Shown piece after piece: positions 1-59,236 of a DNA stretch of 59,236 nucleotides (positions are counted from its first letter, which is position 1; every line of letters starts with the position of its first letter). The translations under genes were made by a program, and so were the position numbers. The DNA is from an uncultured Methanosarcinales archaeon. GTDB lineage: Archaea > Halobacteriota > Methanosarcinia > Methanotrichales > Methanotrichaceae. The stretch lies in NCBI GenBank assembly GCA_903871465.1, contig CAIQHB010000079.1:1-59236 (forward strand). The letters run 5' to 3'. The notes below the pieces were generated by a model that worked only from the letters and a program-made list of their open reading frames with translations, had not been told where the DNA came from and did no database searches.

Positions 1-274
1 GGGTTATTTCGGCGTGAAGGCCAAGGGCGATGATTTTACCATGAAACGCAGGACCACCGATGCGCCTCTTGGAGAACTCGATAAAGAGCGAAATCGATTG
101 ATAAGCAAATTGAGATCCCCTGGAGAGAGGCCTCATGCGGTAATAAAACGAGTTTTTGGGGCGGGAAGAGTGTTGGTTACTACAGTCGAGAGAGTTCGTG
201 TCAAAATGATGGCAACTGCCTTTGCTTTTAACCTGTATCAGCTCTGCACGCTGAAAAATGCCAGAGTTATCTAG
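1..274 (+). CDS. IS5-family transposase, C-terminal end (cut by window edge)
   Basis: The reading frame is open from the first bases of the window to a stop at 272-274, so only the last ~90 residues are visible. The segment has the look of the C-terminus of IS5-group DDE transposases: a basic stretch, then RSPGERPHAVIKRVF with the likely catalytic glutamate, then a hydrophobic MMATAFAFNLYQL segment and a short basic tail. The enzyme would cut and paste its own insertion sequence. The left part of the element lies outside the window, and I could not define a right terminal repeat in the following 100 bases. Whether the copy is intact cannot be judged from here. It marks the start of an AT-rich accessory zone with decayed genes. 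Confidence 0.75.
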   Translation, partial: GYFGVKAKGDDFTMKRRTTDAPLGELDKERNRLISKLRSPGERPHAVIKRVFGAGRVLVTTVERVRVKMMATAFAFNLYQLCTLKNARVI

Positions 275-641
275 CTTAGCGGTAGCTATCGAAGTATGAC
301 TAAAAAAGATGATAATAGAAGGAGAAATGGACGCGATGAGCGCGGAAAACGCACTATTCTCGGAAATTACTCCTCAAATGCAAGTAAATAGGAATTCTCA
401 TCTATCGCGTCCAAGAAGGGATGTAGCATAGAACCCACATTTCTCATTAACGGTTTGATGGCTCAATAATTTTTTACTATCGATTTTTTTAAGGGATCGA
501 TATGCTTCAACGCTTTGGAGTGTGTATTTCAAGTCGAGATAAGATTCATTATGGCAGCTGCTTTGCAAAAACAGCATGTTACGACAACAAAACATCCTGC
601 ACTGCAGCGAGATTCAACAGTACATAATCATGGAGTTCTAG
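275..641. other. Gene-free AT-rich spacer
   Basis: I see no convincing gene here. A 65-codon reading frame on the minus strand (398-595) has no recognisable motif and no clear ribosome binding site. The right end of the IS5-type element probably falls within the first ~100 bases, but its inverted repeat cannot be defined without the left end. Confidence 0.4.
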
Positions 642-1706
642 CTACAAAATCATTGAGATATATTTCTTAAGCATCTCTTCGGTTTCAGATTTATTAAAAT
701 ATTTCAACCTTGATTGCTGATTTTTTATAATTTTCGCTCTAAGTGTTTTATCACATATTAATATATTGACTAATTCGGCTATATCTTCATATGCTTTTTT
801 ATTTACCAAAATGCCAGCGTCATGTAATATTATAGGAATGGCCGTTGAATTATAGGCGACGATTGGTATATTGAAATACATGCTTTCAATCAACGGTACG
901 CAGAATCCTTCGTGCTCACTCATAGAGATAAATATGTCGGCTAATCTGTAGTATGCTAGTAATTCCTTAAAATCCACATGTCCTGTAATGTATACATTTT
1001 TCAGCTTCAACCGTTCTATTAATTCGTTAAGTCTAACGTAATATTTATTCATGTTCATGTAAGTGCCGACCAAAAATAATCGGGATTTCGAATTGATATA
1101 TTTATTAAAATAATAAAATATCCTTATGACGTCTTCCTGTCTTTTGTTCGGCACTATTCTGCCAACGAATAAAAAATTTATGTAATCGTCGGTAAATTCT
1201 CTCATAATCTTCTTATCCGGTTCCTGGGAATATTTATCAAGATCGACTATAAAAGGAAGCACACCAGTCCTTTCAAAACCTAGACTCTCCAACTCCTTTC
1301 GATTATATTCAGAGACACCAAGCGCAAGGTCGGCTATGCCCGCGAATTGTGCGAGTTCTTTCCTTCCGCGCGTGGCTAAATCGACAAATACATCGTTATA
1401 CCCTACAAAAAATTCTGGTGGCGTAATGTTATGATAAATAATGATTTTTTTATCCGGAAGATTTCTAACAAATTCCGACATATCCGATCCTATTGAGAAA
1501 TGAAATATTAAGATGTTATCTTTTGAGCTAATATCGCTATATTCTCTATAATCTCTGGCAAAATCCTTGCACTTAGAACTCATTTGGTTCGTATATATAT
1601 ATGATTTATATCCCCATAAATTTAAAATTTTGCATATCTCAAGTGTTTCATCACCTAATGCATCACCATTTGTCAGCGATGGTACCATCTGATGAATTTC
1701 TATCAT
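642..1706 (-). CDS. Glycosyltransferase, GT4 family (GT-B fold)
   Basis: A cytoplasmic GT-B glycosyltransferase that would add one sugar from a nucleotide-sugar donor to a surface glycan. The C-terminal half has the expected features: FLFVGRIVPNKRQEDVI opens the donor-binding Rossmann domain, and MSEHEGFCVPLIESM is the EX7E-type motif of GT4 enzymes. I place the start at the ATG at 1706 (MIEIHQMVP), because this is where family members begin. The 32 extra codons upstream up to 1802 look non-homologous. The gene is clearly richer in A+T than the polysaccharide locus at 9.5-18 kb, which suggests separate acquisition. Donor and acceptor cannot be predicted. It is followed on the same strand by no obvious partner and preceded by a methyltransferase gene 220 bases upstream. 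Confidence 0.8.
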   Translation of the reverse strand: MIEIHQMVPSLTNGDALGDETLEICKILNLWGYKSYIYTNQMSSKCKDFARDYREYSDISSKDNILIFHFSIGSDMSEFVRNLPDKKIIIYHNITPPEFFVGYNDVFVDLATRGRKELAQFAGIADLALGVSEYNRKELESLGFERTGVLPFIVDLDKYSQEPDKKIMREFTDDYINFLFVGRIVPNKRQEDVIRIFYYFNKYINSKSRLFLVGTYMNMNKYYVRLNELIERLKLKNVYITGHVDFKELLAYYRLADIFISMSEHEGFCVPLIESMYFNIPIVAYNSTAIPIILHDAGILVNKKAYEDIAELVNILICDKTLRAKIIKNQQSRLKYFNKSETEEMLKKYISMIL

Positions 1707-1926
1707 TGTCACATCCGTTTTAAGGCTCTGCCAGGTAATAAAGTGACTAACTTTTAGAGGTGTGAGGCTAAAAATCGCATACAATCCGCGATTCAATCCC
1801 ATATGATCTCACTGGAAATGCGCATTTCATCTCTCGACAGCTCCTATGTATAGGTTTATGCTCTGAGGCGTTCATCTTGTATCCTTTAACTCAAACTGCT
1901 ATCTTATTACTTATTGGCCTTATGAT

Positions 1927-3030
1927 CTATTTCTTCCCGATTACAGCATAGTCCTGAGCATCGAATATAATGCTATTCAACAGGTCTATATTAGAGTTAT
2001 AAGTCTCTACAATCGTCTTTTCTGTTTCATTTGCGAATTTCGATTTAATTGGTATACTTTTGAGCCAATAATCTGATATGGGTGAGAAGAAGTTAACATT
2101 GATTTCTCTGAAGCAGGAAGATCTGAGCAGGAGCTTCAACGTTTCTGGATGCATTAGCATTTTATTATTGCCATCGTCGCAGGATTTAACAAAATGGAAT
2201 ACGGAGAGCGGATTTGCGGTTTCAATGATCAAATAATAGCCATGCTTGAGCTTTTTATAGCATAAATTTAGCATCTTGGCTAGGTATTCTGGGTTCACAC
2301 CCTCGACGAAATGATCCATGAATATGCCTTCCTGGCTATTATCATCAGTTCGTTCTAGGTAATGTATGGGATCAATTCTCTCCACATCGAAACCTCTTTG
2401 TTTGCAGCATTTCGCTGAATCCTCATCCGTGCTCACGCCATGGGCTCTTATACCGTGTTCTTTGAAAGTATCAAGGAGATCCACTTGCCTGCAACCGATA
2501 TCCACCAAATTCTGGAGACCGCTGAAACAGTGCAAATACATGTGCAGTTTTTGTTTTTTCAATGAAGGATTAGAGATTATCTGGTTTGCGTCGACCATCG
2601 TCTTAGTTTTGCTGGCTTGACCTTCCAGGTTTTCGATCTCGTTGTCTATCCGATCTATTCTTGCATCAAGTTTGCACAATATTTGAGCTATGCTTTTATT
2701 GAAGTCTCTTTGTATCTCTGTCATGGGGTCGATATAACGTTTGACCTCACCATGAATCAATTCTCTTCCCATTACCAGGGCTTTTCCTACAATAGGTCGA
2801 TGAGAGCTTATGCAATAACTGCTGTTCCCTATATCCCAGGTCCACTTTATTTGTCTAAAATCATGCTGAATATCGGGTGTAGAAGGACAGTATAGGTCTA
2901 ACACGTTTTCTGGAGAAAAACTGCTTTCCTTTCTCTTAATTTTGTTCACTCCTATCTTGCGTATTATCTCCTCAACTTCTTCGATTCCTTCGCCTTTTAT
3001 CTCAAGTATGCTTCTACTCTTTTCTCTCAT
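1927..3030 (-). CDS. SAM-dependent methyltransferase with coiled-coil N-terminus
   Basis: A 367-residue protein with a class I methyltransferase core in its second half. LVDIGCRQVDLLDTF near residue 175 matches the SAM-binding motif I (hD-G-G) with C-R in place of the usual C-G. The segment after it (GIRAHGVSTDEDSAKCC) fits the second strand with its acidic residue. Before the core there is a predicted helical stretch around residues 110-145 (ARIDRIDNEIENLEG) that could form a coiled coil. This architecture is known from methyltransferases of O-antigen-type clusters that modify or cap glycan chains. That role is an inference from the neighbouring glycosyltransferase. The gene is AT-rich like its neighbour. 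The ATG at 3030 is preceded by an AGGTTTC-like weak binding site. Confidence 0.7.
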   Translation of the reverse strand: MREKSRSILEIKGEGIEEVEEIIRKIGVNKIKRKESSFSPENVLDLYCPSTPDIQHDFRQIKWTWDIGNSSYCISSHRPIVGKALVMGRELIHGEVKRYIDPMTEIQRDFNKSIAQILCKLDARIDRIDNEIENLEGQASKTKTMVDANQIISNPSLKKQKLHMYLHCFSGLQNLVDIGCRQVDLLDTFKEHGIRAHGVSTDEDSAKCCKQRGFDVERIDPIHYLERTDDNSQEGIFMDHFVEGVNPEYLAKMLNLCYKKLKHGYYLIIETANPLSVFHFVKSCDDGNNKMLMHPETLKLLLRSSCFREINVNFFSPISDYWLKSIPIKSKFANETEKTIVETYNSNIDLLNSIIFDAQDYAVIGKK

Positions 3031-3055
3031 TCACTGAAACCTTCTTAATATTGCA

Positions 3056-3298
3056 TCACTCATCTCTCACTAGTAACAATTCAGACTTCTTGGTCTCTGC
3101 AAGCACCCCGAAGTCTGCGATTGCTTCTTCATCACCATCGACCAGGGCTATTACTTCTTGTACCTCTCCACTCATACGATTGAGGGCATGAAAGCCCCTA
3201 CGCCTTGGTCTATTGCGTTTCTCATCAGGAAGTATCTGTCGCCCACATTATGCACATTTGGGGCCAGTTATATTGATTTTAATCTTCGTGCTCTCCAT
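3056..3298 (-). pseudogene. Acylphosphatase-like gene broken by two frameshifts
   Basis: Reading three frames in turn reconstructs one acylphosphatase-like chain. It begins MESTKIKINITGPK at 3298, continues after a +1 shift near 3254 as VHNVGDRYFLMRNAIDQGVG, and after a second shift near 3190 as NRMSGEVQEVIALVDGDEEA, ending at the stop at 3056-3058. The acylphosphatase signature (G-x-V-x-x-V-G-[FY]-R) is recognisable with its arginine, but the aromatic residue before it has become Asp. The family hydrolyses acyl phosphates in the cytoplasm. With two shifts and a changed signature the gene is almost certainly dead. An open stretch upstream (to 3493) may be part of a longer ancestral protein, but I cannot assign it. 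Confidence 0.7.
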
Positions 3299-3535
3299 GA
3301 TTTGTGTTCGTCGGGGTATTTGGTTATTGTGGCCTCGTTTCCAGAATTGCCACCATCCCTTTCTCTTAATATCCTCTTCCCCGGGATTGAATGCAAATTG
3401 GCTGATGCTTTGGATGAGCTGCATCACATGACCGCAAAGGAAGCTAATATTCATGGACTCCTGTCCCTCATCTGTCATGAACTCCTTCCACAATCCTGAT
3501 TCCTCTCCAATTCGATTAGGTGTTCGCGCAAAGAA

Positions 3536-4052
3536 TCAGCCTTCATAACCCAGCTCATTGGCCTTGGCGAAGACTGAATTGGCATCGACCGTGCGACCGA
3601 GTGCGGAGTGCGTTTTTCCTTTGTTGACCTAGGCCAAAGCATTATTGGAATCTTACCGGATGGCTTCATCACAAGCTTGAAGTCCCTCGTTGTACTAACC
3701 TTGATCATCGAAAACAACGCCTTTGTTGCTCCAGGCACCCGCGTGCGAAGGTCGTGATTGTATGGCCTTCTCAAAGCATTGGAAGGCTTAATCTAATCTA
3801 CCCATTTGAAATAGGGAGAAGCCCTTATAATTCCAAGCCTCTGCATCATTTGGGTTGAGCATAATTGTGTTGCTGTAACATTGCAAAGTTTCTTCGTAAT
3901 CACCTCTTTCAAAAAATATATCACAGTCGTGAGGATTCTTAGGAGGAGACACTGCTGGATTTTTCCCTAGTTTGATTGGTTCCATATCAGTTGCCTGTAT
4001 CTCAGTAGGCAGAAAAATACTACCAGTACGAGTGCAATCAGTGTCTTCATTA
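3536..4052 (-). pseudogene. Secreted TPR-repeat protein, decayed by a frameshift and stop codons
   Basis: The ATG at 4052 has a good binding site (AAGGAGAGATTTA before it) and begins a signal peptide, MKTLIALVLVVFFCL. A frameshift then leads into a second frame carrying a TPR unit (FERGDYEETLQCYSNTIMLN, then DAEAWNYKGFSLFQMGRLD). A third frame continues with CFEKAIQSRPSHAGAWSNKG and later TPR-like units, interrupted by in-frame TAG, TAA and TAG codons before a final TGA at 3536-3538. TPR proteins act as protein-binding scaffolds; this one would have been exported. At least two shifts and three stops make it a clear relic. It sits beside the broken acylphosphatase-like gene, so the whole 3.0-4.1 kb stretch is decaying. 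Confidence 0.75.
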
Positions 4053-4255
4053 AATCTCTCCTTAATCTTCTTAGCTTGCATCCAAGATTGCCTCCTCAGC
4101 CTCTGTAAAATTACAGCGAACATGGCACGCTACCATTCTCGAAAACCTAAGCGGGAGCTAAACAAGTACAAAAAAAGGATTCGATCATGCGAGTTGCATG
4201 GCCTGTCCAATCTCAAAGTGATTAAATAGTGCGATAAATATTTTGCTGGGGATTA

Positions 4256-7200
4256 TCATCCCCAGTGGCCTGCAACAGGCAGATCTCCAGTTGTTCCTAG
4301 CGTTACTGTCTTGTCGACTACACCATCTAGATTATTATCTAGATAGAACATATGGTTCGAGTCTCTGTATACCCCAACTCCTGCTTTGCCATCTCCATCC
4401 CAGTCACCTATGACTGGTTTGTCTCCCGTTATTCCTAGCGTCACTGTCTTGTCTGCGATTCCATCCAGGTTGTTGTCCAGGTAGAACCTATGGATCGAAT
4501 TCCTCCAAACACCTACACCAGCTTTGCCGTCTCCGTCCCAGTCACCTGAGATGGGAGTATCACCCGTAGCTCCCAGCTGTAGAGTTATATCGGCTATTCC
4601 ATCCAGATTGTTATCCAGGTAGAACCTTTGATTCGAATTCCTCCAAACACCTACACCAGCTTTGCCGTCTCCGTCCCAGTCACCTGAGGTGGGTGTATCG
4701 CCCGTAGCTCCTAGCTGTAGAGTTTTATCCGCTATTCCATCTAGATTGTTATCCAGGTAGAACCTTTGATTCGAATTCCTCCAAACGCCTACACCAGCCT
4801 TTTTATCTCCATCCCAATCGGCTGAGATGGGTTTGTCGCCAGTAGCTCCGAATACAACAGTTATGTCGACGATTCCGTCCAGGTTGTTGTCCAGGTAGAA
4901 TCTTTGGTTCGAATTCCTCCAAACGCCTACACCATCCGCTATTGCGGCTGTTTTTACCACGTTGGATGCAACAGAGTCGGCTGACATAGTTGGGAAGCCG
5001 ATAGATGGGGCCGCATATACTACAGTGTCACCGACCACGTTATTGGCTATGATCCGGTAGTAGTATGTTGTTCCCTTTACAACACTGTTGTCCGTGTAAG
5101 TCTTCACGTTCGGTCCAACTTTGAATGTCGTCAGGCCCGCTGTGAAACTGGCATTCGTAGCTCTCTGGATGGTGAATCCAGTTTCGCTGATTGAGTTGTC
5201 TTTCCATGTTAGGTTAACTGAATTGCCATTATTCGTTGCCGTGAGGTTAGATGGCGCTTCCGGTGCAACCGCAAACGCTTGCGCGTGCATCATGTCCATC
5301 TCTTCATGGCCCAGTAGGTGGCAGTGCAATACATACTCCCATCCGAAATTGACCAGGTGGTTGGTTACTGTGACACCGTTACCCGCCGGATCGAAGAATC
5401 CTCCCAGCGGCGGTCCTCTTAAGATCGCGCCTGCAGGCATCGTCGGGTCAATCAATCGGGTGCTGTTGGGAACCTTGAAGGGCAGCTTGGGAGCAACCGG
5501 CCTTAAAGCCACAATGGTTTGCTCCAGCGGGTCTACCCTGACAGTTTCCTTCCAGCCGAGTTCGTCCGCGTCTGGCGGCACCATGACTCCGTCCCAGCCG
5601 ACACGGTTGACAAGCTGCACATTGTACAGGTGGAAGTGATAGGTATGAGAGTCCACACCGTTGTGCACTATCTTCCATAGCTGGGTACCGTCACCTGCGG
5701 CCGGCGGAGCCAGTGGAACCATGGAATCCTTTATGACCTCTACCGGCGGGCTGGCGTAGCCAAGCAGCATGAAGTTCTGGGTAAGAGTCGTGGCATTTGG
5801 CACTTCAAGTCCCAGCATGCTGCTCATTCTTCCGTAATCCTGCTCGTATGCTGCGCCCATCTCATCATGGATGGCCTTTGGTTCCAGCTTGATGGTCAAA
5901 CTGGCGCCGGTGATGTTTTGGAATGTATGGGTTTGTTGGTAGAGCTGTACATACTCCTTGCTGATATTTGCCGTGAATGTCTTGTTGTAGGCAGAGTTGT
6001 ATGCGGCCTGCGGCACGATGATCGTTGGCTGTGAAACCTCGAATACACCTCTCTTCGTCCCAGGACCCTTGGCAAACACTCGGGTCAAGTTGGTCAGATT
6101 GTAGGTACTGGCGATCGGTGTTGATTTCACATTGATCTGCATGATCGTTCTGGTGTTGGGGCCGTATCCGGGCTGAGTCGTTGGTGCTCCGCCTATGTCT
6201 GTCTGATCCGAGTCGCCGGTGTAATAGTCCCAGCGCGGATCGTAGTTCGGGAACGCTGCGGGAGCGTCGTTGTAGAGTATGAGTGTCTTGTTAGCGTATG
6301 CCGAGAAGTCGATTATGACGTCTGCCCTCTCAGCCGGTCCAAGTTCGAGTGCGTGTTTATCGACTATTCCGAACATGAACATCAAGAAGTCCCTGATCCA
6401 GGTGACAGGCTGGTTTTGTACCACCACAGGTGCCGGCAGGAAGCCTCCTTCAGTTCCGATCCGGATGAACGACGGTCCCATGAAAGCTGGGTCCGGCACT
6501 CCGCCATCTCTTCCGTCTGTCGGCCAGCCTGAGGGGAAACCAGATGTTGCAACCGCCGGGACCATGCCGACCTCTGTATTGCTCTTATAGACTCTAGCTA
6601 CAGCCGTAGCTTTTGTGGTATTGGTTCCTATGATAGTGACAACCGGTGCTGTATAGTTGCTTCCTACCGTCAGGACATTGATGCCTGTGACGACACCATT
6701 TACCACGGTCGCAGCAGCAGTAGCGCCCCTTCCGTAACGATCGGTTATGGTTACGCTGGGGTTGGTATAGCCGGCGCCTCCTGCTGTAACATTGATGTTT
6801 CTGATGATTGGTGTTGACTGATACAGCTGGAGGTTGAAGTAGCGTTCACCAGCAGCATTCAGGATGAGGAACCTGTAAGCCTTCGGCTCCAAAGTCAGAT
6901 TGGGGTAGATGGCTCCATTGACGACAGGTGTGTCCAGGAATGCTTCCATGGCCATCGATGGGTTAGGAGTCGCTGGCATGACTGGTGGCTCCCAGGGTGC
7001 TGCTGTGCCTGGACCTCCTGTATAATAGGGGTTGGCGATAGGCCCGTGAACCAGATCTCCCGCAGGCGGCCAGAACCATGGTGCATAATCCCATCTTCCA
7101 AAGGTATTTGCTCCGCTCAGGTCATAGGGGTTCTGGTTCGGCATGAAGACATGGGGTATCCATAGGTCTCCTGTCATTGCTTTTGTTATCTTTCCGGCGA

Positions 7201-9106
7201 CTCTCGGTCCTGTTCCCCAGTTCCAGGTAGGATCCTGTCCATTTATTGTGGTGTTGTCAATGAATGCCTTGTCCTGGATGACCAGAGGGATCAATGAATC
7301 CGGGAGAACCTTCAATAGGCCTGGGTTTGCCCCTGTGACGTTGGTGCCGCTCATCAAATCCAGTTCTACCTGATCTATCAGAAGGTAGGGCGCGGCCGCT
7401 CCTGCATAGACGTTCAGACGGGTGATGCCGTAGGCATGGTCATGGTAGAACATCAGTCTGGCGCTCTGATTGTTGGTGTAGTAGAACGTCATAGTGCCTT
7501 GCGGCTCAATCCCGTTATCCATGTCCGGGACGGATCTCACGCTGACTCCCTTTGGATAGGCTGTGTGCTCTCCGGCAGGAGTGATCCACTGGTGAGGTGT
7601 TCCGTCGCTGATCCACACAGTGTCGCCGCCATGCAGATGAATTGTTGCGCGGTTCTCGGTGTAGTTCATGTCCGTTCCGGGAGGAACAGCCATACCCAGA
7701 GGACCCATTCCGGCACCCATAACGGTTTTATCCACAGGTATGAAGAGGTTGCCGTTGACGCCCGTGGGTAGATAGTCATGGAACTTCACGCGAACGGGTG
7801 TGCCTTTAATAGCGACGATTATTGGTCCCAGGTAGTGGGGATTATCGTAGGCGTACACATGCACCGGCGTGCCACTCGTTCTGTTCATAATAGCCGTGCC
7901 GTTGGGATACCTCATGAAGACGTTCTTCCCGCCCGGAACTCCGAAGGCCTTCTGGATCTGCACATATCCGCGCAGAGTCGTATTGGGGAGATCCCTATGC
8001 ATCTTCTCTGAGTACTGCACGACTGCTATCTCGTAGTAATCGTAACCTGGATACGTCGTCTTATCTGCAATGGCTGCAGGAATGTACTGACCAAGGTCGT
8101 TTTTCTCTCCTTGCACCACGCTGGGGAGTGAATCGACGAATTTCCTGATTCCACCATTGAAGACGCCACCTATTGTTGCTTTGGCGTCAGCGCCAGTGGC
8201 AAAAGTGTTCGAATCATTGATGGTGACAACAGGGGCGGTATATCCCGCGCCTCCGCTCGTGAGCGTGATTTTGGTGATGACACCAGATACCACTGTTGCT
8301 GTGGCAACAGCTCTCGTCACACCCGTAATGTTGTAGGCATCCGTAATTGTGACCGTTGGAATAGTATAACCGCTGCCTCCGCTGAGAAGTGTAACATTGG
8401 CTATACTGCCCTTGGGCATCGGGCTATAAGCCCAGTTGGCGTATGGTCCGAAATAGTGGGGTATGCCGCCTGGATTGAACAATGGTGCAGCAGCAGTTGT
8501 CACATTCGCGATCCCCACTGCTGGGGCCTGAGCAGCCGCGCGTGCCATAGCTTCATTGTAATTCGCTTTGAAATTCTTTGCAGCGGCCTTTCTCATAGCA
8601 GTAGTCGTGAGATTCTTCAAGACGTCGCTGTACTGAATAACGGGCAAAACACCTGCATTCAGAGACAGGCCTTCAGGCATGACGGCGGCGGTGCTGTCCG
8701 GTGTCTGGACTTCAGATACGATAGCTGCGCTGCTGTCCTGATTCTGGTTGTCCGCGCTGACGGCGGCGCTGTCTAATGCATTGGGGGAAACGTTATCAAC
8801 CGCATTTCCAGGGCTTGCAGGATTATCAGATACGCTGACGCCGTTGCCGTCTAATGCATTAGGGGAAGTGTTATCAATACCATTTCCAGGGCTGGCAGGA
8901 TTGTCAAATACGCTGACGACTCCACTGTCCAATGCATCCGGGGAAGTATTATCAATAGCATTTCCCAAACCGGCAATACAACCACACAATGTCAATAGCA
9001 GAAGAAGCATACCGGCAGCATGCATTAATCCGGCAGATCCGAATCCGAAACATGCTGCATTCGTTGCTCTTTTTTTCAATCTTGGTGAGACATTCTTAAT
9101 TTTCAT
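4256..9106 (-). CDS. Giant secreted multicopper oxidase with FN3 and Asp-rich repeats
   Basis: A 1616-residue exported protein. The N-terminus has a basic region, a hydrophobic segment (~residues 31-41) and a lipobox-like LCGC, so it may be a lipoprotein. All four copper motifs are present: HLHGG near residue 489, HDH near 554, HTYHFH near 1152 and HCHLLGHEEMDMM near 1258. These supply the type 1, 2 and 3 copper ligands, including the type 1 Cys and a likely axial Met, so the enzyme should be active. Four G-G-x-G-Y-type repeats (LLSGGSGYTIPTVTI and similar) lie in two pairs within the oxidase part. A fibronectin III domain (~1280-1365) and five 46-residue repeats follow. The sequence around the first two motifs resembles large bacterial oxidases of the MofA (Mn-oxidase-like) or bilirubin-oxidase type. 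Such enzymes reduce O2, which is striking in a strict anaerobe. The substrate is unknown. Confidence 0.9.
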   Translation of the reverse strand: MKIKNVSPRLKKRATNAACFGFGSAGLMHAAGMLLLLLTLCGCIAGLGNAIDNTSPDALDSGVVSVFDNPASPGNGIDNTSPNALDGNGVSVSDNPASPGNAVDNVSPNALDSAAVSADNQNQDSSAAIVSEVQTPDSTAAVMPEGLSLNAGVLPVIQYSDVLKNLTTTAMRKAAAKNFKANYNEAMARAAAQAPAVGIANVTTAAAPLFNPGGIPHYFGPYANWAYSPMPKGSIANVTLLSGGSGYTIPTVTITDAYNITGVTRAVATATVVSGVITKITLTSGGAGYTAPVVTINDSNTFATGADAKATIGGVFNGGIRKFVDSLPSVVQGEKNDLGQYIPAAIADKTTYPGYDYYEIAVVQYSEKMHRDLPNTTLRGYVQIQKAFGVPGGKNVFMRYPNGTAIMNRTSGTPVHVYAYDNPHYLGPIIVAIKGTPVRVKFHDYLPTGVNGNLFIPVDKTVMGAGMGPLGMAVPPGTDMNYTENRATIHLHGGDTVWISDGTPHQWITPAGEHTAYPKGVSVRSVPDMDNGIEPQGTMTFYYTNNQSARLMFYHDHAYGITRLNVYAGAAAPYLLIDQVELDLMSGTNVTGANPGLLKVLPDSLIPLVIQDKAFIDNTTINGQDPTWNWGTGPRVAGKITKAMTGDLWIPHVFMPNQNPYDLSGANTFGRWDYAPWFWPPAGDLVHGPIANPYYTGGPGTAAPWEPPVMPATPNPSMAMEAFLDTPVVNGAIYPNLTLEPKAYRFLILNAAGERYFNLQLYQSTPIIRNINVTAGGAGYTNPSVTITDRYGRGATAAATVVNGVVTGINVLTVGSNYTAPVVTIIGTNTTKATAVARVYKSNTEVGMVPAVATSGFPSGWPTDGRDGGVPDPAFMGPSFIRIGTEGGFLPAPVVVQNQPVTWIRDFLMFMFGIVDKHALELGPAERADVIIDFSAYANKTLILYNDAPAAFPNYDPRWDYYTGDSDQTDIGGAPTTQPGYGPNTRTIMQINVKSTPIASTYNLTNLTRVFAKGPGTKRGVFEVSQPTIIVPQAAYNSAYNKTFTANISKEYVQLYQQTHTFQNITGASLTIKLEPKAIHDEMGAAYEQDYGRMSSMLGLEVPNATTLTQNFMLLGYASPPVEVIKDSMVPLAPPAAGDGTQLWKIVHNGVDSHTYHFHLYNVQLVNRVGWDGVMVPPDADELGWKETVRVDPLEQTIVALRPVAPKLPFKVPNSTRLIDPTMPAGAILRGPPLGGFFDPAGNGVTVTNHLVNFGWEYVLHCHLLGHEEMDMMHAQAFAVAPEAPSNLTATNNGNSVNLTWKDNSISETGFTIQRATNASFTAGLTTFKVGPNVKTYTDNSVVKGTTYYYRIIANNVVGDTVVYAAPSIGFPTMSADSVASNVVKTAAIADGVGVWRNSNQRFYLDNNLDGIVDITVVFGATGDKPISADWDGDKKAGVGVWRNSNQRFYLDNNLDGIADKTLQLGATGDTPTSGDWDGDGKAGVGVWRNSNQRFYLDNNLDGIADITLQLGATGDTPISGDWDGDGKAGVGVWRNSIHRFYLDNNLDGIADKTVTLGITGDKPVIGDWDGDGKAGVGVYRDSNHMFYLDNNLDGVVDKTVTLGTTGDLPVAGHWG
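4259..4945 (-). repeat. Five tandem 138-bp (46-residue) repeats in the oxidase C-terminus
   Basis: The 3' end of the oxidase gene contains five units with a strict 138-base period; the CC-rich marker of each unit lies at about 4323, 4461, 4599, 4737 and 4875. Each unit encodes GVGVWRNSN, then FYLDNNLDGIAD, then GDWDGDGKA. The D-x-D-G-D-G and D-N-N-L-D-G loops look like calcium-binding loops of FG-GAP/VCBS-type repeats. The near identity of the inner units at DNA level indicates recent unit duplication. Confidence 0.85.
8732..8965 (-). repeat. Three tandem 78-bp (26-residue) repeats after the signal peptide
   Basis: Directly after the export signal the oxidase has two full and one diverged copy of a 26-residue unit built around GNAIDNTSPDALD and VSVxDNPASP. 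The units are Asp-, Asn-, Ser- and Pro-rich and probably form an extended linker that holds the enzyme away from the membrane. That role is inferred from composition only. Confidence 0.75.
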
Positions 9107-9530
9107 ATATTATCTTCAATAAAATTTTTTATCTAATTAGCGAGGCCATTCAGACACAATTCATTCTGCACTAGCATCTTGGACCCACATAGTTCGGATC
9201 ATCTACCACCTCAATCAAATTTCATTCTAAATATTTTTCCTAATTAGTACCATCCAAGTTTCAACTATTTAATTGTTTGGTCGAATCGTTGCTGAGTTGT
9301 GATAGCAAAAGATTCAATTTTATGCCATCGACGCTATTGATTTGACAAAAAGGTGATCTTACCAAGGGGCAGAGCATGCCGTTCTTTGACACAAAATCGA
9401 TCATGAATATAATGGGGGAGTAATCTATGCATGGCGCTATTAAACCGCATTTTGAATTGACATTCATTTTATAATTTTTTTATAAAATCTGCTTTGAGCT
9501 GCTTTCGTTAAAGACCAACAGGCTTGCTTC
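9107..9530. other. AT-rich intergenic region upstream of the oxidase
   Basis: The spacer separates the oxidase start from the end of the polysaccharide export operon. It contains several AT-rich stretches that could be TATA elements for the oxidase gene. A 68-codon minus-strand frame (9261-9467) has no recognisable motif and I do not call it a gene. Confidence 0.4.
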
Positions 9531-10361
9531 TCACTTGCTCGCAGCCCTCATCCGCTCATAATCCGCAAGCACTTCTTCCGTCTCTCCCAACGCCACCATC
9601 CCGCCATGGTTCATGAGCAAGCAGCGGCTGCATAGCTTGCTTACCGTGGCCAGGGAATGAGAGACCAGGAGGATGGTCTTGCCTGCTTTGCGAATCTCGT
9701 CGATCTTCTCACCGCACTTCTTCTGGAAAGACTCGTCACCCACGGAGAGCACCTCGTCTACCAGCATTACATCCGGATTGGTCTGAATGGCCGTGGCAAA
9801 GGCAAGTCGTACATACATTCCCGAAGAGAAGTTGCGCAGCTTCATGTTCTCAAAACGCTTCAGCTCCGAGAAGTCCATTATCTCATCATAACGCTGGTCC
9901 ACGTCTTTGTGGGTCAGACCCATAATGGCTCCATAGAGGTAGACGTTGTCCCTGGCGGACAGCTCCGGCTGAAAGCCCACTCCCAATTCTAGAAACGGGG
10001 CAATCTTTCCATTGATCTTGACACTTCCTCTGTCCGGATAAAGAACACCTGCCAGGACCTTGAGCAATGTACTCTTGCCGCAGCCGTTGGGCCCGATCAC
10101 CCCGAATGTCTCCCCGTGCTTCACGGTAAAACTGACGTCCTGCAGGGCTAAAAAATCATCGTACGAGGCGGCGCCACTCCCCAGCAGCCCAACCAGATGC
10201 TCGAATACTGTGAGCTTCTTTTCTTTGGGTATTCTGAACCTCTTGGAGATTCCCTCTACCACTATGGCATTACCGTTGGTATCGGTATTTCTGTACTTAC
10301 CTCCCACCACCTGGTTCAATTTATCAAGGCCGATATTAACATCGGCGAATGGCAGGGGCAC
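9531..10361 (-). CDS. Polysaccharide export ABC transporter, ATP-binding subunit (Wzt/TagH/RfbB type)
   Basis: ATPase of an ABC-2 exporter that moves lipid-linked polysaccharide across the cytoplasmic membrane. It has Walker A GPNGCGKST, the modified signature RNFSSGMYVRL typical of polysaccharide exporters in place of LSGGQ, and Walker B VMLVDEVLSVGD followed by the switch histidine (LLVSHS). I choose the GTG at 10361: it follows the stop of the permease gene by one base and has GGAGGAG seven bases upstream, inside the permease end. The protein lacks the long C-terminal glycan-binding domain of some Wzt proteins, so chain length or terminal group is probably not sensed here. It is the last gene of a minus-strand operon starting at 13175. 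Confidence 0.9.
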   Translation of the reverse strand: MPLPFADVNIGLDKLNQVVGGKYRNTDTNGNAIVVEGISKRFRIPKEKKLTVFEHLVGLLGSGAASYDDFLALQDVSFTVKHGETFGVIGPNGCGKSTLLKVLAGVLYPDRGSVKINGKIAPFLELGVGFQPELSARDNVYLYGAIMGLTHKDVDQRYDEIMDFSELKRFENMKLRNFSSGMYVRLAFATAIQTNPDVMLVDEVLSVGDESFQKKCGEKIDEIRKAGKTILLVSHSLATVSKLCSRCLLMNHGGMVALGETEEVLADYERMRAASK

Positions 10362-10362
10362 T

Positions 10363-11124
10363 TTAGATCTCCTCCGCAAACCTGCGTTCCAGCCTTTTGA
10401 AGACCAGTGTGCCTGCAGCCATGAGGATCAGCGCCGCCGCCAGTGTTAAGGCGACATCCGCCAGCGCAGGCGGCTGGTGATAGAGCAGCACATCCCGGTA
10501 CATCTGCATCAACGCTGTGATTGGATTCAGCATGTAATACATCAGGTACTGCGGGGGCACTGTGGTGAGGGGATAGACGATTGGCGAGAGAAAGAACCCG
10601 ATCTGAATCAGCACATCCCATATCTGGTTTAAGTCGCGGTAGTAAACGTATAGCGCTGCTAAAATGAGGCTTATGCCGTACACGATCATAAAATAGATTA
10701 TGTGTATGAGCGGAAATATCAGAATGTAGGGAGAAACCCCGGCGCCAAGAATGATGAGCAGGGGGACCAGCACCAGGAACTCGAGAATCGAGCTTATGAA
10801 GCTGGAAAGAACAGTGCTCATCACCAGGACCTGGCGGGGGATGTAGATCTTCGTCACCAGGCTGGGTTTGCCGACGATAGCCATCATGGAGGCCGAGGTT
10901 CCAATAGACAGGAAGCGCCAGCTAATGATACCGATTAGGAGATACAGTGCAAAGTGATTCTGATTGTTCTTAAATACATTATTGAAGACGAGATAGAGGA
11001 CCAGCATCATGAGAAGCGGATTGAGGAGCGACCACGCAAACCCCAGAACGGAGCTCTGATACTTTACCTTCAGGTCGCTGATAGTCAGTATCTTGATCAG
11101 CTCGCGGTATTCGACGATCCACAT
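10363..11124 (-). CDS. Polysaccharide export ABC transporter, permease subunit (Wzm/RfbA type)
   Basis: Integral membrane partner of the ATPase encoded directly downstream. The 253-residue protein has the ABC-2 permease layout: an amphipathic start (ELIKILTISDLKVKYQSS), about six hydrophobic segments, and the conserved FLSPIVYP turn followed by NPITALMQMYRDVLL. Together with the ATPase it would form a 2+2 exporter for surface glycan or glycolipid. The gene ends one base before the ATPase start and begins one base after the glycosyltransferase stop, so the three are certainly cotranscribed. Confidence 0.9.
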   Translation of the reverse strand: MWIVEYRELIKILTISDLKVKYQSSVLGFAWSLLNPLLMMLVLYLVFNNVFKNNQNHFALYLLIGIISWRFLSIGTSASMMAIVGKPSLVTKIYIPRQVLVMSTVLSSFISSILEFLVLVPLLIILGAGVSPYILIFPLIHIIYFMIVYGISLILAALYVYYRDLNQIWDVLIQIGFFLSPIVYPLTTVPPQYLMYYMLNPITALMQMYRDVLLYHQPPALADVALTLAAALILMAAGTLVFKRLERRFAEEI

Positions 11125-11125
11125 T

Positions 11126-12073
11126 CTACTGCCTCTTCATGCGGCTCCAGGTCTTCACAAACCTTCCGATCTCGGAGTCGTTTGTTCTGCGCACGACATC
11201 TCTGCGCTTTCTCAGCATCTTTGTAACGCCCTTCAGAGCATCCACCTTCGATTTAAGGATAACCCTGCCCTGGCCGCGCAGAGCATAGTACGGAATTAGT
11301 GCCAGATTCCTGGCTATGATAAAGGGCAGAGAGGTGATCAGAAGCCTCGTGGGAAAATCCTTAATCGCATACCAGATTACATTCCTATTGCCGTAATAGA
11401 CCGAAAGATCCGATCCAACGCCTGCTGTTCCGCCGTGATGGTGGAAGACCTTTGCCTCCGGCACATAGATGCAATTCCAGCCAGCCAGGCGGGCACGGAA
11501 GGCCAGATCCACATCCTCCATGTAGAGAAAAAAATCCTCATCGAAAAGGCCGATCTCATCCAGCATCTCTTTTCGGTAGAGGGCTGCTCCGGCACAGGCT
11601 CCAAAGACCTCCTCCCGGGCATCGTACTGCCCTAGATCCGGCTCGAACATTCCTCGATCCCAGGCCGCGCCGCTTCGAGAGATGCAGATTCCCGCAGAAT
11701 TGATGCGCCCATCAGCGAGCAGCATCTTGGAGGCACACATGCCCACGTCCGCGTGCGCGCGCATGGGCTCCACCAGGCATGCTAGAAATCGGCTATCGGC
11801 TCGCGTGTCGTTGTTCAGAGTCACGATAAACTCGCCGTTGGCCTGTCTAATTCCTGCATTAGTTCCGCCTGCAAAACCCAGGTTCTTCTTGTTTCTTACT
11901 ACTCTGACCCAGGGATAATTCGCATCCAGATGCTCCACGCTCCCGTCGGTGGAGGCATTGTCTACTACAATTACCTCAAAATCCCTGTAGCTTTGTGCGG
12001 CGATGGACGTGAGACAGTCATCGAGGAATTGTTTCCCGTTGTAGTTTAGAACCACTATGCTGACAACATCCAC
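11126..12073 (-). CDS. Glycosyltransferase, GT2 family (rhamnosyltransferase-like)
   Basis: A GT-A fold enzyme. VSIVVLNYNG opens the nucleotide-binding domain, VIVVDNASTDGS is the second conserved strand, LNNDTR corresponds to the metal-binding D-x-D region, and FLYMEDVDLAFR carries the catalytic-base ED motif. This subset of GT2 often transfers rhamnose from dTDP-rhamnose, which fits the rfbDACB operon next door; acceptor and linkage are unknown. I choose the GTG at 12073, one base after the stop of the upstream gene, with GAGG twelve bases upstream; the longer frame to 12103 would overlap that gene. A basic C-terminal region may bind the membrane surface. Confidence 0.87.
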   Translation of the reverse strand: MDVVSIVVLNYNGKQFLDDCLTSIAAQSYRDFEVIVVDNASTDGSVEHLDANYPWVRVVRNKKNLGFAGGTNAGIRQANGEFIVTLNNDTRADSRFLACLVEPMRAHADVGMCASKMLLADGRINSAGICISRSGAAWDRGMFEPDLGQYDAREEVFGACAGAALYRKEMLDEIGLFDEDFFLYMEDVDLAFRARLAGWNCIYVPEAKVFHHHGGTAGVGSDLSVYYGNRNVIWYAIKDFPTRLLITSLPFIIARNLALIPYYALRGQGRVILKSKVDALKGVTKMLRKRRDVVRRTNDSEIGRFVKTWSRMKRQ

Positions 12074-12074
12074 C

Positions 12075-13175
12075 TTAGACCAATCCTCTGTAGACCTTCT
12101 CAATATCCTCAGCTACCCTTCTCCAGCTATACCTTTCCTCAACGAGCCTTCGCCCTGAGGTCCCCATCTTCTTGGCAAGATTCTCGTTTTCCAGAATACA
12201 GAGCATCGCCTCAGCCAGCTCAGCTTCATTTCCCCGGCTCACCATGAGACCTGCTTCACTCTTCTTTATCTCTTCAGCCATGCCTGCGATTTCCGTGGTG
12301 ACTACAGGTTTTCCGCAGGCCATGGCTTCGAGTGGCACAATCCCGAATCCCTCTCGGGTTGGATCTGTGGAAGGAAGCACGAATAGCTTGCAGCCGTTAT
12401 AGTAATCCTGGAGTCGTTTCGTAGGTATGAAGCCTGTGAACCTCACATTCTCATCGAGTCCCAGGGATTCCGTCAGGCTGCGGTAATAATCAACCAGGCT
12501 TCCACTGCCCCCCACCACCAGCCTAACATTAGGCATCTCTTGTTTCAATATCTTCAGGGCCCTTAAAAGATGCTCCAATCCTTTGTACCTGTGATACTCG
12601 TCCAAGACGCTCAGGAAGAATATGTCCCCTTGCCGCGGGCTCTCCCGCGGCTGGAAGGCTGCGACATCAATCCCCAAGGGTATAATGGAGATCTTTTCCA
12701 TGCAACCTTCAAGAAGAGGCGACATATAGTTGCCCCTGGTCACAATAATCCTGTCTGCGGACTTTAGCAGCAACTTCAAGGCAGTTTTATTATACAGACA
12801 TGCCACATAATTCGCAGCGCCCTCTCCAACGATGTCGTTATGATATGTCAGAACGAGGGGCCTCTTCTTTAGCCGAGATGCTAGAGCGCTCCAGTCGGCG
12901 CTCCAGGGTGTTGGAAGATGGGTATGCAAAATATCAAAGTCTTCTTTCAGAAAAGCTAGGGGCAGGGCGGGCGTAATGTTTGTATTTGCCACCTTCCCTA
13001 CAGTTCTTAAAACCTTAGTATTGATGCGTCCATTGACCTCATTATCTCGTGGGGTGTCGGCGCAGATTACGCTGACCTCATGGCCCATGCTCAGGAGCTC
13101 ATTGGAAAGGTTCCTAACATAGCTCTCTACTCCGCCCGTCGCGAAGAGCCGAGCTGGGGTCTGAAGTATCCTCAT
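12075..13175 (-). CDS. Glycosyltransferase, GT4 family
   Basis: A 366-residue GT-B enzyme. The start shows the usual GGVESYVRNLSNEL acceptor-side helix, SVLDEYHRYKGLEHLLRAL opens the donor domain, and DPTREGFGIVPLEAMACG is the EX7E motif. It would act at the cytoplasmic face on a polyprenyl-linked glycan. It is the first gene of the operon GT4-GT2-permease-ATPase; the genes are separated by single bases. The promoter probably lies in the 87-bp element at 13195-13281, which places an AT-rich TATA-like site about 53 bases before the ATG. The sugar specificity cannot be told from sequence. Confidence 0.88.
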   Translation of the reverse strand: MRILQTPARLFATGGVESYVRNLSNELLSMGHEVSVICADTPRDNEVNGRINTKVLRTVGKVANTNITPALPLAFLKEDFDILHTHLPTPWSADWSALASRLKKRPLVLTYHNDIVGEGAANYVACLYNKTALKLLLKSADRIIVTRGNYMSPLLEGCMEKISIIPLGIDVAAFQPRESPRQGDIFFLSVLDEYHRYKGLEHLLRALKILKQEMPNVRLVVGGSGSLVDYYRSLTESLGLDENVRFTGFIPTKRLQDYYNGCKLFVLPSTDPTREGFGIVPLEAMACGKPVVTTEIAGMAEEIKKSEAGLMVSRGNEAELAEAMLCILENENLAKKMGTSGRRLVEERYSWRRVAEDIEKVYRGLV

Positions 13176-13194
13176 ATTTTCTGCCTTACGCGAT

Positions 13195-13281
13195 TCGTAT
13201 CATCATCTCCCTGGCATCGTGATCGTATTTAATAGAGTATTGTCTTATTCGGCCTGAGCAATAAGATCAAGGTGCCAAGAT
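13195..13281. repeat. 87-bp promoter element, copy 1
   Basis: This stretch matches 14051-14137 at 78 of 87 positions, in the same orientation. It includes the TATA-like TATTTAAT (13228-13235), an inverted repeat and the AAGGTGCCAAG leader that precedes the rfbD start in copy 2. Here the ATG has become ATA and no plus-strand gene follows. It lies 20 bases upstream of the minus-strand glycosyltransferase operon. The two copies flank the methyltransferase gene. Confidence 0.9.
13243..13266. promoter_or_regulatory. Inverted repeat TCTTATT-N10-AATAAGA (candidate operator)
   Basis: A perfect 7-bp inverted repeat with a 10-base spacer inside copy 1 of the 87-bp element. In copy 2 both arms have changed together (TCCTATT and AATAGGA), so the symmetry is kept. 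This points to a dimeric repressor site or, less likely, an RNA hairpin. Confidence 0.6.
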
Positions 13282-13306
13282 AGTACCTGTCCCTTACGAT
13301 ATCTGA

Positions 13307-14005
13307 TTATTTTTTGACTTTGCGGGCTTTCATAGTAAGATAAACCGAATGAATTTTATCAAATTTGGAGATAAAAGCAGCCATTGGACCAGGGAACGGA
13401 TAGTACCCCACCCCAATCATCCGCTCCACTGTAAACCCATGGTACTTGAAAAGCTCCTTGAGGGCCTCTGGTGTGAAGATTCTCAGATGAACTTCTCCCT
13501 TGCTCGCGTGCCGCATTCCGCATTTGGGGTCAAGAGAGTTTCCCAGGATCACCTCGTTGCTCACATGGGCAGTGAACGGCTGTTTCCCTAAAACTAGAGA
13601 AAAAATATTGTGGAAACTGGCCAGGTTGGGTGTGGAGATAACAGCATATCCGCCAGGCTTTAGTATCCTGTGAACCTCTTTGACGAATTGGTCCGTTTCT
13701 GGCAGGTGCTCCAGAACCTGATTGGCGTGCACGACGTCGAAGCTCTCATTCTCAAAAGGGAGATTCTCGTTCAAATCTGCAAAGGAAACTTTGATTCCTC
13801 TGGCCTTGGCTCGCAGGCAAGCCTCCTCCAGAAACTCTGCACCATAGATATCTTCCGTTTCTGCCTTTTCTGCTATTTTCAGGGCAAACTCGCCATCTGC
13901 GCACCCTAGATCGATTATTTTTGCCTTCGCGTCCACCTCAATTAAGTCTAGTATGCTCTTGCGGTTCTCATGGTCTACATTGTGGTATAAAGAAAGCAGA
14001 TTCAT
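13307..14005 (-). CDS. Class I SAM-dependent methyltransferase (glycan-locus type)
   Basis: A 232-residue methyltransferase of the UbiE/Methyltransf_11 type. KIIDLGCADGEFA near residue 35 is motif I, IYGAEFLEEA is motif II, FDVVHANQVLEHLPE is the motif IV region, and RILKPGGYAVISTPN is motif VI. Such enzymes in polysaccharide loci methylate sugars or lipid-linked intermediates, but small molecules are equally possible. It is read away from rfbD and toward the glycosyltransferase operon. It lies between two 87-bp direct repeats, so recombination between them would remove it cleanly. Its own promoter would be the minus-strand side of copy 2. Confidence 0.82.
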   Translation of the reverse strand: MNLLSLYHNVDHENRKSILDLIEVDAKAKIIDLGCADGEFALKIAEKAETEDIYGAEFLEEACLRAKARGIKVSFADLNENLPFENESFDVVHANQVLEHLPETDQFVKEVHRILKPGGYAVISTPNLASFHNIFSLVLGKQPFTAHVSNEVILGNSLDPKCGMRHASKGEVHLRIFTPEALKELFKYHGFTVERMIGVGYYPFPGPMAAFISKFDKIHSVYLTMKARKVKK

Positions 14006-14050
14006 GGCTTTAGCACACTTCTCCCCAGACTCTCTCGGCTATCTCGCATA

Positions 14051-14137
14051 TCGTATCAGCATCTCTCTGGCATGGTGATAGTATTTAATGGAGTATTGTC
14101 CTATTCTGCCTGAGCAATAGGACCAAGGTGCCAAGAT
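14051..14137. repeat. 87-bp promoter element, copy 2
   Basis: Copy 2 of the element at 13195-13281, about 90 percent identical. It lies between two divergent genes and ends in the rfbD start codon (ATG at 14136). It therefore carries the promoter of the rhamnose operon and probably also that of the methyltransferase gene on the other strand. Confidence 0.9.
14082..14122 (+). promoter_or_regulatory. rfbDACB promoter with overlapping inverted repeat
   Basis: TATTTAAT at 14082-14089 is a good archaeal TATA candidate 47 bases before the rfbD start. The expected transcription start, about 25 bases downstream, falls within the inverted repeat TCCTATT-N10-AATAGGA (14099-14122). A repressor bound there would block initiation. 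Confidence 0.55.
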
Positions 14138-15002
14138 GACTGAGCTGCTTGTTATAGGCGGGGGCCTTCTGGGGCGGGCCGTGGCGAAGGCTTCCAGAGA
14201 AAGCTTCAGGACTGCCTTGACCTACAACTCTCATCCACTGCAGATGGAAGGTTGTGCGACCTATCCGATGGATATAACAGGAAGAGTTGATCTTATCCGA
14301 AGCCTGAAGCCAGAGTACATAGTCCTGACCGCAGCCATGACCAACGTAGATGGTTGCGAAGAGGATCGCCAAGGTGCCTGGAAAGCCAACGCCCTGGGGC
14401 CTAAAAATGTTGCATCGGCGGCTAAGGATTTAGGCTCAAAGCTGATCTATGTCTCCACCGATTATGTCTTTGATGGCGAGCGTGGCATGTACAGAGAGGA
14501 CGACCAAACCTCGCCCATCAACTACTATGGCGAGAGCAAGCTTGCAGCGGAGGGGTTCGTTCGAGAAATCTGCCAGGATTCTTTGATCGCCAGGACCTCC
14601 GTTCTCTATGGCTGGAATCCTGCAAAGCAGAACTTCGTCACATGGGCCATGGAAGAAATGAAGAAGGGAAACCGGATTAATATCGTAAATGACCAATTCA
14701 CTTCACCAACCCTTTCCTCAAATCTGGCAGACATGATCCTTGCTATCAAGGACCAGACGGGTGTGTTTCACACTTGCGGCTCGGAGAGAATCAACCGCTA
14801 TGACTTTTCCATCAAGATTGCCAAAGCTTTCTGCCTCGACGAATCTCTAATAAACCCCATCACCTCAAACCATTTGAGCTGGAAGGCGAGGCGTCCCATG
14901 GATTCTTCCCTGGATACCTCGAAGGTCTCCCGGTTCACAAAACCTTTAAATGTAGAAGAAGGGCTGAATGCCATGATAATGCAAGGAATGGTGGCAGAAT
15001 GA
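14136..15002 (+). CDS. rfbD: dTDP-4-dehydrorhamnose reductase
   Basis: Last enzyme of dTDP-L-rhamnose synthesis: it reduces dTDP-4-dehydro-L-rhamnose with NAD(P)H in the cytoplasm. The 288-residue protein shows the extended-SDR pattern: LVIGGGLLGRAV for the cofactor, the YVSTDYVFDG strand that defines RfbD proteins, the YxxxK pair in INYYGESKLAAE, and RTSVLYGW. The ATG at 14136 has AGGTG six bases upstream. It is the first gene of rfbDACB, and its stop overlaps the rfbA start (ATGA). The operator-like repeat at 14099-14122 probably governs the operon. Confidence 0.93.
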   Translation: MTELLVIGGGLLGRAVAKASRESFRTALTYNSHPLQMEGCATYPMDITGRVDLIRSLKPEYIVLTAAMTNVDGCEEDRQGAWKANALGPKNVASAAKDLGSKLIYVSTDYVFDGERGMYREDDQTSPINYYGESKLAAEGFVREICQDSLIARTSVLYGWNPAKQNFVTWAMEEMKKGNRINIVNDQFTSPTLSSNLADMILAIKDQTGVFHTCGSERINRYDFSIKIAKAFCLDESLINPITSNHLSWKARRPMDSSLDTSKVSRFTKPLNVEEGLNAMIMQGMVAE

Positions 15003-16060
15003 AGGGTTTAGTGTTGTCGGGAGGCTATGGAACAAGGCTTCGCCCTCTGACATATTCTCAACAAAAGCAGCTCATACCGGTGGCTAATAAGCCCATCCTC
15101 TTTTATGCCATAGAAGATATTATTGCCGCCAACGTGCACGATATTGGCATAATCGTCGGACCCAATCGAGATCAAGTGGAGAAGACGGTCCAGAGCAGAG
15201 ATTGGGATGCCAATATCGAGTTCATTTACCAGGATGCACCTCGGGGCCTGGCTCACACAGTGCTAATTTCTGAAAAGTTCTTGGATGGCGAGCCTTTTGT
15301 CATGTATCTGGGCGACAACCTCCTTTGCGACGGCATAGTCGATCATGCCAACCGCTTCAGAAGCTCGGGAGCTGACGCATCGATTCTGCTCACCGAGGTC
15401 AGCAATCCGGAAAGGTTCGGCGTAGCTGAGCTGAATGAGTGCGGTGAAGTCGTCCGGCTTGTGGAAAAACCTAAAGTTCCGCCATCCAACCTGGCCCTCG
15501 TGGGGGTCTATCTCTTCAAGCCAATCATATTCGATGCTGTGAAGAATATCAATCCTTCCTGGAGAAACGAGCTGGAGATAACTGATGCTATTCAGTGGCT
15601 GGTAGAGAATGGTTATCATGTTCAGGCATCTGTCGTGAAAGGCTGGTGGAAGGATACCGGTATGCCTGAGGATATATTGAGCGCAAACAATCTCATACTG
15701 GACGAGATTGAAGCATCATGCTCCGGAGCTGTCATGGATGAATCCGTGGTCCAGGGACGAGTTGAGATAGGGCAAGGGACAATTTTGGAAAATGGATCTG
15801 TGATCCGCGGACCGGCCATCATAGGCCGGGAATGCAAGATATCAAACTCCTACATCGGCCCCTATACGAGCATAGGAGATGGCTGCGAGATCCTTGACTC
15901 CGAGATTGAAGGCTCCATAGTAATGGACGGAACAAGGATCGACTTGAGGCGCAAGATTGTTGATAGCCTGATAGGCGCAAATGTCAGGATTTCTGAGAGC
16001 AGTAAGAAACCCCATGGATATCGATTTGTAATCGGCGACAGCTCGGAGGTTAAAGTATGA
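14999..16060 (+). CDS. rfbA: Glucose-1-phosphate thymidylyltransferase, long archaeal form
   Basis: First step of the rhamnose pathway: dTTP plus glucose-1-phosphate gives dTDP-glucose and pyrophosphate. LSGGYGTRLRPLTYSQQKQL is the nucleotidyltransferase signature with its catalytic Arg and Lys, and VEKPKVPPSNLALVGVYLF is the sugar-binding strand. At 353 residues it is longer than bacterial RfbA (~290). The extra C-terminal ~110 residues carry hexapeptide repeats (GAVMDESVVQGRVEIGQGTI) of a left-handed beta-helix, which is usual in archaeal members. The start overlaps the rfbD stop by four bases and the stop overlaps rfbC by four, so translation is coupled. Confidence 0.93.
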   Translation: MKGLVLSGGYGTRLRPLTYSQQKQLIPVANKPILFYAIEDIIAANVHDIGIIVGPNRDQVEKTVQSRDWDANIEFIYQDAPRGLAHTVLISEKFLDGEPFVMYLGDNLLCDGIVDHANRFRSSGADASILLTEVSNPERFGVAELNECGEVVRLVEKPKVPPSNLALVGVYLFKPIIFDAVKNINPSWRNELEITDAIQWLVENGYHVQASVVKGWWKDTGMPEDILSANNLILDEIEASCSGAVMDESVVQGRVEIGQGTILENGSVIRGPAIIGRECKISNSYIGPYTSIGDGCEILDSEIEGSIVMDGTRIDLRRKIVDSLIGANVRISESSKKPHGYRFVIGDSSEVKV

Positions 16061-16524
16061 TCGAGGGTGTGAGAACTAAGAATCTCAAGGTAGTTCCGGA
16101 TGAGCGTGGCTGGCTTATGGAGATCCTGAGAAACGACGACGATGTTTTCCAAAATTTTGGTCAGGTTTACCTGACTACCGCTTATCCTGGTGTGGTGAAG
16201 GCCTGGCACTATCACAAAAAACAGACAGATAATTTCACCTGCATCCGAGGCATGATGAAGGTGGCCCTTTACGATGATCGTGCGGGCTCCTTGACATGCA
16301 GAGAGATCAACGAATTCTTTGTAGGCGACAGAAATCCCCTGCTCATCAGCGTTCCGCCGCTGGTTTACCACGGCTTTAAGGCAGTAGGCGAAAAGACAGC
16401 ATACTTCCTGAGTATCCCGACCCTGGCTTACAACTACAAAGAACCCGATGAGTTCAGGCTGCCCCCAGATACAGACAAGATACCCTACGACTGGCTTCTG
16501 ACTCCGGGAAAAAGGCATGGCTAA
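16057..16524 (+). CDS. rfbC: dTDP-4-dehydrorhamnose 3,5-epimerase
   Basis: Epimerises dTDP-4-dehydro-6-deoxyglucose at C3 and C5 to the L-rhamno form, in the cytoplasm. It is a cupin-fold protein of 155 residues, shorter than the usual ~180. The catalytic histidine is in GVVKAWHYHKKQTDNF, and the following RGMMKVALYDDR strand and PPLVYHGFKAV segment match the family. Position third in rfbDACB supports the assignment. A 3-epimerase or other sugar cupin is the main alternative, because the short form lacks part of the C-terminal region. Confidence 0.87.
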   Translation: MIEGVRTKNLKVVPDERGWLMEILRNDDDVFQNFGQVYLTTAYPGVVKAWHYHKKQTDNFTCIRGMMKVALYDDRAGSLTCREINEFFVGDRNPLLISVPPLVYHGFKAVGEKTAYFLSIPTLAYNYKEPDEFRLPPDTDKIPYDWLLTPGKRHG

Positions 16525-16535
16525 CGGGGGAAAAG

Positions 16536-17483
16536 ATGAGATTGCTGATTACGGGCGGTGCAGGATTCATAGGCTGCAACTTCGTGCGTCATATCCTTGA
16601 GGAGCATTCTGATTACGAGGTCGTCGTGCTGGACAAGCTGACCTACGCCGGCAGGATGGAGAACCTTGAAGAGATTATGGATAATATCACTTTTGTGCGC
16701 GGCGATATCTGCGATAAGAGCGACGTGGATAAAGCCTTGATGAACTGCGATGCGGTGGTGAACTTTGCAGCTGAGACGCATGTGGACAGGTCGATCACCG
16801 AAGCTGGCTCTTTCATCCGGACAAACGTTTTGGGCACTCACACTCTTCTGGAGGCCGCAAGAACCTCTGGTCTGGAGAAGTTCGTGCAGATAGGCACAGA
16901 CGAAGTTTACGGAAGTGCTTCTTCGGGTTCCTTCTCCGAATCAGATCCCCTCAATCCGTCTTCACCCTATTCGGCATCCAAAGCAGGTGCTGATCTTCTG
17001 GCGCGAGCCTACTTCACGACATATAATCTACCTGTCTCTATAACCAGAAGCTCGAACAATTTTGGGCCATATCAATACCCAGAGAAGCTGATTCCCTTCT
17101 TTATCCTTCGGGCCATGATAGGCGAAAAGCTTCCGGTCTACGGATCGGGCGAGAATGTGCGCGATTGGCTCTATGTGCGAGATAATTGTGCGGCCATAGA
17201 TATGGTCTTGCACAAGGGCAAGTCAGGAGAGATCTATAATATTGGCGGCAGCCATGAGCTAACAAACATGGCGATCACAAGGATGATCCTGTCTCATCTG
17301 AAGAAACCGGAGAGCACGATTGAGCACGTTGCCGATCGGCTTGGCCATGACTTTAGGTATTCAGTGGACTCTCGCAAGATTCGTGGCCTCGGGTGGAGGC
17401 CAAAGCGAAGTTTCGAGGATGCTTTGAGAGATACCTTACAATGGTATATGGAGAATGAAGAATGGTGGAGCGGCCTGCTATAG
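16536..17483 (+). CDS. rfbB: dTDP-glucose 4,6-dehydratase
   Basis: Converts dTDP-glucose to dTDP-4-dehydro-6-deoxyglucose with bound NAD+. The 315-residue extended SDR has ITGGAGFIGCNFV for NAD binding, VNFAAETHVDRSI, IGTDEVYGSA with the dehydratase Asp-Glu pair, and SPYSASKAGADLL with the catalytic Tyr-Lys. GGGGAAAAG precedes the ATG at 16536. It closes the rfb operon. Its stop overlaps the stop of the convergent epimerase gene by six bases, so the two transcripts must run into each other. Confidence 0.95.
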   Translation: MRLLITGGAGFIGCNFVRHILEEHSDYEVVVLDKLTYAGRMENLEEIMDNITFVRGDICDKSDVDKALMNCDAVVNFAAETHVDRSITEAGSFIRTNVLGTHTLLEAARTSGLEKFVQIGTDEVYGSASSGSFSESDPLNPSSPYSASKAGADLLARAYFTTYNLPVSITRSSNNFGPYQYPEKLIPFFILRAMIGEKLPVYGSGENVRDWLYVRDNCAAIDMVLHKGKSGEIYNIGGSHELTNMAITRMILSHLKKPESTIEHVADRLGHDFRYSVDSRKIRGLGWRPKRSFEDALRDTLQWYMENEEWWSGLL

Positions 17484-18404
17484 GCCCTTTCCGTTATCCC
17501 TTCGAAAAGAGACTTTTATAATTGCATCGATGCCTTTATCAAAGGGACTCTGGGCCTTGAAGCCAATCTCTCTTTCCGCTTTTGATATATCAGCCAGCGT
17601 GTGCATCACGTAGTTCTTAACAGGATTCTTAGCATATTTCGGTTTCACGGTCAGACCCAGCTTCTGATTCAGAATCTCGATCACATCATCAAAGCTGTAG
17701 GCTTTTCCCGTACCAACGTTCAATATTCCATGATAGTCTGACTCCATAGCGAGTTGCAGGGCCCGCACCACGTCTTTGACATAGGTGAAATCCCTTGTCT
17801 GTGATCCGTCTCCGAATATAACTGGCGTCTTCCCCGCTCTCATCTCCCAGAGGAACTGGGTGACCATGTTCGCATACTCCTTCTTAGCTTCCTCTTTCGG
17901 CCCATAAACGGAGAAGAACCTCATTCCCACCGAGGAGACCTCGAAGAGCCTCTTGTAGAGCTCTGCCATTCTCTCCATGGCCAACCGGGCCTCAGTATAG
18001 TAGTCGGCCACCTGAATGGCCATATCCTCATGATGAGGTGGCATGAGGCCATTGTAAAGGGATGACGAAGAAGCATAGATTACCCTGGCACCAGATCTTC
18101 TGGCCAGTTCATAGACCGCAGTAAAGCCATTGAGAGCTTCTCCTACTAGATAGGGATTCTTCTTGTACATGGGCGAGGATGAGGGTATGCCGAGATGGTA
18201 GATCTTCTCAGGATGAAGATCCATTCCTGGCAGATCGTTGCAGCTTGCATTGATCAGTTCAAAGCTGCCCTTCAAATCCTCCAGGTTGTTGGGGCTTCCT
18301 GTATGCATGTTGTCCAGAATCACAACATCTTCGCCGGCTCTCAATAGCTCCTCTACTAGATTGGAGCCAATAAATCCAGCGCCGCCTGTTACCAGTGTGC
18401 TCAT
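17478..18404 (-). CDS. NAD-dependent sugar epimerase/dehydratase (GalE-like), Lys-to-Arg in the active site
   Basis: An extended SDR of 308 residues that would act on a nucleotide sugar. VTGGAGFIGSNLVEELL binds NAD, YASSSSLYNG carries the catalytic Ser/Thr strand, and RFFSVYGPKEEAK and GDGSQTRDFTYVKDVVRA are the usual substrate-domain motifs. The catalytic YxxxK reads ADYYTEARLAMER: the Tyr is present but the Lys is Arg. Arg could keep the charge and some activity, or the protein may have another role. Upstream the ATG has only a weak binding site. It reads convergently with rfbB and belongs functionally to the polysaccharide locus. Confidence 0.82.
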   Translation of the reverse strand: MSTLVTGGAGFIGSNLVEELLRAGEDVVILDNMHTGSPNNLEDLKGSFELINASCNDLPGMDLHPEKIYHLGIPSSSPMYKKNPYLVGEALNGFTAVYELARRSGARVIYASSSSLYNGLMPPHHEDMAIQVADYYTEARLAMERMAELYKRLFEVSSVGMRFFSVYGPKEEAKKEYANMVTQFLWEMRAGKTPVIFGDGSQTRDFTYVKDVVRALQLAMESDYHGILNVGTGKAYSFDDVIEILNQKLGLTVKPKYAKNPVKNYVMHTLADISKAEREIGFKAQSPFDKGIDAIIKVSFRRDNGKGL

Positions 18405-18615
18405 GATTATCAGGTTCTTAAAATCCGGTATCCACTATATCCATCTGTCGCAATTGCAAAAGTGGTTGCGTAAATTATGTTGGGAGTCGTCTGGGCTAGA
18501 CGCGAGACTGCCTAAAAGACTTATCGCCGGACGTATGGTTGTATCTTGTTTCGCAAACCTTCCGAGAATTATAATGGAGCCCGGGTTTTCTCAGTTCCAT
18601 TAATCAGTAAAATTA

Positions 18616-18707
18616 CGTCCCGACCGGGATTCGAACCCGGGTTGAAGGCTTACTGCGCAAAAGAATCGCTCCGCAGGCCTCCGGGATGTCCACTACCCCA
18701 TCGGGAC
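18616..18707 (-). tRNA. tRNA-Arg (GCG) with a 20-nt intron
   Basis: The minus strand folds into a full cloverleaf: acceptor GTCCCGA/TCGGGAC, T arm CCGGG-TTCGAAT-CCCGG, D arm with GGG/CCC and anticodon stem GAGGC/GCCTT. The anticodon loop is CTGCGG + A with anticodon GCG, which reads CGC arginine codons. A 20-base intron (18651-18670) interrupts positions 37/38. Its borders form a canonical bulge-helix-bulge: CTGC pairs with GCAG, with 3-base bulges GGA and TAA on opposite strands. No CCA is encoded. Confidence 0.93.
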
Positions 18708-18737
18708 AAAACATCCCTCATGGCATGCTTCAGGTTA

Positions 18738-19523
18738 TTAAGCTTGTTGGCTTGAGACTCTGGTCTGCGCGGTCCGGATGGCTCGCAGAAAGTCGATCTT
18801 ACGAAATTCCGGCCAGTATGGAGCACAAAAGTACGCTGCGCATTCATTGCCGTTGGCCTGCCAGGGCAGAAAGTTGGAGGTGCGAAAATCCCCAGCAGTT
18901 CTGATGATCAGATCCACTTTGGGCACAGGAATACCATTCTGAGGATAGAGATGCTGAGCGATCATCTCCTCGTCTACCTCTTCGACCTTGATCTTTCCCT
19001 GCATAACCTGCTCTGCCAGCGCACGGGCCGCGTCAACAAGCTCTCGCTGGCCCCCATAGGCCAGGGCTACATTGAGATACATCTTATCGTAGTCTCGCGT
19101 GGCTGCCTCGGTTCGGATGATCTCACGTCGAAGGTCCTCGGGCAACATCTCGACTCTACCGATGGCTCTCACGCGAACTCTGTTAGCGTGAATCTTCTTG
19201 GATTGATTCAAATCTCTGAACTTCTTTTGGATCAGATCAAAGAGATAGCGCTTCTCGGCCTCGTCCCGGGAAAAGTTCTCTGTCGAAAAGGCATAGAGTG
19301 TGAGATGCTTGACACCCACCTCCAGGCACCAGTCTGAGACCTTCTCTGAGGTCTCGGCACCAAGGCTGTGACCAAGAAACTTGGATAAGCCTTTTTGCAT
19401 GGCATACCTGCGATTTCCATCCTGAATTATAGCCACATGCTCCACAGGCTCTCCGGCAAGAATCCGGGCCGTAAGACGCCTTTCATAAAAGGAATAGGCT
19501 GGGTTTCTGAAGCGGAAACTCAT
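18738..19523 (-). CDS. uppS: cis-Polyprenyl diphosphate synthase (undecaprenyl/dolichyl type)
   Basis: Adds isopentenyl units in cis to an allylic primer and so makes the polyprenyl carrier for glycan assembly at the membrane. IIQDGNRRYAMQKG holds the catalytic Asp and the diphosphate-binding residues, LYAFSTENFSR is the second signature, and VDLIIRTAGDFRTSNFLPWQ is the C-terminal RxxRxSxFLxWQ motif. At 261 residues it has the length of archaeal tritrans-polycis enzymes, which start from geranylgeranyl diphosphate. Its product is the lipid the nearby glycosyltransferases and exporter would use. A TATA-like TTTAAATA about 25-30 bases before the ATG suggests a leaderless mRNA. Confidence 0.92.
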   Translation of the reverse strand: MSFRFRNPAYSFYERRLTARILAGEPVEHVAIIQDGNRRYAMQKGLSKFLGHSLGAETSEKVSDWCLEVGVKHLTLYAFSTENFSRDEAEKRYLFDLIQKKFRDLNQSKKIHANRVRVRAIGRVEMLPEDLRREIIRTEAATRDYDKMYLNVALAYGGQRELVDAARALAEQVMQGKIKVEEVDEEMIAQHLYPQNGIPVPKVDLIIRTAGDFRTSNFLPWQANGNECAAYFCAPYWPEFRKIDFLRAIRTAQTRVSSQQA

Positions 19524-19547
19524 TCGTTTTATTAACTTCGCGAATTA

Positions 19548-19558
19548 GTATTTAAATA
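19548..19558 (-). promoter_or_regulatory. TATA-like element of uppS
   Basis: The minus strand reads TATTTAAATAC here, about 25-30 bases before the uppS ATG at 19523. The distance leaves almost no 5' untranslated region, and there is no ribosome binding site before the ATG, which fits leaderless initiation. Confidence 0.5.
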
Positions 19559-19645
19559 ATTCCTCTCTGCCAGTCGGAAAGCGGCCTTGAGAATTTCTTC
19601 CTGGGGCAAGATACTAATAGCTGATGACTTACTTCCTTACTCCGG

Positions 19646-19719
19646 GGGCCTGTGGTCTAGCTGGTTATGACATCGCCTTCACACGGCGGGGATCACGCGT
19701 TCGAATCGCGTCGGGCCCA
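19646..19719 (+). tRNA. tRNA-Val (CAC)
   Basis: Cloverleaf with acceptor GGGCCTG/CGGGCCC (one G-U pair), anticodon stem TCGCC/GGCGG around loop TTCACAC (anticodon CAC) and T arm with CGCGTTCGAATCGCG. The discriminator base is A and CCA is not encoded. No intron. The AT-rich ATACTAATA about 27-33 bases upstream is a plausible TATA box. Confidence 0.95.
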
Positions 19720-19747
19720 CTCACATTATTGATCGACACAAGCTTTA

Positions 19748-19884
19748 ACTATTTAAGAGGCGTTTTTGACTGCGATGGCGCAGAAGGTTGCTTTGGTTGT
19801 CCGGGTCTGCATCCAAAGGGATGTCAAAACGGCTCCGATAATTCCATTAATCTGAGGTCCATAATTATTATTTGAGGTGATAAG
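19748..19884 (+). promoter_or_regulatory. Promoter and ~100-nt structured leader of the aIF1A operon
   Basis: ACTATTTAAG at 19748-19757 is a TATA candidate; transcription would then start near 19780 and leave a leader of about 100 bases. The leader contains the hairpin CATCC-AAAG-GGATG (19810-19823) and an overlapping longer pairing CTTTGG (19791-19796) with CCAAAG (19813-19818). It ends in a strong ribosome binding site, GAGGTGAT at 19875-19882. A long leader, strong binding site and weak start codon together suggest translational control. Confidence 0.5.
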
Positions 19885-20208
19885 CTGTATAATAGAGGTC
19901 GTGGAAGGGAGGAAGAAGGGGCCGTAATAACAAGGGTCCGCCTCCCTCGCAAACAGGATAGAGAGATATTCGGTCACGTTGAAAGCCTGCTTGGATCCAA
20001 TCGCATAAGGGTCAGAGGCATCGACGGCGTAACCAGGATGGCCCGTATACCCGGCAAGATGAAGAAGAGAATATGGATCAGAGAAGGCGATGTGGTCATA
20101 ATTATTCCCTGGGACTTCCAGAACGAGAAGGCGGATGTAGTCTGGAGATATACGGGTCCCCAGGTGGACTGGCTGCAGCGCAAAGGGTTCCTGAAGGGCA
20201 CTTCTTAA
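19885..20208 (+). CDS. Translation initiation factor aIF1A, apparent CTG start
   Basis: The 107-residue product is the archaeal homologue of eIF1A, which binds the A site of the small ribosomal subunit. It shows the basic N-terminal tail, the OB-fold (VITRVRLPRKQDREIFGHVE, then GSNRIRVRGIDG, then MARIPGKMKKRIWI) and the conserved VIIIPWDFQNEKADVVWRYT. The frame is closed by TGA at 19873-19875 and has no ATG, GTG or TTG before codon 52, which lies inside the OB-fold. CTG at 19885 is seven bases after GAGG and gives the expected N-terminus (MYNRGRGREEE if read as Met). It is the first gene of an operon with Rio1 and a KH protein. Confidence 0.88.
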   Translation: MYNRGRGREEEGAVITRVRLPRKQDREIFGHVESLLGSNRIRVRGIDGVTRMARIPGKMKKRIWIREGDVVIIIPWDFQNEKADVVWRYTGPQVDWLQRKGFLKGTS

Positions 20209-20224
20209 TCCGGGCATACCAAGC

Positions 20225-21097
20225 ATGAGCAGGCGTACCAAAGATGAAGATTTCGACACCAGAATCGATGTTCTTCGCACCCGGATAAAGGACTCCGATG
20301 ACCTGAATGTCCATGATGCCGTCTTCGATAAGCGCACCTTGATGGACCTCTACAGCTTGGCCAGCAAAGGCGTAATCGATGCTCTGGGCGGGTCCGTCTG
20401 CACAGGAAAAGAGGCGAATATCTTCAGGGCCATCGTGGGCGAAAAAGAGCTGGCTCTTAAGATTTATCGCGTATCCACAAGCAACTTCAATGCTATGCAG
20501 GACTATATGCATGGCGATCCGAGATTTGGAAGCGTGAAGGGTACCAAGAGCGCCATAGTCTCGGCTTGGACTCGCAAGGAATTTCGCAACCTTTCCAGGG
20601 CGGAAGAGATGGGTGTGCGCGTGCCTCATCCTATAGCTATGAAGAGCAACATTCTGGTTATGAGTCTCATAGGCCATGGCGAACACGTAGCCCCTCAGCT
20701 AAAAGATGTTGACCTGGAGCCCGGCGACGCCAAGCGCATTTATGAAAAAATTGTTGAATATATCTCCGTGCTCTATAATGGCGCGGGGCTCGTTCATGCC
20801 GATTTGAGCGAGTTCAATATACTTTATGATGAAGGCGAGCCAGTGCTAATTGATATGGGACAGTCGGTCACACTGGACCATCCCATGGCCCGAAAGTTCC
20901 TGGAGCGCGATATCGCCAACGTGATTCACTATTTCCAGAAAAAGTATGCAATAGGCTCGTCTGAGGAGATCTGGACCCGGGTTCGGAAGGATAGAGATGA
21001 TGCCGCCCTGAATAAAGAAGCAGAGCAAATGAAAAAAGCAGATCAAAAGAAAGAAGCCGATCAAATCAAAAGAGCAGATCAAATAAAAGGAGACTGA
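20225..21097 (+). CDS. rio1: RIO1-type atypical protein kinase
   Basis: Serine kinase/ATPase acting in late small-subunit (pre-40S-like) ribosome assembly. GGSVCTGKEANIFRA is the RIO nucleotide loop, LALKIYRVSTSNF carries the ATP-binding Lys, LVHADLSEFNILYD is the catalytic loop with its Asp, and LIDMGQSVTLDHP is the metal-binding loop. The 290-residue length is typical. The C-terminus is a Lys/Asp/Gln-rich tail with repeated ADQ(I/K)K units, likely a flexible RNA-binding extension. It sits between aIF1A and a Dim2-type KH protein, its usual archaeal neighbours. Confidence 0.95.
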   Translation: MSRRTKDEDFDTRIDVLRTRIKDSDDLNVHDAVFDKRTLMDLYSLASKGVIDALGGSVCTGKEANIFRAIVGEKELALKIYRVSTSNFNAMQDYMHGDPRFGSVKGTKSAIVSAWTRKEFRNLSRAEEMGVRVPHPIAMKSNILVMSLIGHGEHVAPQLKDVDLEPGDAKRIYEKIVEYISVLYNGAGLVHADLSEFNILYDEGEPVLIDMGQSVTLDHPMARKFLERDIANVIHYFQKKYAIGSSEEIWTRVRKDRDDAALNKEAEQMKKADQKKEADQIKRADQIKGD

Positions 21098-21100
21098 TCA

Positions 21101-21643
21101 ATGGATATCAAGATTCCAGAGGAACGCATAGGTGTGCTGGTGGGTCCCGGCGGGTCCATAAAGCACTTCATCGAAGAGAAGACCAAGACCACTCTTGAGA
21201 TAGACAGCGAGACCGGCACGGTCTCCATTGCATCTGCTGAAGATCCATTGCAGGGACTTAGAGTCATGGACCTGGTAAAAGCCATAGGCAGGGGCTTCTC
21301 ACCGGAAAGGGCACTGGCCATTCTGGATGACGAGATGCTGATGCTCGATGTGCTCGATATTTCCAAGATGGCAAGCACCAAGAGCGATATGGAACGCATC
21401 AAGGGGCGAATCATAGGCAAGGACGGGAGGAGTCGCGAGATCATGGAGCGGCTCTCCGGCACTAAAGTTTCGGTATACGGCAAGACCGTAGCCGTCTTGG
21501 GTTATCCGGAGCAGGTCAGGGTCGCACGTACCGCCATTGAGATGCTGCTTGACGGTGCTCCGCATGGCAATGTCTATAGCTTCCTGGAGAAGAAGCACCA
21601 GGAGCTGGCTAAGGAAGAGCTGAAGGAGCAGGGCATCCTTTGA
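21101..21643 (+). CDS. Dim2/Krr1-type KH-domain RNA-binding protein
   Basis: The archaeal counterpart of eukaryotic Dim2/Pno1, an assembly factor that binds the 3' end of small-subunit rRNA. Two KH folds are visible: the first with GVLVGPGGSIKHFIEE (near residue 15), the second with GRIIGKDGRSREIMERLSG (near residue 108). The 180-residue length and the position directly after rio1, three bases apart, support the call. It probably works with Rio1 and aIF1A on the same subunit. GGAG lies seven bases before the ATG. Confidence 0.92.
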   Translation: MDIKIPEERIGVLVGPGGSIKHFIEEKTKTTLEIDSETGTVSIASAEDPLQGLRVMDLVKAIGRGFSPERALAILDDEMLMLDVLDISKMASTKSDMERIKGRIIGKDGRSREIMERLSGTKVSVYGKTVAVLGYPEQVRVARTAIEMLLDGAPHGNVYSFLEKKHQELAKEELKEQGIL

Positions 21644-21645
21644 AG

Positions 21646-21660
21646 CTCTTTTTTTTTTTA
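21646..21660 (+). terminator. T-rich terminator of the aIF1A-rio1-KH operon
   Basis: A run of eleven T residues (21649-21659) starts six bases after the KH gene stop, which matches the U-rich intrinsic termination signals of archaea. No strong stem precedes it. Confidence 0.65.
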
Positions 21661-21876
21661 AACATTTATTATTAATATGTATAGTTAATCTGTATTAGTA
21701 TTCCTATCTATATTTATATATCTGAGAATATTTGTTGCAGCTATCCTATCGATCTAGCCCGGGTTGCTGCATAGATAAAAATGCAGATCGGCTTTGTCAT
21801 ACGACCCCGCCCGCTCAAGTCTGCAGCTTATCAGCTTATATAGATGGTATCCAGATTGATCTTACGAGGATAAAAT

Positions 21877-23520
21877 TTGAATTTCCAGTTACAGCTTGAT
21901 TTCTCGGATTGGCTGTTGATAGCCGCGGCACTGATAGGCCTGTATTCCATCATCCTTCTGCCACTGAGGGATAGCGAGAAATGGCGGAACCGGGGAATAA
22001 CCGTTAGCGGCTTGTATGGCATTCCTCTGGCAGTCTTTCTGCGCACCACCAAGGGGTTGAACCTGTTAGACTGGTTGAGCCGTCCCAAACAGTTCTGGAG
22101 AATCGTAGCCTCTGCCGGCATTCCACTGGTGGTCTTATGCATGGGCTATTTTCTGGCTCTGGTTCTGCTCATGACTTACCTCATGATTCAGGCGCCACCC
22201 CAGCCCAGCAGCTATAACGCACCCCGAAATATCCTTCTCATTCCAGGCTTGAACGAGTACGTCCCCTTTGTCTGGGGTTGGATTGCCCTATTTGTGACTA
22301 TGGTAGTACACGAGTTCGCACACGGCATTCTGAGCCGGGTGGAAGGTGTGCGCGTCAAGTCGATGGGCATCATCACCCTTTTTATTGCTCCGATAGCCGC
22401 TTTTGTGGAACCGGACGAAGAGGAGCTCTTCGGCACCAAGGACAAGCCGCCCCTGGTGAGCAAAGCAGCACGGATCAGGATTCTGTCGGCGGGTGTTATC
22501 GCCAATTTCCTGGTCGCGTTCGTGGCCATGGCCCTATTCTTCGGGCCGGTAATAGGCGCCATATCGCCCGTAGATCGGGTAATAGTAGTTGATGTACAGG
22601 ACGGCTCTCCGGCTCAAGAGGCAGGTCTGGAAAGCGGCATGGCAATTCAGGATGTAAATGAAAATAAAACCGGAAGCCTCGATCAGTTTTATAGCCATCT
22701 AAGCAGTTCTCCGACAATGATCCGGGTCCTCTTCAACGACCGTCTGGAGAGCCTTCAGCTTTCCGGACAGCCGGCAAGAGGCATCATGGTGGCTTCAATC
22801 TTTGCAGGCTCGCCGGCTGAGAACGCTGGCATACCTGCCAAAAGCGTGATCTCCAAGATTGATGGCATGGAGATCGTCAACCTGGAAGGCTTTAGAAATC
22901 AGATGAATACTACCCGCCCCGGCCAGATCATCGCCATAACCACGGGCGAAGGCAAGACCTACCAGGTAAATCTCACATCTAATGAAGCGGCTGGAAAGCA
23001 AGACGGTGCAGGGTTCATCGGCATCGGCATCTCCGGCAACGTCGTCTATTCCGGCGGTGCAATCTTTCAGGAGGCTCCGGCCAAACAATTCTTGCAGGCG
23101 CTGAAGACCATTCCCAGAAGCGGCATGCAGGGTTTCACTTATATGCTGAGCCTGCCCTTTGCCGGAATTCCCGGGTTCACCCAGAAGGGTTTCCCGGGCT
23201 TCAGCGGCTGGCTGACCACCGTCTTTGAGCCCAGCGGATGGGCCGAGCCCCTGGGTGGCAAGCTCTTCTGGATAGCTAACCTGCTGCTCTGGATAGGCTG
23301 GATCAATCTTTATGCTGGCCTCTTCAACTGCCTCCCTGCGGTGCCATTGGACGGGGGGCATATCTTCAAAGATCTGGTGCAAACCGGCTTTGAGAGAGTG
23401 GTCCAGCCCGAAGAAGCTGAGAGGCTCACCAGGACCGCAGCCGCGCTTTTTACCTGGTTGGTATTGACGAGCTTGCTCATAACAATAATTGCACCATTCA
23501 CTCATTGGATATCGATTTAG
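21877..23520 (+). CDS. Site-2 protease family membrane metalloprotease (M50) with PDZ domains
   Basis: An integral membrane zinc protease that would cut transmembrane segments of substrates, often to release regulators. MVVHEFAHGILSR carries the HExxH zinc site in a membrane helix, and NCLPAVPLDGGH near the C-terminus is the second zinc motif. Between them are two PDZ-like modules (GSPAQEAGLESGMAI and GSPAENAGIPAKSVI). About six to seven hydrophobic segments are visible. I keep the TTG start at 21877 because GAGGATAAAA lies just before it. The stop overlaps the extended frame of the next gene, but the real start there is downstream. Substrates are unknown; the following secreted protein is one candidate. 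Confidence 0.92.
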   Translation: MNFQLQLDFSDWLLIAAALIGLYSIILLPLRDSEKWRNRGITVSGLYGIPLAVFLRTTKGLNLLDWLSRPKQFWRIVASAGIPLVVLCMGYFLALVLLMTYLMIQAPPQPSSYNAPRNILLIPGLNEYVPFVWGWIALFVTMVVHEFAHGILSRVEGVRVKSMGIITLFIAPIAAFVEPDEEELFGTKDKPPLVSKAARIRILSAGVIANFLVAFVAMALFFGPVIGAISPVDRVIVVDVQDGSPAQEAGLESGMAIQDVNENKTGSLDQFYSHLSSSPTMIRVLFNDRLESLQLSGQPARGIMVASIFAGSPAENAGIPAKSVISKIDGMEIVNLEGFRNQMNTTRPGQIIAITTGEGKTYQVNLTSNEAAGKQDGAGFIGIGISGNVVYSGGAIFQEAPAKQFLQALKTIPRSGMQGFTYMLSLPFAGIPGFTQKGFPGFSGWLTTVFEPSGWAEPLGGKLFWIANLLLWIGWINLYAGLFNCLPAVPLDGGHIFKDLVQTGFERVVQPEEAERLTRTAAALFTWLVLTSLLITIIAPFTHWISI

Positions 23521-23543
23521 AGTATTATCTAGGGAGAGATATC

Positions 23544-24104
23544 ATGCAAAAATTTATTGCTTGCTTTGTCTGCATTTTGGCGCTGCTGGCGGCAGCCACG
23601 CCCGTCATAATTGCGGAAGATAAACAGAATTCCACAGGGAACAACACGCGGAATCAGACACAAAACATCAGGGAAAACATCACCTTGAACGAGACCGGGA
23701 ATGCTTCCAGGAATATTGCATTGGACGGAACCCTGAATGCTACACGGAGCATGACGGAGGGTGCCGGCCAAAACACTACTCAAATTGGTAGTGCGAGCCA
23801 GCACACCAAGGTGCTTCGCGCCGGTTTCGAGAAGACCAAGCCGCTAAACGACCTGGATGTATATGGCAACAAGTCCACCTACAACATACCGTCCAGTGGG
23901 GCAACTTCGGCATTCAACCTCAGCCAGCGCCTGGGAAATACATCCAAAATCACCTACAATACCAACAATACCAAGCCTACCTACAATGTGAGCCAATACT
24001 CAAGGACCAAGCCCACCTATGAGGTTCCAGGCACGCTCTCGTCCAAACCGGTTTACAGCATCTCAGGATATCCCGAGATCAAGTCCGCCAACAGCATACC
24101 GTGA
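23544..24104 (+). CDS. Secreted Asn/Thr-rich protein with dense N-glycosylation sequons
   Basis: No known family. The ATG at 23544 has AGGGAGAGATATC before it and begins a clear signal peptide (MQKFIACFVCILALLAA, cleavage after TPVIIA). Residues ~20-90 are packed with N-x-S/T sequons (NSTGNNTRNQTQN, NITLNETGNAS, NATRS, QNTTQ), and more follow toward the C-terminus; I count at least a dozen. The second half has loose repeats of the type KPTYNVSQY, KPTYEVPGT, KPVYSISGY. It is probably a heavily glycosylated surface or sheath protein. It lies 23 bases after the M50 protease and is likely cotranscribed with it. Confidence 0.75.
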   Translation: MQKFIACFVCILALLAAATPVIIAEDKQNSTGNNTRNQTQNIRENITLNETGNASRNIALDGTLNATRSMTEGAGQNTTQIGSASQHTKVLRAGFEKTKPLNDLDVYGNKSTYNIPSSGATSAFNLSQRLGNTSKITYNTNNTKPTYNVSQYSRTKPTYEVPGTLSSKPVYSISGYPEIKSANSIP

Positions 24105-24167
24105 TTGGAAAGAATTAGCCTGAAAAATGTAAATAGAATGAAGGAGCATCCTCTGAGAATTTGGTCT

Positions 24168-24575
24168 TCAGAGGTACTTTTGAATTTTTCCTGTCAACGT
24201 GGTTTTGGGATAGGCGCCCACGAGTTTGTCGATTAGCTTGCCGTTCTTGAAGACCATCAATGTGGGAATTGCAGAGATCTTGTATTTGTTGGCAGTCTGC
24301 GGGTTTTCGTCAACATTCAGCTTGCCGAATACGACCTTTCCCTTCATCTCCCCTGCCAGCTCCTCGATGATCGGCCCGATCATGCGACAGGGACCGCACC
24401 ACTCAGCCCAGCAATCCAGAATAAGGATTGGATATTGGTTGGCGGCTTTTTCGAGAGTTGCATCCGTAACTACAATGGGTTTGCCCGGCAGCTCTACGAC
24501 GGGTTCAGTTGGTTTATTCAAATCAGTCATCATCTTCTCCATTTTCTTCTTTTTAATCTCTTCCAGCTCGTCCAA
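24168..24575 (-). CDS. Thioredoxin
   Basis: A small cytoplasmic disulfide reductase. WAEWCGPCRMIGP is the classical active site, and the cis-proline motif SAIPTLMVFKNG follows at the right distance. A charged N-terminal extension (LDELEEIKKKKMEKMM) of about 35 residues precedes the fold. I choose the TTG at 24575, seven bases after GGAGG, over the TTG at 24581, which would be too close to it. The binding site lies inside the end of the DUF1638 gene, so the two are cotranscribed. Any specific partner in this gene run (for example a cobalamin or Fe-S protein) is conjecture. Confidence 0.92.
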   Translation of the reverse strand: MDELEEIKKKKMEKMMTDLNKPTEPVVELPGKPIVVTDATLEKAANQYPILILDCWAEWCGPCRMIGPIIEELAGEMKGKVVFGKLNVDENPQTANKYKISAIPTLMVFKNGKLIDKLVGAYPKTTLTGKIQKYL

Positions 24576-24577
24576 GA

Positions 24578-25177
24578 TCAATCCTCCAAGCTTCTTTTAG
24601 CCTTTAACAGGAGTGATTTGAAGTGATTCAGGTCCACAGGCATCACCTCGAAGGGCAGGTTCGTGAAATCAAAGAATTCCAGAAGCTCAAGCTCTCGTGA
24701 GGGTGCGTCTTTCAATGTATCCATGTAGACGACCCCTCGAAATGAGCCCATATATAACCTGGCCTCTATCTGACCCCAGCCCAATTGCTCAAATATATTT
24801 CGCCACGCATCCAGCCAGCCCGGTGAGAGGTAGAAGAAAAGCCCACCATTTGCCTTCTTCTCCATAACCTTGCGAGTTATAAAGGCATCCACACAGCTCT
24901 GGCATTCGATGAGCGTGGCACGGTAGGGCTCGAGGATATCGTCCATTTTAGGATGGCACTGGCCGTAAGCCACAATTATGCCCTCGCAGCCATTTGCCTG
25001 GGCCTTCTCCAGCTCTGTGTGGAGTGCATTAGACAGATCATCGAAGTTGACATGCAGACCCGGCTCAAGATAATGTGCTTCAAAGGGAAATCCCAGATCG
25101 CTCTCCAGAGCTTCGATCTCTTTTTGGAAAATGCCACAAGCGATGATTGCGTTCATAGCTTCAGCATTATTAGACAT
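24578..25177 (-). CDS. DUF1638 family protein
   Basis: A conserved methanogen family without established function. The family N-terminus is visible as MNAIIACGIFQKEIEAL. Further conserved Cys residues occur in IVAYGQCHPKMDDIL and LIECQSCVDAFI, and a hydrophobic FFYLSPGWLDAW segment follows. The start is uncertain: the ATG at 25177 or 25156 would fit, and neither has a good binding site; the open frame continues further upstream but overlaps the previous gene without homology. DUF1638 genes are often seen near corrinoid methyltransferase genes, which fits the MtrA/MtrH-like genes upstream in the same run. The role remains unknown. Confidence 0.75.
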   Translation of the reverse strand: MSNNAEAMNAIIACGIFQKEIEALESDLGFPFEAHYLEPGLHVNFDDLSNALHTELEKAQANGCEGIIVAYGQCHPKMDDILEPYRATLIECQSCVDAFITRKVMEKKANGGLFFYLSPGWLDAWRNIFEQLGWGQIEARLYMGSFRGVVYMDTLKDAPSRELELLEFFDFTNLPFEVMPVDLNHFKSLLLKAKRSLED

Positions 25178-25220
25178 CAATAGGATATATCTGTGATCCT
25201 TGATCCCCCGGCTCTTTCCA

Positions 25221-25628
25221 TTATGAAGACCGGTCCAGAACCCTGACAATCCCCTGGTCGGCATCAACCTCGACCAGAATGCCGCTCTCGATCTGCAAGA
25301 CCTCTTCCGGCACCCTATCCACCAGAGGGATGCCGCTGATAATGGCACCCACTGCCACAATGGGCTCTGAGCGGAGGTTGATCATAGCGAACGGAGCCCG
25401 TCCTCTCTTCTTGAGCTGATATATGACGTAGGAGCCCACGGTAGAGCCTTTGCCTCCCGGAAAGATGAGCACCTTTCCGGCAATGCTCTGGCCGAAGAGT
25501 TCATGAGCGGGATCGATTACCATGCCCGTTTCGGGATTGACATTGCCGAGAAACGAGATGGCCTCACGTGTCACCAGCGCAGGGCCAACTGCGTGGCCGG
25601 AAGCGACCTTATGGCACATAATCTCCAT
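25221..25628 (-). CDS. Phosphomevalonate dehydratase small subunit (aconitase X, DUF126)
   Basis: Small (swivel-domain) subunit of the archaeal aconitase-X enzyme, which dehydrates (R)-5-phosphomevalonate to trans-anhydromevalonate 5-phosphate in the modified mevalonate pathway. The active-site loop is seen in FPGGKGSTVGSYVIYQL, and the segment SGHAVGPALVTREAISF opens the swivel domain. I place the start at the ATG at 25628, two bases after the stop of the large-subunit gene and with CGGAGATAA before it. The product is needed for archaeal lipid isoprenoids and, through uppS, for the glycan carrier. Confidence 0.9.
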   Translation of the reverse strand: MEIMCHKVASGHAVGPALVTREAISFLGNVNPETGMVIDPAHELFGQSIAGKVLIFPGGKGSTVGSYVIYQLKKRGRAPFAMINLRSEPIVAVGAIISGIPLVDRVPEEVLQIESGILVEVDADQGIVRVLDRSS

Positions 25629-25630
25629 TT

Positions 25631-26815
25631 TTATCTCCGTCCCAGAGCTGCATCGATGCATTCTTCCGTACTCCCCAGGCCCGCCTGAACGCCACCCAGG
25701 CCCGGCAGGTAGACCAGCGCCTTGCCGGAGTTGACCATCATCTTTCGGAAGCCTTCCGTGGCAGGAGAGACGACCATACAGGTATCACAGAAGACCCGGG
25801 CGCCGCTCGCCTCGATCGTTGCCACCAGATCGGGGCATTTCTCTCGAATCTTGCGGGCAGTGCAGACCCACAGCTCTTTTTGGACCTTTTTGCCCTCCAG
25901 CAGCCGGGCAATGGCCAGCAGCTCCTCACGAGAACAGTGAGGACAGCCCAGGGCCACGATATCTGCGCCGCTTCCCGGGTATTTTTCATAGACTTCCTCG
26001 ATCTCCTTTCTATTCAGGGTGATCGTCTGCCCTGGCTCCAGTCCTGATGGCGCTTTTGGAGTGACAGATCTATGAGAAAAATCTTCCACATAGTAGAGGG
26101 CAACCGTTCCACTGGCAGCCATGGCCGCGCCCAGAGCTTTCAGCTCGTCCTGGCTCGGCGTTGCCCTCAGCCGAAATTGAGGCACACCATCCTTGACGAT
26201 TCCGCCCGCCAGAAATCCCAGTGCCCCAAAGTCCGAGCCTTGCAGATCTGCATCCACAACTATTGAATGGGTGGGCCCGCGATTTTCATCCAGATGGTAA
26301 CCATAAAGAGCCGTCTTGCCCACCAGAGCCGCAGCCAGCGCGGAAGGCCCCCCTTCGCGATTGGTTCGAGCGCCGATTATGGAATTGGCATAGGAGACCG
26401 CCGAGGACTCGCTCCAGGCCAGGTGATCGCCCTGGCCGGCCAAGTCGTCATAGATCTGATAAGGAGTGCAGGTGCAATCAATGGTGACACCGAGTTTTCG
26501 ATAGGCTTCGATGGTGGCCTGTTGCCGGGATGCGAACTCCTCGCTTATGCCCATCTCCATCCAGCGGCAAAGGTCCATCCCCGCCGGATTAAGGATGCTG
26601 GGCACCACCACCCGGCCCTGCAGGTCGGATATCCACTCCAGGCCGGCTTCACCTATGTTCTTGTAGGATACTCCTGCGATCTGTGCGGATCTTATGGGCA
26701 CGAGCCTCTCGGCTCCATATATGTCTCCCAGGGCCACCAGGATCTCCATCATCCGGCGGAGAGTCTCGCCCTTATCGCCCCGGTAAATTTCTTCTTCCTC
26801 GCGAGACAGGTACAT
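25631..26815 (-). CDS. Phosphomevalonate dehydratase large subunit (aconitase X, DUF521)
   Basis: Catalytic subunit that carries the [4Fe-4S] cluster and pairs with the small subunit encoded directly downstream. The 394-residue protein shows the aconitase-X features: MYLSREEEEIYRGDKGE at the start, a Cys in TIDCTCTPYQIYDD, ALGCPHCSREELL and FCDTCMVVSP, which together would supply the cluster. The ATG at 26815 is preceded by AGGGAGAAGC. It works in the archaeal (modified) mevalonate pathway in the cytoplasm. It lies 47 bases after the MtrH-like gene on the same strand; a link to one-carbon metabolism is not known. Confidence 0.92.
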   Translation of the reverse strand: MYLSREEEEIYRGDKGETLRRMMEILVALGDIYGAERLVPIRSAQIAGVSYKNIGEAGLEWISDLQGRVVVPSILNPAGMDLCRWMEMGISEEFASRQQATIEAYRKLGVTIDCTCTPYQIYDDLAGQGDHLAWSESSAVSYANSIIGARTNREGGPSALAAALVGKTALYGYHLDENRGPTHSIVVDADLQGSDFGALGFLAGGIVKDGVPQFRLRATPSQDELKALGAAMAASGTVALYYVEDFSHRSVTPKAPSGLEPGQTITLNRKEIEEVYEKYPGSGADIVALGCPHCSREELLAIARLLEGKKVQKELWVCTARKIREKCPDLVATIEASGARVFCDTCMVVSPATEGFRKMMVNSGKALVYLPGLGGVQAGLGSTEECIDAALGRR

Positions 26816-26862
26816 GCTTCTCCCTCTGGCTTGTTGGTATTAATTCTTTCCAGAATCCCCGT

Positions 26863-27786
26863 CTAGACCAACCGATTCAGAGGATGCCCCTCTCCCGGAT
26901 GGATATCCAGGTCCCGCACTGCCTCGGCTACAAGAATGTCGGCCAATGCTGCTGCCGGAAATATGAAGTCACTGTTCTCGATAGGCCCGTAAAGCAGATA
27001 GTCGCCTGCCGATAGAAGCTGCATGGCAGCTGCCGCCGCATCGCAGCACTTTCTGATGCCTATTTCCTTTTTGCACAGCCACGGCCAGGCGCTCACTGCA
27101 TTGTGAATGCCTGAACCTACGGGCAGACCGAGACGTGCTTTGGCAACGACGGAGAAGCGGAGACTGGCTCCAGCCCCGCTGCCCATTGGCACGACCCCTG
27201 GGTCTATAAGCAGATTAACGATTCCGAGCTCTCTGGCCAGAGGGATCAGGCCCTTCTCCAGGACCGAACCTCCTGTCTCCAAAATTCGCAGAGCTCCTTC
27301 CACTCCGGGCTCACCTGGATTGTAGGCCAGCAAGATGGCGCTATCAATCTCGCTTTCCGATACAGCCTGGGCCTCTGCCTCGCCCGTGGCCAGGCTTATG
27401 CTGTTATAGATGGCTCGATCCCCGTAACCCAGCTCTGAGACTGTGGATGCCGCTCTGGCGCGGGTGTCACTATCTGCCGAATCGATTATGAACGGCCCTC
27501 CCCAGACCTCTTCGGCAAAATCAAGATATCTCAGAAAAGCCTGATGAGTTCGAGCATAGATATGCAAGACGGCAGGGCAACCCGTATCCTCGGACAGCTC
27601 TGCCTGGCGGGCTACAAGCCTCTCGGCCGCGGCATGGTCGAAGAGGCCTATCTCCTCATTCTCCACGATCCTGTGTCCCTGATAAAAGATGGTGCCGCAT
27701 AAGACCGTGGCCAACTCGCCGGGCTGGCCTCCGAACTTCACTCCAGCCACGTTCACTATAGATTGCCTGTTCTTGAATCTAAACAA
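26863..27786 (-). CDS. MtrH-like methyltransferase (stand-alone paralogue)
   Basis: Homologue of subunit H of tetrahydromethanopterin S-methyltransferase, the soluble subunit that transfers the methyl group between H4MPT and the corrinoid of MtrA. The family start LFRFKNRQSIVNVAGVKFGG and the barrel segments VKFGGQPGELATVLCGTIF and LLIDPGVVPMGSGAGASLRF are clear. I choose the TTG at 27786, with GAGGGATTACAAA before it, eleven bases after the MtrA-like stop. The other mtr genes (E, D, C, B, F, G) are absent here, so this is probably a paralogue dedicated to another methyl donor or acceptor, as known for extra MtrH copies. Its product length (307) is normal. Confidence 0.88.
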   Translation of the reverse strand: MFRFKNRQSIVNVAGVKFGGQPGELATVLCGTIFYQGHRIVENEEIGLFDHAAAERLVARQAELSEDTGCPAVLHIYARTHQAFLRYLDFAEEVWGGPFIIDSADSDTRARAASTVSELGYGDRAIYNSISLATGEAEAQAVSESEIDSAILLAYNPGEPGVEGALRILETGGSVLEKGLIPLARELGIVNLLIDPGVVPMGSGAGASLRFSVVAKARLGLPVGSGIHNAVSAWPWLCKKEIGIRKCCDAAAAAMQLLSAGDYLLYGPIENSDFIFPAAALADILVAEAVRDLDIHPGEGHPLNRLV

Positions 27787-27797
27787 TTTGTAATCCC

Positions 27798-28430
27798 TCA
27801 ACCAGTGATCGCGATCTGCCACGCCCGCGTATCCATGAAGACGTTTGCCCCAAAGAACAGATCGCCTTCTCCCATCAGGATCTCCTGCAATACGGCCTTT
27901 CTTCTGACAACCAAAAAAGGCTCTTCAGGATAAGGCTCCGCCAGGAGGTTGTACCTGGAGACAAGCCTCTCAATCTCCTCCATGTCTTCCAGGCCGATGC
28001 AGTCTATCAGCTCCACCTGACGCTGAAAGCGCCTGATGGCATCAGGCTGAAGATTCTGGATGAAAGGTATGGCCCCCTTTGATCCTATTATCCTGCCCTG
28101 CTCGTCGATGCCGTTCCTGTGCAATGCAAGCAGTGTATTGCCCGGAAGATGGCCCTTCGACTCCACGCCGGAGATGATGAGATATCTTATGTTGATGTTG
28201 GAGATCACATTGGCCACGATCTTCTCTACGCCCAGATTCTCAGTCTTGCACTGGCCATAGATGGCGGCTCCCATGTATGGAGGCAGATCAGATCCTGCTC
28301 TGACGAAAAGAGGGCTGGCGAGGGTAGCCACAGCTACACCGGCATTGGGGTTGCCTACCAGATAGTCGCCGCGCACGGGCGGCCAGGGGTCCTCATAGCC
28401 TCTTTTGAAGTTGCTGCCTTCCTGTGTCAT
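27798..28430 (-). CDS. MtrA-like corrinoid protein without membrane anchor
   Basis: Homologue of the cobamide-binding subunit A of methyl-H4MPT:coenzyme M methyltransferase. CKTENLGVEKIVANVISN and the following ISGVESKGHLPGNTLLAL match the conserved corrinoid-binding core, including the His in the GH motif; IGSKGAIPFIQNL also matches. At 210 residues it ends shortly after the soluble domain, in DTRAWQIAITG, and lacks the C-terminal transmembrane helix of the true subunit. It would therefore be soluble. GGAGATAT precedes the ATG at 28430. With the MtrH-like gene 11 bases downstream it forms a two-protein methyl-transfer module whose partner is not evident in the window. Confidence 0.88.
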   Translation of the reverse strand: MTQEGSNFKRGYEDPWPPVRGDYLVGNPNAGVAVATLASPLFVRAGSDLPPYMGAAIYGQCKTENLGVEKIVANVISNINIRYLIISGVESKGHLPGNTLLALHRNGIDEQGRIIGSKGAIPFIQNLQPDAIRRFQRQVELIDCIGLEDMEEIERLVSRYNLLAEPYPEEPFLVVRRKAVLQEILMGEGDLFFGANVFMDTRAWQIAITG

Positions 28431-28621
28431 ATATCTCCTGCAGATGTCTGGAAAGACCGGTCAGCATTTATTTTTTTCTGATCCCGGGTCCGAGAAGCCG
28501 TCCAATGTAGGGGAATGAATATGAAAAATTGAAATATCAGAATGGCAAATAAGTAAACTTGATCAGGGAATGATAATAACTACTTACGAGATTGGTCTTG
28601 CCCAGAGATGGTGGCACTAAA

Positions 28622-28999
28622 ATGGCCGCATACAAAGAAAGGATCCTGGAAGTTATAGGAGAATCAGAGGTAGGTCTTACTACGGTTGATGTAGCCAAGA
28701 AGGCAGGTGTCAGCAAGACCACGGTGATCAAGTACCTCTCCGTGCTCAGTTCCGAAGGGGAGGTTGAATTCGCGGAGATAGGCCCATCCAAGCTCTGGAG
28801 GACTAAGAGCGCGTGCTTAAGGCGTGCCGAAGAAAGAGAAGCCACAATGAACGTCGAGGCATTTCCTATGATGGATATAGACTTTCATAGTGGAGAAGAC
28901 AAGACCGTCTATTTTTCATTTAGAGTCAATCCAGATCAGATATGCGCACTGATGAAGCGCGCCAAGAAATGCATCTGCAATGTTGCAGACACATGTTAA
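28622..28999 (+). CDS. Small HTH transcriptional regulator
   Basis: A 125-residue cytoplasmic DNA-binding protein. Residues 1-65 form a winged helix: RILEVIGESEVGLTTVDVAK, then KKAGVSKTTVIKYLSVLSSE as recognition helix, then a wing. The C-terminal part has no known family and ends in a Cys cluster (KKCICNVADTC), which could sense redox state or bind metal; that is conjecture. I choose the ATG at 28622 rather than the frame upstream because GGTGG lies just before it and the homologous region begins there. It is 15 bases upstream of the KaiC/GvpD-like gene and forms an operon with it. Confidence 0.8.
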   Translation: MAAYKERILEVIGESEVGLTTVDVAKKAGVSKTTVIKYLSVLSSEGEVEFAEIGPSKLWRTKSACLRRAEEREATMNVEAFPMMDIDFHSGEDKTVYFSFRVNPDQICALMKRAKKCICNVADTC

Positions 29000-29014
29000 T
29001 CCAGGAGTAAACAA

Positions 29015-30385
29015 ATGCCAAGCGGTGCCGATATGTCCATACCAGGGGAGATTAGAGACTTCTTCCAGATTGAGAAAGGCCAGACGCTTCTCATCAAAGG
29101 CCTGCCAGGAACTGGCAAGACCACGCTAGCCCTGGAGATCATGAACAGCCTGTGCGAGGACCGAAATGGAATGTATATATCCACTCGGGTAGATCCTCGT
29201 CGGCTCTATGCCATCAATCCGTGGATAAAAGAGGTTCTCAGGCCCAAGAATGTGGTGAACGCGACTCAAACCAAGCTCCTGGAGAGCCTGAAGGGGATGG
29301 GTAAGGATCTCTCCAACTATTACGCTGTCCTGGACTTCTTTAAGGTCTTCTTCGACGAGACCGAGGAGATGGACAACCCCATGATCATCATTGATAGTTG
29401 GGACGCGGTCTTAAATTATACTGCTCACCTCATCGGAGAATCTCAGCACAGCTTCGAGCAGAACATCTGCGAGTTTGCACGCGATCTGGACACTCATGTC
29501 ATCTTCGTCTCCGAGTTCGCCAATGTAATGCCCCTGGACTATATCGTGGACGGAGTGGTGACCATGGAGCAGTTCCGCCTGCCCGGCTACGCGAAAGGGA
29601 GCATGAGGACCCGTTATGTTCGCCAGATCAAGCTGGACAAGCTGAGGGGAGTGGAGATCGGGCAGAAGACCTACACGGTCACGTTGCATGAAGGTCGGTT
29701 CAGATTCTTTGAGCCTTACAGGGAGCACAAGGATGCCCTTATTGCCAGTGACGGGGTCAGGGTTCCAGACCTATCCAAAGATAGAATCTCTACAGGGATT
29801 CCGGACCTCGATACTGTCACGGGCGGCCTGAAGTATGGATCATGCAATGTGCTGGAGATAGACCATGGTGTGGGCAAGAGGTACTACCAGATCTTGACGG
29901 CCTTAGCGTCAAACGCCATTAAAAACGGTCGCGGCGTCTTTATCCTGCCCAGCCTCGGCTATCAGCTCAGCTCGCGCGACATCTTTGTGCCCACAAATGT
30001 CATCGTATCCCAGCCGGATGGAGAGGATCCTGTGGCCTGGGGAAAAGATCTGCTGCAGAAGTGGGATGTATTGAGGGAGAGTACGGGCCGGCCCATATTG
30101 AACATCATCGGCCTGGATGCCATCGAATTCGCCTTCGGCTACAAAGCCGTCCTCAACCTGACCAACCTGATGATACGCAAATGGAAGGAGACGAATGACA
30201 TTAACGTGCTCGTGGTGAAGAGCGGCCAGGAGAGCATGAACATGGCCATCCATACGGCAGACACCTATATCCTCGTCAATGAGTTGAACGGAGGGCTCTT
30301 CTTATATGGAGTCATACCGAGGACCGAGCCCTACAACATGTTATTGGAAGATCGGAACAGAATCAGTCTGACGCCTATGGTCTAG
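29015..30385 (+). CDS. Two-domain KaiC/GvpD-like RecA-fold ATPase
   Basis: A 456-residue protein with two RecA-like halves. The first has Walker A GLPGTGKTTLALEIM (near residue 30) and Walker B NPMIIIDSWDAV (near residue 120). The second begins with the KaiC-type lead ISTGIPDLDTVTGGLKYG, but its P-loop reads EIDHGVGKRYYQ, with Arg where Thr/Ser should be, so it probably does not hydrolyse ATP. The layout resembles GvpD, a regulator of gas-vesicle genes, but no gas-vesicle genes are present here. It likely acts as a signalling ATPase together with the HTH protein of the preceding gene. AGGAGTAAACAA precedes the ATG. Confidence 0.82.
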   Translation: MPSGADMSIPGEIRDFFQIEKGQTLLIKGLPGTGKTTLALEIMNSLCEDRNGMYISTRVDPRRLYAINPWIKEVLRPKNVVNATQTKLLESLKGMGKDLSNYYAVLDFFKVFFDETEEMDNPMIIIDSWDAVLNYTAHLIGESQHSFEQNICEFARDLDTHVIFVSEFANVMPLDYIVDGVVTMEQFRLPGYAKGSMRTRYVRQIKLDKLRGVEIGQKTYTVTLHEGRFRFFEPYREHKDALIASDGVRVPDLSKDRISTGIPDLDTVTGGLKYGSCNVLEIDHGVGKRYYQILTALASNAIKNGRGVFILPSLGYQLSSRDIFVPTNVIVSQPDGEDPVAWGKDLLQKWDVLRESTGRPILNIIGLDAIEFAFGYKAVLNLTNLMIRKWKETNDINVLVVKSGQESMNMAIHTADTYILVNELNGGLFLYGVIPRTEPYNMLLEDRNRISLTPMV

Positions 30386-30418
30386 CTTCATCTGTTCCTT
30401 TTTCCCAATTTTCAGGCT

Positions 30419-30928
30419 CTAGCCCGGGACCAGCGCAGTGCGGGCAATCCTGGCAGCCGCAGCTTTTCTCATCATTTCCATGAACTCCTCCTGGGTAGCA
30501 AAAGTCAGAGCACCGGCGGGACATGCACTTGCGCACGCCGGCTGGTCCAGATCCTTGCAGCGGTCGCACTTTACTGCCACCCGCGCTCCTGCCTGGCGGC
30601 CTATGACGCCGTAGGGGCAAATCATGGCGCACATCCAGCAGCCTATGCACTTTTCCCGATCTCGGTCGACTATTCCGGTGACGGAATCCTGGAACATTGC
30701 CCCGGTGCGGCAGACTGCGACACAGGGTGCATCTGTGCAGTGGCGGCAGACCAGTGGCACATTCTGACCCTCCGCAGTCTCCACATAAAGACGGCGTATG
30801 GGTAGAGGCTTTTCGGATATGGAGCCGAATAGGCTCTTAGAGGCCGAGTGCTCCACTCTGCAGGCAATCTCGCAGGACTTGCAGCCCAGGCATCGATCCA
30901 GACGTACGAATACTTCTTTCATCTCCAT
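30419..30928 (-). CDS. cooF: CooF-type polyferredoxin for CO dehydrogenase
   Basis: A 169-residue electron carrier with four sets of cysteines for [4Fe-4S] clusters: CLGCKSCEIAC, CRHCTDAPCVAVC, CIGCWMCAMICPYG and CDRCKDLDQPACASACPAGA. CooF proteins take electrons from CooS and pass them to hydrogenases or other acceptors. The ATG at 30928 overlaps the stop of cooS by one base (TGATG), so translation is coupled. A longer open frame continues upstream within cooS but is not coding. The electron acceptor is unknown; no hydrogenase gene lies in the window. Confidence 0.92.
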   Translation of the reverse strand: MEMKEVFVRLDRCLGCKSCEIACRVEHSASKSLFGSISEKPLPIRRLYVETAEGQNVPLVCRHCTDAPCVAVCRTGAMFQDSVTGIVDRDREKCIGCWMCAMICPYGVIGRQAGARVAVKCDRCKDLDQPACASACPAGALTFATQEEFMEMMRKAAAARIARTALVPG

Positions 30929-32778
30929 CACGCCAATCCCAGCTTTTTGCGCTGGCCGTCGATGTGATCGATCATGAGCTTTGCCGCTTTGAAGGGGTCC
31001 GGCTCCACCGCGAAGCATGCACCAACCACATCCCTGGCGCCTGAGGTGAGTAGTGTTGCCACTGCCGAACTTCCCAGGACGGGGGGCATGGTTCCCAGCA
31101 CCGTGTACACTCCCGATCCCACAGCATAGGTGCCGATTGTTACAGCTTTTTCGCTCATCCATTCCGGCGCGGCTGCGGCAGCAGGCAGGTCGCTTATGTC
31201 CACGCCCAAAGCATTGGCAATGGCAGCAACAGCCACGAGAATACGGCTGATGTCGACGCAGGAGCCCATATGCAGCACGGGTGGAATGCCTAGTGCTTTG
31301 CAGACGCCCTTCAGACCAACTCCCGCTTTTTCCGCAGCCTCTGGCAGAAGCAGCCCGGCCTTGGCGCAGGCCTGAGCATTGCATCCCGTCGTGACAACGA
31401 GGACGTTGTTCTTAATGAGTTCCAATACCATATTGATATGGCCATAGTCCTGCGGAATCTTGGGATTATTGCAGCCGACGACGGCTCCGATGCCCCGCAC
31501 GTTGCCCATCTTGATGGCTCCCAGAAGCGGATCGAGATTGCCGCCCAGGGCAGCGACGATCGATTCTATCGAAAAGCCCACCATACACCGGGACTTGATC
31601 TGGGGAATATGGACTTTGGAAGGATCCCGGTTTTGGTAATTCAGGACGGCCGTCCGGACGATCTCTTTAGCAGTCTCAAGAGCCGTCTCCTCATGGAACT
31701 CCATATGCACGGCTCCGGGAAACTTGGCTTTGGATGAAGTGGATATGAACTTGGTGTGGAAGCAGCCAGCGAGAGCACCAAGAGCCGGCATGATACACTG
31801 CACATCGACAACCATGGCATCCGCCACGCCCGTGGCTATCGCCAGCTCCTGGCTCAGGAAGTTGCCGGCCACGGGCACGCCCTGACGCATGAGCGCCTCA
31901 TTTCCAGTGCAGCATAATCCTGCCACATTGATCCCTTCCGCTCCGATTTTTTTCGCCAGCTCGATCATCTCCGGGTCATTGGCTGCTGCCACTACCATCT
32001 CCGAGAGAAGAGGCTCGTGACCGTGCACAATGACATTGACCTGATCGGGCTCCAGAACACCCAGGTTGGCCTCTGAGAATACCGGCGCGGGCGTGCCGAA
32101 TAAGACATCCTGCAATTCTGTAGCGATCATGGAGCCGCCCCAGCCATCAGCCAGGGCAGTGCGCAGGCCTTGCAGTATCAGGTTTACATAATCATTATCC
32201 ACGCCCATGGTAGTTCTGTGCATGCACTCCACGATCTCGCGGTCGATGCCGCGAGGATCGATACCCAGCTTTTTCCAGAGCTCCAGCCGTTGGGGAGGTG
32301 CCCTTCTCGTGAACTGGATAGGGCCTTCCTGTTTGCCAAATTCCGCAAGAATGGCCATTGCCAGCGCAACCGGGCTGTCCACGCCGTATTCCTTCATCAG
32401 GCGTTCCAGCTTGGCCGGATCTTTAATGCTGTAGGATGGTGCTTTGCCCTCCACTACAAGCTGGAAGGTCCGGGCTACATCCCGAGCATGGTCGGAGTGG
32501 GCTGCCGCTCCTGCGGCAATGCTTCGCAGGAGGTTACGGGCAACTATGATATCCGAAGTGGCTCCGCAGACACCTTTGATGGAACCTTCTCCAAAGGGAT
32601 CGATGCGACAGGGGCCCATGTTGCAGTTGCGACAGCATAAGCCCAGTTCTCCAAAACCGCATTGAGGTTGCTGTCTATCAAACCGATCCCATGCAGTCTC
32701 CAGGCCGGCCCTCTGGCAGACATCGAGCATCTCCTGGCTGGCAGGATCTATGGATCTATCGCGAACTTCATTAACCAT
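30928..32778 (-). CDS. cooS: Carbon monoxide dehydrogenase, monofunctional Ni-Fe (CooS)
   Basis: Oxidises CO with water to CO2, two protons and two electrons. The 616-residue length is that of CooS and not of the acetyl-CoA-synthase-linked Cdh alpha subunit. Cysteines 40, 48, 49, 52, 57 and 71 (CGFGELGLCCRNCNMGPC and GVCG) supply the B and D clusters. The Ni C-cluster ligands are seen in IVHGHEPLL (His), GLCCTGNE, DVQCIMP, VVGCNNPK, TTGCNAQAC and MGSCVD, and the catalytic Lys in SEKAVTIGTYAVG. It is the first gene of cooSF. A divergent winged-helix gene starts 138 bases upstream and may regulate it. Confidence 0.95.
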   Translation of the reverse strand: MVNEVRDRSIDPASQEMLDVCQRAGLETAWDRFDRQQPQCGFGELGLCCRNCNMGPCRIDPFGEGSIKGVCGATSDIIVARNLLRSIAAGAAAHSDHARDVARTFQLVVEGKAPSYSIKDPAKLERLMKEYGVDSPVALAMAILAEFGKQEGPIQFTRRAPPQRLELWKKLGIDPRGIDREIVECMHRTTMGVDNDYVNLILQGLRTALADGWGGSMIATELQDVLFGTPAPVFSEANLGVLEPDQVNVIVHGHEPLLSEMVVAAANDPEMIELAKKIGAEGINVAGLCCTGNEALMRQGVPVAGNFLSQELAIATGVADAMVVDVQCIMPALGALAGCFHTKFISTSSKAKFPGAVHMEFHEETALETAKEIVRTAVLNYQNRDPSKVHIPQIKSRCMVGFSIESIVAALGGNLDPLLGAIKMGNVRGIGAVVGCNNPKIPQDYGHINMVLELIKNNVLVVTTGCNAQACAKAGLLLPEAAEKAGVGLKGVCKALGIPPVLHMGSCVDISRILVAVAAIANALGVDISDLPAAAAAPEWMSEKAVTIGTYAVGSGVYTVLGTMPPVLGSSAVATLLTSGARDVVGACFAVEPDPFKAAKLMIDHIDGQRKKLGLA

Positions 32779-32845
32779 ATCCTTACCTCGATAATATCGA
32801 CAGAACTATAAGACCAATAAGACCTGTACAAAATCCTGTCTGCAA

Positions 32846-32855
32846 CTATTTAAAT
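32846..32855. promoter_or_regulatory. Shared AT-rich promoter element between cooS and an HTH gene
   Basis: CTATTTAAAT contains the perfect palindrome ATTTAAAT (32848-32855). It lies about 70 bases before the cooS start on one strand and about 62 bases before the divergent HTH gene on the other, so it could serve as TATA element for both directions. Confidence 0.4.
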
Positions 32856-32916
32856 CAATAGCCGAAAATATGAATTGCGAGAACGAGTATGAACCTGTAA
32901 TTGGGGGTCTTGACCT

Positions 32917-33192
32917 ATGAAAACGATGCCAATCTGGTGGGAGACGGCCGAAGACCATCGCTATGCATTGGAAGTTTTGCAGCTCGGGCTGCGAAGAAAG
33001 ATGCTTAAAGCCGTTCTGCGCAGTTGTACGAGCTCGAGCCAGATCGAGAGGGAGTTCGATCTCAGTCCAGCTCAAGCGGAGTATCACCTTCGCATGCTGG
33101 AAAAAGCCCTGGTTGTCGAGCAGACTGCGGGTGGCTGGATTGCCACGCCCACAGGAATTCTCTATCTCGAGAATGTAGAGACCAAACGCTGA
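32917..33192 (+). CDS. Small winged-helix regulator (ArsR-like)
   Basis: A 91-residue DNA-binding protein. GLRRKMLKAVLRSCTSSSQI, then EREFDLSPAQAEYHLRMLEK give the helix-turn-helix with the recognition helix, and ALVVEQTAGGWIATPTGILY is the wing with the GGW turn. There is no sensor domain or metal-binding Cys pair beyond a single Cys. It is divergent from cooSF and 25 bases upstream of rlmH. Its position makes it a candidate regulator of CO dehydrogenase; this is an inference from location only. Confidence 0.8.
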   Translation: MKTMPIWWETAEDHRYALEVLQLGLRRKMLKAVLRSCTSSSQIEREFDLSPAQAEYHLRMLEKALVVEQTAGGWIATPTGILYLENVETKR

Positions 33193-33217
33193 ATTCATCA
33201 TGATTGGGGCGAATGCT

Positions 33218-33697
33218 ATGATTCTTCGATTCATCGCTGTAGGCCGTCTCCGGGAAAGATACTGGCAGGAGGCAGCCGCAGACTTCACCCGCCGGCTACG
33301 CCCTTACGCTCGCCTGGAGATGGTGGAGATATCCGCCCACACAATGGAGACTTCAACTTCCGCCGAGGAGAAGAAAGCCATGGCAGAAGAGGGCCTGGCA
33401 ATTCTGGAGAAGCTGAAGCGTCACTCGGGCCCCGTGGTTGTCCTGGATCGGGTGGGCAAGTCGTTTGATTCACCGGAGCTGGCGGCATGGCTGAATGAGC
33501 AGATACTGCAAGGAAGAACCGAGGTCGCCTTTGTGATAGGCGGCCCCCTGGGATTGGCACCGGCCGTCCTGCAAAGGGCGGATCTTGTGCTTTCCTTTTC
33601 CAGGATGACCTTTCCTCATCAGATGATGCGAATAATACTTCTGGAGCAGATCTATCGTGGCTTCCGGATAATGCACCATGAGCCCTATCACAAATAA
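33218..33697 (+). CDS. rlmH: 23S rRNA (pseudouridine-1915-N3)-methyltransferase
   Basis: SPOUT-class methyltransferase acting on helix 69 of 23S rRNA. The trefoil-knot motifs are VVVLDRVGKSFDSPELA, FVIGGPLGLAPAVLQ and LSFSRMTFPHQMMRIILLEQ, and the protein ends in the family YHK. I choose the ATG at 33218 (MILRFIAVGRLRERY), the usual family start, with GGGGCGA before it; an ATG at 33200 would add six residues. The length (159) is normal. RlmH is widespread in bacteria and found in some methanogens. Confidence 0.92.
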   Translation: MILRFIAVGRLRERYWQEAAADFTRRLRPYARLEMVEISAHTMETSTSAEEKKAMAEEGLAILEKLKRHSGPVVVLDRVGKSFDSPELAAWLNEQILQGRTEVAFVIGGPLGLAPAVLQRADLVLSFSRMTFPHQMMRIILLEQIYRGFRIMHHEPYHK

Positions 33698-33733
33698 TAA
33701 TATAAAAATATATATCAAAATAGTTTGGATGGC

Positions 33734-34330
33734 TTAAGAAGCCGATCTGCTGGCTGTGGCATTGCCGTCTTCCTCCAGCTTTTGGCTCTCATAAAGCTCG
33801 TAGTTTCCTTCCATCTTGTTGTTGACAAGAGCCAGATCCAGCTTATAGTCCTTCTTTTGCTTTACCAGCTTTACATCCAGGCTTACGGAGTCTTTCGTTA
33901 TGGAACCTGTGGCAGTGGCCGGAATATCCGATCCGCCATCGACAAGAGTCCCATAACCTTGCAGTCTTTCACCGGTCTGAATGAGTATCAAATCAAGAGC
34001 GCTTCCGATGCTCTGCTCTGCGTTGGCCGCCTCCAGCCGAACGCTCCACTTTCCGCCCAGATCCAGGACCGGATCTTTCTTCACTACGGCTGCGACACTG
34101 GCTGGCTTCGAAATTGCACTGCTATTTTCCGTCTCTATGCTCTGTCTTGCCGTGCCGTCCGGATTCAAAGTAGCACTGGCGCCGGTGGAGGAGGCTACTG
34201 CCTGGTCGAAGAGCGGGTCGGTCAGAAAATCAGTATTGTCTCGAACTACCCATTTCCCGCAGCCCGCCCACGCCGGGCAGGCAAGAAGTGCCATGATTAA
34301 AACTGTGCATATTACCAGATGCGTCTTCAA
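33734..34330 (-). CDS. Secreted protein of unknown function (small paralogue)
   Basis: A 198-residue exported protein of no known family. It has a signal peptide (MKTHLVICTVLIMALL, ending near AWAGC) and starts at TTG with GGAGGATATCA before it. From residue ~92 it contains a domain that is shared with the next gene upstream: GGKWSVRLE, ALDLILIQTGERLQGYGTL, a middle region, then NKMEGNYELYES and the shared end DGNATASRSAS. The alternation of short hydrophobic strands suggests a beta-barrel or sandwich of the lipocalin-like kind. Its neighbour is a larger paralogue in tandem, so local duplication produced the pair. Confidence 0.75.
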   Translation of the reverse strand: MKTHLVICTVLIMALLACPAWAGCGKWVVRDNTDFLTDPLFDQAVASSTGASATLNPDGTARQSIETENSSAISKPASVAAVVKKDPVLDLGGKWSVRLEAANAEQSIGSALDLILIQTGERLQGYGTLVDGGSDIPATATGSITKDSVSLDVKLVKQKKDYKLDLALVNNKMEGNYELYESQKLEEDGNATASRSAS

Positions 34331-34476
34331 TGATATCCTCCTCCTCTTCGATTGATAATATTGTGAGCTTTTTATTCTGGACGTTCATGATCGCCCAGGT
34401 GAGTGGTCTTATTCTTTTTCGGCTCAATTTTTTATGCTAAAATTTTTGGCGGGTGGAGAACGCCCTATTTCCAGGC

Positions 34477-35688
34477 TTATGCCGAAAATCGGCTTGCTGT
34501 GGCATTTCCCGTTCCCGTCAGATCCTTGCCGGAATATATTTCATAGCTGCCTGAGATAACCTTGTCGGCCCGAACCAGATCAAGATTTATGCTCTTGTCG
34601 ATCTTATTAACATATTTGTCCACTACTGTTTGTGCCTCAAGACTCATGGTACTGGCGGACACGGTGCCTTTAAAGGTCAAAGGAATCTTTGTGTTCTGCT
34701 CATTCAGATTGCCATAGCCTACAATGCTTCCACCGGTCTGAATCAGGAAGAGATCCACCGTACTGCCTGCATTAATGAGTTTCACTGTCCACTTGCCTTC
34801 CACTGCCATGGTCTTTGACTCTTCCGTTGCACTCCCGGTCTGCGCCTGGGTACCGGTTGCAGTCCCCACCGAGGTCTGACCTGTAGATTCAGGCGTCGGA
34901 TTCGGCATGCTCATATTCGGCCCTGTGGTCAGGCCACCGGTGGAAGTTGTAAGTTGCCGAGGCTTCTCGTCGGGTGCAAATCTCGGCTTGCTATCCGTGC
35001 TCTCTCCGGTCTTCGATACGGGATGTCCATCCACTTCGGTGGTTGCTGCATTAGAACCCGCATTTGCGGCAACGCTTGCGGATGAGGACTTCTCTGCAGA
35101 TACAACTGGAGTCATATCAACTGCAGCCGTCCCGCTATTTTGAGTTGCGGCCGATACTTTGAAGTTCTCTGTCATGCTGGCATCAAAGCCACTAGCTCCG
35201 GCGCGCATAACCCGGGCTTCGATCTGATTATCTCCTGCATCCGCATCTGTGGTGTTCCAGATCCAGGAGCTTTCCGAAGTCCAGCCAGTCTCATCCAGGA
35301 GCTTGCCACCCGTCGCGGGTCCTTGCAGGAGAAAATCGTAAAGCATCTTTTCATTATTGGGGTTGGCAGCCTCGACATTCCAGACGACTGCGGCACCCGC
35401 GACTTGCGGACTTAGCTTATCCGGAGTCAAGCTCCGAATTGTCGCTTTCAATGCAGCAGATGAGCCCAGGGCAACAGCTGCTTTTCCCGTGATTGACGCA
35501 GCGGGCGTTGACACATCGGATGTCGGCAAATTCTGATTTTTGCTTACATAAAAGTCGGTGTCGCCGGAAGTATCACCCAGCGGATTGGTTCCACACCCCG
35601 CTCCCGATGCCATATTTGTTAAGGCATAGAGTTGTGCCGTCAGGCAAAAGAGCATAGCTAGGGTGAGAAATAGTGTCTTTGACTTCAT
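34477..35688 (-). CDS. Secreted multidomain protein of unknown function (large paralogue)
   Basis: A 403-residue exported protein. It has a signal peptide (MKSKTLFLTLAMLFCLTAQL), then around residues 85-180 an immunoglobulin-like domain (DKLSPQVAGAAVVWNVEAAN ... WIWNTTDADAGDNQIEARVM) common in surface proteins of Methanothrix-type archaea. A long Ser/Thr/Gly-rich linker follows. The C-terminal ~105 residues are the domain shared with the downstream gene: GKWTVKLINAGSTVDLFLIQ, GGSIVGYGNLNEQ, VISGSYEIYSGKD and the end TGNATASRFSA. GGAGGTTCTGGAAAG precedes the ATG. Function is unknown; the domains suggest binding at the cell surface. Confidence 0.75.
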   Translation of the reverse strand: MKSKTLFLTLAMLFCLTAQLYALTNMASGAGCGTNPLGDTSGDTDFYVSKNQNLPTSDVSTPAASITGKAAVALGSSAALKATIRSLTPDKLSPQVAGAAVVWNVEAANPNNEKMLYDFLLQGPATGGKLLDETGWTSESSWIWNTTDADAGDNQIEARVMRAGASGFDASMTENFKVSAATQNSGTAAVDMTPVVSAEKSSSASVAANAGSNAATTEVDGHPVSKTGESTDSKPRFAPDEKPRQLTTSTGGLTTGPNMSMPNPTPESTGQTSVGTATGTQAQTGSATEESKTMAVEGKWTVKLINAGSTVDLFLIQTGGSIVGYGNLNEQNTKIPLTFKGTVSASTMSLEAQTVVDKYVNKIDKSINLDLVRADKVISGSYEIYSGKDLTGTGNATASRFSA

Positions 35689-35937
35689 CTTTCCAGAACC
35701 TCCACCATTCTAATAGCGTTTCGGGTTCCAACGGTTTAAAGCTTACCCTTGGAACGTCATTCGACGAAGATCTGATCCGCGCCAGAGACGTTAGCCGCTT
35801 TCTGCATGAAAGTCTTCCATCTTTCAGGCATTCAAGAGGTCAATTGATCACACCGGCCAATTCCGTCGTTAGCTTTATCAATCATTAAAGATCTCAAAGC
35901 TAGAACGGCCAGAGGGGCCGAGGGTGATTGAGCATGA

Positions 35938-37461
35938 ATGCGTGGGATCGCTTTATTTGGTAAGATACGATTTCTAGACACTACTTTGCGTGACGGAGAA
36001 CAGACGCCAGGCGTATCTCTGGACACGGACGAGAAGCTCGCCATTGCCCAAGGGCTCGATGCCCTGGGCGTGCAGGTCATTGAAGCAGGATCCGCAATGA
36101 CCTCTGAGGGAGAACGCCTGTCAATAAAAGCAGTTGCCGGTTTTGGTCTTAAAGCAGAGATTTGCAGCTATGTTCGGGCTTTGACCGCGGATGTTGATAC
36201 GGCTCTGGGCTGCGATGTGGATTCCGTTCATCTCGTTGTACCGGTATCGGATCTTCATATTGAGGCCAAGCTCAAATCCGATCGAAAATCGGTGATACGG
36301 AAAGCCGTGGAAGTTACGGAGTATGCCAAAGATCATGGCCTCATCGTGGAGCTCTCCGGTGAGGACGCCAGTCGCGCCGATCAGGATTATCTGGCCAGCC
36401 TTTACATTGCCGGAATCGAGGCTGGAGCCGACAGGATTGCCTTCTGCGATACCGTAGGAGTACTCGTGCCTGAAATGGCGGAGGTGATCTTTTCTCGATT
36501 ATCTCAATTGGGCGCGCCGATCAGTGTACATTGCCACAACGACTTCGGCATGGCTACCGCCAATACCATTGCCGCACTTCGCGCTGGGGCATCTCAAGCA
36601 CATGTGACCGTAAATGGAATAGGCGAGCGAGCCGGGAATGCCAGTCTGGAAGAGGTGGTAATGACCCTGGAAGCCCTTTATAAGATCAATACCGGGATCA
36701 AATGCCAGGATATATACCAGCTCTCTCGCATGGTCGCGCGAATGACCGGCATTCCCCTGGCCTCTAACAAGGCGATTGTGGGGGAGAATGCCTTTACGCA
36801 CGAAGCAGGCATCCATGTGCACGGACTTCTGGCGGATACCAAGACCTACGAGCCGATACAGCCGGAGACTGTGGGCAGAAAGAGGCGCATAGTGCTGGGC
36901 AAGCATGCCGGTAGAGCTTCAGTCGAACTGGCACTGCGTGAGTTTGGCTTATCGGCCACAGAGCTGCAATTGGCCCAGATTGTAACAAGAGTAAAAGAGC
37001 TGGGCGACAAGGGCAAACGCGTCTCGGATGCCGATCTGCAGACGATAGCTGATACTGTTCTCTCCATCCAGAAAGAGCCGAAGGTGTTGCTGGAAGAGGT
37101 AACAGTGGTCGCCGGCAACACCGTGACGCCCACGGCCTCCGTGAAGATCAGGCTCAACGGCGTTGAAAAGCTGGAAGCGGGCACGGGAGTTGGGCCGGTG
37201 GATGCGGCCATAAATGCCATAAGGCGAGCGATATCAGGCGTGGCTGATGTTCGCCTTGATGAATACCATGTAGATGCCATAACGGGCGGAACGAATGCAC
37301 TGGTGGAAGTATGGGTGACAATGGCAATGGCAGATCGTAAGATAACTGCTAGCGGAGCTGGCGCTGATATAATCATGGCATCAGTCGAGGCCGTGCTGGA
37401 GGGCATCAACCGGCTTATGCGGCTAGAAGAGGAGGAGAAGGCTAAATGTCGCAAGGAATAG
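35938..37461 (+). CDS. cimA: (R)-Citramalate synthase (LeuA family)
   Basis: Condenses pyruvate and acetyl-CoA to (R)-citramalate, the entry to isoleucine via 2-oxobutyrate. RFLDTTLRDGEQTPGVSL holds the catalytic Arg-Asp, SVHCHNDFGMATANT the metal-binding His pair, and NGIGERAGNASLEEVV the family signature. EAGSAMTSEGE, EICSYVRALTADVD and SVHLVVPVSDLHI match methanogen citramalate synthase more closely than isopropylmalate synthase, and the ilvBN genes follow; isopropylmalate synthase remains possible. The C-terminal third is the LeuA dimer domain that binds the feedback inhibitor (GPVDAAINAIRRA). GGGTGAT lies upstream of the ATG. It overlaps ilvB by 16 bases. Confidence 0.87.
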   Translation: MRGIALFGKIRFLDTTLRDGEQTPGVSLDTDEKLAIAQGLDALGVQVIEAGSAMTSEGERLSIKAVAGFGLKAEICSYVRALTADVDTALGCDVDSVHLVVPVSDLHIEAKLKSDRKSVIRKAVEVTEYAKDHGLIVELSGEDASRADQDYLASLYIAGIEAGADRIAFCDTVGVLVPEMAEVIFSRLSQLGAPISVHCHNDFGMATANTIAALRAGASQAHVTVNGIGERAGNASLEEVVMTLEALYKINTGIKCQDIYQLSRMVARMTGIPLASNKAIVGENAFTHEAGIHVHGLLADTKTYEPIQPETVGRKRRIVLGKHAGRASVELALREFGLSATELQLAQIVTRVKELGDKGKRVSDADLQTIADTVLSIQKEPKVLLEEVTVVAGNTVTPTASVKIRLNGVEKLEAGTGVGPVDAAINAIRRAISGVADVRLDEYHVDAITGGTNALVEVWVTMAMADRKITASGAGADIIMASVEAVLEGINRLMRLEEEEKAKCRKE

Positions 37462-39245
37462 CCCGGACGGGTTCCGAAAACGGTCGGGATGTACCGCAAA
37501 AGATGACCGGAGCTCAGGCGGTATTGGAGAGCCTGAAAAGAGAGGGAGTAGATGTGGTATTCGGGCTTCCCGGCGGAGTACTGTTACCTCTATATGACGC
37601 CATCTATCAATCCGATCTTCGCCATATCCTGGTGCGCCATGAGCAGGGAGCAGCGCACATGGCGGACGGATATGCCAGAGCCACAGGCAAGGTGGGCGTC
37701 TGCATCGCCACATCCGGGCCGGGGGCGACGAACCTTGTCACCGGCATTGCCAACGCCTACATGGACTCCGTGCCCATGGTTGCCATTACCGGGCAGGTCA
37801 ACACCTGGCTGATTGGAAAAGATGCCTTCCAGGAGGCAGATATAACCGGGATCACTTTGCCCATTACCAAGCACAATTACCTGCTCCGAAGTGCTAAGGA
37901 TATCGCGCGCGTCTTCCGCGAGGCTTTCTATATTGCCCGCACCGGTCGACCCGGGCCGGTCTTGATAGATCTGCCGCGGGATGTGACGGTGGAAGAGGTC
38001 GAGTTCTCCTGGCCGGAGGTGAACCTGCCGGGATACCATCCCTCTTTCAAGGCGCATGAGATGCAGATCAAGAAAGCGGCCAAGGCTCTAATGGAGGCGG
38101 AAAGGCCCGTTATTTACGCGGGTGGCGGAGTGAAGTATGCCTCTGCGCATAAAGAGCTCTACGAGCTGGCTCAGAAGATCAACGCCCCTGTTACAACAAC
38201 TCTCATGGGCGTGGGTTGCTTCCCTGAGGACCATCCTCTATCGCTCGGGATGCTGGGGATGCACGGCACAAAATATGCCAACTATGCCATTCAGGAGTCG
38301 GATCTGATTTTGGCCATAGGCGCGAGATTTGATGATCGTGTGACCGGCAAGATCTCCAGCTTTGCTCCGCTGGCCAAGATAGTTCATATCGATGTGGACC
38401 CGGCTGAGGTCGGCAAGAACGTAAGGGTTGACATTCCCGTGGTCGGAGATGCGCGCAATGCTCTGACGGGACTGCTAAGAGAGGTTTTGCCAAAGGACAG
38501 GGGACCGTGGAACGAGAAGGTTGAGACATGGAAGAGGGACTATCCTCTGCGCTACATTCCGGATATGAACATCATCAAGCCCCAGTATGTGATTGAGAAG
38601 CTTTGCGAACTGGCGCCTGAGGCCATCATCACAACGGAGGTTGGGCAAAACCAGATGTGGGCGGCTCAGTTCTTTGTGCATAAGGATCCTCAGAAGTTCA
38701 TATCCTCAGGAGGCCTGGGAACTATGGGATACGGCTTCCCTGCGGCCATCGGAGCCAAGATGGGGCGGCCGGAGTGCGAAGTGATCGACATCGCTGGCGA
38801 CGGCAGCTTCCTCATGAACAGCCAGGAGCTGGCAACTGCTGTCGTCAATGAAATTCCCGTGAAGGTGGCTATTTTGAACAACGGGTGCCTGGGCATGGTT
38901 CGCCAGTGGCAGGAGCTATTCTTTGAGAAGAGGTATTCGGCCACGATACTGGGACGCACCAGTCCCGATTTCGTGAAGCTGGCCGAGGCCTATGGAGCTG
39001 TGGGATTGCGGGCCACAAAGCCCTCTGAGGTTGAGGGCGTCATTCGTGCGGCTCTGGCCACAGACAGGCCCTGCCTCATGGACTTCATAGTCAATCCGGC
39101 AGAGAAGGTCTCTCCCATGGTGCCGGCTGGCGCTACCTTAAGCGAGATCCTAGAGCTGGAGTGGTGCGATGAGGTCCAATGCAAAAACCTGGAGAAGATC
39201 TATGCTGAAGCCAGGAAAGATGTTTTGGGGCTGGAGGGGTACTAG
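37446..39245 (+). CDS. ilvB: Acetolactate synthase, large (catalytic) subunit
   Basis: ThDP-dependent enzyme that makes acetolactate or acetohydroxybutyrate for valine, leucine and isoleucine. LVRHEQGAAHMADGYARATG carries the catalytic Glu, IATSGPGATNLVTGIANAYM and VLIDLPRDV are family motifs, and DIAGDGSFLMNSQEL...LNNG is the ThDP-Mg site. The FAD-linked middle domain shows AIGARFDDRVTGK. The 599 residues include a ~20-residue N-terminal extension before MTGAQAVLESL. GAGGAGAAGG precedes the ATG. The gene overlaps cimA and abuts ilvN. Confidence 0.95.
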   Translation: MSQGIARTGSENGRDVPQKMTGAQAVLESLKREGVDVVFGLPGGVLLPLYDAIYQSDLRHILVRHEQGAAHMADGYARATGKVGVCIATSGPGATNLVTGIANAYMDSVPMVAITGQVNTWLIGKDAFQEADITGITLPITKHNYLLRSAKDIARVFREAFYIARTGRPGPVLIDLPRDVTVEEVEFSWPEVNLPGYHPSFKAHEMQIKKAAKALMEAERPVIYAGGGVKYASAHKELYELAQKINAPVTTTLMGVGCFPEDHPLSLGMLGMHGTKYANYAIQESDLILAIGARFDDRVTGKISSFAPLAKIVHIDVDPAEVGKNVRVDIPVVGDARNALTGLLREVLPKDRGPWNEKVETWKRDYPLRYIPDMNIIKPQYVIEKLCELAPEAIITTEVGQNQMWAAQFFVHKDPQKFISSGGLGTMGYGFPAAIGAKMGRPECEVIDIAGDGSFLMNSQELATAVVNEIPVKVAILNNGCLGMVRQWQELFFEKRYSATILGRTSPDFVKLAEAYGAVGLRATKPSEVEGVIRAALATDRPCLMDFIVNPAEKVSPMVPAGATLSEILELEWCDEVQCKNLEKIYAEARKDVLGLEGY

Positions 39246-39737
39246 ATGAAGCACAATATTGCGGTCATTGTCGAGAATAAGTCCGGAGTGCTGACGCGCA
39301 TCGCAGGCCTCTTTAGCCGCAGGTCCTTCAACATCGACAGCCTCTCCGTGGGCGCGACGGATAACCCCGAGTACTCTCGCATGACCATCACAGTGCAGGG
39401 TGACAGGGACGTCCTGGAGCAGGTCATAAAGCAGCTCAGCAAACTGATCAATGTCATTCGCGTCAGCGAGCTGGATCACTCTGAATCCCTGGAGAGGGAG
39501 CTGGCCGTCATCAAGGTCAGCGTGGACCGGGAGAACAGAAGCGAGATCATGCAGATTGTGAACATCTTCCGGGCCAGGATCATCGATGTCTCGCAGAGGT
39601 CCATGATCATCGAGGTGACTGGAGACGAGGAGAAGGTCGATGCCATTGTTCAGCTGCTGCGCCAGTTCGGCATAAAGGAGCTGGCCCGCACGGGAAAGGT
39701 ATCGATGCTGAGGGGCGCAAGGGTAATCAAGGCTTAA
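39246..39737 (+). CDS. ilvN: Acetolactate synthase, small (regulatory) subunit
   Basis: Regulatory partner of IlvB that confers valine feedback inhibition. Residues 1-75 form the ACT domain (HNIAVIVENKSGVLTRIAGL, FSRRSFNIDSLSVGATDN), followed by the C-terminal ALS_ss domain (ELAVIKVSVDRENRSEIMQI, ARTGKVSMLRG). The 163-residue length is normal. GGAGGGG lies six bases before the ATG. The gene is followed by a hairpin-rich 200-base spacer and then ilvC. Confidence 0.95.
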   Translation: MKHNIAVIVENKSGVLTRIAGLFSRRSFNIDSLSVGATDNPEYSRMTITVQGDRDVLEQVIKQLSKLINVIRVSELDHSESLERELAVIKVSVDRENRSEIMQIVNIFRARIIDVSQRSMIIEVTGDEEKVDAIVQLLRQFGIKELARTGKVSMLRGARVIKA

Positions 39738-39755
39738 GGCGCACGGCTTAATGCT

Positions 39756-39805
39756 GCTTGATATGCCTGGTACAGCTTGATATAGCTTGATGCGCTTGAT
39801 CAAGC
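39756..39805 (+). repeat. Short repeats of GCTTGAT after ilvN
   Basis: GCTTGAT occurs four times at 39756, 39775, 39785 and 39794. The last copy is part of the perfect palindrome GCTTGATCAAGC (39794-39805). The array begins 19 bases after the ilvN stop. It may bind a regulator or form alternative RNA hairpins. Confidence 0.7.
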
Positions 39806-39824
39806 TGGATCTGAGTCGGGAATA

Positions 39825-39856
39825 AGGGACAATTTTGCTCTCGACAATTTGTCCCT
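39825..39856 (+). promoter_or_regulatory. Hairpin AGGGACAA-N16-TTGTCCCT in the ilvN-ilvC spacer
   Basis: A perfect 8-bp inverted repeat with a 16-base loop, two bases before a terminator-like hairpin. A partial direct repeat of GACAATTT lies within it (39828 and 39843), so alternative pairings are possible. It could act as an antiterminator partner of the next hairpin. Confidence 0.5.
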
Positions 39857-39894
39857 ATCCGAGAGGCTCGGAGGCCTCTCGGGTCCGGTTTTTT
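39857..39894 (+). terminator. Strong hairpin plus T6 between ilvN and ilvC
   Basis: CCGAGAGGC (39859-39867) pairs perfectly with GCCTCTCGG (39874-39882) around a 6-base loop, and a run of six T residues follows at 39889-39894. It looks like a rho-independent-type terminator. It may end the cimA-ilvBN transcript or attenuate ilvC. Confidence 0.6.
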
Positions 39895-39939
39895 GCAATT
39901 ACTATAACTTGGGAAAAAGAGAAATTGGAGGAATAAAAT

Positions 39940-40935
39940 TTGGTGAAGATATACCATGATAAGGATGCAGACTTGAAGGTGCTGAAAGACAAGACCATCG
40001 CCATAGTGGGATGGGGAAATCAGGGGCATGCCCAGGGCGAGAATCTGAAGGATTCCGGTCTGGACGTCATCGCTGCCGACCTGCCGGGCTCCAAAGCCTG
40101 GAAGAGGGCGGAGGCGGATGGCGTGAAGGTCATGACCGTCGCAGAAGCTGCCAAGAAGGCGGACTACATCCAGATCCTTCTGCCTGACGAGTACCAGGGC
40201 AAGATCTACCGGGAGCAGATAGCTCCGCACCTGGAAGAGGGCAAAATCCTGGGATTCAGCCACGGCTTCAACATTCGCTATTTCCAGATTGTGCCGCCCG
40301 AGAACGTGGATGTGGTCATGGTGGCACCGAAAGGCCCCGGCGATCTGGTGCGCAGAACCTACCAGGAGGGCAAGGGCGTCCCCTGTCTCGTGGCTGTGGA
40401 GCAGGATGCCTCCGGCGCCGCATTGAAGCGAGCGCTGGCCTATGCCAAGGGCATCGGCGGCACGCGTGCCGGAGTTATCGAGACCACCTTCACCGAGGAG
40501 ACGGAGACCGATCTGTTCGGCGAGCAGGTGGATCTGTGCGGAGGCGTCACCGAGATGATCAAGGCGGCTTTCGAGACGCTTGTTGACGCGGGCTACCAGC
40601 CTGAGATCGCCTACTTCGAGGCCTGCCATGAGCTGAAGCTGATCGTGGACCTGATCTACGAGGGCGGCTTCATGCGCATGTGGAACAACGTCTCCAACAC
40701 GGCTGAGTACGGCGGCATGACCCGCGGAAGCATGATAATCAATGATGAGTCCCGCGAAGCCATGAAGGAGATTCTCAACGACATTCAGAACGGCTCGTTC
40801 GCTCGTGAGTGGATTTTGGAGAGTCAGGCTGGCCTGCCTGTCAAGAAATCTCTGGAGAAGCTGGAGTCCGAGCACCTCATAGAGCAGGTGGGCGCCGAGC
40901 TCAGGGCCATGATGCCCTGGCTGCAGAAGAAGTAA
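39940..40935 (+). CDS. ilvC: Ketol-acid reductoisomerase (class I)
   Basis: Mg- and NAD(P)H-dependent isomerisation and reduction of acetolactate or acetohydroxybutyrate, third step of valine/isoleucine synthesis. [20 protein letters not shown] is the nucleotide-binding motif, [10 protein letters not shown] and [11 protein letters not shown] are class I motifs, and [16 protein letters not shown] supplies the metal-binding Asp/Glu. The 331-residue length is typical of class I. I keep the TTG at 39940, eight bases after GGAGG; a GTG at 39943 would give the common MKIY start. It lies 200 bases after ilvN and probably has separate control. Confidence 0.95.
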
Positions 40936-41073
40936 GCTTTATATCATGGGAGGTAGTAGCAGATTGCGGACGAGTGTGGCTACACCTGCGCTCGTACGCG
41001 ATGCCATGATACCATGGCCTCGTGATAAACAATTATTAAAAATCGTCAACGACTACATCACAGGAGGGAGGAG

Positions 41074-41115
41074 CAGTTTCAGAAGCGCGGCCCTCGGGCC
41101 GCCCTTCGGAAGCTG
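41074..41115. promoter_or_regulatory. Long GC-rich hairpin downstream of ilvC
   Basis: A 42-base stem-loop: CAGTTTCAGAAG pairs with CTTCGGAAGCTG (one mismatch and one G-T pair), then a C-C mismatch, then GCGGCCC pairs with GGGCCGC. It starts about 140 bases after the ilvC stop and is followed by an AT-rich stretch with TATA-like sequences. It may be a 3'-end processing or terminator structure, or part of a small RNA. Confidence 0.55.
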
Positions 41116-41913
41116 TAAATTTCGCAAGTTATTTTATATATATTTAAGTCCATGAACTATCTGCTTTTTATATATATTTTGTTGAGAAGTCTATTATTAT
41201 ACAATCAATGTTCTCATCTCCAGATGGAATAGCTGCAATTTCCTGTCGATACCGCAATGCGCCTACATTGGCGCGCGCGAGTGCTCAGACGCGGGCCGGA
41301 GGCAACTTGTGTAGCATGCAGAAACCCAATGATCTTGTCGAACTGGCCAAGGGTTTCCGCCGCAGAGGCTAGACTGTAGTGGAGGTCAGGATTATCGGAG
41401 CACTGGCGGAAGCTACTCCCGATAGAAGCATGCCAAAACTTGCTTGTTATTCATAGTGCATGATTCAACTATCCCAAAAAGGCCCAAACCTCTTCTGGCA
41501 AAATCTTGATTCCAGTTACTACGTGAATGATGATCAAGTAAAACTGAGATGCTGCTGTCCCCGGTCAATCCGACTTATAGAGATCGATTCCGGCGGTGCA
41601 GAATCCAGAGCGCACTATAGTGGAGTTGAGCAAGAAGATATCTCATAATAATATCCCGTGATTTAATTGGCATCGAAAAGAGAGATGATGGGTTGTGGAT
41701 TATTCATACTACTGCAGTCTCCCTCCTTGAAGTGTCATGTTCCGGTATCAATTCTACTTGCAGATAGCGATACGAAAATGAATAGTGTAGTATACTAATA
41801 AATTATTAAAATAGTTGTGTAGATGAGACAAGCGAGAATCTCATCTCCCTGCACATAAAATCGGTAGCCTCAAATTTTCGCTCCTGGTTTTACTGGAGCA
41901 GCCTGCCTTGGCC
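41116..41913. other. Gene-free region left of the RelA/SpoT cassette
   Basis: I see no supported gene. A 62-codon frame at 41460-41648 has no binding site or known motif. Stretches at 41602-41617 (AATCCAGAGCGCACTA) and 41832-41844 (GCGAGAATCTCAT) recur to the right of the cassette. TATA-like runs occur near 41130-41185. The region has mixed composition and looks like the remains of past insertions. Confidence 0.5.
41832..41844 (+). repeat. Direct repeat GCGAGAATCTCAT, left copy
   Basis: Identical to 43364-43376. Similarity continues for about 20 more bases (CTCCCTGCACATAAAATCG here against TCCCCCTGCGCGTAATCG there). It lies 70 bases from the end of the cassette and contains the partial palindrome GAGAATCTC. 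Confidence 0.65.
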
Positions 41914-42456
41914 TTATGTCTCTGCGTTTGTCTCCGACAATAGAATCTCTTTGAATGCTTCAAGACGACCTTCCAGACGTCTGAGATACGGTAAACCTGT
42001 GCCAATTCGGTTTCCTAATTGGTCAAATGTGATCTCTAAATTGCCTACATTTGTAGTATGTATTTTTATATTATCTTCGGATTTCATTAGGTGAGAAGCT
42101 ATCCCGTTTCCAATATTTACAAATGGTTCAGGATCTATAAAATTTCTGTGCGTTGGTGGTAAAGTCCAACTAGTAATAATACTGTTTATTTTATCTATCT
42201 TCCTTGCGACGAGTAACGAACGAATAACGCCAACATCTGCTAATCGAAATCCACTTTCCTGCTCCAATTTGAAAACGTATTCATTAGGTGGATATATTGT
42301 CAAAAGATGTTCCAAATCTTCGATATTCGCAATATTTTCCGTTAATAGTTCGTTTATTATCTCTGATACATGCGTAGATGATGCATGAACCCTATCAGGA
42401 AAACGTCTTTTTAGAAAATCTGTAATATTATCATGATCGATATTCGTAAGCGGCAT
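41914..42456 (-). CDS. Unknown protein paired with the RelA/SpoT-domain protein
   Basis: A 180-residue protein of no family I recognise. It is predicted soluble and mostly helical in the first half (HVSEIINELLTENIANIEDL, DVGVIRSLLVARKIDKINSI) with a more beta-like second half and a helical C-terminus (RLEGRLEAFKEILL). It has no signal peptide, no membrane segment, and no visible HD-hydrolase motif. The ATG overlaps the stop of the RelA/SpoT gene by one base and has GGAGGAG upstream, so the two are translated together. That makes an antitoxin, sensor or effector role likely, but nothing in the sequence decides between them. The gene is AT-rich compared with ilvC. Confidence 0.75.
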   Translation of the reverse strand: MPLTNIDHDNITDFLKRRFPDRVHASSTHVSEIINELLTENIANIEDLEHLLTIYPPNEYVFKLEQESGFRLADVGVIRSLLVARKIDKINSIITSWTLPPTHRNFIDPEPFVNIGNGIASHLMKSEDNIKIHTTNVGNLEITFDQLGNRIGTGLPYLRRLEGRLEAFKEILLSETNAET

Positions 42457-43277
42457 TATTTCTTCTCCTCCAAATTCTGCACTTCACTTGGTTTTTCGGA
42501 TTCCAACCACAAGCTTAAATCTCTGAGGGCATCCTTGGCGTATTCTTTGTCTCCAGTGTCACGTAATTGCGCAATAAAATCTTCAATTTTTATTTCTCTT
42601 TGCTTCTTTTTATGCTCATATTCTTCTTGCATCGTTTGGAACTCCCGATCGGCAATGTCCAGTAAACCCGCGAGGGCAATGAACCTTCTCTTGATTAAGG
42701 TAGGGATTTCCACGGTGCTCTTGTATTGGATGTCATGCTCCATTTCTGCCCAAGCATGCTGCAATATTGTTCGTACTTGAATTTCAAGTATGAGGTCTTT
42801 AAAGGATTTATATTCGGGGAGATTTGCACGAGAATGATGCATTTTTACAAGGTAGTGGATGCTTTGATAACCAATTTTGCCCTCATCCACTAACTTTGCT
42901 GCTTTGTCGACCTTTTCCTTGACTTCAAAATTCTGTTCGATGAGTTTGCATACTTCTTCTACAGTTCGTGGCAGAAACGTGATCACTCGAACGCCTGCCA
43001 TATCAGTAATATCGCTTAAAGGATTGGAATATTTTGGTTTCGTGGGATCCGAATCTAACGACTTCGCGGCTTTTTTACCGAATTCGTCTATCTCTTTGGC
43101 TCGCGCTTCAATCGATTGACATCTAATATGAGCACCACGTAGAATGACTGAGATCATTTCCTTCATGGTTTGGGCAAAATCCACGTAATTTGGACGGATT
43201 TTCGTGTATTCTGCTACGGCAGATTCCCTATGAGCATTGAAATCGAACATCGACGTTGCTTCCGACTTGTCTGCCAT
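42456..43277 (-). CDS. RelA/SpoT-domain small alarmone synthetase-like protein (possible toxSAS)
   Basis: A 273-residue protein with a single (p)ppGpp-synthetase-type nucleotidyltransferase domain. The family motifs are KPKYSNPLSDITDMAGVRVI (Asp92 for Mg), GYQSIHYLV (Tyr137, His141; the guanine-stacking G-loop) and EIQVRTILQHAWAEMEHD (Glu165, His174, Glu178). There is no N-terminal HD hydrolase and no TGS/ACT part, so it is a stand-alone synthetase. A charged helical C-terminus (EEYEHKKKQREIKIEDFI) follows. The ATG at 43277 has GGAAG eight bases before it. Such proteins make alarmones or, as toxSAS toxins, modify tRNA or make ppApp to stop growth. RelA/SpoT proteins are uncommon in archaea. 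The next gene overlaps its stop. Confidence 0.88.
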   Translation of the reverse strand: MADKSEATSMFDFNAHRESAVAEYTKIRPNYVDFAQTMKEMISVILRGAHIRCQSIEARAKEIDEFGKKAAKSLDSDPTKPKYSNPLSDITDMAGVRVITFLPRTVEEVCKLIEQNFEVKEKVDKAAKLVDEGKIGYQSIHYLVKMHHSRANLPEYKSFKDLILEIQVRTILQHAWAEMEHDIQYKSTVEIPTLIKRRFIALAGLLDIADREFQTMQEEYEHKKKQREIKIEDFIAQLRDTGDKEYAKDALRDLSLWLESEKPSEVQNLEEKK

Positions 43278-43363
43278 TTCATCAACTTCCTTTGTGTATT
43301 TGTGGAAACTAAATAAAAAGTTATGCATCGAGGCACAGGGTTACAAGTGAATAAAAATAACAC

Positions 43364-43376
43364 GCGAGAATCTCAT
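43364..43376 (+). repeat. Direct repeat GCGAGAATCTCAT, right copy
   Basis: Identical to 41832-41844 and in the same orientation, 87 bases before the RelA/SpoT start. A second repeat, AATCCAGAGCGCACTA, follows at 43422-43437 and also occurs at 41602-41617 on the other side. Confidence 0.65.
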
Positions 43377-43537
43377 TCCCCCTGCGCGTAATCGTGCTTT
43401 CAGAATCAGCATCTAGCGGCCAATCCAGAGCGCACTAATAACATCCAGGCCCCCAAGCTTGGCCAGGGGCTTCCAGCACCGGGCCTCCGCAGACCAAAAA
43501 AAGACTTTGAGGAGGTTAAGCCAGGTAGCTCCAGGTC

Positions 43538-44155
43538 CTACCTCGTCCAGACCGATCCTGCAAAGCCTCCTGTCTTGGATACGGCGCTTATCCTGTTATT
43601 AGACTCGATGTTCAAATTCAATGTGCCATACTGCATGATGCTGCCTTTGGGGACATCGGTCCAGTCTGCACTTATCGTATTGCCGCTGATGGTGCCACGC
43701 ATGACATTGGACCAGTCTGGAGTGTTGGGGTTATGCTCGCCATACCACCAGATAGTTGTTCCAAACTGACGAATATAATACATACCGCCGTCATCACAAT
43801 TCCAGTCGCCTGTTAGATCTGTTGGGGGAGTAACCGGGGTTACATCTTTAACGCCAGAGGTACAGCAAGCAGCTGGATAGGCGGTCGGAATTCCATTCTT
43901 TAGCCAGCACCTGGCACTGGTACCCTGTACTCCGGGATTTACATAGGTAAAGGCCACGCAATTGGGGTCGCCATTACAGGCCTGTTCGCAGAGGCTCGGG
44001 TTGGCGCTGGGGAGATCAAAGTTGCTATAGTCCATGCCGGGACGATCCGTATTCGGTTCAAGGGCAAATGAGTCAACAAGAGCAATCGAGACAAAAAGAA
44101 GAACTGCGATCGCTGCCAGGGATATCATTTCTTTTTTCGATCTTTCGAGGATCAT
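43538..44155 (-). CDS. Secreted PAN/Apple-domain protein
   Basis: A 205-residue exported protein. I choose the ATG at 44155 because GGAGG lies eight bases before it; a signal anchor follows (KKEMISLAAIAVLLFVSIAL). The first domain, PGMDYSNFDLPSANPSLCEQ then ACNGDPNCVAFTYV and ARCWLKNGIPT, has the Cys pattern of PAN/Apple modules, which bind proteins or glycans. After a Pro/Thr linker the C-terminal ~95 residues (LTGDWNCDDGGMYYIRQFGT ... GGFAGSVWTR) form a compact beta domain known from secreted proteins of environmental bacteria and archaea. The protein is probably extracellular and adhesive. Regulation and partners are not visible. Confidence 0.78.
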   Translation of the reverse strand: MILERSKKEMISLAAIAVLLFVSIALVDSFALEPNTDRPGMDYSNFDLPSANPSLCEQACNGDPNCVAFTYVNPGVQGTSARCWLKNGIPTAYPAACCTSGVKDVTPVTPPTDLTGDWNCDDGGMYYIRQFGTTIWWYGEHNPNTPDWSNVMRGTISGNTISADWTDVPKGSIMQYGTLNLNIESNNRISAVSKTGGFAGSVWTR

Positions 44156-44848
44156 TTTGTAATTCCTCCACGATGTGTTCGCACTCATGTTATAGGATCA
44201 CTTATACTTCAAATTATTGGTTTCTTTTTAAAGTATCCAGTACGCCTCGGCCGCATCTATAAAATGTCATATTTGAAAAGGATATTGACTGATATTTTCT
44301 ACTTAAAATATCCCCAATTGTAGGACCTCAATGCTCAGGTCTTCTCATATGATATCGAAAAAAGAAGGCGTGGACGGCAGGTTGTATGCACTTAGGCGTC
44401 ACTCTTTGCCACCCCTAAATTCGTCCAATATTTTGTTGTTCTCCATGAGGATTTGCTCTTATAAATCCGAACTAAATCGAGGTGTCTTCAAGTAAACGGG
44501 TCACTACATTTGAATATTGTGCATTCTCTCGTAATCAGTCCTTCTGCCGAGATATCTTAAAAAACTAACTTATTGCCAGCTGCGAGATACAGTTATTTTT
44601 ATCGAAGACTTCGTTTGTTTGACAACCAATTAAGTTCATTTTATTTATAGTATGTCTATTGTGAAACTATCAGCAATGCCATCAATGATGCAATCAACAC
44701 GATAAATATCTTTTCGACTAATTAATACGTATCTACTTTACGTATTGTAGTATCTAATCAAAAATCTGCATATGTTTGATGCATTACAGGCAAAGTTTTA
44801 AATATATGTACAGCAGATGTAATATACATAAAATAAGAGGTGATAAGC
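44156..44848. other. AT-rich gene-free region
   Basis: No supported gene. The last ~250 bases are very AT-rich and include TATA-like runs (for example near 44800-44830, TTTTAAATATATG) that could drive the protease gene. Confidence 0.5.
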
Positions 44849-45751
44849 ATGACTGGATTGTATAAAGAAGTTTTGCTTCCAGAGACTGGACAGATTGTAG
44901 GAACAGGATGGCTTCCACCCATGCCCGATATGCGGGATTACACCACCGACACACCGGAGATAGCCGCGATGGCAAGCGCCCTCAAAATAAAGGCTGGGTC
45001 GACGATTCCCGTATCTGTAGATCTTCGAGCGATGTTCTCTCCCGTGGAAAATCAGCTTAACCTTGGCTCATGCAGTGCTAACGCTGCGGTGGGCATGGTG
45101 GAGTATTGCGAGAGAAAAGCCTTTGGCAAATATATTGACGGCTCACGCCTCTTTGTTTACAAAACCACCAGGAATCTCATGGGCGTAACAGGAGACACAG
45201 GAGCATGGCTGAGGAATGCCATGGGCGCTCTGGTCTTGTGCGGCATCCCGCCGGAGAATTACTGGAAATATGTGGTTGCAGACTTCGACAAGGAGCCCTC
45301 CGCTTTCGTCTACGCAGTGGCAGATAACTATGAAAGCTTGAACTACTTCTGCTATGATCCAATCGGAGCAAATGTCCCCAAGGCCACATTGCTGAACAAC
45401 ATAAAGACGTGGATTGCTGCCGGGGTCCCATCCATGTTCGGATTCTACGGCTTCCCATCTTTCAACAATACAGATACTCTGGGAGGTATACCCTTCCCAT
45501 GTAAGAGCGAGACAGCACAGTGGGGGCACGCCATCGTCGCTGCTGGCTATGACGACAACAAGAAGATTAAGAACACCAAGTGCAATACCATCACTACCGG
45601 TGCTCTGCTGATAAGGAATTCCTGGGGAACAGGATGGGGCGATAAGGGCTACGGATGGCTTCCTTATGACTACATCCTTGCCGGACTGGCCTCGGACTTC
45701 TGGTCGCTCCTCAGCATGGAATGGGTTGATACTGGCAAATTTGGGCTTTGA
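44849..45751 (+). CDS. Papain-like cysteine protease (C1A), no signal peptide
   Basis: A 300-residue C1-family peptidase. The catalytic set is present: the oxyanion Gln and catalytic Cys in VENQLNLGSCSANAAVG, the His in QWGHAIVAAGYDD, and the Asn in LLIRNSWGTGWGDKGYG. The ATG at 44849 follows AGAGGTGATAAGC, a near-perfect ribosome binding site. There is no signal peptide and no long inhibitory propeptide, only ~55 residues before the core (LPETGQIVGTGWLPPMPDMR is reminiscent of the propeptide-like stretch of bacterial C1 enzymes). It is therefore probably cytoplasmic. It stands alone in an accessory region; the role is unknown, and a conflict or protein-quality role is possible. Confidence 0.9.
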   Translation: MTGLYKEVLLPETGQIVGTGWLPPMPDMRDYTTDTPEIAAMASALKIKAGSTIPVSVDLRAMFSPVENQLNLGSCSANAAVGMVEYCERKAFGKYIDGSRLFVYKTTRNLMGVTGDTGAWLRNAMGALVLCGIPPENYWKYVVADFDKEPSAFVYAVADNYESLNYFCYDPIGANVPKATLLNNIKTWIAAGVPSMFGFYGFPSFNNTDTLGGIPFPCKSETAQWGHAIVAAGYDDNKKIKNTKCNTITTGALLIRNSWGTGWGDKGYGWLPYDYILAGLASDFWSLLSMEWVDTGKFGL

Positions 45752-45968
45752 TCAAGGCCTTTTTTCTTTTTTTCATTATCAGATATTCTAAACAGATCTC
45801 ATGAATCCATAGCGCTGGGATGGGCTATTCACTCACCATCGACTTAACAATCTCCGGCCTCACGCTGTCAGCTCTTCCACCACAGCCTGCCTCTTGCTCC
45901 ACGGGATTGGCCGTACATCATAGTCTGCTGCTGTCACATTCAACATTCCGTCCTATCTCGCCTAATAA

Positions 45969-46697
45969 TTACGGCGATGCCTTGTTGTAGATCACTGGCA
46001 TCTGCTCCTTCCACCTGTTCCATGTGAATTCGTCAGTGATCAGATCGGCCATGAAGTGGCCAACGTTGATTCGACTGGTCCTACCTGCATTGAAGATAGC
46101 GCTTCTTATCGGTGACGGATGTACCTCATATTCGGTGACCTTATCCTCATTAGTCAGAGTGTCCGGCCGGACCACAACCCACTCGATCATCTCGTCGTCT
46201 TGACCAAGATTGATTCGCAGATAGTCTGCATCGTTTTCGTTGTCCACATGGGGAGGAAGCAATATACGACTAAGTCCCGTGACAAATTTTTCTCCCAAAG
46301 ATATTGGTTCGTTGAGGTCGCGGTTACTGTTGCCGGCCGTATTCATTAGCACAAACCTGGTCGGCTTTTCTGGCTTGTTTGCCTTGATGGCAATACACAA
46401 TCGGCGAGTTGCATCGGTCACAAGCCTGCGCGGACGGCCGTAAATGCCCTTCAAGCTCAGGTTGTGTCCCAGGCACGAAGCCACCGCGGTGCACCCTTTG
46501 ACGTATCGTACCATCTCAGCGTCGCCAAGGTCCGAAATGCTTGCTTGGATCACAGACAAGTGATCGTGATGCTTGAGAGTTTCGGGCAGCTTTTCGGGAA
46601 ACCGCACAATTATCTTTACATTCTGCCCGCGGTCGAGTAAATGCTGCACCAGTAGGCGCCCTGTCGCCCCACTGGCGCCAACTACAAGGATCGTCAT
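45969..46697 (-). CDS. NAD(P)-binding atypical SDR (NmrA/SDR_a5-like)
   Basis: A 242-residue Rossmann-fold protein. ILVVGASGATGRLLVQHLLD is the NADP-binding motif; SVIQASISDLGDAEMVRYVK and RFVLMNTAGNSN follow the pattern of atypical SDRs, which lack the YxxxK catalytic pair and serve as reductases or redox sensors. VVVRPDTLTNED is the usual late strand. It lies upstream of nothing on its strand within 200 bases and downstream of katG, with which it may have been acquired. No specific substrate can be given. Confidence 0.83.
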   Translation of the reverse strand: MTILVVGASGATGRLLVQHLLDRGQNVKIIVRFPEKLPETLKHHDHLSVIQASISDLGDAEMVRYVKGCTAVASCLGHNLSLKGIYGRPRRLVTDATRRLCIAIKANKPEKPTRFVLMNTAGNSNRDLNEPISLGEKFVTGLSRILLPPHVDNENDADYLRINLGQDDEMIEWVVVRPDTLTNEDKVTEYEVHPSPIRSAIFNAGRTSRINVGHFMADLITDEFTWNRWKEQMPVIYNKASP

Positions 46698-46805
46698 CTC
46701 TTATTTTTCCACCTAACGCTATTGTGGCGGTACGTCATCCGCTGGAACCGGTTGTTAGCTGGCCGTTTTTTGCCTCCTTGTCAGAATCCCTTTAAGACGT
46801 TTATG

Positions 46806-49013
<2,208 letters not shown>

Positions 49014-49131
49014 CTAATAGAATAACCGTATTTCGCTGCCCATTTAGCTAACCTGGATTTCCACGGGATTGGCTGCAATTGTTAGCTTTGCAGAACATAC
49101 ATAACGGACTGGCGAAACCGCCTGATTCGCA

Positions 49132-50094
49132 TCATTCAATAGGGCGTAAGCTCTTGACCAGCCCATCCACTTCCAGGCCCAGGATGTTTTTGCAGCCTTC
49201 GAAGACATCTTTTGCAATGCAGGCGCAGCCCTTTGCCGCAGAGCATCTCCCGAGAGTGCCCACATCTCTGCCCAGAAGTTCAGTCACGCGTTCTTTGATC
49301 AAAGGAGCCGGGCTGCCCGCCAAAAATAGATGCGGATCGGGCTCGCCCAGGTCCCGAGAAAGGACCATCAGAGCATTGATCTCCATGGCTGCGAAAAGGG
49401 CTAACGATTCGAGGGCCATCTTCCTCTCCACCGGGCTGCATTCTTCCAGTGTTGCTCTCTTCATCTTCACAAGAATGCCTCCGCTGGCGAAAGCCTGATT
49501 GGCGGTCATCTTTCCCGCGTCCACGTCCCTAATCGCTTCCACGTCCAGAGGGCCCTGCATCAGGCCAGGGGCAAAGATGGGTGCGTCGATGGCTCCAATG
49601 ATCTTTCCGTCAATGACGCAAAAGCTTACGGTATTGGAGCTGGCGTCGCAAACGATGAAACTGATGATACCCGTTTTGAAGACGCCGTAAGCCAGCCCCA
49701 CCTTCTCCGGGCTCATGCCGTGACTGAAGACCTTCAGCCTGGGATCGATATCGCTGGAGCGGTGAATGCCGGGCAAAAGTATGGCAGGCCAGCCAGATGC
49801 GCTTATGGCTTCAAAGACCCTGGTGCCGCCTCCCTGGTGAAGGCCGGCCCCATCCAGGCTGACCAGGCCCCGGTGGGGGGCGTCATCCAGGCGGACGATA
49901 CGGGTTAAGCCGTCTCCCATAGAATAAGTCAGGGCCACTAGGTCCACGTGGTCGAGCTGAAGGTTTTGCGAAACCCGGGTTATTATCTCAGTCTCAGAGA
50001 GCCGGCTTGCCTCACGCCTGGGAAGCTCCCAGCAGCGTCCTTCCGGGGTGGCAAACCTTATGGCGGTAGTGCCGTGATCGATGCCTAAGAACAT
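49132..50094 (-). CDS. Methanogenesis marker protein 12 (ASKHA fold)
   Basis: A 320-residue protein found in nearly all methanogens, of unproven function. FLGIDHGTTAIRFATPEG is the phosphate-binding start of actin/hexokinase/Hsp70-type (ASKHA) proteins, and the C-terminal ALMVLSRDLGEPDPHLFLAG and GTLGRCSAAKGCACIAKDV complete the fold. It overlaps the cofD stop by ten bases and is the last gene of the operon. The association with F420 genes is consistent with a cofactor or activation role for a methanogenesis enzyme, but that is inference. Confidence 0.9.
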   Translation of the reverse strand: MFLGIDHGTTAIRFATPEGRCWELPRREASRLSETEIITRVSQNLQLDHVDLVALTYSMGDGLTRIVRLDDAPHRGLVSLDGAGLHQGGGTRVFEAISASGWPAILLPGIHRSSDIDPRLKVFSHGMSPEKVGLAYGVFKTGIISFIVCDASSNTVSFCVIDGKIIGAIDAPIFAPGLMQGPLDVEAIRDVDAGKMTANQAFASGGILVKMKRATLEECSPVERKMALESLALFAAMEINALMVLSRDLGEPDPHLFLAGSPAPLIKERVTELLGRDVGTLGRCSAAKGCACIAKDVFEGCKNILGLEVDGLVKSLRPIE

Positions 50095-50978
50095 TCAATC
50101 ATATCCAGCAAGCCTATCGCCACCGCCAGACTCTCATTTTTCGTCCTCATAAGCGTTTTCATCCGCTTGCACTCGCCGCGATAGTCGCTCTTTCTGTCAA
50201 CCACGAAAAGGTCGATATGGCCCAGCAAAGTTGCGATGCCTTCATCACTGGCAGGAACGCCCCGGGCTTCCATGAGCTTGGCTGCCGGGCCGCTGACCGG
50301 CCGATTTCCGACAAGAGGGCTCACTGCCACTACTTTCTTGTCTCTGAGGCGTTCTCGAACACCGGGCAGAGCCAGGATGGGGCCGATGCTCGTGACGGGA
50401 TTGCTGGGGCCTATGAGAACCGTATCCTCTTTCTCCAGCAGGGCCAGGAATCCCTGGCTGGGAAGAGCCTCCTCCATTCCCGTGAACACAACAGAGCGAA
50501 CATCCGGCTCACCATGCCGGCTTACCCAGAAGTCCTGAAAGTGCATCACTCCTTCAGATGTGGCGACAACCGTAGAAACGATATCATCCGTCATGGGGAC
50601 CACCTTCTGCTCTACCCCCAGTGCCCCGGCCAGGGCTTCTGTGGCCAGGCTCAGTTTGACACCACGACGGAGCAGATTAGAGCGAAAGATATGTACGGCT
50701 CGATCTTTATCCCCCACATTTAGCTTTTCATCCACGCCAAGGGTTAACAGAAAGTCGTGGGTGAGGGTTTTGTCGCCTTTTATGCCCCACCACTTTTTCT
50801 CGTCTATTAAATCTGCCAGCGTATAAAGCACCGAATCAATATCTGGAGATATATAGTTCCCAGAGATCCAGAGATCCTCAGCCGTGTTTACGACGACGGT
50901 GAGGTCAGAGGCTGGGAGAATTTCTTTCAGGCCTCGCAGAAGCTTGGGGGTTCCCGTGCCGCCGCTTAAGACCAGCAT
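50085..50978 (-). CDS. cofD: 2-Phospho-L-lactate transferase (F420 biosynthesis)
   Basis: Transfers the phospholactate (or enolpyruvyl) group to the deazaflavin Fo to form F420-0. LVLSGGTGTPKLLRGLKEIL is the family N-terminus, VVVNTAEDLWISGNYISPDI the Fo/GDP binding region, LNVGDKDRAVHIFRSNLL and GPSNPVTSIGPILALPGVR the remaining signatures. The 297-residue length is normal. It sits two bases after the ZPR1 gene and overlaps the marker-12 gene. cofG of the same pathway lies three genes upstream in the same run. Confidence 0.96.
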   Translation of the reverse strand: MLVLSGGTGTPKLLRGLKEILPASDLTVVVNTAEDLWISGNYISPDIDSVLYTLADLIDEKKWWGIKGDKTLTHDFLLTLGVDEKLNVGDKDRAVHIFRSNLLRRGVKLSLATEALAGALGVEQKVVPMTDDIVSTVVATSEGVMHFQDFWVSRHGEPDVRSVVFTGMEEALPSQGFLALLEKEDTVLIGPSNPVTSIGPILALPGVRERLRDKKVVAVSPLVGNRPVSGPAAKLMEARGVPASDEGIATLLGHIDLFVVDRKSDYRGECKRMKTLMRTKNESLAVAIGLLDMIECS

Positions 50979-50980
50979 TT

Positions 50981-51550
50981 CTAGTCGCCCAACAGTATAA
51001 TGCCGGTCTTGAGGCGGGCTATATCCACCTCAGTCAGCGGGGATTTTACAGCCTTTTCTGAATCGATGGCGCTGTTTCCCAGGGGGTCCTCAAGAATGAT
51101 GGTCATTGGGAACTCTCCCCTGCGAGCAAGTTCAATCTGCACCAGGATCTCTTCGCCCTTCGCCGTGCTCTCCAGGTTTTCCGCCTCTCGCGCCGAGCGC
51201 GTGGCAAAGCAGACTATGCCCTCAATCCTGTCCAGGACACCCTCTACATTGGATATGTACGACTCTGATGCAAATCCCGGTTCGATATCAACGCCAAGCT
51301 CAGGAACTCTTATGGTGCCGCTGGAGGAGCGAATCACCCTGGCGTCCAGGTCATCAATTGTTTCCAGGGCCATTGTGTAACGTACTGGCTCCTTCTGAGT
51401 CAGAAGAATGGTATCGCTGTGGCGAAAACCGCAGTTGCAGATGCCTGCGATGATCATGGCCTCTCCAAAATGCGGGATGTCCTGTGTCTCCCAGCAAAAC
51501 TGCATCTCCGCAGAGCATAACGGGCAGCTGGCATTTGTAACTAGATTCAA
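50981..51550 (-). CDS. ZPR1-type zinc-finger protein
   Basis: A single-unit archaeal member of the ZPR1 family (189 residues; the eukaryotic protein has two units). ASCPLCSAEMQFCW and GICNCGFRHSDTILL supply the four zinc ligands. The beta-rich A-domain follows (SSGTIRVPELGVDIEPGF). In eukaryotes ZPR1 binds and helps fold elongation factor 1A; the archaeal role is not established. The ATG overlaps the sepF stop by four bases, so it is coupled to the cell-division gene. Confidence 0.9.
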   Translation of the reverse strand: MNLVTNASCPLCSAEMQFCWETQDIPHFGEAMIIAGICNCGFRHSDTILLTQKEPVRYTMALETIDDLDARVIRSSSGTIRVPELGVDIEPGFASESYISNVEGVLDRIEGIVCFATRSAREAENLESTAKGEEILVQIELARRGEFPMTIILEDPLGNSAIDSEKAVKSPLTEVDIARLKTGIILLGD

Positions 51551-51912
51551 TCTTTTCCTCCGACAACCTTTTCGCGGTCTATCTTTATGCCGCTTGGCAC
51601 CAAAACGATCAAATCGTCGCCAATTCCTGCAATGTCACCGGAGACATCTTCAACAGCCTTTTTAAGCTCACCTATAGCCCGATCCAGGGCAGCCTTATCC
51701 CGCTTCAGACCGGCGATATCCACCAGGACAATATTCCCGGCGTAAATCTCCTGCTTTATCTCCGGCAGCACCTCGATTCGACCCAGCTCAGCGACTCGCA
51801 AGACGGTCACGTGGGAGCCGCTCGACTCCTCGAACTGACCCAGATCCACCTCAGAGTAATCCTGTTCTCCGGACTTTCCTATGAGCTTGAGCTTTTCCAA
51901 AAATCCAGCCAT
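51547..51912 (-). CDS. sepF: Cell division protein SepF
   Basis: Membrane anchor for FtsZ in archaea that lack FtsA. The first ~12 residues (MAGFLEKLKLIG) can form the amphipathic membrane-targeting helix. A short linker leads to the SepF core (SHVTVLRVAELGRIEVLPEI, VLVDIAGLKRDKAALDRAI and IGDDLIVLVPSGIKID). The 121-residue length fits archaeal SepF. GGAGGG precedes the ATG. It lies between a small membrane protein gene and ZPR1. Confidence 0.92.
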   Translation of the reverse strand: MAGFLEKLKLIGKSGEQDYSEVDLGQFEESSGSHVTVLRVAELGRIEVLPEIKQEIYAGNIVLVDIAGLKRDKAALDRAIGELKKAVEDVSGDIAGIGDDLIVLVPSGIKIDREKVVGGKD

Positions 51913-51963
51913 CTAAAATCCCTCCAGGGAAAATGTGTATTATTATATTTATATTTAACGTAG

Positions 51964-52158
51964 CTACATATCCACGAGTTTCAATCCCATAAAGCCCATG
52001 GCCACCACGAAGAGCAAGACAATCAATGCAAAGCTCGGAGATCTCAGCCCTACTGGAAGGGCCAATTCCGCCACTAAAATAAGGACGATCATAAGGAACA
52101 CGAGGCCCGTGCTCATGCCTATCTCAAGCCAATTCTTCTTCACAAGCTTATTCACCAC
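51964..52158 (-). CDS. Small two-helix membrane protein
   Basis: A 64-residue protein with two hydrophobic segments (STGLVFLMIVLILVAELALP and FALIVLLFVVAMGFMGL) joined by a short Pro/Arg loop. A basic start (NKLVKKNW) suggests the N-terminus is inside. GGCAGGGTG precedes the GTG start, and the gene begins six bases after cofG and ends 51 bases before sepF. I recognise no family. Its place next to sepF allows a division or envelope role, without proof. Confidence 0.7.
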   Translation of the reverse strand: MVNKLVKKNWLEIGMSTGLVFLMIVLILVAELALPVGLRSPSFALIVLLFVVAMGFMGLKLVDM

Positions 52159-52164
52159 CCTGCC

Positions 52165-53154
52165 TTAGAAGATATACTTTTTCGCCCGAAGGCCGTCATC
52201 GCCCGCCAGTGACGCCGCGAGCGCCCGGGTCCTTTCGCCATGCCACCCCCTCTCGACAAATTGCGGGTAGACCGGCAGTCGTTCTTTCAAGTCATAACCT
52301 GAAAGGCGGATTTGCAGCTCCTCTTCCCTCGGCCAGTCTCTTTCGGGATTTATCCCGTCGGGTGTCACCGGGCTGATACCGCCAAGATCAGAGGCGCCAG
52401 CTCTCACCAGCGGCAAGGGGTCCGCGAGGTTGGGTGGAACCTGGATCGCTATGTCAGAAGGCAGAACCTCGCGGGCTGTCTTCACCAGCCGGCAAAGATC
52501 GTCCATCTCGGGACGGGGTGAATTTGCCAGGGCCGTTCCAGGCTTCGGATCAAATGGCTGGATTATAACCTCCTGAATATGGCCGAAGGCTCTATGCAGA
52601 TCGGCGATGGCCTGCAGGGACTCGATCCGGTCCTGCCAGCTCTCGCCGATGCCGACCAGTATGCCGGTGGTGAAGGGGATTTGCAGCCTGCCCGCCCGGG
52701 CGATGTGATCCAGTCTCAAATCAGGTCTCTTTCCCGGCGACAGGGCATGGGCCGGCAAAAAGGCAAGGCTCTCCAGCATGAGTCCCATGGAGGCGTTATA
52801 AGGCTGCAGACGAATCAGATCCTCCTCTGTCAGAAGGCCGGCATTGGTGTGGGGCAATAGACCATGATCGAGTGCAAGCTCGCACAGCTCGATAATGTAA
52901 TCGAGGAGATCCGCGGCCCCTGCCAGACGAAGCATCCTCTGGAAACCCGGAACCAGGCCGGGGCTCTCGCCCAGGGTAAAGAGTGCCTCGCTGCAACCCG
53001 CTTCTCGGCCTTGATCCATCAGCTGCAGTGCCTCGGATCTATGAATCAAATGGGCCCTGTCCGGTTCCTTTCGAAAAGAGCAGTAACCGCAGCGGTTCCG
53101 GCAGAGGTCCGTCACTGGAATAAAAATATTTCGAGAAAAGGTGATGGTATTCAT
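52165..53154 (-). CDS. cofG: Fo synthase subunit CofG (radical SAM)
   Basis: Makes, with CofH, the deazaflavin chromophore Fo of coenzyme F420. The [4Fe-4S]-SAM motif is CRNRCGYC near residue 18, followed by [11 protein letters not shown], the family segment [14 protein letters not shown], and [18 protein letters not shown] and [12 protein letters not shown]. The 329-residue length is normal for the archaeal one-subunit form. The start is adjacent to the stop of UPF0179. No cofH is present in the window. Confidence 0.95.
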
Positions 53155-53604
53155 CTAGCGGCGAAACTCCACCAGCTTCAAGACATTTCCGCGCGGACAG
53201 TCCTCAGGAGCTTCGCCTGCTACTTCCACAATGGTGCATCTTTCGCCATCTTTCAATCCCGATGGGTGGCACATATCATACATGCTGCATTCTGGATCGT
53301 CGCACTTCGCAGCTTCAAAAACGATCTTGGATCCGGGGAATGCCTTTCTGGCGTCGAAAGCGGCAATTATGGGGCTTTCTGCAACCTCCACGGCTCGAAC
53401 TCCTGCCTCATGTATGGGGCAGTCATGAACCAGCTCTCCGCGCGTTCCCAGAACTCTGTAGAGCCTTTTCGGCTCCAGATTGATGCAGGTATTCCTGAGC
53501 TTGCAGGATTCGCATTCCGGAGTCGAGCCCACGAAGGTGAACTCCATGCCAATGCTGGCGAGTTTCGTTCCAATCAGCGTAATTTGTGTAGATGCTTCGG
53601 ACAT
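53155..53604 (-). CDS. UPF0179 family Cys-rich protein
   Basis: A 149-residue archaeal protein of unknown function. It begins [20 protein letters not shown] and carries several Cys groups ([50 protein letters not shown]), which suggest a metal or Fe-S site. AAAAGGAG lies before the ATG. It is the first gene of the run UPF0179-cofG-small membrane protein-sepF-ZPR1-cofD-marker 12. Position next to a radical SAM gene is suggestive only. Confidence 0.88.
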
Positions 53605-53649
53605 AGTTCAGTCTCCTTTTATCATCATAATTTGATAATTATTATCCTC

Positions 53650-54681
53650 TTAAATTATGCCTGTAACTTCCGCCGCTCTGACTGCAGCAATTCGATTCAG
53701 GCCTGTGTCCAGGATGGTATAGCGTTCAGGCCGGATCTCATGGGCGTTGATCATGGCCTCGATCACGTTCTCCGCCTCCAGGCCTGCCTCTGCGGCGGTG
53801 GTAGGGGCTCCCACCTGCAGTAATGCGCTTTTTATCATCTTCCAGTCCCCGCCATGCAGGTACATCATCATTATGGTACCAAGACCGCACAGCTCGCCAT
53901 GCAGCGCCCTTCCTGGAGCGATGCGGTTCATGGCATGGGCAAACTTGTGCTCCGAGCCGCTGGCCGGCCTTGAAGATCCGGCTATGCTCATGGCCACGCC
54001 GCTGGAGATCAGGGCTTTAACCACAATCTTTGCCGATTCCTCCAGACCCGGCCGAATGTCGCTAGCAAGCTCGACGATCATGCGGGCAGTCATGCCGGAG
54101 AGGGCTGAGGCATATTCGCTGAACTCCTCATTTCTGAGCCTGTGGGCCAGCTGCCAGTCCAGGATGGCAGTATAGTTGGAGATAATGTCACCGCAGCCCG
54201 CGGCCAGAAGCCTGGCTGGCGCCTGAGATATTATTTTTGTATCGGCCACAATGGCCAGGGGCGACTGGGCCGGAAGGGAAGTGGTCTCGCCATTGACCGT
54301 CAAGGATGCCTGGGAGGAACAGATGCCGTCGTGCGAAGCTGCGGTGGGAACAGACAGGAAGGGAATATTCAATCTCAGAGAGGCGAGTTTGGCAATATCT
54401 ATCGATCTGCCGCCTCCTGCACCGATCAGGAATCCGGCACCGATCTCCTGCCCCAGCCTTTCTGCGCGATCCACCTCTTCCAGTTTGGAGGCGCTGCAGA
54501 TTAGTGTCTCCGGCTGAAAGCCCGCATCCTCCAGAAGCTCAAATATGGCTTTTCCCACTACGTCCTCAGTGCGGGGACCGGTGATGATAAGGCCGCGCCT
54601 CTTGAGCAACAGGTCGGCGCATATCTCCGGCAGCTCCAGTATCACTCCACTACCTACCGCTACTATGCGCGGAAGCTCCAT
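53650..54681 (-). CDS. egsA: sn-Glycerol-1-phosphate dehydrogenase
   Basis: Reduces dihydroxyacetone phosphate to sn-glycerol-1-phosphate, the stereospecific backbone of archaeal lipids. LPRIVAVGSGVILELPEIC and GAGGGRSIDIAKLASLRL bind the nucleotide; the Zn ligands are the Asp in AAGCGDIISN and the His residues in GSEHKFAHAM and ALHGELCGLG. I place the start at the ATG at 54681, with AGGTGG directly before it; TTG or GTG codons at 54708-54711 would add ten residues. The gene reads in the same direction as the F420/sepF run but is 46 bases upstream of it with its own AT-rich spacer. Confidence 0.95.
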   Translation of the reverse strand: MELPRIVAVGSGVILELPEICADLLLKRRGLIITGPRTEDVVGKAIFELLEDAGFQPETLICSASKLEEVDRAERLGQEIGAGFLIGAGGGRSIDIAKLASLRLNIPFLSVPTAASHDGICSSQASLTVNGETTSLPAQSPLAIVADTKIISQAPARLLAAGCGDIISNYTAILDWQLAHRLRNEEFSEYASALSGMTARMIVELASDIRPGLEESAKIVVKALISSGVAMSIAGSSRPASGSEHKFAHAMNRIAPGRALHGELCGLGTIMMMYLHGGDWKMIKSALLQVGAPTTAAEAGLEAENVIEAMINAHEIRPERYTILDTGLNRIAAVRAAEVTGII

Positions 54682-54761
54682 CCACCTAGATCCGACCAAC
54701 TGCCTCACCAACGAAAAACAGGCTGATATATAAGTTATCTATTCGATATAAAACCATATCC

Positions 54762-55520
54762 TTAACAGGTCAGCATCTCAGAGCGAAGGTCACAGAGTAT
54801 GCGATCCCTTATCTGATTTACCTCGGAACTGGTTCTGCTTCTGGGCCTGGGGATCGGAATCTCGATGACGTCCTTGATTCTTCCCGGGCGGGCAGACATG
54901 ATCACAATGGTATCCGCCAGGTAGATGGCCTCATCAACGCTGTGAGTGACGAAGATCACTGTCTTCTTCTCCTCTTCCCAGATGCGCAGCAGTTCGGACT
55001 GCATGATGTTGCGCGTCTGGGCATCCAGTGCTCCGAAGGGCTCATCCATAAGAATGGCCCTGGGATTGTTGACAAGAGCTCGGGCGATGGCCACTCGCTG
55101 TTTCATGCCGCCGGAGAGCTCATGGGGATAGCGCGTCTCAAAGCTCTCCAGGCCGACCATCTTCAGATACTGCCTTCCGAGCCTCTTCTGTTCATCGAGT
55201 GGAACTTTCTTCAATTCCAGGCCGAAGACGATATTGTCCAGGACTGTTCGCCAGGGGAATAGAGAATACTCCTGGAATACCATGCCCCTCTCCGGAGACG
55301 GACCCTTTATGGGAATGCCGTCGAGGGTAACGGTGCCGGATGTGGGATCCTCCAGTCCCGCCACTATGCGAAGCAGAGTTGTTTTCCCGCAGCCAGAGGG
55401 GCCGATGAAGCAGACGAACTCGTTCTCTCTGATGCCCAGGTTGATGTCGTGCAGGGCCTCCATCTCTTTGCCATCTGCAAAAAATTGCTTGTATACACCC
55501 TTAATCTCCAGCAGAGCCAT
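54762..55520 (-). CDS. ABC importer ATPase (nitrate/sulfonate/taurine type)
   Basis: ATP-hydrolysing subunit of an importer of the SsuB/TauB/NrtD family. Walker [15 protein letters not shown]-loop [14 protein letters not shown], signature [17 protein letters not shown] and Walker [15 protein letters not shown] are intact. The 252-residue length is normal. No permease or substrate-binding gene lies next to it: downstream is egsA and upstream mtd, so the other subunits must be elsewhere or the operon was broken. The substrate cannot be inferred. Confidence 0.92.
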
Positions 55521-55722
55521 ACGAAGATGGGCAACGCATAAGAATGCTAAAACTCTTTCTATACGGGATTTTTGCGCTTCTGTAAAGAAATGGGGTGAAT
55601 CAGGAAGGCTGCCCTTCCTTTGCCCAGAAGCGAGTAGGGCCGGGCAGCAAACTTCCTTTATAGCGAGATGATGGCGCGTTCGCTATTTAGCCATTGACCG
55701 CGCAGAACGAAAGTATTTCTGC

Positions 55723-56562
55723 CTAAATCCTCTCTGTCTGAATCTTCTCCGGCTTTTCCAGAAGCCTGGTCTTCAACATAGTCTCTCCTGTGCGGGCGTG
55801 AGGCTTGCGGGAGACGGTATCGTTGGCCTTCTCCAGTTCTCTGGATTCGTCTGCCAGCCGCGCTGCCGCGCGCATGACCTCGTGGCCCGCAGCCGCGGCC
55901 AGGGCGATCTGCTCCAGCTCCTTGAGACGGAAGCAGGCCTGGGCGTCAATGCCAGCGACGGTCTGGGCCATATGCAGGGCACCGATGGCTTTGGCCCTGG
56001 CGTAGGGATTCTGGAAGTTCATGCGCTCTGCGCACTTCTCCGGAGTGGCCAAAATTGCCGGTAGATGGGTCTCGCCCCTGGCGATTGTGCTCATGCACTG
56101 GTCCAGCTCTTCCGAGACCAGTCTGATGGCCCCGCAGGCTGCCAGGACCTTGAGCGCGTCGGAGTTAAAGAGCGCCATCTCCGCCGGGTCGAGGAACTCT
56201 CGCTTGGCACCGATGAGCGGGTCCACAGGCAGTATGATGTAGCCGAAGCCATCCGCGGCCAGCAGGTCGCGTGCCTCCTTCTTGGTCGGACCATCTGAGA
56301 CTATGATGGTGGGGAGACCCCGGAAGAGTTCGCGTGCCGCGGTTGGACCGGCGGTCGCGGCATTGGGGCTGGTGATTACCACAAGTTCGGGACCCCAGGA
56401 CTTCAGTTCCATTGCTGCTTCGCCCTCTTTTTTGGTCATCTTGGGGCCGAAGCTGACGATTTTGAACTCGATATCTGTTCTTTCCGCGATCTCATCCAGG
56501 GAAAGATCGATGACCGTTGAGGTAGCGATGTTTCCCAGCTTGACAAAGCCGATCTTGAACAT
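55723..56562 (-). CDS. mtd: F420-dependent methylene-H4MPT dehydrogenase
   Basis: Interconverts methylene- and methenyl-tetrahydromethanopterin with F420 in the cytoplasm, a central methanogenic C1 step. The N-terminus FKIGFVKLGNIATSTVIDL and the segments VVITSPNAATAGPTAAREL, PTIIVSDGPTKKEARDLL and MNFQNPYARAKAIGALHMAQ are characteristic, and the 279-residue length is that of Mtd. It is flanked by spacers of 200 and 77 bases and is probably monocistronic. It is one of the strongest indicators that this is a methanogen. Confidence 0.97.
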   Translation of the reverse strand: MFKIGFVKLGNIATSTVIDLSLDEIAERTDIEFKIVSFGPKMTKKEGEAAMELKSWGPELVVITSPNAATAGPTAARELFRGLPTIIVSDGPTKKEARDLLAADGFGYIILPVDPLIGAKREFLDPAEMALFNSDALKVLAACGAIRLVSEELDQCMSTIARGETHLPAILATPEKCAERMNFQNPYARAKAIGALHMAQTVAGIDAQACFRLKELEQIALAAAAGHEVMRAAARLADESRELEKANDTVSRKPHARTGETMLKTRLLEKPEKIQTERI

Positions 56563-56639
56563 GCTTTGCTAAAGCCGGGAGAAAAGATAAAAGGATTCCG
56601 TTATACGTGCCTTAAGCCTGCGTCTTTGGAGAGATACAA

Positions 56640-58859
56640 TCAAGGTATGGTGGACGATACCCGGTTCAGCACATCGGACAGCTCGCCCATTTTCACGGGC
56701 TTGGTGATGTAGTCGTCCATCCCGGCGCGTAAGCACTTATCCCGATCGCCTTCCAGAGCATGGGCTGTGATCGCTATCACTTTCGGTCCATTGACTGGCC
56801 AGCGCTGGCGGATAGTTCGTGTAGCTTCCAGCCCATCCATCTCAGGCATCCGCACATCCATGAGCACAATGTCGTAATTCTGGCGTTCCAGTGCCTGGCA
56901 CGCCTCAATTCCATTAGCAACCACGTCCGCCCTGTGGCCCAGTCGTTTGAGCATTTGCAGGATTACTTTTTGGCTGGATGCATTGTCCTCGGCCAGAAGT
57001 ATGCTCACGGAGCTATCCTGAGTATTCTTATTACTATTGCTGGCCCGGGTTGACTCGTGAGCCGGTCGTTTGTATATGATCTTGGTCAGCATTTTATGAA
57101 GCTGGGACTGTTTGATGGGCTTGGTCAGGTGCATGGCGTTCTCGGCAGGAACATGCTGTCCTATGGAGGTCAGCATAACCATTGGTAATGTCAGGTTGTA
57201 CTTTCTGATCTCCTTGGCCAGCGTCAAGCCGTTCATGTTAGACATATCCATATCCAGAATGGCCACGTCAAAAGTATCTCCTCTCCGAATCCAGTCAAGA
57301 GCGTCTTGGCTCGTTGATGCGACAAAGGTCACCATCCCCCAGGAATAGGCATAAGCTCCCAGTATGCGGCGATTGGTCCTGTTGTCCTCAACTATGAGCA
57401 CGTGTCTGCCCATCAGATGAGGCTGAACTTTTTTCAAATGGGCAGCCTGCTCACCTGGAACGGTTTCCGCAAGAATAGTAAAATGGAAGGTCGAGCCCTC
57501 TTTCGGCTTGCTTTCGACCCAGATCCTGCCGCCCATCAGCTCCACGAGCTTCTTACTTATGACCAGGCCCAGGCCCGTTCCGCTTTCCGAACAGTAGGAT
57601 GAGGGCCCTATCTGGCTGAAGGATTGGAAGAGCAGGTCCTGCTTATCAAAGGGAATGCCTATTCCCGTATCCTGAATCGCAAAGTGAATCTCTCGAATCT
57701 CATCGCGGCTTCGGGACACGGATAGCTTGACCTCACCCTGATCCGTAAACTTTATGGCGTTACTCAGCAGATTGCCCAGAATCTGACGAAGCCTGGAAGG
57801 GTCGGATATGATTGTTTCTGGAACACTTGCGTCAATGGTATAAGCCAGGTTTAGACCCTTCTCTACAGCTTTGATGTTCACCAGTTCGAGGGCTTCTTCG
57901 ATTGTGGCTCGAAGGTCGAAAGGCTGCTCCTCCAGCGCCACCTTGTTGCTTTCCATCTTGGAGAAGTCCAGGATGTCGTTGATGACGCTCAACAGAGCAT
58001 CTCCGCTGAGCCTGATAGTCTCGATGAAGTCCTTTTGCTCTGCTGTTAGACCTCCATCGTCCAGGAGAATTGAAGTCATGCCTATGACGGCGTTCATGGG
58101 CGTACGAAGCTCGTGACTCATGCTGGCCATGAAATCTGATTTGGCCTCGACTGCGACCTCTGCTGCCTCTTTGGCCTTCATTAGATCCCAGTTGGTTCTC
58201 TCAAGATCTGCCGTTCTCTCCTGAACCCTGATCTCCAAATCGTTCTTCAACTGTCTGAGAGCCTTTTCTGCCAGCTTTTTCTCGGTTATATCGATAACGG
58301 CGATTCGGCACTCTCTAGGCTTCGCACGATTGCGGCTCCGCGAGAATTCTTCTGTGGCCGTGCCCTCAATGCGAACATAGACGGGAACCCCATCTTTTTT
58401 TAGAAGTGACAATTCACACGTTTGCTTGTCGGAGGTCTCAAATGCTTTTTTGCAGAAATCATCAAAAGTCGGACGGTCTTTAGGCGTAACAAAACGCTGG
58501 AAACTCCTTTTTAACAGATAGCGCCTCTCCACGTCAAGGATAGTGGAACCCACTAGATTGGATTCCAGGATCCGACCCTGCTCATCCAGAGTGAACAAAC
58601 CGATGGGCGCAAAGTCGTAGAGGTCGGAGTACTTCGCCAAAGCATCTTCCGCCTCCAGTCTGGCGCGCTTCATCTCCTCGTTCTGCATCTCCAGTTCGAT
58701 CTGGTGGACCTGCAGCTCATGAAGCAGAGCCAGAGTGTTTGCGCTCTCCTCTGCGATCGCGTTCGCAAAATCGCTTCCTCTCTCCTTCAGGCGCTCCTGT
58801 GCCGATCGGCGCTGGTCATTCTTCCACTCCTGCTCAGTTATTTCCTTATTCACGACCAA
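56640..58859 (-). CDS. Hybrid histidine kinase: PAS, HisKA, HATPase, two receivers
   Basis: A 739-residue cytoplasmic sensor kinase. Order: a helical region (~1-80), a PAS domain (~80-200; [19 protein letters not shown]), a coiled coil, HisKA with [19 protein letters not shown] (His near 249), HATPase with N, G1 (IQDTGIGIP) and G2 ([15 protein letters not shown]) boxes, then two receivers with acceptor Asp in [13 protein letters not shown] (~535) and [14 protein letters not shown] (~663). There is no Hpt domain or transmembrane helix. The start overlaps the end of the upstream PAS protein by 14 bases, so the two probably work together. Output protein not visible. Confidence 0.92.
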
Positions 58860-59236
58860 CCTTGCCGGTAATTTGGGATTTTTCTTTGTTATTCGTGATG
58901 TCTTCTATGGCGAGGAGGATAAGCTCCCTATGTGAATTCACCCAGACAATGCGTCGTGCATTGAGGAGCATTCTTCTCTTGCCGATGATTGGGAACTCAT
59001 GCTCCATCAGGAACCCCTCGATTTTAGTGTTTTTGGGGAGCAGTTCCTCAAGAAGCTGCCTCAAGGCAGGAATGTCCCACTGCCCGTTTCCCAGGTCATA
59101 AAGGGTCTGTCCCTCGGTCTCTTGGGGCGTTATGTGGAACGTCCGGTAGAATGAGGGATTGGCCGACACAATTTTCAGCCCGCCGTTCAGCACTACCAGC
59201 GATTCCCGAACCGTGCGGATGATGCTTTCTGCGTAC
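58846..59236 (-). CDS. PAS-domain C-terminus of an upstream sensor protein (cut by window edge)
   Basis: The frame stays open to the window edge, so the N-terminal part is missing. The visible ~125 residues form a PAS domain, from [20 protein letters not shown] through [17 protein letters not shown] to [13 protein letters not shown]. This particular PAS version ([20 protein letters not shown]) is common as the tail of CheB-CheR fusion proteins, so the protein may be one of these; only the next bases outside the window can tell. Its stop overlaps the start of the hybrid kinase. Confidence 0.8.

Follow-up and report, generated by a model that had tools for sequence, protein, structure and literature searches.

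The window, by which we mean the whole stretch of 59,236 nucleotides that was analysed, contains an archaeal polysaccharide locus with the gene order GT4 (minus strand), repeat copy 1, MT (minus strand), repeat copy 2 and rmlD-rmlA-rmlC-rmlB (plus strand); GT2 and a two-part ABC exporter come after GT4. The features of this locus are given below, the Shine-Dalgarno sequences and TATA-like boxes being predictions from sequence.

12075-13175, minus strand: GT4, a glycosyltransferase (Glycos_transf_1) whose gene opens the GT4-GT2-ABC exporter operon
13181-13188, minus strand: GT4 leader TAAGGCAG, a putative Shine-Dalgarno that recurs unchanged between MT and GT4 in genome G004 (p = 0.018)
13195-13281, plus strand: copy 1 of the 87-bp repeat, flanked by GT4 and the 3' end of MT
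13226-13234, unstranded: symmetric (palindromic) TATA-like box of copy 1, TATTTAATA, called from a score with hand-set weights; putative promoter element
13243-13266, unstranded: inverted repeat of copy 1, TCTTATT-N10-AATAAGA
13269-13274, plus strand: copy 1 relic of the rmlD Shine-Dalgarno; ATA stands after it where copy 2 has ATG, and no reading frame lies behind it
13287-13298, minus strand: CGTAAGGgaCAG, resembling the GT4 leader, on the MT side of copy 1 (p = 0.037, weak)
13307-14005, minus strand: MT, a SAM-dependent methyltransferase (Methyltransf_23/11), flanked by both copies
14051-14137, plus strand: copy 2 of the 87-bp repeat, filling the divergent MT/rmlD intergenic region; predicted promoter
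14082-14090, unstranded: TATA-like box of copy 2, TATTTAATG, called from the same hand-weighted score
14098-14123, unstranded: inverted repeat of copy 2 in its 8-bp form, GTCCTATT-N10-AATAGGAC, with a 7-bp core at 14099-14122; centred on the predicted rmlD start
14125-14130, plus strand: putative rmlD Shine-Dalgarno AAGGTG, 5 nt 5' of the ATG at 14136
14136-17483, plus strand: rmlD-rmlA-rmlC-rmlB, the dTDP-rhamnose genes

The locus resembles Wzm/Wzt-type ABC-exporter polysaccharide loci in that rmlDACB, GT2/GT4, an ABC2 membrane protein and an ABC ATPase stand side by side, but it is archaeal and has a methyltransferase between what appear to be duplicated promoter regions. Beside it, at 4256-9106, lies a 1616-aa open frame whose one match is a weak one to multicopper oxidases and which is possibly a large surface protein. 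An epimerase gene follows beyond rmlB (17478-18404). Its counterpart in G004 (L126 6984-7874) lies directly upstream of the methyltransferase, whereas in the window the whole rmlDACB block, on the opposite strand, separates the two. Elsewhere the same genome (G000:C39, L111 5646-9878) carries another rml cluster, a distant one with rmlA, B, D and C, whose rmlD is 44-46% identical.

The two copies of the repeat are real. As the earlier note had reported, 13195-13281 and 14051-14137 align without gaps and are identical at 78 of 87 positions (90% identity, spacing 856 nt), far beyond chance (blastn E = 1.8e-27). Five of the nine differences are transitions, and copy 2 ends on the A and T of the rmlD ATG. 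We found no further copy of the 87-mer in the 81 contigs (3.13 Mb) of the host genome and no full-length match across the 237 other genomes of the class (238 including the host); its conserved core was not found in viral contigs. G127 holds a 26-bp match, whose E-value of 4e-4 applies to a single genome when 238 were searched; it was taken as chance.

The copies differ in what they can serve. The rmlD leader CAAGGTGCCAAGAT is identical in both, and the next base turns ATG into ATA in copy 1. With its former start codon reading ATA and its plus strand running into the 3' end of MT, copy 1 could serve only the leftward GT4 operon. This useless leader has remained unchanged while the arms of the inverted repeat have changed, so likeness between the copies is no measure of function; judged from the two sequences, their conservation reflects recency as much as function. 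No residual rmlD sequence, which would be a sign of a duplicated and lost rmlD, was detected after copy 1 (p = 0.71). It is possible that CGTAAGGgaCAG on the MT side of copy 1 is a junction scar of an insertion.

On either strand, the best TATA-like sequence in the repeat is TATTTAAT(A/G), which is nearly symmetric. In copy 2 this element (TATTTAAT = 14082-14089) stands between the divergent MT and rmlD genes. No clear B-recognition element was seen at the TATA-like boxes, and a scan for bacterial sigma-70 promoters was uninformative, the host being an archaeon. We predicted the rmlD start from spacings known in methanogens, where the centre of the TATA box lies 27 nt before the start of Methanosarcina acetivorans msvR (PMC3729527) and where a distance of about 19-22 nt between box and start is also given (PMC5378194). 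The predicted start, 14109-14113, coincides with the centre of the inverted repeat at 14110.5, and leftward starts are predicted near 14060 in copy 2 and near 13203 in copy 1. The box and the predicted start together bear out the view that this intergenic repeat carries a promoter whose inverted repeat overlaps the predicted start of rmlD(ACB) transcription. Archaeal TATA boxes that are symmetric can direct transcription on both strands, as with a Pyrococcus furiosus promoter that gave starts 49 bp apart in vitro (PMC6640164). Like that bidirectional promoter of PF1918 (PMC6640164), the window has an intergenic A+T box that is close to a palindrome, with divergent genes flanking copy 2; unlike it, the region is duplicated here, one copy is without its rightward gene, and the starts, mapped for PF1918, are predicted.

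Relatives show two gene arrangements that the window combines. In G031, from another genus of the same family, rmlD and GT4-GT2-ABC are divergent direct neighbours 98 nt apart, without MT, and in G013, G016 and G003, likewise, GT4 diverges from dTDP-sugar genes with no MT present. G004, from the same genus, has the order epimerase-MT-GT4-GT2-ABC, with an MT-GT4 gap of 24 nt, a methyltransferase 77% identical to that of the window, and neither the repeat nor an upstream rml cluster. The rmlD/GT4 divergence and the MT-GT4 adjacency, each found separately in relatives, are both present in the window. Copy 1 and its flank leave a gap of 106 nt to GT4, close to the 98 nt of G031. Parts of the rml or exporter gene sets are kept in G017 and G002. 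The intergenic DNA of G031 gave no significant alignment to the repeat (p = 0.17 for copy 2 and p = 0.34 for copy 1), and those of G013, G016, G003 and G004 gave no DNA match. A search of the named genomes with RmlD returned distant homologues only (<=45% identity).

Within each copy, the 7-bp inverted repeat TCYTATT-N10-AATARGA is present as claimed, and the exchange between copies is indeed paired: T/C at 13245/14101 lies opposite A/G at 13264/14120 in the stem. The pattern TCNTATT-N10-AATANGA occurs in the window at these two sites only, 13243-13266 and 14099-14122 (expected 0.01). A third stem difference, T/C at 13267/14123, had been missed; with it the symmetric arms of copy 2 reach 8 bp, the eighth pair in copy 1 being G opposite T. 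The 8-pair stem therefore holds three of the nine differences, all of which preserve RNA-type pairing (G-U to G-C, U-A to C-G). Given the repeat, nine random substitutions preserve the symmetry in 20% of cases, and preserve it with a paired change at P = 0.007-0.012. When the 87-mer is shuffled and any 7-bp inverted repeat is allowed, the joint probability is P = 0.001, and counting RNA pairs (three stem hits, all eight pairs kept, one two-sided change) gives P = 0.003-0.005. These values favour something beyond independent point mutation, without singling out selection. Template switching between the arms of an inverted repeat is known to yield paired changes without selection, often with extension of the stem (PMC8794818). 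In an unpolarised comparison of the two copies, the bases at 14120 and at 14123 each agree with the complement of GTCCTATT. The paired arm changes and the lengthening of the stem from 7 to 8 bp in copy 2 resemble quasipalindrome or template-switch mutations (PMC8794818, PMC7202029). A template switch could account for the paired change without selection.

The earlier note had taken the symmetry as selected, and as implying an operator (or an RNA hairpin) that might coordinate rhamnose synthesis with export. That a dimeric transcription factor binds TCYTATT-N10-AATARGA as a functional operator is, in our judgement, a tentative reading with the balance against it. The symmetry is perfect over 7 bp in both copies, and the probability of about 0.01 that it would be kept with a paired change under neutrality leaves room for selection. 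The position of the repeat over the predicted rmlD start also has a precedent in methanogens, where the inverted repeat used by MsvR overlaps both the start and the BRE/TATA of two divergent promoters (PMC3729527). On such a reading, a factor at the copy 2 site would cover the rmlD start and repress rmlDACB, and from the leftward promoter's side the same site is about 50 bp upstream of the start, a position from which an activator could act; this would explain the retention of the site in copy 1. Combining these roles in one dimer site, which represses over the rmlDACB start, activates MT and the GT4-export genes at -50, was duplicated so that MT and the exporter each keep a copy, and has its symmetry held by a compensatory exchange, makes for a proposal that we regard as improbable. 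The site resembles the MsvR-type operator TTCGTA-N4-TACGAA (PMC3729527) in being an inverted repeat near the start and TATA of divergent methanogen genes, but it has other arms, a 7+10+7 spacing, no known binding protein and no occurrence at multiple genes in the genome. The analysis did not support the step from selection on the symmetry to such a coordinating operator. The paired change is a single event, which cannot yet prove a regulatory site, and such a change in duplicated promoters is a weak proof of an operator. With 3 differences in 24 positions, against 6 in 63 elsewhere, the inverted repeat evolves no slower than its surroundings. Nor did a regulon emerge: a genome-wide search gave nine one-mismatch matches against seven for the reversed control, which is background, and the only symmetric exact matches were copies 1 and 2. 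The one other exact match, on contig C44, is asymmetric and lies upstream of an unrelated gene. Neither the second rml cluster on C39 nor any of the relatives examined (including G031, G013, G016, G003 and G004) has the inverted repeat, and in G031 the syntenic intergenic region lacks any 7-bp inverted repeat of this kind. We found no regulator among the neighbouring genes scanned, and a literature search on archaeal rhamnose or rmlD promoter repeats listed no paper that clearly dealt with one. A real operator would point the way to a regulator that controls surface-polysaccharide genes in methanogens.

A hairpin in the rmlD leader RNA, offered in the earlier note as the alternative to an operator, could gate translation through an 8-pair stem just 5' of the Shine-Dalgarno sequence. 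The conserved RNA pairing of the three stem differences fits this idea, a 32-mer from copy 2 has a folding energy of -10.6 kcal/mol (z -3.4), and stem-loops masking ribosome sites have been predicted in a related methanogen (PMC5378194). However, the fold does not hold in context (z -0.34 over 56 nt, where copy 1 prefers another fold), and the only TATA-like box places the predicted start inside the loop, so that the 5' arm would not be transcribed. Selection on RNA in copy 1 is unlikely because no gene lies behind it, and no Rfam family matched there, the RNA family scan giving two tRNAs only. We therefore consider a hairpin very unlikely. More improbable still is a mobile or dispersed (MITE-like) element or a transposon target-site duplication. 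Direct copies do flank a gene, but the genome, class and viral searches described above returned no other copy, there is no transposase and there are no terminal inverted repeats, and the boundary of the repeat is the rmlD start codon.

The explanation we consider probable, on the strength of sequence and gene order, is a duplication of a bidirectional promoter, linked to the placement of MT between rmlD and GT4. The 87-bp repeat would be the divergent promoter region of the polysaccharide locus, and MT would have come between rmlD and GT4 along with a second copy of it; the duplicated copies are probably a by-product of this gene insertion. In copy 2, one nearly symmetric TATA box would drive rmlDACB rightward and MT leftward. 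Copy 1 would have kept a leftward role only, driving GT4-GT2-ABC, and its rightward half (start region, Shine-Dalgarno and former ATG) would be a relic. The paired difference between the arms may reflect chance plus, or instead, correction of the arms by template switching. The repeat and its positions, the relic ATG and Shine-Dalgarno, the gene orders of the relatives and the lack of further copies are direct observations, from which we infer the activity and direction of the promoter, its start sites and the order of insertion and duplication. Read this way, the locus would illustrate in a small space how a divergent archaeal locus can take in a new gene with the downstream operon still linked to its promoter.

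Two further observations concern the relatives. At the rmlD start of G031 (L108 1100-1120) there is no in-frame ATG, and translation would have to begin at CTG or a later TTG, possibly owing to a sequence error. The GT4/dTDP-sugar intergenic regions upstream of GT4 in G013 (L130), G016 (L128) and G003 (L131) resemble one another on visual inspection. In all three a short inverted repeat, unrelated to the repeat of the window, encloses a TATA-like box; in G013 it reads AGCAGG-ATTATTTATAAA-CCTGCT, and G003 has a shorter form.
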